Of a stretch of DNA of 38,040 nucleotides, positions 1-38,040 are shown one piece after another (the stretch's first letter is position 1; each line of letters starts with the position of its first letter). The notes beneath the pieces were generated by a model, which had not been told where the DNA came from, searched no databases, and saw nothing but the letters and a program-made list of their open reading frames with translations. The DNA is from Paracoccaceae bacterium. GTDB taxonomy: Bacteria > Pseudomonadota > Alphaproteobacteria > Rhodobacterales > Rhodobacteraceae. Where the stretch lies: assembly GCA_009924775.1 (NCBI GenBank), contig RFQY01000004.1, forward strand, positions 1 to 38,040, in the 5' to 3' direction. The position numbers and the translations under genes are program-made.

Positions 1-14
1 CAAAGGTGCCGCAC

Positions 15-779
15 ATGACCCAGCTGCCCACCACCACAACCCGCAAATTGGGCCTTGTCATCGATCTGGACACTTGCGTGGGCTGCCATGCCTGCGTGAT
101 TTCCTGCAAGGGCTGGAACACCGAAAACTATGGCGCCCCCTTGGCCGATGAAGATGCCTATGGCGCCAATCCTGTGGGCAGTTTTTTGAACCGGGTGCAC
201 AGCTACGAGATAACCCCCACAGATGATGCACCGCCCAGCTTGGTGCATTTTCCAAAATCCTGCCTGCATTGCGACAATGCCCCTTGCGTGACGGTCTGCC
301 CCACCGGCGCCAGCTATAAGCGCGTGGAAGACGGTATCGTGCTGGTCAATGAAAGCGCCTGCATCGGCTGTGGCCTTTGCGCCTGGGCCTGCCCCTATGG
401 CGCGCGCGAATTGGACCCGCGCGAAAAGGTCATGAAAAAATGCACCCTGTGCGTAGACCGCATTTACAACGAAAACCTACCCGAAGAAGACCGGGTGCCC
501 GCCTGCGTGCGCACCTGCCCGGCAGGCGCGCGCCATTTCGGCGATCTGGGCGACAGCGACAGCGCTGTCAGCCAATTGGTGGCCGAACGCGGCGGTTTTG
601 ATTTGATGCCGGAAATGGGCACCCAGCCGGTGAACAAATACCTGCCGCCACGCCCCAAGGACCAATTGCAAGAAACCGATATTTTGGCCCCGTTCTTGGC
701 GCCTGTCACCGACACCAGCCAGGGCTTTTTGGGCTGGCTTGACCGCGCGCTTTCAGCCCTGCCCGGCGCGAAGGAGTAA
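15..779 (+). CDS. dmsB: DMSO-reductase-type iron-sulfur subunit (DmsB-like)
   Basis: This is the electron-transfer subunit of a molybdopterin oxidoreductase. It carries four [4Fe-4S] clusters between the membrane anchor and the catalytic subunit. The 254-residue protein shows four cysteine groups in order: CVGCHACVISC near the N-terminus, then CLHCDNAPCVTVCP, CIGCGLCAWACP, and CTLC paired with CVRTCPAG. The spacing and length fit the DmsB/PhsB/PsrB family. I prefer the ATG at 15 over the GTG at 6 because AAAGG lies at 2-6 with good spacing. Bases 1-18 can be read as the end of an upstream frame closing in TGA at 16-18, an ATGA overlap. That would suit a catalytic dmsA gene just outside the window, but this is inference. 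dmsC follows 3 bases after the stop. The true substrate (DMSO, another S- or N-oxide, or a sulfur compound) cannot be told from this subunit. Confidence 0.9.
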   Translation: MTQLPTTTTRKLGLVIDLDTCVGCHACVISCKGWNTENYGAPLADEDAYGANPVGSFLNRVHSYEITPTDDAPPSLVHFPKSCLHCDNAPCVTVCPTGASYKRVEDGIVLVNESACIGCGLCAWACPYGARELDPREKVMKKCTLCVDRIYNENLPEEDRVPACVRTCPAGARHFGDLGDSDSAVSQLVAERGGFDLMPEMGTQPVNKYLPPRPKDQLQETDILAPFLAPVTDTSQGFLGWLDRALSALPGAKE

Positions 780-782
780 GCC

Positions 783-1658
783 ATGCATCCCGCACCCTCG
801 ATCATTGTCTTTACCACGCTTTCGGGCCTTGGCTTTGGCCTGATGGCATTCTTGGGGCTGGGCATGCCCAGCTCGACGGGCTGGGTGGCGCTGGCCTTTT
901 ACGTGATTGCCTATGCGCTGGCCTGTGGTGGCTTGTTGGCTTCGGCCTTTCATTTGGGCCACCCCGAACGGGCCTTGCGCGCCTTTAGCCAATGGCGCAG
1001 CAGCTGGCTAAGCCGCGAAGCATGGCTGGCCGTGTTGACCTTGTTGGTGGTGGGCGTTTTTGCGGCAGGTCGGGTGTTTTGGGGCCAGATCTGGCAACCC
1101 TTGGGCTGGATAGGGGCCGCACTGGCGCTGGCCACCGTGTATAGCACCTCGATGATCTATGCCAGTTTGGCCGCCATCCCACGCTGGCACGGTTGGTTGA
1201 CCCCGCTGCATTTTCTTAGCCTCGCCTTGGCGGGCGGTGCCCTGCTGGCGGGCCAAGTTGGCTTGGCCCTGCCCCTGCTGGCGCTGGCTGCGGGGGTGCA
1301 ACTGGTGACATGGATGCAGGGTGATACTGCCTTGGCGCGCTCTGGCACAACGCTGGCCAGCGCCACGGGGCTGCAAGGCGGGGCTGTGCGTGCCTTCGAG
1401 CCGCCCCACACCGGCACCAACTATTTGCTGCGCGAGATGGTGCATATCGTGGGGCGCAAACACGCAGCCCGGCTGCGGGTTTTGGCGCTGATCTTGGGCT
1501 TTGGGCTGCCCATGGTGCTGCTTGTGCTGCCCTTTAACCATTGGTTGGGGCTGCTGGCGGTGCTGACCCATGTGGTGGGCATTTTCGCCTCGCGCTGGCT
1601 GTTTTTTGCCCAAGCCGAACATGTCGTGGGCCTGTATTACGGCAAACGCTCTGCCTAG
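783..1658 (+). CDS. dmsC: DMSO-reductase membrane anchor (DmsC family)
   Basis: This 291-residue protein is very hydrophobic, with about eight predicted membrane segments. It matches the DmsC anchor family, which takes electrons from quinol and passes them to the iron-sulfur subunit. Supporting features are the N-terminal segment after MHPAPSIIVFTTLSGLG, the conserved SWLSRE stretch near residue 75, and the FHLGHPERALRAF loop before it. The NrfD/PsrC anchors are larger and lack this SWLSRE signature. The gene starts 3 bases after the dmsB stop, so the two are co-transcribed and probably coupled. It ends 25 bases before a convergent gene. The partner catalytic subunit is not in the window, so assignment of the whole complex is by family. 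Confidence 0.88.
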   Translation: MHPAPSIIVFTTLSGLGFGLMAFLGLGMPSSTGWVALAFYVIAYALACGGLLASAFHLGHPERALRAFSQWRSSWLSREAWLAVLTLLVVGVFAAGRVFWGQIWQPLGWIGAALALATVYSTSMIYASLAAIPRWHGWLTPLHFLSLALAGGALLAGQVGLALPLLALAAGVQLVTWMQGDTALARSGTTLASATGLQGGAVRAFEPPHTGTNYLLREMVHIVGRKHAARLRVLALILGFGLPMVLLVLPFNHWLGLLAVLTHVVGIFASRWLFFAQAEHVVGLYYGKRSA

Positions 1659-1683
1659 CTTGGCCGAGGCGCGCGGGCCGCAC

Positions 1684-2328
1684 CTAGACGCCGCGGTTGC
1701 GCCCCCACCAGCGGCGCAGCCGCCCACGCCCCTCGGCCAAGCTGTCGGCGGCAGCGTCGAACCCGTCTTCGATATCCTCTAATACCGGGTCGATCCGGGC
1801 CGCACGAAAGCGCAGCCAGCGCACCCTGACTGCCCAGAATATGGCGAAAAGCACCAATAAGATCACCCCACTGACCCAAGGGATGATGCGCACATCTGGC
1901 CCGGCCACGGGCCGGATGCCCACGGCATTTGGAAAAATCGACAGGTATTCATTGCGCCAGCCATAATGCGTAACAGCCACCCATTCGGGTGCCGCCTTGG
2001 TGGAAATGGCGTCGTTTGCCTCGGTATAAAGCGTGGCGGTGTCGAATTTGAAATACGGGGGCCAGTTCCAGCCGGTGTCTTCATTGCGATACACCATGGC
2101 GTGGCCATCCGGGTCGACCGCCTGAATGAACTGCACATCACGGCTGGTTTGCGTGCCGGGCTGGCTGTCTGGGGTTGTCCAGAATATGCGCGTCCAATCC
2201 CCCAGCTCTTGGCGTTCTTCATAGGTGTTGACGATGCGCACAATGTCGTGCTGCGGTAAGGTGTAGTGTAAAAACCCCGCCACCAGCAGCAAAAGAAACG
2301 CCCGCAGCCCCCATTTAACCCAACCCAT
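1684..2328 (-). CDS. DUF1523 family membrane protein
   Basis: The 214-residue protein has a membrane segment at the N-terminus (about residues 6-22), a soluble middle rich in Trp and Tyr that should be periplasmic, and a second membrane segment (about 146-167). A basic cytoplasmic tail follows and ends in RRWWGRNRGV. The middle part, with YEERQELGDWTRIFWTT and DTGWNWPPYFKFDTATLY, resembles the DUF1523 family of Rhodobacterales. No function is known to me. I chose the ATG at 2328 because GAAGGAG sits about 8 bases upstream; a GTG codon directly before it gives the longer alternative. The gene is divergent from the P1 peptidase gene, and the 150-base gap between them must hold both promoters. 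Confidence 0.75.
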   Translation of the reverse strand: MGWVKWGLRAFLLLLVAGFLHYTLPQHDIVRIVNTYEERQELGDWTRIFWTTPDSQPGTQTSRDVQFIQAVDPDGHAMVYRNEDTGWNWPPYFKFDTATLYTEANDAISTKAAPEWVAVTHYGWRNEYLSIFPNAVGIRPVAGPDVRIIPWVSGVILLVLFAIFWAVRVRWLRFRAARIDPVLEDIEDGFDAAADSLAEGRGRLRRWWGRNRGV

Positions 2329-2482
2329 CACATGGCTCCTTCGATATCGGCCAGACCTCAGGCAGGCCGGCCCTGCTGTTCTAGATAATCATCGCAGGAT
2401 TGACCACAATGCTTTGGCGGCAAATCAACGCGGCTTGCCCTGCCCAGCACTTCTGCCATCATAGCCCCAAAAGGAGCCCCCC

Positions 2483-3490
2483 ATGACAGCCACCCCCGGC
2501 CCATTGAACCTGATCACCGACATCGCTGGCCTGAAGGTGGGCAACGCCCAAGACGCGGCCATCAAAACTGGCGTCACCGTGCTCAGCGCCGATCGCCCCT
2601 TTGTGGCCGGCGTGCATGTGATGGGCGGTGCACCGGGCAGCCGAGAAACCGAGCTGCTGGCGCCAGATAAAACCGTGGCAGAGGTGGATGCGTTGGTGTT
2701 GTCGGGCGGGTCGGCCTTGGGGTTGGATGCGGCCTCGGGCGTGGCCAATGCCCTGCGCGCGGCGGGGCGTGGTTTTGCCGTGGGGGCGCAACGCGTACCG
2801 ATTGTGCCGGCGGCAATTATTTTTGATCTTATCAACGGCGGCAACAAAGACTGGGCCGAAAACCCCTACCCTGCCTTGGGTGCCGCGGCCCTTGCCAACG
2901 CCGGGCCCAGTTTTGAGATCGGCAGCTTTGGGGCGGGCACCGGGGCCACCACGGCCAATTTCAAGGGCGGGCTTGGATCGGCCTCGGTGGTGTTGCCAAC
3001 GGGGCATCGTGTGGGGGCCTTGGTGGTGGTCAATGCCTTGGGATCTGCCGTTGTGGGGCAAGGCCCGCATTTTTGGGCCGCACCCTTTGAGCTGGGGGCA
3101 GAATTTGGCGGGCATGGGGTGGCGGCAGACTATCCCAACACCCATGTGCCGCACACAAAGCTGGCCGCGCATGCCAATACCACGATCGGCATTGTTGCCA
3201 CCGATGCCGTGCTGGATAAGGCTGGCTGCACCCGGTTGGCCACGGCTGCCCAAGATGGGTTGGCCCGCGCCTTGGTGCCAGCCCATACGCCGATGGATGG
3301 CGATCTTGTCTTTGCCCTATCCACCGCAGCGCGCCCCTTGGAAAACGGCTTGGCCGATGTTTTGACCTTGGGCCACGCGGCCGCCACCTGCATGGCCCGC
3401 GCCATTGCCCGCGCGGTTTTTGCAGCCCAACCAGCGCCCCATGACAGCCAGCCGTGCTGGGCTGACAGCTATGGCCGGCCCGGGGCCTAG
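2483..3490 (+). CDS. P1 family (DmpA/NylC-type) self-processing peptidase
   Basis: The 335-residue protein belongs to the N-terminal-nucleophile hydrolases of family S58 (DmpA aminopeptidase, NylC nylon-oligomer hydrolase). These cleave themselves into two chains and use the new N-terminal Ser or Thr as nucleophile. Visible motifs are VLSGGSALGLDAASGV near residue 75, GAGTGATTANFKGGLGSAS near 150-168, and ANTTIGIVATDAVL, where cleavage is expected between Asn232 and Thr233. DGDLVFALSTAARP follows near the end. Thr rather than Ser at the scissile site points to the NylC-like side of the family. The ribosome site AAAGGAG lies 7 bases before the ATG. The physiological substrate is unknown. The stop codon shares the bases CTAG (3487-3490) with the stop of the convergent hydrolase gene. 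Confidence 0.88.
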   Translation: MTATPGPLNLITDIAGLKVGNAQDAAIKTGVTVLSADRPFVAGVHVMGGAPGSRETELLAPDKTVAEVDALVLSGGSALGLDAASGVANALRAAGRGFAVGAQRVPIVPAAIIFDLINGGNKDWAENPYPALGAAALANAGPSFEIGSFGAGTGATTANFKGGLGSASVVLPTGHRVGALVVVNALGSAVVGQGPHFWAAPFELGAEFGGHGVAADYPNTHVPHTKLAAHANTTIGIVATDAVLDKAGCTRLATAAQDGLARALVPAHTPMDGDLVFALSTAARPLENGLADVLTLGHAAATCMARAIARAVFAAQPAPHDSQPCWADSYGRPGA

Positions 3491-4281
3491 GCCAAAAGCT
3501 GCGCGATCATCGCGCTTTCTGGGTCTGCCAGCGCGTCGATCACATCGAAATGGTGCTTTTCAGGCGCAATATGGCAGGGCGCGCCCCATGCATCGGCCAG
3601 CCAGCGGGCCTGATCTAAGAAGGCCGGGCGCTCGTCTGCGCCCACCCAAACGGTGCAGGCCAGCCCGGGGGCCGGGCGCATCAAGGCCGGGCTTTCGGCA
3701 GCCGCGCTTTCATCTGTCAGGCAAAACTGCGCATTCATCGAGGTCTCCAGCAGCGGGCGCAAATCAGCCACCGGCGAAATCGGCATCACATGGGCCAAGC
3801 GCCCGGCAACACCCGGCGCCAGCACCCCCGGCACCCCCATACGCGCAACCAAATGTCCCCCCGCCGAATGGCCTGCCAGCCTAATGGGCCCCGCCACCTG
3901 CCCCGCCACATGGCCCAGCATGCGCGCAATTTGCTGGGTGATCTGCGCGATGCTGACATCGGGGCATAGGTCATACGAGGGCATGGCCACCGCCCAGCCC
4001 CGCGCCAACATGCCTGCGGCCAGATGCGACCAATAAGACTTGTCAAAGCGCAGCCAATAGCCGCCATGGACAAACACAAACAAGCCCAGCGGTGCCGCCT
4101 GTTGCGGCAAAAACATATCAAAAACCTGCCGCGCGCTGGGGCCATAGGGGATATCAAGCTGCACCCGCCCCTCGCGGCTTAGCTGCTGGCGAAACGCCGC
4201 CGCCTGTTCAGCCCAGCGCGGCGGATAGGCATCGGCCCCGGCAATATAGGCCCCATTGGCATAGGCATCATCCAAACGCAT
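3487..4281 (-). CDS. alpha/beta hydrolase (arylformamidase/esterase-like)
   Basis: This is a 264-residue serine hydrolase of the alpha/beta fold. The oxyanion-hole motif HGGYW is at residues 72-76, the nucleophile elbow GHSAGGH has Ser139, a likely acid Asp lies in VWVGADERPAF, and the catalytic His is probably in EKHHFDVIDAL near the C-terminus. HGGYW with this length is typical of kynurenine-formamidase-like and carboxylesterase-like enzymes. No other kynurenine-pathway gene is nearby, so the substrate is left open. The frame stays open to 4440, but the ATG at 4281 (MRLDDAYANGAY) is the sensible start: it has AAAGGGG upstream, and the extra 53 residues are basic and low in complexity. The gene is divergent from gabD. 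Confidence 0.83.
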   Translation of the reverse strand: MRLDDAYANGAYIAGADAYPPRWAEQAAAFRQQLSREGRVQLDIPYGPSARQVFDMFLPQQAAPLGLFVFVHGGYWLRFDKSYWSHLAAGMLARGWAVAMPSYDLCPDVSIAQITQQIARMLGHVAGQVAGPIRLAGHSAGGHLVARMGVPGVLAPGVAGRLAHVMPISPVADLRPLLETSMNAQFCLTDESAAAESPALMRPAPGLACTVWVGADERPAFLDQARWLADAWGAPCHIAPEKHHFDVIDALADPESAMIAQLLA

Positions 4282-4394
4282 CACGGCCCCTTTTTCTTTT
4301 CGATGTTGCGCGCGGCTTTTTTGCATCCACCGCTGGACAAGCCTAGCCGAGGATGGTTTCCCTTTGCGAGAGCCAAATTTACGAGGAGGGTGCA

Positions 4395-5876
4395 ATGAGC
4401 GTAGAAATGACAGATCTGAAATCGCGGCTGAAAGATCCAAGCCTGTTGGCCGAACTGGCCTATTGCGCCGGCGAATGGGTGCAGGGCGAGGGCGGGGCCA
4501 CCTTTGCCGTGACCAACCCAGCGCGCGGCGATGTGATTGCCAATGTGGCCGATCTCAGCCGCGCCCAAGTGGCCGCAACCATTGCCAAAGCGGAAGCCGC
4601 CCAAAAAGAATGGGCACAATGGACCGGCAAAGAGCGCGCCACCGTGCTGCGCCGCTGGTTTGACCTGATGATGGCCAACCAAGACGATCTGGGCACGATT
4701 TTGACCGCCGAACAGGGCAAACCGCTGGCCGAAGCCAAGGGCGAAATTGCCTATGGTGCCTCGTTCATCGAATTTTTTGCAGAAGAGGCCAAACGTATCT
4801 ACGGCGAAACCATTCCCGGCCATCAGCGCGACAAACGCATTATGGTCCTTAAGCAGCCCATCGGGGTTGCCGCCAGCATCACGCCGTGGAACTTCCCCAA
4901 CGCCATGATCACCCGCAAGGCAGGCCCGGCCCTGGCCGCAGGCTGTGCCTTTGTCGGCCGCCCCGCCGCGGAAACACCGCTATCGGCGCTGGTTATGGGC
5001 GTTCTGGCCGAGCGCGCGGGCATCCCGAAGGGGGTGTTCAGCATCGTCACCTCGTCGCGCTCGAGCGAGATTGGCAAAGAGTTTTGCGAAAACCCCGCCG
5101 TGCGCAAACTGACCTTCACCGGCTCGACCGAGGTGGGCCGCATCTTGCTGCGCCAAGCGGCCGATAGCGTGATGAAATGCAGCATGGAGCTGGGCGGCAA
5201 CGCGCCCTTTATCGTGTTTGACGATGCCGATCTGGACGCCGCCGTCGAAGGCGCGATCCTGTGCAAGTTCCGCAACAACGGCCAGACCTGCGTTTGCGCC
5301 AACCGCATCTATGTGCAAGCGGGCGTTTATGACGCTTTTGCCGAAAAACTGGCCGCACGCGTGGCACAGATGAAAGTGGGCGATGGGCTAGAGGCAGGCA
5401 CAGATCTGGGCCCGTTGATCAACACCGACGCCATCACCAAAGTGCAAGAACACGTGGCCGATGCCCTGGCCAAAGGCGCCAAAGTTTTGGTGGGTGGCGG
5501 CGAGCCGCTGCAGGGCCCCGGCAATTTCTTGCCCCCCACCATTGTGACCGGCGCCACACAGGACATGCTGTTTTCCAAAGACGAAACCTTTGGCCCGCTG
5601 GCGCCTTTGTTCAAATTCGACACTGTGGATGACGTGATTGCCATGGCCAATGATACGATCTTTGGCTTGGCCAGCTATTTCTACGCCAAAGACCTGAGCC
5701 GCGTTTACAAGGTGGCCGAGGCGCTGGAATACGGGATTGTGGGCGTAAATACCGGCATCATCTCGACCGAGGTTGCGCCTTTTGGTGGCGTCAAGCAATC
5801 GGGCCTTGGGCGTGAGGGCAGCCATCACGGCATCGAGGATTATCTGGAAATCAAATATATCTGCATGTCGGTCTGA
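4395..5876 (+). CDS. gabD: NAD(P)-dependent succinate-semialdehyde dehydrogenase
   Basis: The 493-residue aldehyde dehydrogenase oxidises succinate semialdehyde to succinate, the last step of 4-aminobutyrate breakdown, in the cytoplasm. The cofactor region contains TPWNFPNAMITRKAGPALAAG and FTGSTEVGR. The catalytic Glu265 lies in MELGGNAPF and the nucleophile Cys299 in NNGQTCVCANR. Residues around TPWNFP, SIVTSSRSSEIG and the C-terminal GVNTGIISTEVAPFGG fit the GabD branch better than betaine- or aromatic-aldehyde dehydrogenases. The start at 4395 is set by GAGGAGGG at 4383-4390. One oddity is Arg189 in FVGRPAAETP, where most family members have Lys (VLKPAS type). No gabT aminotransferase is adjacent. 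A strong terminator follows at 5896-5930. Confidence 0.9.
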   Translation: MSVEMTDLKSRLKDPSLLAELAYCAGEWVQGEGGATFAVTNPARGDVIANVADLSRAQVAATIAKAEAAQKEWAQWTGKERATVLRRWFDLMMANQDDLGTILTAEQGKPLAEAKGEIAYGASFIEFFAEEAKRIYGETIPGHQRDKRIMVLKQPIGVAASITPWNFPNAMITRKAGPALAAGCAFVGRPAAETPLSALVMGVLAERAGIPKGVFSIVTSSRSSEIGKEFCENPAVRKLTFTGSTEVGRILLRQAADSVMKCSMELGGNAPFIVFDDADLDAAVEGAILCKFRNNGQTCVCANRIYVQAGVYDAFAEKLAARVAQMKVGDGLEAGTDLGPLINTDAITKVQEHVADALAKGAKVLVGGGEPLQGPGNFLPPTIVTGATQDMLFSKDETFGPLAPLFKFDTVDDVIAMANDTIFGLASYFYAKDLSRVYKVAEALEYGIVGVNTGIISTEVAPFGGVKQSGLGREGSHHGIEDYLEIKYICMSV

Positions 5877-5895
5877 TCCGGCCAGACCAAGCGGC

Positions 5896-5930
5896 AACGG
5901 GCGGGGCCAACTGACCCCGCCCGTTTTGTT
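5896..5930 (+). terminator. rho-independent terminator of gabD
   Basis: An 11-bp perfect stem (arms 5896-5906 and 5915-5925, GGGCGGGG core) with an 8-base loop is followed by TTTTGTTTT. It starts 20 bases after the gabD stop codon. This is the classic shape of an intrinsic terminator on the plus strand. Confidence 0.9.
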
Positions 5931-5947
5931 TTGACCCCGCTCTTTTT

Positions 5948-5969
5948 GAGTATTTAGAGCAAGATGAAG
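5948..5969 (-). repeat. 3'-UTR motif copy 1 (downstream of hsp20)
   Basis: The minus-strand sequence TTCATCTTGCTCTAAATACTC begins 6 bases after the hsp20 stop codon. The same 21-nt word recurs at 25294-25314 (one mismatch) and 36899-36919 (identical). All three lie sense-oriented just after a gene. Function unknown. Confidence 0.7.
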
Positions 5970-5974
5970 GTAGA

Positions 5975-6460
5975 TTAGTTCAAAGCCGCCGGCGCCGAGA
6001 TTTCAGCGGCCCCCGCCTGCGGGCTGTGGCCTGCGCGGCTGATTTCGATTTGGCGCGGTTTCAACGCCTCGGGCAGGATGCGCGCCAGATCGATGTGGAG
6101 CATGCCATCGGCATGGGCGGCGGCTGTGACGCGCATGTGATCGGCCAAGTGGAAGCGCCGCTCGAAGGCGCGGGTGGCGATGCCGCGGTGCAGGAAGCTG
6201 CGGGTGTCTTCGCCTGTCTCTTGCGGTTTTTGGGCCGAAACGATCAGGGCGTTTTCGCGCAGCTCGACCGAAAGATCATCGGCCGAGAACCCGGCAACCG
6301 CGATGGAAATGCGATAGGCGTTTTCATCGGTTTTTTCGATATTGTAGGGGGGGTAGGTCGACTGGCCAACATCATTGGCGAAAACGCGATCCATGAGATC
6401 GGCGATTTGGTCAAAACCAACCGTGGCGCGGTAAAGCGGTGCAAGATCAAAATTACGCAT
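5975..6460 (-). CDS. small heat-shock protein, Hsp20/IbpA family
   Basis: The 161-residue protein is an ATP-independent chaperone that holds unfolding proteins for later refolding. It has an N-terminal segment (MRNFDLAPLYRATVGFDQI) typical of IbpA-type proteins, an alpha-crystallin domain from about residue 35 (YPPYNIEKTDENAYRISIAV) to the FERRFHLADHM strand, and an Ala-rich C-terminal tail. The start at 6460 is set by GGAGG about 7 bases upstream; the longer open frame to 6688 overlaps the glcF gene and lacks family similarity. The 5' leader holds a candidate ROSE thermometer and a candidate RpoH promoter, listed separately. Transcription reading through from glcDEF, on the same strand, could also reach this gene. 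Confidence 0.92.
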   Translation of the reverse strand: MRNFDLAPLYRATVGFDQIADLMDRVFANDVGQSTYPPYNIEKTDENAYRISIAVAGFSADDLSVELRENALIVSAQKPQETGEDTRSFLHRGIATRAFERRFHLADHMRVTAAAHADGMLHIDLARILPEALKPRQIEISRAGHSPQAGAAEISAPAALN

Positions 6461-6545
6461 GCAATCCTCCGTTGAGCGATGCCTTGTGTGATGGCCCTCC
6501 GGTGGGACGGGCCGGTGCGTGCGGGCCCCGATTGGGCACCCGACA
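6461..6545 (-). promoter_or_regulatory. candidate ROSE-like RNA thermometer in the hsp20 leader
   Basis: On the minus strand, the bases just before the hsp20 start read UCGCU, CAACGG, AGGA, then UUGC and AUG. The ROSE family of heat-shock leaders is defined by U(U/C)GCU pairing with the Shine-Dalgarno AGGA through a G-G pair and a bulged C, and this arrangement matches. A-U and G-C pairs can extend the stem outward. Further upstream, GGGCC and GGCCC arms (around 6495-6530) can form an additional hairpin. The leader length of about 85 nt from the proposed promoter is also typical. No folding calculation was done. Confidence 0.6.
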
Positions 6546-6551
6546 CCGATT

Positions 6552-6580
6552 AGGTGGGCGCGCACCGGCGAAGGTTCAAG
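6552..6580 (-). promoter_or_regulatory. candidate RpoH (sigma-32) promoter for hsp20
   Basis: Reading the minus strand, CTTGAA (6575-6580), 16 bases, then CCCACCT (6552-6558) resembles the alphaproteobacterial heat-shock promoter pattern CTTG-N17/18-CCCATnT, with one deviation in the -10 part. It lies just after the glcF stop codon and about 85-90 bases before the hsp20 start. Confidence 0.45.
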
Positions 6581-6584
6581 GGGG

Positions 6585-7931
6585 CTAGCGCAATATCGGC
6601 ACCGCCATGGCGCTGGGCAGGCTGGGTGCATGGCCGGGCTGGGTGGCGCCCATCGCAGGGGGCACGGGGCCGCCTGTGGCCCAATCAAGCAATTCGACCG
6701 TGTGCACCACGGGCACGCCCGCCGCGCTGCCGATTTGCATCATACAGCCGATGTTGCCCGCGGCGATGACATCGGGGTTGCGGGCCTGCAAGGTGGCCAG
6801 TTTGCGCGCCTTGAGCTGGGCCGAGATTTCGGGCTGCATCAGGTTATAGGTACCAGCCGAGCCGCAGCACAGATGGCTGTCTGCGGGTTCGACCACGCGA
6901 AAGCCTGCGCGTTTGAGCAAGGTTTTGGGGTGATCTTTGATTTGCTGGCCGTGTTGCAGGCTGCAGGCCGCGTGATAGGCCACAGTCAGCGCCGGGGCGG
7001 TGGTGGCGTGGGGTAGATCAAGTTTTATCAGCACTTCGCTGATATCCATCGCGATGGCGCTGACGCTCTGGGCATCGGCGGCAAGCGGGCTGGTGCGGAA
7101 CATATGCCCGTAGTCCTTGATCGTGGTGCCACAGCCCGAGGTGTTGATGACGATCGCATCCAGCCCTTGGCCATCCATCTCGGCCGCCCAGGCGCGGATA
7201 TTGCGGGCCGCAGATTGGTGGCTTTCGTCGGTTTTGCCCATGTGATGGGTCAGCGCGCCGCAGCAGCCCGCGCCTTTGGGCACCACGACCTCGCAGCCAA
7301 GGCGGGTGAGCAGGCGAATGGTGGCATCGTTGATATCGGTGTTCAGCGCCTTTTGCGCACAGCCTGTCATCAGCGCCACACGCATTTTGCGCGGGGCCTT
7401 GGGCGCAAAGCTTTGCGGGTCGTCGTTGCGGCTGACGGGGGGCAGGCTGCGCGGGGCCATGGCCAGCATGGCGCGAAGGCGGGCATCGGGAATGAGCCGG
7501 GCAAAGGGGCGCCCGATTTGTGCCAGCAACAGCGCCACGCGGAACCGTTTTGGGTGGGGCAGAATGCGTGCCAAAACCCAGCGCAACAGCCGCTCGCCCA
7601 GCGGGCGGCGGTAGGTGTTTTCGATATATTCGCGGGCGTGATCGACCAGATGCATGTAATGCACACCGCTGGGGCAGGTGCTCATGCAGGCCAGGCAAGA
7701 GAGGCAACGGTCGATGTGTTTTACCGTTTTGGCATCGGGCACGCGGTTATTTTCCAGCATGTCCTTGATCAGGTAGATGCGGCCACGGGGGCTGTCCAAC
7801 TCGTCGCCAAGCACCTGATAGGTGGGGCATGTTGCGGTGCAAAAGCCGCAATGCACGCAGGCGCGTAAAATGTCATTGGCGCGGGCAGTGCCCGGATCTT
7901 GTAGCTGTGTTGGTGTGAAATGTGTTTGCAT
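6585..7931 (-). CDS. glcF: glycolate oxidase iron-sulfur subunit GlcF
   Basis: This is the third subunit of the glycolate dehydrogenase complex (GlcDEF), which oxidises glycolate to glyoxylate and passes electrons towards quinone. The 448-residue protein has two [4Fe-4S] binding groups near the N-terminus: Cys25, 28, 31 and 35 in CVHCGFCTATC, then Cys76, 79, 82 and 86 in CLSCLACMSTC. Two CCG-type domains follow, seen as GAGCCGALTHHMG and HLCCGSAGTYNLMQP. Length and order match GlcF. Its start overlaps the glcE stop by one base (TGATG), so translation is coupled. The stop at 6585 lies next to the proposed hsp20 promoter, and no terminator is visible between them. Confidence 0.94.
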   Translation of the reverse strand: MQTHFTPTQLQDPGTARANDILRACVHCGFCTATCPTYQVLGDELDSPRGRIYLIKDMLENNRVPDAKTVKHIDRCLSCLACMSTCPSGVHYMHLVDHAREYIENTYRRPLGERLLRWVLARILPHPKRFRVALLLAQIGRPFARLIPDARLRAMLAMAPRSLPPVSRNDDPQSFAPKAPRKMRVALMTGCAQKALNTDINDATIRLLTRLGCEVVVPKGAGCCGALTHHMGKTDESHQSAARNIRAWAAEMDGQGLDAIVINTSGCGTTIKDYGHMFRTSPLAADAQSVSAIAMDISEVLIKLDLPHATTAPALTVAYHAACSLQHGQQIKDHPKTLLKRAGFRVVEPADSHLCCGSAGTYNLMQPEISAQLKARKLATLQARNPDVIAAGNIGCMMQIGSAAGVPVVHTVELLDWATGGPVPPAMGATQPGHAPSLPSAMAVPILR

Positions 7932-9064
7932 CAGCCCATCAACCCCGGGTTAAGAATGGCTTTTGGATCAAAGCGGTGGCGCAGGGCGCGGGCCAGCGCG
8001 GCAGTGGCGGGCGGTTCTGGCTGGAAGACGGCCAAAGAGGTGCGCAGCGCGGTGGGCGCCTTTAGCATGGTGACATGGCCGCCAAGGGTGGCAATTTCTG
8101 CGCGCAGGCGGGCATGGGTATTTGCGGCATTTTCTGCGGTTTGCGCGCCCAGCCATATCAGCCCCCCACCCCAATCGATTTGGCATTTCAGCTGCTGCTC
8201 TGGGTCAACAGCTGCCAAAAAGGCCGGCGCATCGCTGGGTTTCAGCGATACCCGCCACAAGGTTTCGCAGCCAACCAGCGCCCCGGCATCGCGTATTGTT
8301 TGCCACAAGGTGTTGGCGGCCGTGCCTTGGATGTGGTCGGCTTGGCCAAAGGGCTGCAGGCGCTGGGCCAAGGCCCCCACCCGGTAGGCGACCGAGCGTT
8401 CCATGCCCTCTAGGCGCAGCAGGGTTTGGCCCTGCACCCAAGCCGCGCCGCTTACTTCGAAAGGCGAGGACAGCGCCGCCGCCATTGTCGCCACGGCGCG
8501 GGCAGGATCGTGGCCGGAAAAGGCCAGTGTGACTTGGGTTTCGGGAATGGGCAGCACTTTGAAGCTGACCTCGGTGATCACCCCAAGCGTGCCAAAGCTG
8601 CCTGCCATCAGCTTGACCAAGTCATAGCCGGTGACGTTTTTCATGACCCGCCCACCATTTTTCAACACCCGCCCAGCACCATCGACAAAGCGCGCGCCCA
8701 GCAGGAAATCGCGGCATGCGCCCACTTGCACCCGGCGCGGGCCGCTGACATTGGCGGCCACCACGCCACCAATGGTTGGGGTGCCGGTGGTGCCCAAGAC
8801 GGGGCGGTGATCCATTGGCTCGAAGGGCAGGCGCTGGCCTTCGGCGGCAAGGGCTGCCTCGATCTGGGCCAGGGGCGTGCCGGCGCGGGCCACCAAGGTC
8901 AGCGCGCCCGGCTCGTATTCGACAATGCCATCCATCGCCTCGGTTGACAGGGGTGTGCCAATGACCGGCGCCCCGATATCGCGGGTTGCACCGCCCTGAA
9001 TGCGCAAGGCGCCTTTGGCGGTGGCGATTGCTTCGGCCAGATCAGCTTCGCTGGTGGGGTGCAT
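7931..9064 (-). CDS. glcE: glycolate oxidase FAD-binding subunit GlcE
   Basis: GlcE is the shorter flavin-type subunit of glycolate dehydrogenase. The protein of about 377 residues shows the FAD-binding PCMH fold: LRIQGGATRDIG near the N-terminus, GIVEYEPGALTLVARAGTPL, GGVVAANVSGPRRVQVGACRD and VMKNVTGYDLVKLMAGSFGTLG. These match GlcE of E. coli in order. Two start codons compete: ATG at 9064 (MHPTSEADL) has AGGA 9 bases upstream, while the ATG at 9070 (adding MP) has it only 3 bases upstream, so I prefer 9064. The open frame to 9118 has no better site. glcD ends 72 bases upstream and glcF overlaps downstream. Confidence 0.92.
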   Translation of the reverse strand: MHPTSEADLAEAIATAKGALRIQGGATRDIGAPVIGTPLSTEAMDGIVEYEPGALTLVARAGTPLAQIEAALAAEGQRLPFEPMDHRPVLGTTGTPTIGGVVAANVSGPRRVQVGACRDFLLGARFVDGAGRVLKNGGRVMKNVTGYDLVKLMAGSFGTLGVITEVSFKVLPIPETQVTLAFSGHDPARAVATMAAALSSPFEVSGAAWVQGQTLLRLEGMERSVAYRVGALAQRLQPFGQADHIQGTAANTLWQTIRDAGALVGCETLWRVSLKPSDAPAFLAAVDPEQQLKCQIDWGGGLIWLGAQTAENAANTHARLRAEIATLGGHVTMLKAPTALRTSLAVFQPEPPATAALARALRHRFDPKAILNPGLMG

Positions 9065-9136
9065 GGGCATTGATCCTAGGTGGTCGGGCCGCGGCAAGGG
9101 CGGGCATGGAAAACACAAAACAGCACAAAGCCTGCG

Positions 9137-10585
9137 CTATTCAGCGGCAATCTGGGCTTGGCGGCGGGGTTCCGAGGCGGCCAGCGGAAACACCTTGGCG
9201 GGGTTTAGCAACCATTTCGGATCGAACACGTCTTTGACGGCCATTTGAATATCTAGATCATCGGGGGCGAATTGATCGACCATGAGATCGCGTTTTTCAA
9301 TGCCCACGCCATGCTCGCCCGTCAGGCAGCCCCCCACCTCGACGCACAGGCGCAAGATATCGGCGCCGAAGGCCTCGCACAGCTCTAGATCGCCGGGTTT
9401 GTTGGCATCAAACAAGATCAGCGGGTGCATATTGCCGTCGCCGGCATGAAATACATTGCCCACGCCCAGCCCATAGTCTTTTGACATTTCCCCGATGCGG
9501 CGCAGCACATAGGGCAGCTGGCTTACGGGGATTGTGCCGTCAAGGCACATGTAATCGTTGATCTGGCCCATCGCGCCAAAGGCCGATTTGCGGCCCAGCC
9601 AAATGCGGCGGGCCTGTTCTTCGTCGGCGGCTTCGCGCAATTCCACCGGGTTGTGGCGGCGGGCGATCGCGGTGATAAGGGCCAGCTGTTCGTCGATTTC
9701 ATCGGCCGAGCCTTCTACCTCGACGATCAGCAGCGCCTCGCAATCGGGATAGCCTGCCTTGGCAAAGGCCTCGGTTGCGCGGATGCATGGGCGATCCATG
9801 AATTCAATCGCCACGGGCAAAACGCCGGCCTTGATGATATCGCTGACCACTTGGCCGGCCACCTCGTTGCTGTCATAGCCCATCAGCACGGGGCGCGCGC
9901 CCTCGGGTTTGGGAAGAATGCGCAATGTGGCCTCGGTGACAACGCCCAACTGCCCCTCCGAGCCGCAGATCACACCCAAGAAATCTAGGCCGGGTGCATC
10001 CATATGGGCGCCGCCCAGTTCCAGCACTGTGCCATCCATCAGCACCAAGGTCACGCCCAACAGGTTATTGGTGGTGACGCCGTATTTCAGGCAATGCGCC
10101 CCCCCCGAATTCATGGCGATATTGCCCGAAATCGCGCAGGCCAGCTGGCTGCTGGGATCGGGGGCATAGAAGAACCCATCCGCCTCGACCGCGCCGGTAA
10201 CCGACAGGTTGGTGCGCCCCGATTGCACCCGCACAAAGCGGTTGTCGTAATCCACCTCTAGCACATCATTCATGCGCGCCACGCCCAAGATCACGCTATC
10301 TGCGGTGGGCAAAGCCCCCCCCGCCAATGAGGTGCCCGAGCCGCGCGGCACCACTGGCACACCCATTTCATGGCAAATGCGCAGCACATCAGACACTTGT
10401 TGCGTGGTGCTGGGCAGCACGGCGCATAAAGGTGGGCAGCGATAGGCGGTCAGCGCATCGCATTCATAGGCGCGGGTTTCGGCCTCGTCATGGATAACGG
10501 CATCGGGGGCCAGCACCTCTTGCAGGCGCGCCACAAGGCGGGGTTTCAGGGCAAGAACCGCAGGGTTTGGGGCTGGCATTTCCAT
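9137..10585 (-). CDS. glcD: glycolate oxidase catalytic FAD subunit GlcD
   Basis: GlcD is the catalytic subunit of glycolate dehydrogenase. The 482-residue protein has an N-terminal FAD-binding PCMH domain (VPVVPRGSGTSLAGGALP, ISGNIAMNSGGAHCLKYGVT, GVICGSEGQLGVVTEATLRI) and a C-terminal FAD-oxidase domain with GVGNVFHAGDGNMHPLILFD and GGCLTGEHGVGIEKRD. The ATG at 10585 (MEMPAPNPAV) is preferred; AAGGCG lies about 10 bases upstream. The open frame continues to 10702 but those residues would run through the promoter and operator. It is the first gene of glcDEF. Glyoxylate made here would enter central metabolism, but no glyoxylate genes are in the window. Confidence 0.95.
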   Translation of the reverse strand: MEMPAPNPAVLALKPRLVARLQEVLAPDAVIHDEAETRAYECDALTAYRCPPLCAVLPSTTQQVSDVLRICHEMGVPVVPRGSGTSLAGGALPTADSVILGVARMNDVLEVDYDNRFVRVQSGRTNLSVTGAVEADGFFYAPDPSSQLACAISGNIAMNSGGAHCLKYGVTTNNLLGVTLVLMDGTVLELGGAHMDAPGLDFLGVICGSEGQLGVVTEATLRILPKPEGARPVLMGYDSNEVAGQVVSDIIKAGVLPVAIEFMDRPCIRATEAFAKAGYPDCEALLIVEVEGSADEIDEQLALITAIARRHNPVELREAADEEQARRIWLGRKSAFGAMGQINDYMCLDGTIPVSQLPYVLRRIGEMSKDYGLGVGNVFHAGDGNMHPLILFDANKPGDLELCEAFGADILRLCVEVGGCLTGEHGVGIEKRDLMVDQFAPDDLDIQMAVKDVFDPKWLLNPAKVFPLAASEPRRQAQIAAE

Positions 10586-10606
10586 AAGCAAAGGCGCCTT
10601 TTGTTC

Positions 10607-10631
10607 AATTGGTAATATTTTTATACCAATT
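10607..10631. promoter_or_regulatory. inverted repeat, likely operator of glcDEF
   Basis: AATTGGTA (10607-10614) and TACCAATT (10624-10631) form perfect 8-bp arms around a 9-base AT-rich spacer. TTGGT/ACCAA half-sites are typical of FadR-subfamily GntR regulators such as GlcC, LldR and PdhR, though the usual sites have a much shorter spacer. The repeat overlaps the -10 box, which suits repression. No regulator gene is adjacent. Confidence 0.6.
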
Positions 10632-10647
10632 ACCACAGCTATGGCAA
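10620..10647 (-). promoter_or_regulatory. sigma-70-type promoter of glcDEF
   Basis: Reading the minus strand, TTGCCA (10642-10647), 16 bases, then TATAAA (10620-10625) gives a good housekeeping promoter. It is the only strongly AT-rich stretch in this divergent gap. The expected start of transcription lies about 28 bases before the glcD ATG. The inverted repeat at 10607-10631 covers the -10 box. Confidence 0.6.
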
Positions 10648-10705
10648 GCCTTGATACGCCCCGCTTGCCCCTTGCAAAAACCCAGCCCACAGGGCAGCAC
10701 AAGAT

Positions 10706-11434
10706 ATGTTCATTGATTCCCCCGTTCTGGCCCTTGTGCCGCTGTTTTCACCTATCGATCTGTGGGCGCTGGCCTGCATCTTCTTGGGATGGGCGTGCAT
10801 AGGGCTGTTGATAGAAAACCCACCCCGCGGGCGGCCTTCGGTATCGTCGTTGATGGCGCATTACCGGCGGGAATGGATGCAGGTGATGGTCATCCGCACC
10901 CCCCGCATTTTTGACGCCCAAGCCTTGGGGACATTGCGCCAAGGCACCAGCTTTTTTGCCTCGGCCACGATGATTGCGATTGGCGGCGGCTTGGCGCTGA
11001 TGGGCAATGCCGATCAATTGCAAGGTTTGGCCCGCGATCTGACATTGGGCACCGAGCCGCGGATCGTGTGGGAGGTAAAACTGGGGCTGGCGTTGTTTTT
11101 TCTGGCCAATGCATTCTTGAAATTCGTGTGGTCACACCGGCTGTTTGGCTATTGCCTTGTGTTGATGGCCTCGGTCCCCAACGACCCGGACGACCCGCGC
11201 GCCCTGCCCCGCGCAGCGCAGGCAGCCGAGGTCAACATCACCGCCGTGCGCGGTTTCAACCGCGGCCTGCGCTCGATCTATTTTGCCATGGGCGCCTTGG
11301 CATGGATGCTGGGCGCGCCCGCGCTGCTGGCGGCCACAGCGCTAACCGTGGGGGTGCTTTGGCGGCGCGAATTTGCCTCGCAAAGCCGGCAGGTTTTGCT
11401 GCGCGATCTGCCACAGGCCAAAGGCCCGAAATAG
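10706..11434 (+). CDS. DUF599 family membrane protein
   Basis: The 242-residue protein has about four membrane segments: residues 16-36, about 80-95, about 122-148 and about 197-220. It fits the DUF599 family of unknown function, with family-like stretches MAHYRREWMQVMVIRTPRI and FKWSHR-like FVWSHRLFGYC. RGFNRGLRSIYFA follows before the last membrane region. No enzyme motif is visible. The ATG at 10706 has only a weak ribosome site. The gene is divergent from glcD across a 120-base gap that holds the glc promoter and operator, so it could share that regulation. It ends 12 bases before a convergent small gene. Confidence 0.78.
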   Translation: MFIDSPVLALVPLFSPIDLWALACIFLGWACIGLLIENPPRGRPSVSSLMAHYRREWMQVMVIRTPRIFDAQALGTLRQGTSFFASATMIAIGGGLALMGNADQLQGLARDLTLGTEPRIVWEVKLGLALFFLANAFLKFVWSHRLFGYCLVLMASVPNDPDDPRALPRAAQAAEVNITAVRGFNRGLRSIYFAMGALAWMLGAPALLAATALTVGVLWRREFASQSRQVLLRDLPQAKGPK

Positions 11435-11446
11435 CCAGTTGATGCG

Positions 11447-11683
11447 CTATTTGCGCCAGTGAAAGGGCACGATTACCAGCGCCCCGATAGACGATATGAT
11501 GGCATCCAGCCCAGCACTGCCAAAGCCGATCCCAAACATCACGCGCAGGAAATAAAACAAAAACGCCCCCCCCACGCAAATGATGATCGATTGCAAAATG
11601 CCGTTATGGGTGAAGCCCGTTTTTTCGGCCAAATAGCCCACAATGCCCGCGATGACCACGGTGCCAATCAAGGTTGGAAACAT
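11447..11683 (-). CDS. GlsB/YeaQ/YmgE-type small membrane protein
   Basis: The 78-residue protein has three hydrophobic segments: an N-terminal one starting FPTLIGTVVIAGIVGYLAE, a central one, IIICVGGAFLFYFL, and a C-terminal one, AIISSIGALVIVPF. It ends in HWRK. Pattern and size match the transglycosylase-associated (GlsB/YeaQ/YmgE) family, often linked to envelope stress, though no biochemical role is settled. AGGGG lies a few bases before the ATG at 11683. The gene is 25 bases downstream of fmt on the same strand and might be read from the def-fmt operon. Confidence 0.7.
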   Translation of the reverse strand: MFPTLIGTVVIAGIVGYLAEKTGFTHNGILQSIIICVGGAFLFYFLRVMFGIGFGSAGLDAIISSIGALVIVPFHWRK

Positions 11684-11708
11684 AGCGCACCCCTAAACTG
11701 CGCCGGGC

Positions 11709-12635
11709 CTAACCCTGCGCCTCATCGCCCCCCAGCACCATGCCAGCAGGCACCGCCATGCCCCGCAGGGCGGTGTCGGCATCTTGCGCAGCCTTGCCCG
11801 CGCGTTGCAAGCGCGTGATGCGCAACGCACCCTCGCCACAGGCAATGCGCAACCCCTCGTCCAGCACCGTGCCGGGCGCGCCGGTGCCTGTGGCCAATTC
11901 GGCCCCCAACAGTTTTACCCGCGCCCCATCTATCAGCGTCCATGCCCCCGGAAAGGGCGAAAGCCCCCGGATTTGGCGATGCAGGTCAACCGCCGGGCGG
12001 GCCCAATTCAAGCAGGCTTCGGATTTGTCGATTTTTTCGGCATAGCACACGCCAACATCGGGCTGCGGGCTGGGCAGCAGCTGCCCCAGATCTGCCAAGG
12101 CCTGCAAAATACCCTTGGCCCCCAGAACCGACAACCGATCGTGCAGCGCGCCGGTGGTTTCGTTCTCGCCAATGGGCGTGGCCAGGCGCAGCAGCACGGG
12201 GCCAGTATCTAGCCCCGCCTCCATCTGCATGATGCAAATGCCCGTTTCCGCATCGCCCGCCATGATCGCGCGGTGAATAGGGGCCGCCCCCCGCCAGCGC
12301 GGCAATAACGAGGCATGAATATTCAGGCAGCCATGGCGCGGTGCATCCAGCACCGCCTGCGGCAAGATCAGCCCATAGGCCACCACCACCGCAACATCAG
12401 CCTGCAGCGCGGCAAACTCTTGTTGCACCTCGGCGTGGCGCAAGCTGGTGGGGTGGCGCACCGGCAGCCCCAGCTCTAACGCGCGGGCGTGCACGGGTGT
12501 GGGGCGGTCTTTTTTGCCCCGCCCCGCAGGACGCGGCGGCTGGCAGTAGACACAGGCAATCTGATGGCCCGCAGATACCAGCGCATCCAGCACCGGCACA
12601 GAAAAATCAGGGCTGCCCATAAAGACCAGTCGCAT
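11709..12635 (-). CDS. fmt: methionyl-tRNA formyltransferase
   Basis: Fmt formylates Met-tRNA for bacterial translation initiation, using 10-formyltetrahydrofolate. The 308-residue protein starts [19 protein letters not shown], the Rossmann-like start of the family, and has the loop [16 protein letters not shown] that contains the catalytic [22 protein letters not shown] lies in the middle. The C-terminal half has the OB-like domain with [11 protein letters not shown]-type sequence ([13 protein letters not shown]). AAGGAGG stands about 5 bases before the start. It lies 28 bases after the last of three deformylase genes, so formylation and deformylation are encoded together. Confidence 0.96.
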
Positions 12636-12663
12636 CGGTTCCTCCTTGGCCCTGAAACGGGCC

Positions 12664-13158
12664 TTAGCGTGCTTTTTTCGCCCGGCGCAGCAGCATGTCG
12701 CGCTTTACCTTGCTGAGATGGTCAAAATACATGCGCCCATTCAAATGGTCGATCTGATGCTGCACGCTGGTGGCCCAAAGCCCCACGAAATCGCGCTCTT
12801 CCAGCTGGCCTGCGCTGTTTAGAAACCGCACCGTCACCGCACGGGGGCGGGCGATGCTGGCATGCACGCCGGGCAGGTTTGGGCTGGCCTCGTCATGGGT
12901 GCGCGATTGAACGCTGGCATGCAAAACCTCGGGGTTGGCCATGCGCACCGCTTGCCCGCGGGTTTCGCTGGCATCTACCACCGCCAAACGCAACATCACG
13001 CCGATTTGCGGGGCGGCCAGCCCCACGCCGGGCATGGCCTCCATCGTGTCGATCATATCGGTCCAGATCGCGTGGATATCATCGGTAATTTCGGCCACGG
13101 CGGCGGCCACGCTGCGCAAGCGCTTATCGGGCCATGGCAGGCAGGCACGCACCGTCAT
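12664..13158 (-). CDS. degenerate peptide deformylase paralogue
   Basis: The 164-residue protein has the deformylase fold and motif 1 intact (GVGLAAPQ, residues 44-51) but has lost key residues in the other two motifs. Motif 2, normally EGCLS with a metal-binding Cys, reads EASPN at residues 90-94, with Ser92 at the Cys position. Motif 3, normally HExxH, reads HQIDH at 134-138, so the catalytic Glu is Gln135. With one metal ligand and the general base missing, normal deformylase activity is unlikely. It overlaps the upstream deformylase gene by 4 bases (ATGA) and precedes fmt by 28. Its intact frame and place in the operon suggest a kept, non-canonical role. Confidence 0.9.
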
Positions 13159-13661
13159 TGCGCCAAGCCCAGATAATCTGCCTCAAGCGCCGCGCGGTCT
13201 GCTGCGCCCAAGCGGTGAAAAGTGACCATGCCATCGAGATGGTCCAGCTCGTGCTGGGCGCAGCGCGCCTCGAACCCCTGCAAGCGGCGGCTTTGGCGGG
13301 TGCCATCAAGGCCGGTCCACCCCAGCACCACCCAATCGGGGCGCAGCACCTGCGCCATCACCCCGGGGATCGACAGGCACCCCTCGTCGCCCGGCACATG
13401 GGTGGCCGACGCCTCTAGAATTTCGGGGTTCAGGCAGGCCAGCGGGGTCATATCGCCCTCTTTCCAGCCACAATCCATCACGAATAGCCGCAGCATATGC
13501 CCCACCTGCGGTGCCGCCAGCCCCCGCCCGGGCGCGGCATACATGGTTTCAAACATCTCACCCACAAGGGTGGCAAGGCCTGCCATATCACCCAGATCGA
13601 CCGGCGCGCAGGGCTGGGCCAAGCGCGGATCGGGCCAGCGCAAAATCGGCAGCACGCTCAT
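13155..13661 (-). CDS. def: peptide deformylase, second paralogue
   Basis: The 168-residue enzyme removes the formyl group from nascent proteins. All three motifs are present: GRGLAAPQ (residues 46-53), EGCLS with Cys95, and HELDH with His137, Glu138 and His141. The unusual Arg in GRGLAAPQ and the poorly conserved surroundings set it apart from its upstream neighbour. The start ATG at 13661 overlaps the stop of the first deformylase gene by 4 bases, and its own stop overlaps the third in the same way. It should be catalytically competent, but a different substrate preference is possible. Confidence 0.92.
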   Translation of the reverse strand: MSVLPILRWPDPRLAQPCAPVDLGDMAGLATLVGEMFETMYAAPGRGLAAPQVGHMLRLFVMDCGWKEGDMTPLACLNPEILEASATHVPGDEGCLSIPGVMAQVLRPDWVVLGWTGLDGTRQSRRLQGFEARCAQHELDHLDGMVTFHRLGAADRAALEADYLGLAQ

Positions 13662-14176
13662 CCGCGGGCCATTTCGCGTTTTAGCTTTTGCATGCGGCGG
13701 GTGATCATCTGGCGCCGCAACGGCTTGAGATAATCGATGAACAGCTTGCCATCCAAATGGTCGATTTCATGCTGCACACAAGTGGCCCAAAGGCCGCCAA
13801 AATCTTCTTGCTGCTCGCGGCCATCGGTATCCAGCCAGCGCACGCTTACTTCGGCGGGGCGGGTGACATCGGCAAATTGGTCAGGGATCGACAGGCATCC
13901 CTCCTCGTAGGTGCTGGCGTGATCCGAGGCGGCCACGATCTGAGGGTTGACCATCACCAAGGGGCGCGGCGTGTCTTTGTCGCTTTTGGCGCAATCCAAC
14001 ACAATCACCCGGTCCAGCACACCAATCTGCGGCGCGGCCAGCCCGATGCCCGGTGCGTCATACATGGTTTCCAGCATGTCGCGGGCCAAAAGGCGCAGAT
14101 CATCCGACAGGTCCGCCACCGGCGCGCAGACCTTTTTCAACCGTGGGTCAGGGTGAAGCAGAATAGGGCGTTTCAT
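13658..14176 (-). CDS. def: peptide deformylase, canonical
   Basis: The 172-residue metalloenzyme removes the N-formyl group from nascent chains at the ribosome exit. Motifs are canonical: GIGLAAPQ (43-50), EGCLS with Cys94, and HEIDH with His136, Glu137 and His140. It heads the def-def-def-fmt cluster and is the copy most likely to be essential. The ATG at 14176 (MKRPILLHPDPRL) is the family-typical start. No Shine-Dalgarno precedes it, but a promoter-like pair lies so close that the mRNA could begin at or near the ATG (see the promoter entry). The open frame to 14227 adds 17 residues with no family support. Confidence 0.95.
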   Translation of the reverse strand: MKRPILLHPDPRLKKVCAPVADLSDDLRLLARDMLETMYDAPGIGLAAPQIGVLDRVIVLDCAKSDKDTPRPLVMVNPQIVAASDHASTYEEGCLSIPDQFADVTRPAEVSVRWLDTDGREQQEDFGGLWATCVQHEIDHLDGKLFIDYLKPLRRQMITRRMQKLKREMARG

Positions 14177-14183
14177 GCAGGGG

Positions 14184-14212
14184 GATTTAGGGCAAGCCCG
14201 GCGCTGGCGCAA
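14184..14212 (-). promoter_or_regulatory. candidate promoter of def operon, possibly leaderless
   Basis: On the minus strand, TTGCGC (14207-14212), a 17-base spacer, then TAAATC (14184-14189) resembles a sigma-70 promoter. The -10 box ends 7 bases before the def ATG. Transcription would then start at about the first base of the gene, which agrees with the absence of a ribosome site there. Confidence 0.4.
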
Positions 14213-14334
14213 TGGTGCAATGCGCAAGGGTTAAGAACGCAGGCCGCTATTTGGGCAAATATTTTGCAAAAGCTTATTCCATTCCCCAAAAAACTGGCCG
14301 ACAAACAGGGGCAAGCCACGCAAGGGAGGGACAG

Positions 14335-15504
14335 ATGAACTTTGACGAGATTATCCAGCGCCGCGGCACCCATTCGGTGAAGTGGGACATGATGGAACCC
14401 ATCTATGGCGTGCCCGCAGACGAGGGCATTTCGATGTGGGTGGCAGATATGGATTTTCGTGCCCCTGACTGCGTACAAAACGCCGTGGCCCGTATGCAAG
14501 AGCATGGGATCTATGGCTATTATGGCGACGACAAAGCCTATCGTGCCGCTATTTGCTGGTGGATGGAGCATCGCCACGGCTGGGCGGTAGACCCGGGCGC
14601 CATTTTCACCACCCATGGCTTGGTGAATGGCACAGCGATGTGCGTGGAAACCTTTACCAACCCCGGCGATGGTGTGGTGTTGATGACGCCGGTCTATCAT
14701 GCCTTTGCAAAGGTGATCAAAGCCAACAATCGCAAGGTTATTGAATGCCCGATGGCCTTGGTCGATGGCCGCTATCATATGGATTTCGCCGCGTGGGACG
14801 CGCAGATGGATGGCAGCGCCAAAATGCTGGTCCTGTGTTCGCCCCACAACCCCGGTGGGCGGGTGTGGACGGTGGACGAGTTGCAGCAAGTCGCCGATTT
14901 CTGCCGCCGCCACGATTTGGTGTTGGTCTCGGATGAAATCCACCACGATCTGGTTTTCCCGGGGCAAAAACATACGCCCATGGCCCTGATCGAAGGCGTG
15001 GCAGACCGGCTGGTGATGATGACGGCCACCACGAAAACCTTTAACATCGCTGGCAGCCATTCGGGCAATGTCATCATTCACGATCCGGCGCTGCGTGCCA
15101 AATTCGAGGCCCGGATGATGGGCTTGGGCCTATCGCCCAATTCCTTTGGCCTGTTCATGGCCGAGGCGGCCTATAGCCCCGAGGGCGCAGCCTGGGTCGA
15201 TGCGCTGGTGGCCTATCTTGATGGCAATCGCCAGATTTTTGATGCAGGCGTCAATGCCATTCCGGGGCTAAAATCCATGCACCTAGAGGCCACATATTTG
15301 GCTTGGGTCGATTTTTCCGGCACCGGCATGGCGCGGGCGGAATTTACCCAGCGCGTCGAACAGCAGGCACAAATCGCGGCCAATCATGGGCCAACATTTG
15401 GCCATGGGGGCGAAAATTTCTTGCGCTTCAATCTGGCCACGCCCCGCCCCTTGGTCGAACAGGCCGTGGCGCGCCTGCAGGCAGCCTTTGGCGATCTGCA
15501 GTAA
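14335..15504 (+). CDS. MalY/PatB-family PLP-dependent C-S lyase
   Basis: The 389-residue fold-type I aminotransferase-like protein matches cystathionine beta-lyases of the PatB/MalY group, which release thiols from cysteine conjugates. It begins MNFDEIIQRRGTHSVKWD, a family-typical start. It has WVADMDFRAP, the CSPHNPGGRVW loop that binds PLP, the VSDEIHHDLVF strand, and Lys234 in TATTKTFNIAG, which should form the Schiff base. The ATG at 14335 is supported by GGGAGGG at 14324-14330. The true substrate (cystathionine, a cysteine conjugate or another thioether) cannot be told. It is divergent from the def operon. Confidence 0.9.
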   Translation: MNFDEIIQRRGTHSVKWDMMEPIYGVPADEGISMWVADMDFRAPDCVQNAVARMQEHGIYGYYGDDKAYRAAICWWMEHRHGWAVDPGAIFTTHGLVNGTAMCVETFTNPGDGVVLMTPVYHAFAKVIKANNRKVIECPMALVDGRYHMDFAAWDAQMDGSAKMLVLCSPHNPGGRVWTVDELQQVADFCRRHDLVLVSDEIHHDLVFPGQKHTPMALIEGVADRLVMMTATTKTFNIAGSHSGNVIIHDPALRAKFEARMMGLGLSPNSFGLFMAEAAYSPEGAAWVDALVAYLDGNRQIFDAGVNAIPGLKSMHLEATYLAWVDFSGTGMARAEFTQRVEQQAQIAANHGPTFGHGGENFLRFNLATPRPLVEQAVARLQAAFGDLQ

Positions 15505-15546
15505 TTTGCACAAACAAGCGGGCCGCGGCGCCAAAGCGCCGGGGCC

Positions 15547-15903
15547 TTAGCCAATATCAGGGCCGGTTAGATAGGCCACGGGCGCATCTTGGCGGCGCTC
15601 GAAATCAACGGGCTGTTCATCTAGCATTTCCGACAACCGCTTGAATTCATAGCGCATTTCGCCACTGTCCTCTTCGGCCGCCACAATCAGGCAACGGCGC
15701 AGCATCCGCCCGCCATCATAAAGCTCGACCAAACCACGCAGATGCGGTGCATCATCGGCCAGCGCAAACCCGTTATCCCACAAGCGCAGCACCGGGTAGG
15801 TGCGCCCATCTACATCGATCCTAAGGCGGCTACGCTTGCGCGCCGCATTATCTTGCGCAACGCGCAGGGCTGCAACAACGTCGCGCGGCAAAAAGCTGGT
15901 CAT
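15547..15903 (-). CDS. unassigned 118-residue protein
   Basis: I do not recognise this family with confidence. The 118-residue protein is soluble, acidic and rich in Arg. It begins MTSFLPRDVVAALRVAQ and has a beta-rich middle (RSRLRIDVDGRTYPVLRLWDNG) that faintly resembles a PilZ-type barrel, but the RxxxR and (D/N)xSxxG c-di-GMP signature is not clear. The C-terminal part contains MRYEFKRLSEMLDEQPVDF. GGAGG 6 bases before 15903 favours this ATG over the one at 15915. It converges with the C-S lyase gene and diverges from a GST gene. Confidence 0.65.
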   Translation of the reverse strand: MTSFLPRDVVAALRVAQDNAARKRSRLRIDVDGRTYPVLRLWDNGFALADDAPHLRGLVELYDGGRMLRRCLIVAAEEDSGEMRYEFKRLSEMLDEQPVDFERRQDAPVAYLTGPDIG

Positions 15904-16110
15904 CGAATCCTCCATCCATCGGTGCAGCGTGCCGCTATTCTATTGAAAATCAAGTAAACCTACTCTTTTGCACCAAAAACTGGCAAAATTGCGGCGCTTT
16001 CCCCTGTGCCCGGGCGCTGTGCAGAAATGCACGGCCCATGCGCCCTGACGCGGGTTTGTTCTTTGGGCGATCAGGCCTAGCTAAAGGGAACAGACAAAAA
16101 GGGGCATGGC

Positions 16111-17085
16111 ATGGGCCAGTTGATCGACGGAAAATGGCACGACACATGGTACGATACCGCATCCACCGGCGGGCAATTCGTGCGCACGACCACCACCTTT
16201 CGCAATTGGATCACGGCAGATGGCAGCCCCGGCCCCAGCGGCACGGGCGGCTTTGCGGCGCAGGCGGGGCGGTACCATCTTTATGTGTCGCTGGCCTGCC
16301 CATGGGCGCATCGCACCTTGATTTTTCGCGCCCTGAAAGGGCTGCAAGGGCTGATTGATATCTCGGTTGTGCACCCCGATATGCTGGACGATGGCTGGAG
16401 CTTTGACACGGGCTTTGCCGGGGCGACCGGCGATAGATTGTTCGGCCACGCCTTTATGCGCGATGTGTATCTGGCCGCAGACCCACATATCTCGGGGCGC
16501 GTCACCGTGCCGGTTTTGTGGGACAAAGCCACGGGCCAAATCGTTTCCAATGAAAGCGCCGAAATCATCCGCATGTTCAACAGCGCCTTCGACGGCCTTA
16601 CCGCAAACACCCTAGATTTTTGGCCCAGCGCCCAACGCACGCAGATCGAGGCCATCAACCAGCGCATCTATGACACGCTAAACAACGGCGTTTACAAGGC
16701 GGGCTTTGCCACCACCCAACCCGCCTATGACAGCGCGGTCAGCGCGCTGTTTGAAACGATGGACTGGCTGGAAAGCCACCTGTCAGACAACCGCTTTTTG
16801 TTGGGCGACACCATAACCGAGGCCGACTGGCGGCTGTTTCCCACCTTGGTGCGCTTCGACCCGGTCTATCACGGGCATTTCAAATGCAGCCTGCGCCGGC
16901 TGGTCGATTACCCCAACCTATGGGCCTATACCCGGCATCTTTACCAAATGCCCGGCATCAAAGAGACGGTGAATTTCGACCATATCCGCCGCCATTACCA
17001 CTATAGCCACACCACGATTAACCCCCATCGTATTGTGCCCATGCCCCCAGCGCTGGATTTCGACGCCCCCCATGGGCGCGACTGA
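16111..17085 (+). CDS. glutathionyl-hydroquinone reductase-type GST (ECM4/YqjG)
   Basis: The 324-residue protein belongs to the Xi class of glutathione transferases, which use glutathione to reduce glutathionyl-hydroquinones. The active-site motif CPWAHR holds Cys63, and the N-terminal thioredoxin-like domain runs to about residue 155 and ends in VPVLWDKATGQIVSNESAEIIRMFN. The C-terminal helical domain includes GDTITEADWRLFPTLVRFDPVYHGHFKC and YHYSHTTINPHRIVP, both highly typical of the class. The ATG at 16111 has AAAAAGGGG upstream. No other aromatic-degradation gene is near, so a general detoxifying role is an inference. Confidence 0.92.
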   Translation: MGQLIDGKWHDTWYDTASTGGQFVRTTTTFRNWITADGSPGPSGTGGFAAQAGRYHLYVSLACPWAHRTLIFRALKGLQGLIDISVVHPDMLDDGWSFDTGFAGATGDRLFGHAFMRDVYLAADPHISGRVTVPVLWDKATGQIVSNESAEIIRMFNSAFDGLTANTLDFWPSAQRTQIEAINQRIYDTLNNGVYKAGFATTQPAYDSAVSALFETMDWLESHLSDNRFLLGDTITEADWRLFPTLVRFDPVYHGHFKCSLRRLVDYPNLWAYTRHLYQMPGIKETVNFDHIRRHYHYSHTTINPHRIVPMPPALDFDAPHGRD

Positions 17086-17168
17086 TTGGGCGGGATGGGC
17101 GCTTTCGGCTTGAGAATCTGGCGCCGCTGCTGTTGAACCACGAAAACGCCAATGTTCAGGGTTTCACC

Positions 17169-18161
17169 ATGCAGGCCACATCCACCCCAGCCTACCCGCG
17201 CGACCATGGCGGTGGTGTTGATGGTGCAATCGCGTGTTTTGGTGGTCAGCGCTGCGATTGGATAGACCTGTCGACCGGCATCAACCCTGTGCCCTACCCG
17301 CTGGGCCAGCTGCCCCCCACCGCATGGGCCACCCTGCCAGATCAGGCCGCCACCGATGCGCTGCTGGGCGCGGCGCGCGCGGTGTGGCAGGTGCCCAAGG
17401 CTGCGGCCATCTTGGCGGCGCCCGGGGCCTCGGCCCTGATTGCGCGGCTGCCCGCCCTGCGCCCCGCCGGCCATGTGGCCATCGATGGCCCCACCTATAA
17501 CGAACATGCTGCGGGTTTTCAGGCGGCAGGCTGGCAGCTGGCCGCGCCCGGCCAAGCCACGCCAGCCGATGCGCGGGTGATCGTGCACCCCAACAACCCA
17601 ACAGGCCATTGGCACAGCGATTTCACCCCCGACACGGCCTTTAGCGTGATCGACGAAAGCTTTTGCGATGTGGCCCCCGAAAACAGCCTTTTGCCGCAGT
17701 TGGATTTACAAAAAAGCCTTGTGCTGAAGAGCTTTGGTAAGTTTTGGGGCTTGGCCGGGCTTAGGCTGGGCTTTGCCATTGGCAACCCCGCAGATATTGC
17801 CCAACTGGCGCAAATGCTGGGCCCGTGGCCGGTGTCTGGCCCGGCGCTGCATATTGGCGCGCGGGCCTTGGCAGACCACGACTGGGCCGCAGCCACCCGC
17901 ACCCGCCTGCAGGCCGATGCCGCGCGGATGGATGCCGAAATGGCGGCGCAAAAGGCCCGGCCATTGGGTGGCACGACGCTGTTTCGATTGTATCAGGTGG
18001 AAGATGCTTTGGCATGGCAGGCCCATCTGGCGCGGGCGCATATCTGGTCGCGCGTGTTTCCCTATGCCCGCACTTGGCTGCGCTTGGGCCTGCCCGCCCC
18101 GAAAGACTGGCCACGGGTCAGCGCCGCGATTGCCAGCGCCACAGCAAAGGACGTGAGATGA
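17169..18161 (+). CDS. cobC: threonine-phosphate decarboxylase (cobalamin synthesis)
   Basis: This 330-residue PLP enzyme of the aminotransferase fold makes (R)-1-amino-2-propanol phosphate, the linker of the cobalamin lower loop. Features include [18 protein letters not shown] at the N-terminus, [31 protein letters not shown], and Lys191 in [16 protein letters not shown] as the Schiff-base lysine. The family is named cobC in Pseudomonas denitrificans style and cobD in Salmonella style. The ATG at 17169 is preferred over an upstream TTG at 17133. Its stop overlaps the start of the next cobalamin gene by 4 bases (ATGA), so the two are translationally coupled. Confidence 0.9.
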
Positions 18162-19069
18162 GCGTTATTCTGGCCATGCTTCTGGATGCACTGCTGGGCG
18201 AGCCAAAAGTCGTGTGGTCGCGCCTGCCGCACCCTGCCATTTTGATGGGCCGCGCCGTGGCCTTTGCCGATACACGGCTGAACCACGGGCCTTGGCTGCG
18301 CCTAAAGGGGGTGCTGGCGGTGGTGGTGCTGGTTTTGGGCGCGGGCCTATTGGGGGTGGTTTTGCAAACGCTTGGCCCCGTGGCCGAGGTGATTGTAGGC
18401 GCGATATTGCTGGCGCAGAAATCGCTGGTCCAACATGTTGGGGCCGTGGCGCAGGGTTTGCGCAAGGGTGTGGCGCCCGGGCGCGCGGCTGTGGCGATGA
18501 TTGTCAGCCGCGACACCGGCGCATTGGACCGCGATGGCGTGGCGCGCGCGGCCATTGAAAGCGCGGCAGAAAACCTAAGCGATGGGGTGATCGCCCCGCT
18601 GTTTTGGTTTGTGCTGGCCGGGCTGCCGGGGCTTTTGGTGTATAAAATCGTGAATACCGCCGACAGCATGATTGGCTATCGCACGCCGCGCTATGCCGCT
18701 TTTGGCTGGGCGGCGGCGCGGCTGGATGATGTGTTAAACCTTATTCCCGCACGGCTAACCGCGCTGCTGATTGCACTGCCACATGGCCAATGGCGCGCCC
18801 TGCCCGCCATTTGGCGCGACGCGCGGCGCCATCGCTCGCCCAATGCCGGCTGGCCCGAGGCCGCCATGGCACGGGCCTTGGGTATCGCGCTGGCGGGGCC
18901 ACGGGTCTATCATGGTCAGTCCCAAGATCTTGCCTGGGTCAACGGCGCAGGGCGCCGCCCGCTGCTGGCGCAAGACGTGGAAGCGGCGGTTGCCATCTTG
19001 TGGCAGACATGGGCTTGGGCGCTGTGTGGATTGGCCACAGCCGCCATAATTTGCGCGCTACTTTCCTAA
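18158..19069 (+). CDS. cobD: adenosylcobinamide-phosphate synthase (CbiB/CobD)
   Basis: The 303-residue membrane enzyme joins aminopropanol phosphate to adenosylcobyric acid during cobalamin synthesis, so it uses the product of the gene before it. It starts [22 protein letters not shown] with the typical [12 protein letters not shown] follows, then [20 protein letters not shown] and [17 protein letters not shown], both highly typical of the family. Several hydrophobic segments fit the CbiB/CobD membrane enzymes. A longer open frame in the same phase runs back to 17825, but that part lies wholly inside cobC and has no similarity. The ATGA overlap fixes the start. Confidence 0.94.
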
Positions 19070-19129
19070 ACCTCCCCTTGCCCGAATTGCCAAGCCTGCT
19101 AGGCTGGGAGCATAGTGTAGGGGGTAAAT

Positions 19130-20302
19130 ATGCGTGTTGTGATCACCTGTTTTCTGCTGTTTTTGACGCCAGCTTGGGCCCTTGCCGCCCCCCGCTGCGG
19201 CGGTGATTGGCAGGCGTTTTTGCAAGACATCGGGCGCGAGGCTGTGGCAGCCGGGCGCAGCCCAGCGGCCACGCGCGCGTTTTTGGCACAGCTACAGCCT
19301 GACCCGGCAGTTCTGGCCGCTGATCGGCGCCAAGGGGTTTTCCAGCTGGATTTCACCCGCTTTTCCAACCGCTTGATTTCCGAAAACCGCACCCGCCGCG
19401 GGGCCGAGATGGGGCGCAAATGGGATGCGGTTTTCACCCAGATCGAGGCAAAATTTGGCATTCCACGCGGGGTTTTGCTGGCCTTTTGGGCCTTTGAAAC
19501 CGATTACGGCGCCTTTCAGGGCGATTTCAACACCGCCAATGCCTTGGCCACCTTGGCCCATGACTGCCGCAGGCCCGCGCTGTTTCGGCCCCAGCTGTTG
19601 GCCGCCATCACCTTGTTCGAGCGCGGCGATTTCGACCCCGCCACCACCACCGGCGCTTGGGCGGGCGAGATTGGCATGGTGCAAATGCTGCCCCGCGATA
19701 TTTTGGAAAACGGCGTCGATGGCGATGGCGATGGCCATGTCACGCTGAAAACATCAGCCCCAGATGCGCTGATGTCGGCGGCGCGCATGTTGGCGCAGCT
19801 GGGGTGGAAACCCAACCAGCCGTGGCTGCAAGAGGTGATTGTGCCCGCGCGCATGGACTGGGGCAAATCGGGCTATGACACCCAGCTTTCGGTGGCCGAT
19901 TGGGCCGCCATGGGGCTGCGCCCGCGCAGCGGCACATGGGCCGCCAAGGGCCAAGCCAGCCTGATTTTACCGCAGGGTCACAAAGGCCCAGCATTTTTGG
20001 CCTATCCAAATTTTCACGTCTATTTCGACTGGAACCAAAGCTTTACCTATGTGCTGACAGCGGCCTATTTCGCCACACGCATGGGCGGCGCGGCCCCCTT
20101 TGACCCGCGCACACCCGACCCCGGGCTAGACCCCGCACAGATGAAAAGCTTGCAACGCAAACTGGCCGCGCGCGGGCATGATGTGGGCGGGATCGATGGT
20201 ATCTTGGGCGCAGGCACCCGCGCCGCCGTGCAAGCCGAACAGGCACGATTGGGCCTGCCTGCCGATGCATGGCCCACAAAGGCGTTGTTGGATAGGCTAT
20301 AG
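19130..20302 (+). CDS. lytic murein transglycosylase (MltB/SLT_2) with PG-binding domain
   Basis: The 390-residue protein is exported by a signal peptide (MRVVITCFLLFLTPAWALAA, cut expected after residue 20). It cleaves the glycan strand of peptidoglycan to the 1,6-anhydro product. The catalytic domain (about 25-310) resembles MltB, with Glu123 in LAFWAFETDYGAF as the likely catalytic acid. GEIGMVQMLPRDILENG and DGDGDGHVTLKTSAPDAL follow. A C-terminal peptidoglycan-binding domain (about 330-388) is seen as MKSLQRKLAARGHDVGGIDG and GTRAAVQAEQARLGLPADAW. No lipobox is present, so it should be soluble in the periplasm. It converges with smc. Confidence 0.92.
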   Translation: MRVVITCFLLFLTPAWALAAPRCGGDWQAFLQDIGREAVAAGRSPAATRAFLAQLQPDPAVLAADRRQGVFQLDFTRFSNRLISENRTRRGAEMGRKWDAVFTQIEAKFGIPRGVLLAFWAFETDYGAFQGDFNTANALATLAHDCRRPALFRPQLLAAITLFERGDFDPATTTGAWAGEIGMVQMLPRDILENGVDGDGDGHVTLKTSAPDALMSAARMLAQLGWKPNQPWLQEVIVPARMDWGKSGYDTQLSVADWAAMGLRPRSGTWAAKGQASLILPQGHKGPAFLAYPNFHVYFDWNQSFTYVLTAAYFATRMGGAAPFDPRTPDPGLDPAQMKSLQRKLAARGHDVGGIDGILGAGTRAAVQAEQARLGLPADAWPTKALLDRL

Positions 20303-20324
20303 GCCGCAGGGCTGTGGGCGGCCC

Positions 20325-23300
20325 TTAGGCCACCATGGCAGCGGCTTTTTTCAGATCCACCGAAACCAGCTGGCTGACACCTTGCTCTTGCATCGTCACG
20401 CCAAACAGCCGGTCCATCCGTGCCATGGTAACCGCGTGGTGCGTGATGATCAAAAACCGGGTGTCGGTGCGCCGGCACATTTCATCGAGCAAATCGCAAA
20501 ACCGGGTCACATTGGCATCATCCAGCGGGGCATCCACCTCGTCTAGCACACAGATCGGGGCCGGGTTGACCAAAAACACCCCAAAGATCAGCGCCAGCGC
20601 TGTAAGCGTTTGTTCGCCCCCCGACAAAAGCGACAATGTCGACAGCTTTTTACCCGGCGGCTGGCACAATATTTCAAGACCTGCCTCTAGCGGATCATCG
20701 CTTTCGACCAACACCAAATTCGCCTCGCCACCCCCAAACAGATGGCGAAACAACAAGCTGAAATTGCTGTTCACTTGCTCGAACGCGGTTAACAGCCGCT
20801 CGCGCCCCTCGCGGTTCAGGCTGGCAATGCCCGATCGCAGGGTTTTTATGGCCTCTTCCAGATCGCTTTTCTCGCGCGCCAGCGTGTCATGCTCGACCTG
20901 CACCTCTTTGATGTCTTCCTCGGCGCGCAGGTTCACCGCGCCCAAGGCCTCGCGTTGGCGTTTCAGGCGGTTTACATCGGCCTCGATCGTTTCAGCATCG
21001 GGCATTTTATCTGGCTCGGTGGCAAGCCGCTCTAGCAGCTGCTCTGGCGTTGTTTCCATCTCGTCTTGGATGCGCTGCGCGGCATAGGCTACGGTTTCGC
21101 GCGCGGCATCGGCGCGCGCCTCGGCACGGGCGCGGGCCTCGCGGGCCTCGCCAGCCGCCCGTTCGGCATCGCGTTCCCCATCACGCGCCACGCGCAGGGC
21201 GGCTTCGGCTTCGGCCAATTTATCAGCCGCGATACGACGGCGGTCTTCGGCCTGCTCGATCGCATGATCCAATTCATCGCGCTTGGCTGCAATTTCGTCT
21301 GGGGCGGCGCTGGCCTCTTTCAGCTCGGCCTCGGATTGGGTTTTGCGCGCAGCCAGTTCAGCGCTGCGGGTTTCGGCCGTTTGCAACCGATGCCGCCAAC
21401 CGCTGAGCTCTTTTGTCACTTCTTGCGAACGCCGTGTGCGCGCCTCGCCTTCGCGGCGCAATTCATCATGGGCCGAGCGCTTGGTCAGCATGGTCATCCG
21501 CGCGGCTTCCACCGTCATACGAATGTCTTCGACACCGGCGCGCGCCTCGGCCAGATCTTCCAAATCATCCACTGCGGCCTGTGCCTCGGCCAGCTGCGTG
21601 CGCGCCGATAGCGCCTCTTCATCGTGGCGCGCCACGGTCAGGCCCAGCGACTCGAGCTTGGATTGCGCCAAATTGAAATCGGCCTCGGCCCGGCTGAGGG
21701 CGCGGGCAGCTTCGTTTACCTGCCGGTCCGCTTCGCGCCGGGCATTGCGCGCGGCTTGGTCGGCGGCGGTTAAATCGGCCAACCGTTGGCTAAGCGCATC
21801 ATGGGCCTGACGGGCGGCATCGGCGCGCGCGGTGGCGCGTTCTGATTGCTGTTTGAGCTCTTCCAGACGGTTAAGTTGCTGCAAGCGCAGCGCCGCCGCG
21901 CTGGGGGCATCTTCGGCCCATGCGCGAAACCCGTCCCAACGCCACAAATCGCCCTCGGGCGATACCAACCGCTGGCCGGGCTTCAACAAGGCCTGCAGGC
22001 GTGGCCCATCATCGGCATCCACCAGCCCAATTTGGCTCATCCGGCGGGCCAACACATCGGGCACCGACACATGCACCGACAGTGGCGATACCCCCGCAGG
22101 CAGGGGCTGTTCGGCCTCGAACGCGGGCAGCACCGTCCACCCCGAGGGGCCATCTGCCTCGACCTCGGGGGCGCGCAAATCATCGGCCAAAGCTGCCCCA
22201 AGCGCCTTTTCAAAGCCCATTTCCACCTGCAGCCGATCCATGATTTGGCCGCCCTCGACCGTGTCGCGCTGCAGCAATCGCGCCAGCGCCGTCACTTCGG
22301 CCCGTAGCGCGTTCAATTCACCCTCGGCTTCGCTGCGCTCGGCACGCACATCGGCTTCGCGGGCCTGCGCCGCCGCCCGCGCCGCTTCGGCCTCGGTCAA
22401 GACATCGTCGGCTTGGGCCACGGCCTCTTGCGCCTGTTCCTCGTCGATGCGGGCCTGCCCCAACTGCGTTTGGGCCTGGGCCAAACTGGCACGCGCCTGT
22501 TGCATGGCGGCGCGGGCGGTGTCTGCTTGGCCCTCGCTGCGCGCCAAGACCTTGCCGCTTTCTTCCAAAAATCGGGTCGCCGATTGGTGGCGCGCGGCCA
22601 ATCGCGCCACATCTTCTGTGCGTTCGGATAAATCAGCCTCGCGGTCTTGCAAAATACTGGCCGCCTCGCGCGCGGCTTCGGCCGCAACGTCCAGCTTGTC
22701 GGCATGGCCCTCGCCCGCCTTGGCCAATTCGCGTTGCTCCCATTCCAGCCGCGCGATGGTTTCACCGGCATCACGGTTCAGCCCGGCCTCGCGCTCGATA
22801 TCGCGGGCCAATTGCTGAATGCGCCCCTGCAGCGTTTCGATGGTGTGAAGCGCGCGTTCTTCTTGCTCTGACAAGGCATCGCGCTGCACCACAAGGCGCT
22901 GCACCACGGCTGCGGCAATCGCCTCTTCCTCGCGCCGCGGCGGCAGCACATCTTCGGCCGCCTCGCGCTCTTTGGCGGCGCGCCGGGCGGCCGCCTCGAT
23001 TTGGGCAGCCGCGCTTAAACGCTCGCGCAACTGCATCTCTGCAGCAAGGCGCGCGCTGTCAGCCTCTTGCCAGCGGCGGAACAGCAACATGCCTTCGGCA
23101 CTGCGCAAATCCTCGCCAATCACCCGGTAGCGGGCCGCTTGCCGGGCTTGGCGCTCTAACTGTGCCAATTGCGCCGCCAGTTGCTCGATCACATCGTCAA
23201 CGCGCGTCAGGTTCTGCTCGGCCGAGCGCAATTTCAGCTCGGCCTCGTGCCGGCGCTGGTAAAGGCCGGAAATGCCCGCCGCCTCTTCCAAAACCCGACG

Positions 23301-23780
23301 GCGATTTTTGGGCTTGGCGTTGATCAGCTCGGAAATCTGCCCCTGACGCACCAATGCCGGGCTATGCGCCCCGGTCGAGGCATCGGCAAACAGCATCTGC
23401 ACATCGCGCGCGCGCACATCCTTGGCATTGACCTTATAGGCGCTGCCCACATCGCGGGTGATACGGCGCACAATTTCCAACGCGTCCTCATCGTTGAACC
23501 CAGCAGGCGCCAGCCTGTCGCTATTGTCCAACACCAAGGCCACTTCGGCAAAATTACGCGCAGGCCGGGTGGCCGCCCCGGCAAAAATCACGTCTTCCAT
23601 GCCCCCGCCCCGCATGGCGGTGGGCCGGTTTTCCCCCATCACCCAGCGCAGCGCTTCCAACAGGTTCGATTTGCCACAACCGTTTGGCCCCACCACGCCG
23701 GTCAGCCCCTCGCGGATCAACAGTTCCGTCGGGTCGACAAAGCTTTTAAAGCCGGTCAATCGCAGTTTCGAAAAGCGCAC
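20325..23780 (-). CDS. smc: chromosome partition protein SMC
   Basis: The 1151-residue SMC ATPase organises and segregates the chromosome. The N-terminal head has the Walker A motif GPNGCGKSN (about residues 31-39) and the Q-loop region VMGENRP. Long Ala/Glu/Arg-rich coiled coils follow, with a short hinge near residues 545-615. The C-terminal head has LSGGEQTLTALALIF (about 1052) and the Walker B LDEVDAPLDD (about 1079). The GTG at 23780 (VRFSKLRLTGFKSFV) is the family-typical start with AGGA 9 bases upstream. The open frame to 23909 adds 43 residues without similarity. No scpA or scpB gene is nearby. Confidence 0.95.
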   Translation of the reverse strand: MRFSKLRLTGFKSFVDPTELLIREGLTGVVGPNGCGKSNLLEALRWVMGENRPTAMRGGGMEDVIFAGAATRPARNFAEVALVLDNSDRLAPAGFNDEDALEIVRRITRDVGSAYKVNAKDVRARDVQMLFADASTGAHSPALVRQGQISELINAKPKNRRRVLEEAAGISGLYQRRHEAELKLRSAEQNLTRVDDVIEQLAAQLAQLERQARQAARYRVIGEDLRSAEGMLLFRRWQEADSARLAAEMQLRERLSAAAQIEAAARRAAKEREAAEDVLPPRREEEAIAAAVVQRLVVQRDALSEQEERALHTIETLQGRIQQLARDIEREAGLNRDAGETIARLEWEQRELAKAGEGHADKLDVAAEAAREAASILQDREADLSERTEDVARLAARHQSATRFLEESGKVLARSEGQADTARAAMQQARASLAQAQTQLGQARIDEEQAQEAVAQADDVLTEAEAARAAAQAREADVRAERSEAEGELNALRAEVTALARLLQRDTVEGGQIMDRLQVEMGFEKALGAALADDLRAPEVEADGPSGWTVLPAFEAEQPLPAGVSPLSVHVSVPDVLARRMSQIGLVDADDGPRLQALLKPGQRLVSPEGDLWRWDGFRAWAEDAPSAAALRLQQLNRLEELKQQSERATARADAARQAHDALSQRLADLTAADQAARNARREADRQVNEAARALSRAEADFNLAQSKLESLGLTVARHDEEALSARTQLAEAQAAVDDLEDLAEARAGVEDIRMTVEAARMTMLTKRSAHDELRREGEARTRRSQEVTKELSGWRHRLQTAETRSAELAARKTQSEAELKEASAAPDEIAAKRDELDHAIEQAEDRRRIAADKLAEAEAALRVARDGERDAERAAGEAREARARAEARADAARETVAYAAQRIQDEMETTPEQLLERLATEPDKMPDAETIEADVNRLKRQREALGAVNLRAEEDIKEVQVEHDTLAREKSDLEEAIKTLRSGIASLNREGRERLLTAFEQVNSNFSLLFRHLFGGGEANLVLVESDDPLEAGLEILCQPPGKKLSTLSLLSGGEQTLTALALIFGVFLVNPAPICVLDEVDAPLDDANVTRFCDLLDEMCRRTDTRFLIITHHAVTMARMDRLFGVTMQEQGVSQLVSVDLKKAAAMVA

Positions 23781-23968
23781 CTTGCCATCCTGATTCTGGG
23801 CACGGGTAAATTTTGCGGGCCAAGCCTGTGGCGAGTCAACGAAAACACACGATATTTTGCCAGATTGCCCAAGTTGTCCACAAGATATTGGGGTTTTCAC
23901 CGCCGTCACTGGGCGCTATCGCTATCTATGGGCGGTTTTGCCCGGGCCACAGCACAAAAGGGCACACC

Positions 23969-24421
23969 ATGCTGATCGTTGAACGCGGCACCCCGAAAGA
24001 CCCCCAAGCCACGGCACTTTTGCACCAAAGCCATGCGCTGATGCAAAGCCTGTTCAACCCAGAAGACAACCACTACCTGTCGATCGACGCGCTTTGCGCC
24101 CCCCATATTCGGTTTTTTATGGCGCGGCGGGGCGATCAGGTGCTGGGCACCGGGGCCTTGGCGCTGATGGGCGATTACGGCGAAGTAAAGTCAATGTTCG
24201 TGGCACCCACCGCCCGTGGCCAAGGCGTGGCACAGGCCCTATTGCGCCAGATCGAAGACGAAGCCCGCCAAAACGCCCTGCCCGTTTTGCGGCTGGAAAC
24301 CGGCGACAAACTGGCCGCCGCGCATCGGCTCTATCAGGCGTTTGGCTTTCAAAACTGCGGCCCCTTTGGCGGCTATAGCGCAAATGCCAGCAGCCTCTTT
24401 ATGGAAAAGCCGCTGGTTTAA
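23969..24421 (+). CDS. GNAT family N-acetyltransferase
   Basis: The 150-residue protein has the acetyl-CoA-binding signature of GNAT enzymes: VKSMFVAPTARGQGVAQALL with the R/QGxGxA loop (RGQGVA), then LPVLRLETGD, and AAHRLYQAFGFQNCGPFGGY near the end. The acceptor is unknown. ATG at 23969 (MLIVERGTPKD) is preferred; the longer frame from 23813 runs through the region upstream of smc. It is divergent from smc and is followed by a GntR regulator on the same strand, 89 bases on. Confidence 0.85.
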   Translation: MLIVERGTPKDPQATALLHQSHALMQSLFNPEDNHYLSIDALCAPHIRFFMARRGDQVLGTGALALMGDYGEVKSMFVAPTARGQGVAQALLRQIEDEARQNALPVLRLETGDKLAAAHRLYQAFGFQNCGPFGGYSANASSLFMEKPLV

Positions 24422-24447
24422 GGAAACCGGGCAGCGCTGCGTCACGC

Positions 24448-24476
24448 TTGCTGAACGGGCGCCTTGGTCATATCAT
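24448..24476 (+). promoter_or_regulatory. sigma-70-type promoter of the GntR gene
   Basis: TTGCTG (24448-24453), a 17-base spacer, then TATCAT (24471-24476) form a good housekeeping promoter. The -10 box sits exactly between the arms of the inverted repeat at 24465-24483. Confidence 0.6.
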
Positions 24477-24483
24477 CTGACCA
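24465..24483. promoter_or_regulatory. inverted repeat, likely autoregulatory operator
   Basis: TGGTCA (24465-24470) and TGACCA (24478-24483) are perfect 6-bp arms around a 7-base spacer that is the promoter -10 region. TGGT/ACCA half-sites are typical of FadR-type GntR repressors, and the gene just downstream encodes one. Steric autorepression is the simplest reading. Confidence 0.65.
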
Positions 24484-24510
24484 CTAGCGCACCAAAGGGC
24501 CCCAACCAGC

Positions 24511-25278
24511 ATGCCATTTACCCCCGTTCAGCCCGAAAAACTGTCCACCGCTGTCACCCGCCAGATCGAAAAACTGATCCTGCGCGGCATCTTGCGGCCC
24601 GGCGAGCGCCTGCCATCCGAGCGTGAACTTTCTGAAAGATTGGGCGTTTCCCGCCCCAGCCTGCGCGACGCAGTGGCCGAGTTGCAAGAAAAGGGCCTGC
24701 TGACCACCAAGGCGGGCGCGGGCATTTATGTGGCCAATGTCTTGGGCAGCGCTTTTTCCGACGCTTTGGTCAATCTTTTTGCCAACCACCGCGAAGCTGT
24801 GGCCGATTACGTGTCTTTTCGCAAAGATCTCGAAGGGCTGGCCGCCGAACGCGCTGCCCGCCACGCCTCAGACACCGACCTGCGCGTGGTCCAAACCATC
24901 TTCGACAAAATGGAAGCGGCCCACCAAAAACGCGACCCCAGTGACGAAGCCCGCCTTGATGCCGATTTCCACCTCTCGATCATCGAGGCCAGTCATAATG
25001 TGGTGATGTTGCACATGATGCGCTCGATGTATCAGCTGCTGCAACAAGGCGTCTTTTATAACCGCCAAACCATGTTCAAACAGCGCACCACCCGCGAAAT
25101 GCTGCTCGACCAACACCGCGCCATCAACGACGCCCTCCAAAACCGCGATCCAGCAGGCGCGCGCGCGGCGGTCGAGGCGCATTTATCCTATGTGGCGCAA
25201 TCGCTCAGCGACCAGCACCGCGCCGAACGTAACGAAGCCATCGCCAAAATGCGCCTCGATCACGAGAACGAGCGCTAG
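24511..25278 (+). CDS. GntR family regulator, FadR (FCD) subfamily
   Basis: The 255-residue regulator has an N-terminal winged helix (KLSTAVTRQIEKLILRGIL, RLPSERELSERLGVSRPSLR, LQEKGLLTTKAGAGIYV) and a C-terminal FCD effector domain. The FCD domain includes DADFHLSIIEASHN and RDPAGARAAVEAHL, where acidic and His residues often bind a metal and a carboxylate. The overall shape is like PdhR, LldR and GlcC, which sense organic acids. No target gene is adjacent downstream: the atp operon converges on it. The inverted repeat on its own promoter suggests autoregulation. The glcDEF operator has related TTGGT half-sites, but a link is inference only. Confidence 0.88.
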   Translation: MPFTPVQPEKLSTAVTRQIEKLILRGILRPGERLPSERELSERLGVSRPSLRDAVAELQEKGLLTTKAGAGIYVANVLGSAFSDALVNLFANHREAVADYVSFRKDLEGLAAERAARHASDTDLRVVQTIFDKMEAAHQKRDPSDEARLDADFHLSIIEASHNVVMLHMMRSMYQLLQQGVFYNRQTMFKQRTTREMLLDQHRAINDALQNRDPAGARAAVEAHLSYVAQSLSDQHRAERNEAIAKMRLDHENER

Positions 25279-25293
25279 CCGCCCGCACGCCCT

Positions 25294-25314
25294 TTCATCT
25301 TGCTTTAAATACTC
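25294..25314 (+). repeat. 3'-UTR motif copy 2 (downstream of GntR gene)
   Basis: TTCATCTTGCTTTAAATACTC begins 16 bases after the GntR stop codon on the coding strand. It differs from the other two copies (5948-5969 minus, 36899-36919 plus) at one base. Confidence 0.7.
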
Positions 25315-25330
25315 ATTCCAACGCAGCCAC

Positions 25331-25364
25331 AAAAAACGCCCGCGCGGGCTGGCCGGCGGGCGTT
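25331..25364 (-). terminator. rho-independent terminator of the atp operon
   Basis: A perfect 9-bp stem (arms 25335-25343 and 25356-25364) with a 12-base loop is followed on the minus strand by a run of six T. It lies 27 bases after the atpF stop. On the plus strand the hairpin is followed by GATCTTTT, so it could also stop the convergent GntR transcript. Confidence 0.9.
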
Positions 25365-25390
25365 GATCTTTTCCGTGGTGCCAGCGGCGC

Positions 25391-25948
25391 TTAGTGCAGC
25401 TTGGCCTCGACTTCGCCAATGGCAGCATCGATCAGCTTGTTGCCCTCGGCTGCGGTCATCTGCGCGGCAATCGCTGCGCGTGCCACGCTGATGGCCACCT
25501 GCACCGCTTGGTCGCGCACATCGCGCACGGCGCTTGCTTCGGCCGATGCAATCTGGTCTTCGGCTGCAGCCAAACGGCGTGCAATCGACTTTTTCAACTC
25601 GGCCTTGGCTTGGTCTGCGGCCAGTTGCGCCTCTTCCTTGGCATGGGCGATGATCCGCTCGGCCTGCTCTTGCACCTCTTTTTGCTTGCGCTCATAGGTG
25701 GCCAGAACTTTCTGCGCTTCTTCACGCAGGGCACGGGCCTCTTCCAGCTCCGATTTGATGCCCTCGGCACGTTTATCCAACATGCCGCCAATCATGGCGG
25801 GCACTTTGAAATAGATCAGAACGCCGATGAACACCAAGAAGGCGATCAGAACAACGAAATCGGTGTTGCCCAGCGAAAAGAACGGGCCGCTGGCCGCAAA
25901 GGCGGGCGATGCGGCGGAAAGGGCAGCCAATGTTGCAAGCTTGCGCAT
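25391..25948 (-). CDS. atpF: F0F1 ATP synthase subunit b
   Basis: The 185-residue subunit forms part of the peripheral stalk that holds F1 still against the turning rotor. It begins with a signal-like stretch ([20 protein letters not shown]) and then has a membrane helix ([17 protein letters not shown], about 31-47). A long charged helix rich in Ala, Glu and Arg runs to the end. A presequence of this kind occurs in some alphaproteobacterial b subunits. It starts 5 bases after the stop of the b' gene, with AAGGGG inside that gene. It is the last gene of the F0 operon and is followed by a strong terminator. Confidence 0.93.
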
Positions 25949-25952
25949 GGTG

Positions 25953-26489
25953 TTACCCCTTCATCCGGTCTGCCACGGCGCTGCCGATGGCTTTTTCATC
26001 TGCCTTGCCACCCATGGCGGCCACGATCTCGGCTGCGGTGTCGGCGGCAACGGCTTGCACCGCTTCCAGCGCACCGGCGCGGATCTCGGCAATTTTCTTT
26101 TCACCCTCGGCGGCCTTCACCGCGATCTGGGCATCGGCATCGGCCGTGGCTTGCGCCAGGTCTGCCTTAATCTCTGCTTTCGCCTCGGCGATGATGCGCT
26201 GGGCTTCGATGCGGGCGTCCGCCAGTGCCTGATTGTAGGCAGCTTCGGCGTCCACAGCTTTTGCTTTCAGCTCTTCGGCGGTGGCGATATCGTTCGAAAT
26301 TGTCCCCTGACGCTCGGCCAGAACAGCCGCGATGCGCGGCAGCGCGATGCGCGACAGGACGAAATAGATCACGATCAACGTGATCATCAACCAGAAGATC
26401 TGGTTACCCCAGTTCGAAAAATCGAGCTGCGGCATGCCGGGCGCAGATGCCCCTTGGGCTGCGTCGGCGGCGTGCGTTTCAGTCGCCAT
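25953..26489 (-). CDS. atpX: F0F1 ATP synthase subunit b'
   Basis: The 178-residue protein is the second, divergent b-type stalk subunit (often named atpX, atpG or atpF2) found in photosynthetic bacteria and many alphaproteobacteria. It pairs with b to form a heterodimeric stalk. A hydrophilic N-terminus leads to [20 protein letters not shown] (membrane helix about 27-46) and a long helix with [27 protein letters not shown] lies 6 bases before the ATG. It is separated from atpE by an 85-base gap that contains a strong hairpin. Confidence 0.93.
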
Positions 26490-26520
26490 GTCGTCCTCCT
26501 TGGGGAACTTATCAGTTACA

Positions 26521-26549
26521 CCGGGCAGCCACCGCTTGGGGCTGCCCGG
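26521..26549 (-). other. intercistronic hairpin between atpE and atpX
   Basis: CCGGGCAGCC (26521-26530) and GGCTGCCCGG (26540-26549) form a perfect 10-bp stem with a 9-base loop. There is no T run after it on the minus strand, so it is more likely a processing or stabilising structure than a terminator. It lies 25 bases after the atpE stop. Confidence 0.75.
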
Positions 26550-26574
26550 CCGTAAGGATCAGGTTCCGTAGGGC

Positions 26575-26799
26575 TTAGACGGCGAACATCAGCAGCAGAG
26601 CAACCAGGAACGAGAAGATGCCCAGTGCTTCTGCGAAGGCGATGCCGATGAACAGCGTGGCGGTCTGCGATGCAGCAGCCGAGGGGTTGCGCAGCGCGCC
26701 GGCCAGGTAGTTGCCTGCAACGTTGCCCACACCGATTGCGGCGGCGCCGGAACCAATAGCTGCGAGACCTGCGCCGATATGTGCCAGTTGACCTTCCAT
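26575..26799 (-). CDS. atpE: F0F1 ATP synthase subunit c
   Basis: The 74-residue proteolipid forms the rotor ring. It has two membrane helices joined by the polar loop ALRNPSA, a glycine-rich first helix ([21 protein letters not shown]), and the proton-carrying Glu57 in [26 protein letters not shown] gives a strong ribosome site before the ATG, as expected for a protein needed in many copies. The hairpin downstream may raise mRNA stability for this cistron. Confidence 0.96.
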
Positions 26800-26854
26800 G
26801 AGTGTATCTCCTTACGTTGGAAGTTTCTATTTCAGTGGTAGCGTGATGCCAGCC

Positions 26855-27613
26855 TTAGTGCGACGGATGCAGCGCATCTTTCAGGTAAACGCACGTCAGG
26901 ATGGTGAAAACATAGGCCTGAATGAAGGCCACCAGAACCTCTAGCCCGTACATGGCGGTGATCGCCAGCACAGACACGGGGCTGATCGTTGCGATCGCGG
27001 CAAAGCCTGCGAACACCTTGATCACCGCGTGACCCGCCATAACGTTGCCGGCCAAACGGATCGAGTGGCTGACGGGGCGCACGAAGTAGGAAATCAGTTC
27101 GATGATGGCCAGCACCGGGCGCAGCGGCAACGGCGCCGATTTCACCCAAAACAGGCCCAAGAATTTGGCGCCATTCTTGGCAAAGCCAACAATCGTTACG
27201 GTCAAGAACACCAGCATGGCCAAAACCACGGTCACCGCGAAATGCGAGGTGGTGGTAAAGGACATCGGCAGCAAGCCCAAGAAGTTGGCGAATACGATGA
27301 ACATGAACAAGGTCATGACATAGGGGAAAAAGCCAACCGCGTCTTTGCCGGCCACGTCTTCGACCATTTTATAGACGAACACATAGGCCAGTTCGGCCAC
27401 CGATTGGGTGCGGTTGGGGATCGTGGCCCGGCGCGCGGTGCCCAGCACCATCAGCGCCACGATAGCCACAATGGCAATGCCCATCCAAAGCGTCACGTTG
27501 GTGATTGTGAACAGCCCGATGGCATCGCCACCAAACAAAGGCTTCACAATGAACTGGTCCATCGGGTGGAAAACCAGCCCGCCGCCTTCTGCACCATGCG
27601 CTTCAGTTGCCAT
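26855..27613 (-). CDS. atpB: F0F1 ATP synthase subunit a
   Basis: The 252-residue membrane subunit forms the proton half-channels next to the c ring. The essential Arg lies in [13 protein letters not shown], and [10 protein letters not shown] and [17 protein letters not shown] are also typical. About five or six membrane segments are visible. The ATG at 27613 ([12 protein letters not shown]) is preferred, with AGAGGG about 8 bases upstream. The open frame to 27634 adds seven basic residues. The start overlaps the end of atpI by 11 bases. atpE follows after 55 bases. Confidence 0.95.
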
Positions 27614-27974
27614 CTTTCGCCCTCTTCTCATCATCGGCCGCGGATGCGGCCATGTTCGCTGCCTGGATCTCTTGCGCCGAGCGGATCATTGTCTGAACAC
27701 CGGCGGCAAGCCCCAGAAGTGTAAATATCACCATCAAGAACGGCAGGGTGCCAAACACCCAATCCAGCCCGTACCCAATGCCAAAGCCAATCCCAAGACC
27801 AGCCACAAGTTCTATCACCATCCGCCAGGCCAACTGCGCCTGTGAATAATGCTCTTCCATGTGCGGCTTGCTTTCGCGCCCCGATTTCATGGCCGCGATC
27901 CGCTTTTCCAGCTCTGCCAGATCGTCTTGCGAACCGTTCTGCGCCACGCGTGCCCCCATGGAAAGGTTGGGCAT
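27603..27974 (-). CDS. atpI: ATP synthase assembly protein AtpI
   Basis: The 123-residue protein has a charged N-terminus ([20 protein letters not shown]), two membrane helices ([20 protein letters not shown] and [17 protein letters not shown]) and a charged tail. It matches the AtpI family of alphaproteobacteria, thought to help assemble the c ring and to carry magnesium. It is first in the operon atpI-B-E-X-F. No Shine-Dalgarno is visible before 27974 or before the in-frame ATG at 27959. A promoter-like pair, TTGACT (27998-28003) and TAGCAA (27975-27980) on the minus strand with a 17-base spacer, would place the mRNA start very near these codons, so 27959 is a real alternative start. The F1 genes are not in this window. 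Confidence 0.88.
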
Positions 27975-28003
27975 TTGCTATGCGGCATCGATCACAGAGT
28001 CAA
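27975..28003 (-). promoter_or_regulatory. candidate promoter of the F0 atp operon
   Basis: On the minus strand, TTGACT (27998-28003), 17 bases, then TAGCAA (27975-27980) form a plausible sigma-70 promoter directly before atpI. The AT-rich palindrome at 28033-28048 lies just upstream, where an activator or UP element would sit. Confidence 0.45.
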
Positions 28004-28032
28004 GCGCCGCAATCGCCGTGCCAAAATGACTG

Positions 28033-28048
28033 TAAAAACATGTTTTTA
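28033..28048. promoter_or_regulatory. 16-bp perfect AT-rich palindrome
   Basis: TAAAAACATGTTTTTA is a perfect 16-bp palindrome in a strongly AT-rich block (28031-28066) that stands out in GC-rich surroundings. It lies in the divergent gap between atpI and the ArsR gene, about 30 bases upstream of the proposed atp -35 box. No binding protein is recognised. Further on, 28080-28100 forms an 8-bp hairpin (arms GCTGCGCC/GGCGCAGC). The rest of the 28004-28127 gap shows nothing else. Confidence 0.55.
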
Positions 28049-28127
28049 AAAGGTTTTATTTTTTCAAACCCGCAGCAAAGCTGCGCCCAAACGGCGCAGC
28101 AGCGCGGATTGGGGGCAAAAGGCATAT

Positions 28128-28143
28128 TCAACCATTTGGTTGA
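28128..28143. promoter_or_regulatory. ArsR-type operator
   Basis: TCAACCA-TT-TGGTTGA is a perfect inverted repeat with 7-bp arms. It overlaps TTGACG (28140-28145), which is the -35 box of a likely promoter with CATAGG (28163-28168) 17 bases on. CAACC/GGTTG palindromes are common next to ArsR genes of the non-metal type. It lies 32 bases before the regulator start. Confidence 0.7.
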
Positions 28144-28175
28144 CGGTTTGCAGAACAATCGCCATAGGCTTGGCC

Positions 28176-28517
28176 ATGAGCGACAAAGTTTCCATCGTCT
28201 TTGCAGCCTTGGCCGACCCCACCCGCCGCACGATTTTGTCGATGCTGCTGGAAGATGATATGGCCGTTACAGATGTGGCCCACCCTTTTCAGATGAGCCT
28301 TGCCGCGATTTCCAAGCACTTGGGCATCTTGGCCACTGCGGGGCTGATCACCCAAGAAAAACGCGGCCGCGTGAAATGGTGCAAGCTAGAACCAGACGCG
28401 CTGCGCGAGGCCAGTATCTGGATGCAAGGTTTTGGCCAGTTCGACCGGATCGATCTGGATGCCTTCGAGCGGTTTTTAGAAACCGAGCTGTCACCCCCCG
28501 CCGATCACACGCCCTAG
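28176..28517 (+). CDS. ArsR/SmtB family regulator
   Basis: The 113-residue winged-helix regulator has ALADPTRRTILSMLLEDDMA, the recognition helix in QMSLAAISKHLGILATAGL, and a beta wing TQEKRGRVKWCKLE. The Cys-rich or His-rich metal sites of arsenic or zinc sensors are missing. The sequence is closer to the group that sits beside SRPBCC (AHSA1) proteins, although no such gene is next to it here. ATG at 28176 (MSDKVSIVF) is preferred to the longer frame from 28140, which would include the operator. With the -10 box at 28163-28168 the transcript may be nearly leaderless. Its stop shares CTAG (28514-28517) with the convergent EamA gene. Confidence 0.88.
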   Translation: MSDKVSIVFAALADPTRRTILSMLLEDDMAVTDVAHPFQMSLAAISKHLGILATAGLITQEKRGRVKWCKLEPDALREASIWMQGFGQFDRIDLDAFERFLETELSPPADHTP

Positions 28518-29401
28518 CTGCGCGCGTCGTTGCGCAACAGCAGCAACAGCGCCAAAACCGACAGCGCCACCCCGCCCAAAACCTGCGGCCCCGGCCCGCC
28601 GTGGCCCAAGCCCAGCTCTAACGCCACCACCCATGTGGGGGTGAGATAGGTATAGGCCATCACCTTGGCCGAGGGCAGGCGCAGCGTGGCATATTGCAAC
28701 AAAACGAAGGTTGCCGCGCTGGAAAACACCGCCAGATAGGCCAGCACCAGCCACACACGGGTGGGCAAAGCGCCCCAGTCTGTGGCCACAATATCGCGCC
28801 AGCCCCATAGCCCAACCAACAGCGCCCCGGCCACCAACATGCCAAAGGTAAACACCACCGCAGGCTCGCCCCGGTTCAGCTTGCGCACCATCGGCGTATA
28901 AATGGCATGCGCGATGCAGCCCAGAAAATATATCGCCTCGCCGCGCCCCACATGAAACTGCCGCAACAGCGCCAGATCGGCCTTGAAGATCACCCACAAG
29001 GCGCCCGCTGCCCCGATGGCCAGCGCCAGCGCCATGCGCCCGGTGGTGATTTGGCGCAACAAAACATAGCCAGCAATCGCCGCCACGACCGGCGTTAGGG
29101 TAAACACCGCCGACGCCGACACCGGCGAGGCGGTTTTGAGCCCTTCGAACATCAACACGAAATACAGGCCAAAAATACCGCCCAACACCGCGTAGCGCCA
29201 CGGCGCACGAAAGGCGTAGGCAGGCACCCCATGGCTGGCAAAAGCCGCCGCGCCAACCAGCCCTGCCGCCAGCGCAAAGCGCAGCGCATTCAACGCCGCT
29301 GGCGCAATATCATTGGCAATCATCACACCCAGCGAAAACGACCCCGCCACAAGGGCCGAAAACACCAACATCGCCAAATGCCCGCGCGCGGCGTTGCTCA
29401 T
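28514..29401 (-). CDS. EamA/DMT family permease
   Basis: The 295-residue protein has ten hydrophobic segments in two repeated halves, the EamA layout of drug/metabolite transporters. The first half begins HLAMLVFSALVAGSFSLGVM. Repeated features are ALRFALAAGLVGAAAF and VFTLTPVVAAIAGYVLLRQ in the first half, and KVMAYTYLTPTWVVALELGLG near the end of the second. The substrate is unknown. The ATG at 29401 overlaps the stop of the LysR gene upstream by 4 bases (ATGA), which explains the lack of a ribosome site. The operon arrangement suggests the LysR protein may control this permease. Confidence 0.88.
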   Translation of the reverse strand: MSNAARGHLAMLVFSALVAGSFSLGVMIANDIAPAALNALRFALAAGLVGAAAFASHGVPAYAFRAPWRYAVLGGIFGLYFVLMFEGLKTASPVSASAVFTLTPVVAAIAGYVLLRQITTGRMALALAIGAAGALWVIFKADLALLRQFHVGRGEAIYFLGCIAHAIYTPMVRKLNRGEPAVVFTFGMLVAGALLVGLWGWRDIVATDWGALPTRVWLVLAYLAVFSSAATFVLLQYATLRLPSAKVMAYTYLTPTWVVALELGLGHGGPGPQVLGGVALSVLALLLLLRNDARS

Positions 29402-30294
29402 GCCGGGGGTGCCCCAACATCCCATTGGCGGGCGCGCTGTTTTAGGAAGGCCAGCAAGCTTTGCACCTTTGGGCTGCGGTGCAGATCAACATGGGTGACC
29501 AACCACATCGGCACCTGCCATTCGGGCAGGGGCGCCATCACTTGGTGCAGGCCCGGCAAACCGGCGGCACGTTCGGGCGGCAAAAAGCCAATCCCCGCCC
29601 CGGAGAAAATTGCGGTATCAATGGCATCGGCATCGGCGCTGCGAAAGCAGATGCGATCTTCGCCAACATTGGCGCGCAGCCATTGGTAAAAAGGCGCGCG
29701 GCTGGTGGTATCGTCATGGGCCACAAAACGATGCGCGCCAAATTCAGACAGGTCTTTGGGCAGGCCATGCACCTTGGCATAGCTATCGGCCGCATATAGG
29801 CCGTTGGCTTGCCTGAAAAACGGCTGCACCACGTTATCGGGCTGGTCGGGTGCGGCGCCGGCACGAATGGCCACATGCGCCTCGCCATATTCCAAGCGAA
29901 ACAAGCGCTCGCCCGTCAGATACCGCAGCACCAGCTTTGGGTGTTCTTGTTGAAACGCCACCAAGGCCGGGGTCAGCATTGGCGCAAGCCCCGGCAGCGA
30001 GGTCAGCACCAAATCGCCCGACATATCATTGCCGCGCCCTTTTATACGCCCCGCCAATTGCTGAAATTGGTCATGCGTTGCCTGCGCCACGCGCAACAGG
30101 TCTGCGCCCGCCTCGGTTGGGGTATAGCCGCGGGCGTGGCGTTGGAACAGCTTCACGCCCAACCGTTTTTCCAAGGCGTCGATATGGCGGATCACCGTTG
30201 CATGGTGCACGCCCAAAACATCGGCCGCGCCGCTGACTGTGCCCAGACGTGCCACCTGATAGGCGGTGCGCACCTCGTCCCAATTGTCCATCAT
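29398..30294 (-). CDS. LysR family transcriptional regulator
   Basis: The 298-residue regulator has the N-terminal helix-turn-helix (WDEVRTAYQVARLGTVSGAA, LGVHHATVIRHIDALEKRLG, FQRHARGYTPTEAG) and a C-terminal effector-binding domain from about residue 90 (GDLVLTSLPGLAPMLTPAL). The start has two adjacent ATG codons at 30294 and 30291 with AAGAG upstream. LysR regulators are usually divergent from their targets, but this one is in the same direction as the permease gene and overlaps it by 4 bases. The effector is unknown. The frame remains open to 30366 without family support. Confidence 0.88.
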   Translation of the reverse strand: MMDNWDEVRTAYQVARLGTVSGAADVLGVHHATVIRHIDALEKRLGVKLFQRHARGYTPTEAGADLLRVAQATHDQFQQLAGRIKGRGNDMSGDLVLTSLPGLAPMLTPALVAFQQEHPKLVLRYLTGERLFRLEYGEAHVAIRAGAAPDQPDNVVQPFFRQANGLYAADSYAKVHGLPKDLSEFGAHRFVAHDDTTSRAPFYQWLRANVGEDRICFRSADADAIDTAIFSGAGIGFLPPERAAGLPGLHQVMAPLPEWQVPMWLVTHVDLHRSPKVQSLLAFLKQRARQWDVGAPPA

Positions 30295-30399
30295 ATAACT
30301 CTTCTCAAGGCGATCGAAAGCCGGGCCAAGCCCGGGCACGATGCCACTATCCGCGCTATGGTGCAAAATGGCCAGCGCGGTTTACAGCATGGGCCAAGA

Positions 30400-33045
30400 T
30401 TAGTAATTTTGCACAAAGGCCCGCAAGCCCGGCAAAGCCGCGGAGACCTGCGCCAAGCCTTGGCGCGCGGCAGGCACATCGCCACCAGCCGCGGCATGTT
30501 GAACCGCGCGCAGCAAGGTGCCCATCTCTTCCAGACCCAAAACCGTGGCGGCCCCTGCCACGCAGTGCGCCTGCTGGGCCAGCGCTGCCCCATCCAACCC
30601 CTTGGCATTCTGGTGCAGCGCGTCCAGCTGCGCCGCTAGGCGCTGCAGCTGTTCGCGCAGGCCATCGCGGCCCAAAAGCGGCTCAAGTTCGGCCAAGGTA
30701 TTGGCCGATGGGCGCCAGATATCGGCATCGGTGGTTTCGGGCCCGTCACCGGCCGCCACCACCGGCGCTGGGGTGGCCCGTATGGCCTGCACCGAGACAA
30801 CATCGCGCAGCTTGCGTTTTAAAACCTGCGCCTCGAAGGGTTTGTGCAGCAGCAACCCCTCGGCGGCCATCCGCCGCTCGAAGGCAATGTTTTCCACCGT
30901 CACGGCACCGCCCGTTACAAATAGAAACGGGGCGGCATCCTTGGCGCGGGTATAAAACGACTGCCCGTCCATTTCCGGCATCATCAGATCGCATAAAATC
31001 ACATCAAACGATTGGCCCGCGCTTAAAGCAGCCAGCGCCTCGCGGGCATCGTTAAAGCTGTGCACCTCGTAATCATCGGCCAGCATCCGCGAGATCAGCA
31101 GCGTGATCAGCGTGTCATCATCCACCACCATCACCCGCAAACGTGCGCCGGGTGCTGCGGGGCTGGGCGGGCTGGCGGGCTGGGCCTGCAGATCGTCGGG
31201 CGCGGCCCCCTCTAATATCGGGATAGACATGCTGACGGTGGTGCCCTGCCCCAATGTCGAGGCGATATCCAGCGTGCCATTCACCTCGTGCAGGATACGC
31301 CGACAAATCGACAACCCCAAGCCGGTGGCGCCGCTATGCCCACGCTTGGTGAAAAACGGCTCCCAGACGCGCTGCAGATCTTCGGGCGCGATGCCCCCGC
31401 CATTATCGGCAATGACGATATGCACGCGCCGATCTTTTGCAAACACATCCACGCGGATCAAGTTTTCCGAGCGGTCGGTGGAAACAAAGGCCCGCGCGGC
31501 ATTGCTAAGGATATTCAGCACCACTTGGCTCAATCGCGCGGAAGAGATCTGCGCAAGCGGGGTTTCCTTTAGCCGCAAATCCAGCTGGGCCTTGTGGCGC
31601 AGATCTGACATTGCCATGCGCGAAGCAATGCGAATAACCTCGGAGGGGTCGCTGGCACCATCGGGCCCATCCATGCGGCTGATCGCCTTGAGATCTGATA
31701 CAATCTCGCGCACAAACCGCCCCCCCGTGGTGGCCGCCTCGATGGCTTCGTTCAAGTCCGGATCGGCAATGCCTTTTTCCAGCAGCAAGCTGCGCACAAT
31801 TTCCAGATTGCCCAAAACATAGGTCAGCGGATTGTTGATTTCATGCGCAACGCCCGCGGCCAATGTGCCCATCGAGGCCAAATGCGACGACAGCTGAATT
31901 TGCGCATCGCGTTCGCGCAATTCGCGTTCGGCACGCACACGTTCGGATATATCGCGAAACACGCCCAAAATGGTGGTGCGCCCCTCGATCTCGATCAAGC
32001 TCGAGCTGATCTCGGCGGGAACCTCGGTGCCATCTGCGCGCAGCACCGGCACGTTGATCGTGGCGCGCTGGTTTTGCATAAGCGCTGCAATATGGCGCGA
32101 AAACGCCTCGCGCGCCTCTTCGTCTAGGTTGGGCGGATGCAGGCTGGTTTGGTGCGCACCGACCAATTCGGAAATAGATTTCCCCCACAGCCGTTCGGCG
32201 GGCTGGTTTGCCTCTAGGATAATGCCGGTTTCCACATCGGCCAGAACCGCAGCATCGTTCATCTGGTGGAACAAGACCGTAAAGCGGCGCTGGGTATCTT
32301 CCAACTGCTGCTCTACCCGCTGGATCAGGGTGCGGTCTGTCAGGCTGCCCACCAAGATCATTGCCTGCCCCGCCTCATCGCGCAGCGCCTGCCCGCTGGC
32401 CATAAAATGGCCATAGCGCCCCGCAGGGTTGCGCAGGCGCATTTCAATGCCGGCATAGGGGGCGCCATGCTGCAGATGATTGTTCACCGCCTGCCACACC
32501 CTATCGCGGTCTTGCGGGTGCACCAGCTGCACAAAGGCATCCATGGTATGGGGGGTTTGGGCCGGGTCTACCCCGGTCATTTCGCAGGTGCGGGCCGACC
32601 ATTCGATGATGTCTTGTTTGACATACCAAATCCAATAGCCGTCAACCGAATTGTCCAAAAACGCCCGGAAGGCCCGGTTTTGCAGATCTACCCGCTGGTT
32701 GGCCACGAAGGCACGCAGCAAATCCGGGGCGGCGCGCCATTCAAGGCTAACCAGCGTGTCAAACGCATCGCCCAAGGCCTCTTGCCCGGCCAAAGCGCAG
32801 CTGCTGGCCAAGCCCAGCACCACCAAATTGCCCTTATCGCCCCGGCAATGGCGAATGGCCGCCTTGATCGCCGCCATGTCGCATTCCGCGCCAAAGGGCA
32901 CGATCAAGGCGCCCATTTCCGCGCTTGGCTGCGCCTCGCTGGCGGCAAGTTCGGCCAAGGTGATCGGCCCCAGCTTGACCACATCGGCCAAGACTTTTTG
33001 CGCCAAATCGCGGCCCGCCACCCCCCCCGGGACCCGGAGTTTCAA
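30400..33045 (-). CDS. hybrid sensor histidine kinase (PAS-PAS-HisKA-HATPase-REC-Hpt)
   Basis: The 881-residue frame encodes a cytoplasmic hybrid kinase with no membrane segment. Order: a degenerate receiver-like region (about 1-115), PAS (about 120-240), PAS (about 250-370), HisKA with His401 in GVAHEINNPLTY, and HATPase_c with IADNGGGIAPEDL and GATGLGLSICRRI (about 500-612). A receiver domain follows (636-750, Asp686 in CDLMMPEMDG), then a C-terminal Hpt domain with His827 in AHCVAGAATVLG. A full intramolecular phosphorelay is therefore possible, but no partner regulator is adjacent. The start is unclear: this frame begins at a TTG without a ribosome site. A TTG at 33070 in the next frame has GGAGG 5 bases upstream and reads MKGCDCLILETPG, separated from the body by an 8-G tract at 33021-33028. 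A GTG at 33021 is another option. Confidence 0.9.
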   Translation of the reverse strand: MKLRVPGGVAGRDLAQKVLADVVKLGPITLAELAASEAQPSAEMGALIVPFGAECDMAAIKAAIRHCRGDKGNLVVLGLASSCALAGQEALGDAFDTLVSLEWRAAPDLLRAFVANQRVDLQNRAFRAFLDNSVDGYWIWYVKQDIIEWSARTCEMTGVDPAQTPHTMDAFVQLVHPQDRDRVWQAVNNHLQHGAPYAGIEMRLRNPAGRYGHFMASGQALRDEAGQAMILVGSLTDRTLIQRVEQQLEDTQRRFTVLFHQMNDAAVLADVETGIILEANQPAERLWGKSISELVGAHQTSLHPPNLDEEAREAFSRHIAALMQNQRATINVPVLRADGTEVPAEISSSLIEIEGRTTILGVFRDISERVRAERELRERDAQIQLSSHLASMGTLAAGVAHEINNPLTYVLGNLEIVRSLLLEKGIADPDLNEAIEAATTGGRFVREIVSDLKAISRMDGPDGASDPSEVIRIASRMAMSDLRHKAQLDLRLKETPLAQISSARLSQVVLNILSNAARAFVSTDRSENLIRVDVFAKDRRVHIVIADNGGGIAPEDLQRVWEPFFTKRGHSGATGLGLSICRRILHEVNGTLDIASTLGQGTTVSMSIPILEGAAPDDLQAQPASPPSPAAPGARLRVMVVDDDTLITLLISRMLADDYEVHSFNDAREALAALSAGQSFDVILCDLMMPEMDGQSFYTRAKDAAPFLFVTGGAVTVENIAFERRMAAEGLLLHKPFEAQVLKRKLRDVVSVQAIRATPAPVVAAGDGPETTDADIWRPSANTLAELEPLLGRDGLREQLQRLAAQLDALHQNAKGLDGAALAQQAHCVAGAATVLGLEEMGTLLRAVQHAAAGGDVPAARQGLAQVSAALPGLRAFVQNY

Positions 33046-33137
33046 GAATAAGGCAATCGCACCCTTTCAACCGAACCTCCAAAACATGGCCGTTAAGGCC
33101 CACCAAAACAAAACCGGTCGCATTTGCACGCGGCTTA

Positions 33138-33166
33138 ATGATACGCCCGGATAGCTGCAGGCACAA
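33138..33166 (-). promoter_or_regulatory. candidate promoter of the hybrid kinase gene
   Basis: On the minus strand, TTGTGC (33161-33166), 17 bases, then TATCAT (33138-33143) form a good sigma-70 promoter. Transcription should begin near 33131. The coding start must then lie between there and about 33021, which argues against the upstream ATG at 33205. Confidence 0.55.
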
Positions 33167-33208
33167 CCACGCTGTGCGGGTGTTTTGGCGGGCAAACCCC
33201 TGCATGGC

Positions 33209-33237
33209 TTGACTCGGGGCGCGCGGGGGCCTATGCA
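33209..33237 (+). promoter_or_regulatory. sigma-70-type promoter of the ffh operon
   Basis: TTGACT (33209-33214), a 17-base spacer, then TATGCA (33232-33237) give a good promoter. The expected transcript starts near 33244, leaving a leader of about 167 bases before ffh. The remainder of the 33046-33410 gap is this leader plus the divergent kinase promoter. Confidence 0.6.
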
Positions 33238-33243
33238 GCCCCC

Positions 33244-33410
33244 AATCACGGAAGGTGTCAATCTTCCGGTCCTATGTTGTGAACAAGGATCGCCCCCCGT
33301 CAGCGCGTTGCGCCCACGGGGGTGATTGCAATTTGCAACAGGGGTTTCACGAACCACCCCGCCCCCCCATATGGGCGGCAAGGCAGCCATGGCGGAAAGG
33401 AGCCAGAGAC
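33244..33410 (+). other. structured 5' leader of ffh
   Basis: The leader of about 167 bases contains CGGAAG/CTTCCG arms with an 8-base loop (near 33251-33270). A larger hairpin (near 33288-33324) has CCCCCGT pairing with ACGGGGG and flanking ATC/GAT pairs. The ribosome site AAAGGAG at 33396-33402 is not inside these hairpins. No known riboswitch is recognised, and the SRP RNA signature is absent. Confidence 0.4.
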
Positions 33411-34925
33411 ATGTTTGAAAGTCTTTCAGAACGCCTTTCCGGTGTATTCGACCGGCTTACCAAACAAGGGGCTTTGGGCGAAGAAGACGTAAAAACCGCC
33501 CTGCGCGAAGTGCGCGTTGCCCTGCTTGAGGCCGATGTATCGCTGCCCGTGGCGCGCGATTTCGTGAAAAAAGTCCAAGATCAAGCCACCGGTCAGGCCA
33601 TCACCAAATCGGTGACGCCGGGCCAACAGGTTGTAAAAATTGTCCATGACGCACTGGTCGAGGTGCTGACCGGCGCCGAAGACCCGGGCCGCCTGAAAAT
33701 CGACAACCCGCCCGCCCCGATTTTGATGGTCGGTCTGCAAGGTGGCGGCAAAACCACCACCACCGCCAAGCTGGCCAAGCGCCTCAGCGAAAAAGATGGC
33801 AAACGCGTGCTGATGGCCTCGCTTGACGTGTATCGCCCCGCCGCGATGGAACAGCTGGCAATTCTTGGCACCCAGATCGGCGTTGACACCCTGCCCATCG
33901 TGGCAGGCCAAAAACCCGTCGATATCGCCAAACGCGCCAAGCAACAGGCCACCATGGGCGGCTATGACGTCTATATGCTGGATACCGCCGGGCGCCTGCA
34001 AATCGACGAAGTGCTGATGCAAGAGGTGGCCGATGTCGCCGCCGTGGTCAGCCCCCGCGAAACCCTGCTGGTGGTCGATGGGCTGACCGGCCAAGTCGCG
34101 GTCGAGGTGGCGCAGGAATTTGACGCCAAGATCGGCATTTCCGGCGTTGTCCTGACCCGGATGGATGGCGACGGGCGCGGCGGTGCCGCCCTGTCGATGC
34201 GCGCCGTCACCGGCAAGCCCATTCGCTTTGTCGGGCTTGGCGAAAAGATGGATGCGCTGGAAACCTTCGAGCCCGAGCGCGTGGCCGGCCGCATCCTTGG
34301 CATGGGCGACATCGTGGCCCTTGTCGAAAAGGCGCAAGAAACCATCGAGGCCGAACAGGCCGAGCGCATGATGAAGCGCTTCCAGAAGGGTCAGTTCAAC
34401 ATGAACGACCTGAAAATGCAGCTGGAACAGATGATGAAGATGGGCGGCATGGAATCCATCATGGGCATGATGCCCGGCATGGGCAAAATGGCCGCGCAGG
34501 TGAAAGAGGCCGGTTTCGACGACAAGATCATCCGCCAGCAGGTGGCGCTGATCCAGTCGATGACGAAAAAAGAACGCGCCAACCCCGCGCTGTTGCAGGC
34601 CAGCCGCAAGAAACGCATCGCCGCCGGTGCGGGCATGGATGTGGCCGACTTGAACCGCCTGTTGAAAATGCATCGGCAAATGGCCGACATGATGAAAAAG
34701 ATGGGCAAAATGGGCAAAGGCGGCATGCTGAAACAGGCCATGAAAGGCATGTTCGGCAAAGGCGGCATGCCTGCGGGCATGGACCCGTCGCAAATGGACC
34801 CAGCCGCGCTGGAACAGGCGGCCAAGGCCATGGGCGGCAAACTGCCCGGCGGCTTGGGTGGCATGGGCGGCCTTGGCGGCATGAAACTGCCCGGCGGCCT
34901 GTCTGGACTGGGCAAGAAAAAGTAA
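33411..34925 (+). CDS. ffh: signal recognition particle protein Ffh
   Basis: The 504-residue GTPase binds signal sequences on nascent chains and, with SRP RNA and FtsY, targets them to the membrane. It has an N domain (1-90). The G domain contains GLQGGGKTTTTAKLAKRL (P-loop about 108-115), DVYRPAAMEQL, DTAGRLQIDE and VLTRMDGDGRGGAALS. The methionine-rich M domain begins at about 328 and ends in a Gly/Met-rich tail. The ATG at 33411 has AAAGGAG upstream. The stop overlaps the start of the next GNAT gene by one base. It is the first gene of an operon leading to rpsP-rimM-trmD. Confidence 0.97.
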   Translation: MFESLSERLSGVFDRLTKQGALGEEDVKTALREVRVALLEADVSLPVARDFVKKVQDQATGQAITKSVTPGQQVVKIVHDALVEVLTGAEDPGRLKIDNPPAPILMVGLQGGGKTTTTAKLAKRLSEKDGKRVLMASLDVYRPAAMEQLAILGTQIGVDTLPIVAGQKPVDIAKRAKQQATMGGYDVYMLDTAGRLQIDEVLMQEVADVAAVVSPRETLLVVDGLTGQVAVEVAQEFDAKIGISGVVLTRMDGDGRGGAALSMRAVTGKPIRFVGLGEKMDALETFEPERVAGRILGMGDIVALVEKAQETIEAEQAERMMKRFQKGQFNMNDLKMQLEQMMKMGGMESIMGMMPGMGKMAAQVKEAGFDDKIIRQQVALIQSMTKKERANPALLQASRKKRIAAGAGMDVADLNRLLKMHRQMADMMKKMGKMGKGGMLKQAMKGMFGKGGMPAGMDPSQMDPAALEQAAKAMGGKLPGGLGGMGGLGGMKLPGGLSGLGKKK

Positions 34926-35479
34926 TGACCCTAACCGCCGCCCCCACCCTGCATTCCGAAAACCTGATCCTGCGCAGCCATATGGCGCAGGATATCGAAC
35001 CGCTGATCGCCTTTCTCACAGATCCGGTGCGCGCCAAGGGTTTCGGTGGCTATACCAATCGCCATGATGCGTGGCGTTGGGTGGCGCTCAGCGTCGGGCA
35101 TTGGCACATCCGCGGCTATGGCTATTTCACGATCGAAGACCGGGCCACAGGTGCCCCCGCCGGCATCACCGGCATCTGGAACCCCGATGGCTGGCCCGAA
35201 CCCGAATTGGGCTGGGTGGTGTTTGATGGGTTCGAAGGCCGTGGCGTGGCGTTCGAGGCCGCCGCCCGCGCCCGCGACTGGGCCTATGCCGATCTGGGGT
35301 TCACCACGCTGACCTCGAATATCGTGCCGGGCAACACCCGCTCGATCCGGCTGGCCGAACGCCTGGGCGCACGATTTGAACGGCGCTATGAAAACGTGCA
35401 TATGGGCGAAGACCTGCTTTACCGCCATCCCGGCCCCGCCGAACTGGATGGCGACGGCGACGTGGGGGCCTATGCATGA
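34925..35479 (+). CDS. GNAT (RimJ/RimL-like) acetyltransferase 1
   Basis: The 184-residue protein is a GNAT enzyme of the RimJ/RimL-like type. The N-terminal TLHSENLILRSHMAQDIEPL is the usual first strand, WPEPELGWVVFDGFEGRGVAFEAA covers the CoA-binding loop (GRGVA), and NTRSIRLAERLGARFERRY follows. Its start overlaps the ffh stop by one base and its stop overlaps the next gene by 4 bases, so it is translated as part of the operon. It is clearly homologous to the next gene, a tandem duplication. The acceptor is unknown; ribosomal-protein or small-molecule acetylation are only guesses from context. Confidence 0.88.
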   Translation: MTLTAAPTLHSENLILRSHMAQDIEPLIAFLTDPVRAKGFGGYTNRHDAWRWVALSVGHWHIRGYGYFTIEDRATGAPAGITGIWNPDGWPEPELGWVVFDGFEGRGVAFEAAARARDWAYADLGFTTLTSNIVPGNTRSIRLAERLGARFERRYENVHMGEDLLYRHPGPAELDGDGDVGAYA

Positions 35480-36081
35480 GCACCCGCAACATCCCCATCT
35501 TGGAAACCAAACGCCTTGTCCTGCGCGGCCCCGAACCCGCGGATTACCCCAATTTCAAGGCCACTTTTTCCAGCTACCGCTCGCGCTTCATGGGCGGGCC
35601 ATTGAATGAATACGAGGCGTGGATGCTCTACGCGGCGGAAATTGGCCATTGGCAGATCCGCGGCTATGGCATGTGGATGATCCACAGCCGCGACACCGAT
35701 GAAACCTTGGGCATGGCGGGCGGCTGGAAACCTGCCAAATGGCCCGAGGCCGAAATCGCCTGGATCATCTGGCCCGATGTCGCCGGGCGCGGCTATGCGC
35801 TCGAGGCCACACACCGCGTGCGCCAGTATTTCTACGATACGCTGCGCTGGGAAACCGCCGTCAGCTATATCGACCCCAAAAACCTCGATTCCATCCGCTT
35901 GGCCGAACGTTTAGGCGCCACCAAACAGCCAAACGCCGCCACGATCGATGGCAATGACGCGGTCTATCGCCACCCCAGCCCCGCCGCGCTGCAAGGCAGC
36001 CAGCTGGCCCATGGCATCGAAATGGAAATCGCCAATTACTGCGATCCGCTGTTCAAACCGAAAGGATACGCCGTTGACTGA
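35476..36081 (+). CDS. GNAT (RimJ/RimL-like) acetyltransferase 2
   Basis: This 201-residue protein is a second GNAT enzyme related to the one before it. Shared features are the opening PILETKRLVLRGPEPADY, HWQIRGYGMW (compare HWHIRGYGYF), WPEAEIAWIIWPDVAGRGYA with the CoA loop, LDSIRLAERLGA, and the ending DAVYRHPSPAAL. It has an extra C-terminal tail ([21 protein letters not shown] region) that the first copy lacks. The start overlaps the first GNAT stop by 4 bases (ATGA). Its own stop overlaps the chorismate mutase start by 8 bases. The acceptor is unknown. Confidence 0.88.
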   Translation: MSTRNIPILETKRLVLRGPEPADYPNFKATFSSYRSRFMGGPLNEYEAWMLYAAEIGHWQIRGYGMWMIHSRDTDETLGMAGGWKPAKWPEAEIAWIIWPDVAGRGYALEATHRVRQYFYDTLRWETAVSYIDPKNLDSIRLAERLGATKQPNAATIDGNDAVYRHPSPAALQGSQLAHGIEMEIANYCDPLFKPKGYAVD

Positions 36082-36373
36082 AAACGCTGTAACCCGCGCG
36101 GCCGAGCTGCTGAAAGACCACCGCGCCAGCATCGATCGTCTGGATGCGATCCTTGTCTATACGCTGGGCGAGCGGTTCAAGCACACCCAAGCGGTGGGCC
36201 AGCTCAAAGCCCAACACGCCCTTCCCCCGTCCGATCCCGCGCGCGAAGCGCAACAGATCGCACGGCTCGAAGAATTGGCAACCCAGGCCGATCTCGACCC
36301 TGAATTCGCCAAGAAGTTTTTAAACTTCATCATCGCTGAAGTCATTCAGCACCACAAACAACACCAAGCCTAA
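36074..36373 (+). CDS. chorismate mutase (AroQ type)
   Basis: The 99-residue all-helical enzyme turns chorismate into prephenate, the first step to Phe and Tyr. The N-terminal helix has [20 protein letters not shown] with the conserved Arg and IDxLD pattern. [13 protein letters not shown] follows with the active-site Arg/Lys, then [16 protein letters not shown] and [15 protein letters not shown]. The start is a TTG at 36074 with AAAGGA about 8 bases upstream, and it lies inside the end of the previous gene; no ATG exists in the right place. Its position between ffh and rpsP recurs in Rhodobacterales. Confidence 0.85.
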
Positions 36374-36416
36374 GGCGGGTCCCCCCGCCATCCCGCCATT
36401 CAAAGGAGAACGTACA

Positions 36417-36806
36417 ATGGCAATGAAAATCCGTCTGGCCCGTGGTGGCTCGAAAAAACGCCCCTTCTACCGCGTTGTTGCCGCCGATTCGCGCATGCCG
36501 CGCGATGGCCGCTTCATCGAAAAACTGGGCACCTATAACCCGCTGCTGCCCAAAGACAGCGAAGAGCGCGTAAAACTCAACGTCGAGCGCGTCCAGCATT
36601 GGCTGGCCCAAGGCGCCCAGCCAACCGATCGTATCGCACGCATGCTCGAAGCGGCTGGCGTCACCCCCAAAACCGCCCGCAACAACCCCAAAAAGGCTGT
36701 TCCCGGCAAAAAAGCCCAAGATCGCGCCGATGCCAAAGCCGCCAAAGCAGCCGAAGCAGCTGCTGCCGCAGCCGCACCGGCCGCAGAAGAAGCCGCAGCA
36801 GAATAA
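36417..36806 (+). CDS. rpsP: 30S ribosomal protein S16
   Basis: The 129-residue protein of the small ribosomal subunit begins [19 protein letters not shown], which is diagnostic. [19 protein letters not shown] follows, then [19 protein letters not shown]. The family core is about 80 residues; the rest is an Ala/Lys-rich tail ([14 protein letters not shown] region), common in alphaproteobacteria. AAAGGAG lies 8 bases before the start. The gene is followed by three hairpins and a copy of the 3'-UTR motif. Confidence 0.97.
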
Positions 36807-36820
36807 TGCCCGGCTTTTGT

Positions 36821-36891
36821 GGCCTGCGGGTTTTTCCCGCGGCCGCATCCCGGCCTTGCGCCGGCCGGCAGGGGTGCCCACCGCCCCTGCC
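36821..36891 (+). terminator. three hairpins after rpsP
   Basis: Three stem-loops follow in a row: GGCC-T-GCGGG/CCCGC-GGCC with a five-T loop (36821-36844), CCGGC/GCCGG (about 36850-36864), and GGCAGGGG/CCCCTGCC with a 9-base loop (36867-36891). The last is followed by ACCTTTCTTC, a poor T run, so it may be a weak terminator or a processing and stability element. Confidence 0.55.
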
Positions 36892-36898
36892 ACCTTTC

Positions 36899-36919
36899 TT
36901 CATCTTGCTCTAAATACTC
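36899..36919 (+). repeat. 3'-UTR motif copy 3 (downstream of rpsP)
   Basis: TTCATCTTGCTCTAAATACTC lies on the coding strand 92 bases after the rpsP stop, directly after the third hairpin. It is identical to copy 1 and differs at one base from copy 2. Confidence 0.7.
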
Positions 36920-36999
36920 ATCTGGCGGCACGCTTGGCCTAACGCAACACCCGCGATACCCACCGCCCCAGCCAGACGATTGCAGCCACACGAGCGCCC

Positions 37000-37143
37000 A
37001 TGTTTGCCCTGATCCGCCTGCCTTTCTTGCTTGCCATCGCCTTCGTGATCGGTGTCTTCTACGAACGCAACGCCCATTCCGAACGCTGCCTTGCGGCGGG
37101 CGGGCAAATCCGGGCCCAGCTTTGCCATGGGGCAGACCAATGA
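37000..37143 (+). CDS. 47-residue predicted membrane micro-protein
   Basis: A small frame encodes [20 protein letters not shown] as a hydrophobic helix, followed by [15 protein letters not shown] and a second Cys in LCHGADQ. The protein has one membrane segment (about 3-20) and a short tail with Cys30 and Cys42, which would face the periplasm if the N-terminus is inside. Its TGA overlaps the rimM ATG by 4 bases (ATGA), so the two are translationally coupled, which supports it being a real gene. The ribosome site is weak (ACGAG). No function is known to me. Similar short ORFs with a YERN...C...GG pattern may occur before rimM in relatives, but I recall this only loosely. Confidence 0.65.
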
Positions 37144-37643
37144 CAGATCGTGTATGCGTGGGCGCCATCGGCGGCGCCTTTGGGGTCAAAGGCCAAGTGC
37201 GGTTGAAAAGCTTCACCGCCCATCCCGAAGATATTGCCACCTACGCGCCGCTGGAAACCGAAGATGGCAGCATGGAATTCTCGGTGCAGATCGAGGGGGC
37301 CATCACCAATGGTTTGGCCGCGCGTCTCAGCGGCATTTCCACCAAAGAGCAGGCCGATGCCCTGCGCGGCATTCGCTTGTTTGTGCCCCGCACCCGCCTG
37401 CCCGCCTTGCCCGACGACGAATTTTATCACACCGATCTGATTGGCCTCGATGTTGTCGACACAGGCGGCACAGCTTTGGGCCGGGTGAAAGCCGTGTTGA
37501 ACCACGGCGCGGGCGATTTGCTGGAAATCCATGGCCCCGGGCTGAAGGCCACCGTGCTCTTGCCCTTTACCCAACAGGCGGTGCCAACGGTTGATCTGGC
37601 TGCGGGCCGCATCGTGGCCGACCCGCCCGAGGGGCTGTTTTAA
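37140..37643 (+). CDS. rimM: 16S rRNA processing protein RimM
   Basis: The 167-residue protein helps mature the 30S head and binds S19. It has the N-terminal RimM barrel ([21 protein letters not shown]) and a PRC-barrel-like C-terminal part ([18 protein letters not shown], then [11 protein letters not shown] and [19 protein letters not shown]). The ATG at 37140 overlaps the stop of the 47-residue ORF. The frame is open far upstream to 36819, but those residues read through the rpsP hairpins and are not coding. trmD follows after 45 bases. Confidence 0.95.
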
Positions 37644-37688
37644 CGCCTGCGGCTTGCATTTGGGCAAAACCTGGCTATGCACAAGCCC

Positions 37689-38040
37689 ATGAGCGACACC
37701 CCAAAACCCGCAAAATCGCATGGGCGCAAATCCATGCAGGCCTCGTTACAGCCCCGCGACCTGATGGCCGAGGCGCCCTTGGCGCGTGCATGGCGTGTCA
37801 GTGTTGTAACGCTGTTTCCGCAGGCCTTTCCGGGCGTGTTGGGCGAAAGCCTGACAGGCAAAGCGCTGCGCGATGGGCTGTGGCAATGCGATACGCTGGA
37901 TTTGCGCGAATTTGGCATTGGCAAACATCGCAATGTCGATGACACGCCCGCAGGCGGCGGGGCTGGCATGGTGCTGCGCGCCGATGTGGTGGGGCCCGCG
38001 CTCGAGGCGGCACAGCGTCGCCACCCACCCGGCACCCCCA
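37689..38040 (+). CDS. trmD: tRNA (guanine37-N1)-methyltransferase, 5' part
   Basis: The frame runs off the window, giving about 117 residues of TrmD, which methylates G37 of tRNA to prevent frameshifting. The core starts at [20 protein letters not shown], followed by [20 protein letters not shown] and the diagnostic [21 protein letters not shown]. An N-terminal extension of about 35 residues ([18 protein letters not shown]) precedes the core. Two starts are possible: ATG at 37689 (MSDTPKP) and ATG at 37677; neither has a clear ribosome site. I prefer 37689. The gene completes the rpsP-rimM-trmD order. Confidence 0.93.

Follow-up and report, generated by a model that had tools for sequence, protein, structure and literature searches.

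The leader of the hsp20 mRNA in the contig analysed here (the window, a stretch of 38,040 nucleotides from a Paracoccaceae bacterium), running from about 6543 to 6461 on the minus strand, is with a probability of roughly 90% an RNA thermometer of the ROSE type that is controlled by a heat-shock sigma factor, the thermal switching itself being deduced from sequence. Alignment of related leaders showed three hairpins that are conserved by covariation, the last of which, in the comparative structure, holds the Shine-Dalgarno (SD) sequence against the imperfect anti-SD UCGCU. The elements of the locus are listed below.

5975 to 6460, minus strand: hsp20, coding for a small heat-shock protein of 161 amino acids (Hsp20/alpha-crystallin, PF00011, E 2.2e-18)
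6575 to 6580, minus strand: CTTGAA, a -35-like element of the sigma-32 (RpoH) type, 80 of the 81 leaders having TTGA at 34-39 nt upstream of the hairpin-1 start
6552 to 6558, minus strand: CCCACCT, a -10-like element, at a place where the family consensus is CCCANAT
6522 to 6542, minus strand: hairpin 1 with the bulged G6537, modelled with 8 pairs, of whose cells 98.5% are paired across the 81 leaders
6493 to 6513, minus strand: hairpin 2 with the bulged G6508, 98.7% of cells paired, both-side changes in 8 of 8 pairs
6461 to 6482, minus strand: hairpin 3, the candidate SD-blocking hairpin, 90.0% of cells paired
6475 to 6479, minus strand: UCGCU, matching the ROSE motif U(U/C)GCU, in which G6477 faces G6467 and C6476 is extra
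6465 to 6468, minus strand: AGGA, the SD core, present at the same columns in 81 of 81 leaders

On the minus strand, a gap of 124 nt separates the stop codon of a glcF-like gene at 6585 from the hsp20 start at 6460, and it holds, in the 5′ to 3′ direction, CTTGAA, CCCACCT and then the three hairpins. The string UCGCU-CAACGG-AGGA occupies 6479-6465 and is followed by the four-base spacer UUGC and the AUG at 6460. The motif that the original prediction had placed before hsp20 was therefore found at its coordinates, and the PF00011 match bears out the naming of the downstream gene as a small heat-shock gene. Among the matches listed, the nearest relative of the window protein is a Lutimaribacter MAG protein of the order Rhodobacterales, with 95% identity. 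Directly 5′ of hsp20 on the same strand (6585-10702) lie three genes coding for iron-sulphur/CCG and FAD-linked oxidase domains, which we take to be, probably, the glycolate oxidase genes glcF, glcE and glcD. In the space where hsp20 and an aldehyde dehydrogenase gene converge, a strong inverted repeat with a T run (5896-5925) is probably a terminator. The sole Rfam match above cut-off in the window is an ffh sRNA (RF01793) at 33279-33330 on the plus strand, with 62.3 bits against a cut-off of 35.

Single-sequence measures placed the leader near chance. The pattern TCGCTN{3,9}AGGA occurs at 38 sites in the 3.27-Mb genome against 25 for the same pattern read backwards, and the motif count was rejected as evidence for a thermometer. 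The Rfam ROSE model (RF00435), the better of only two Rfam families matching the leader at E up to 10, aligned end to end at 6454-6543; its score of 18.2 bits is under the gathering cut-off of 45, so the leader is not filed as a member of RF00435. Given that another ROSE match in the genome reached 17.6 bits within a long open frame, cobaltochelatase-like by eye, the Rfam score taken by itself does no better than chance and was set aside as well. The predicted stability of the leader showed no excess over shuffled sequences (z -0.56, with 45 of 200 shuffles equally or more stable), which ruled out single-sequence stability as evidence. A match without function, in motif and hairpins alike, would agree with all three of these results; it is refuted by covariation across the family and by the position of the elements at hsp20 starts, and we consider it extremely improbable. 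By comparative evidence the leader is well above chance, and the motif itself is insufficient.

The comparison used 81 leaders, namely that of the window and those of 80 named loci with relatives of the Hsp20 protein (the best 80 among the matches listed), and by eye the 80 relatives' loci show the same layout. Unguided RNAalifold on the raw alignment returned hairpin 3 plus two pairs of hairpin 1 and nothing else (-1.32 kcal/mol), and because of this weak, partial structure a 28-sequence subset was used. A covariance model, R1, was built from these 28 of the 80 relatives, picked by hand for clean alignment, with the window and its nearest relative (L005) excluded and with the structure drawn by hand after inspection of the sequences. 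R1 matched the window at 6456-6543 with 47.2 bits (E 2.2e-9 in the window and 1.9e-7 in the genome), and the only other matches in the rest of its own genome at E up to 10 scored 16.1 and 14.0 bits. All 81 leaders, 53 of them outside the model-building set, were matched end to end, with scores from 27.6 to 83.2 bits.

In the alignment of the 81 leaders fitted to R1, which leans towards that model, 95.7% of pair cells were standard, and 19 of the 24 pairs showed changes on both sides. There were 210 both-side-change cells against a shuffle mean of 54.9, a number reached in 0 of 500 shuffles, and versions of the structure slid along the alignment were at most 60.6% paired. The unfitted 28-sequence alignment was 94.5% paired, with 55 both-side-change cells against 15.4 in shuffles; the number of pairs with both-side changes was reached by 128 of 500 shuffles. 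Most of the covariation is carried by hairpins 1 and 2. Hairpin 1 shows changes on both sides in 6 of its 8 pairs, and none of the 81 leaders departs from G at its bulge; hairpin 2 has its bulged G in 78. Hairpin 3 alone gave 25 both-side-change cells against a shuffle mean of 8.0, with 39 of 500 shuffles reaching its number of pairs with both-side changes, and its outer pair (97-120) fails to form in 40 of the 79 sequences. Its core pairs U-A, C-G and U-A are almost invariant, so that covariation gives them no test.

Had close relatives lost the UYGCU/AGGA pairing, this would have spoken against the original prediction; instead, both elements are kept in all 81 leaders, window included, the second place of UYGCU being C in 80 and U in one. 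Moreover, the left arm of hairpin 3 reads UCCU, the perfect anti-SD, in 0 of 81 leaders; it is the imperfect pairing that is conserved. NMR of ROSE by Chowdhury in 2006 reportedly found a G-G pair and a bulged C in the core. The letters are compatible with such a core in 81 of 81 leaders; ViennaRNA draws an alternative with a bulged G and a C-G pair. Two further features of ROSE-like thermometers are seen here, the location within the 5′ UTR, immediately ahead of a small heat-shock gene (the mRNA start being placed by the promoter signature) and the presence of two to four conserved hairpins, here three helices with covariation, helix 3 being more weakly supported.

We also observed the motif at a second hsp20 gene of the genome (contig C80), which is preceded by UGUCGCUUUAGAUCAAGGACG. 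Its leader (C80:21566-21635, minus strand; L004, L215) is of a two-hairpin ROSE-like form. Among 19 second-copy leaders of relatives, taken from the matches listed, UCGCU is present in all 19, and the base next to the motif belongs to a G-C pair in 18 and to an A-U pair in one. A model made from these 19 leaders with hairpin 3 alone paired (R2) gave 47.2 bits for the second copy in its own genome and 20.8 for the next match, and at E<=0.01 it matched 99 of 120 family genomes, the position at a gene start being checked for the 19 leaders only. By eye, a GCC...GGG element with an extra G, resembling hairpin 1, occurs in 18 of the 19, and hairpin 2 is absent. At L004:1258-1485 (minus strand), a gene for a DUF1150 protein (PF06620, E 7.5e-22) starts 3 bases past the end of the second hsp20 gene, and given this short gap the two genes probably form one operon.

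We then followed the first-copy leader across the family. R1 matched 110 places at E<=0.1 in 107 of 120 genomes, own genome included; 107 of these places fall where an hsp20 orthologue begins, and of the 113 orthologues 107 are matched in this way. The six class-A family leaders without an R1 match carry, by eye, UCGCU in five cases and UUGCCU in the sixth. The Rfam ROSE model at E<=1 gave 36 places in 35 of the 120 genomes, 33 of them adjoining the same hsp20 orthologue. Only one of the 120 genomes holds a match over the Rfam cut-off, at a different gene than the orthologue's leader. At L176:126-217 (G101:C1:527325-527416), a ROSE element with UUGCU and 53.3 bits stands before a different small heat-shock-like gene, identified by eye and perhaps acquired. 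At the level of the class, R1 at E<=0.01 matched in 31 of 190 genomes, and of 32 places outside its own genome 29 loci were checked, all 29 of which adjoin an hsp20 relative. The class search with Rfam ROSE gave eight loci, six adjoining an hsp20 relative and two not. The two models are linked by one place in the genome G281, which scored 33.8 bits with R1 and 39.1 bits with Rfam ROSE. A comparison of 20 further sources with every Rfam family gave ROSE as the family present in the leaders (7 of 20, once above cut-off), and the two other matches lay outside the leaders and below cut-off.

The sequence upstream of the hairpins points to heat-shock sigma control. A pattern TTGA-N15-20-CC[AC], chosen after inspection, is present in 73 of 81 leaders, against a mean of 1.13 and a maximum of 5 in 200 mononucleotide shuffles, which keep single-base composition only. 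This signature fits the sigma-32 consensus NNCTTGAA-N(13-18)-CNCCATAT as given in the excerpt of PMC3669281. Transcription would start near 6543-6547. A sigma-70 promoter for hsp20 was rejected after a scan of 5850-6650 for such promoters gave sites within the gene only. RSP_1016 and RSP_1572 are presumably hsp20 genes of Rhodobacter sphaeroides. Both appear under protein folding in the RpoHI regulon of that species, according to the available portion of PMC3441632.

Folding with ViennaRNA bore in part on the low-temperature hairpin over AGGA and on the melting that the original prediction had called for. The SD was paired in every fragment tried; its partner varied with the fragment, and with other 5′ or 3′ ends it paired elsewhere, including with the start of the coding region, so that occlusion of the SD was recovered and a fixed partner was not, and the z-score of -0.56 likewise lent the hairpin no support. 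A long-range pair predicted between 6520-6516 and 6459-6455 was rejected because the nearest relative, L005, does not by eye have the same upstream letters. Over the 81 folded leaders, mean SD openness rose from 0.208 at 15 C to 0.295 at 50 C, and at 25 C it was 0.219 against 0.424 with the upstream part shuffled, being lower in 65 of 81. In the window the predicted unpaired fraction of the SD rose gradually between 15 C and 50 C, from 0.05 to 0.26, while L008, one of the four leaders printed, ran the other way, from 0.61 to 0.42. Gradual opening of this kind is not diagnostic, and temperature folding gives weak support, because the energy model is without the non-canonical core.

Such modest predicted opening, together with the strong promoter signature, would also suit a static leader, that is, a conserved RNA that reduces translation or makes the mRNA more stable whatever the temperature, the RpoH promoter being the only point of heat control. 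Against this stand the mismatched motif of tested thermometers in 81 of 81 leaders, never replaced by a perfect anti-SD, and its recurrence both at the genome's second hsp20 gene and in all 19 of the second-copy leaders taken from relatives, and we regard a static leader as very unlikely.

For the thermometer, we propose that at growth temperature hairpin 3 would hide the SD and translation would be low. On heating, the weak core, with its apparent G-G opposition and extra C, would open gradually, hairpins 1 and 2 would remain folded, and ribosomes could bind the freed SD. To judge by the upstream sequence, RpoH would make the hsp20 mRNA, so that heat would act twice, on transcription and on translation.

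A different sensor is suggested by E. coli IbpA, which represses its own translation and for which the residues needed have been identified (PMC10474464, in the part available). By analogy, the leader might mainly be a binding site for translational self-repression by the small heat-shock protein, in which aggregates would titrate the protein and free the mRNA; temperature would then be sensed via the protein, not or not only via melting of the RNA. The window protein has Y and R at the places of Y34 and R93, as do all 80 orthologues and all 20 second-copy proteins, these places being set by an E. coli IbpA sequence whose numbering agrees with five residues named in the excerpt of PMC10474464. 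Blocking of the SD alone, moreover, gives no explanation for the invariant bulged G of hairpin 1. However, self-repression in E. coli coexists with a thermometer, and would therefore add to it without replacing it. In addition, the positive charge of K98 is required for self-repression in E. coli (same excerpt of PMC10474464), but all 20 second-copy proteins carry S, T, A or V there, although the hairpin is kept. Self-repression as the main role of the leader is accordingly rated as unlikely. All 80 first copies have R or K at the K98 place, against S, T, A or V in the 20 class-B (second-copy) Hsp20 proteins, and by this contrast the second and first copies may differ as IbpB and IbpA do.

A leader with two inputs is possible, if on balance doubtful. 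Hairpin 3 would melt, and hairpin 1 with its invariant bulged G would be a site of recognition, most likely by the small heat-shock protein itself. Hairpin 1 has a similar GCC...GGG counterpart in most second-copy leaders. If true, such a leader would read both temperature and the load of unfolded protein. The invariant bulged G offers a definite position at which to ask whether accessory hairpins do more than aid folding.

The leader is a real and ordinary member of the known ROSE class, and ROSE-like motifs in a roseobacter have already been published. A search of the literature on RNA thermometers and heat shock in Rhodobacteraceae, conducted on titles and with most subscription papers outside its reach, found PMC3230580 and no family-wide study. 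The new details are small: the spread in the family, the loss at the Rfam cut-off and the invariant bulged G in hairpin 1. ROSE-type control of hsp20 appears to be the rule, not the exception, in this bacterial family. The standard Rfam cut-off reports almost none of these leaders, and family-specific models such as R1 and R2 would annotate them.

The window leader resembles ROSE1 of Bradyrhizobium hspA and the elements of E. coli ibpA and short-form Pseudomonas ibpA in its position before a small heat-shock gene, and in the 3′ hairpin of these alpha- and gamma-proteobacterial systems U(U/C)GCU likewise faces the SD, with extra hairpins upstream (PMC3669281, excerpt). The window family differs from them in that 80 of its 81 leaders have UCGCU, in the bulged G that never varies in hairpin 1 and in the usual bulged G of hairpin 2, and its sequence is too distant from curated ROSE for the Rfam cut-off. 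In Pseudomonas putida, ibpA has two layers of heat control, a sigma-32 promoter and a ROSE element, and it is like the window in its CTTGAA-like -35 element and in the placement of ROSE at the mRNA 5′ end, as described in the same excerpt (PMC3669281). It has two hairpins there, against three in the window, and the second hsp20 gene of our genome is nearer to this two-hairpin form. For Nautella sp. R11, the available part of PMC3230580 describes, in one sentence, recognisable ROSE-like motifs at ibpA and hspD; compared by description, it is like the genome studied here a member of the marine Roseobacter clade with two small heat-shock genes, each carrying a ROSE-like motif.
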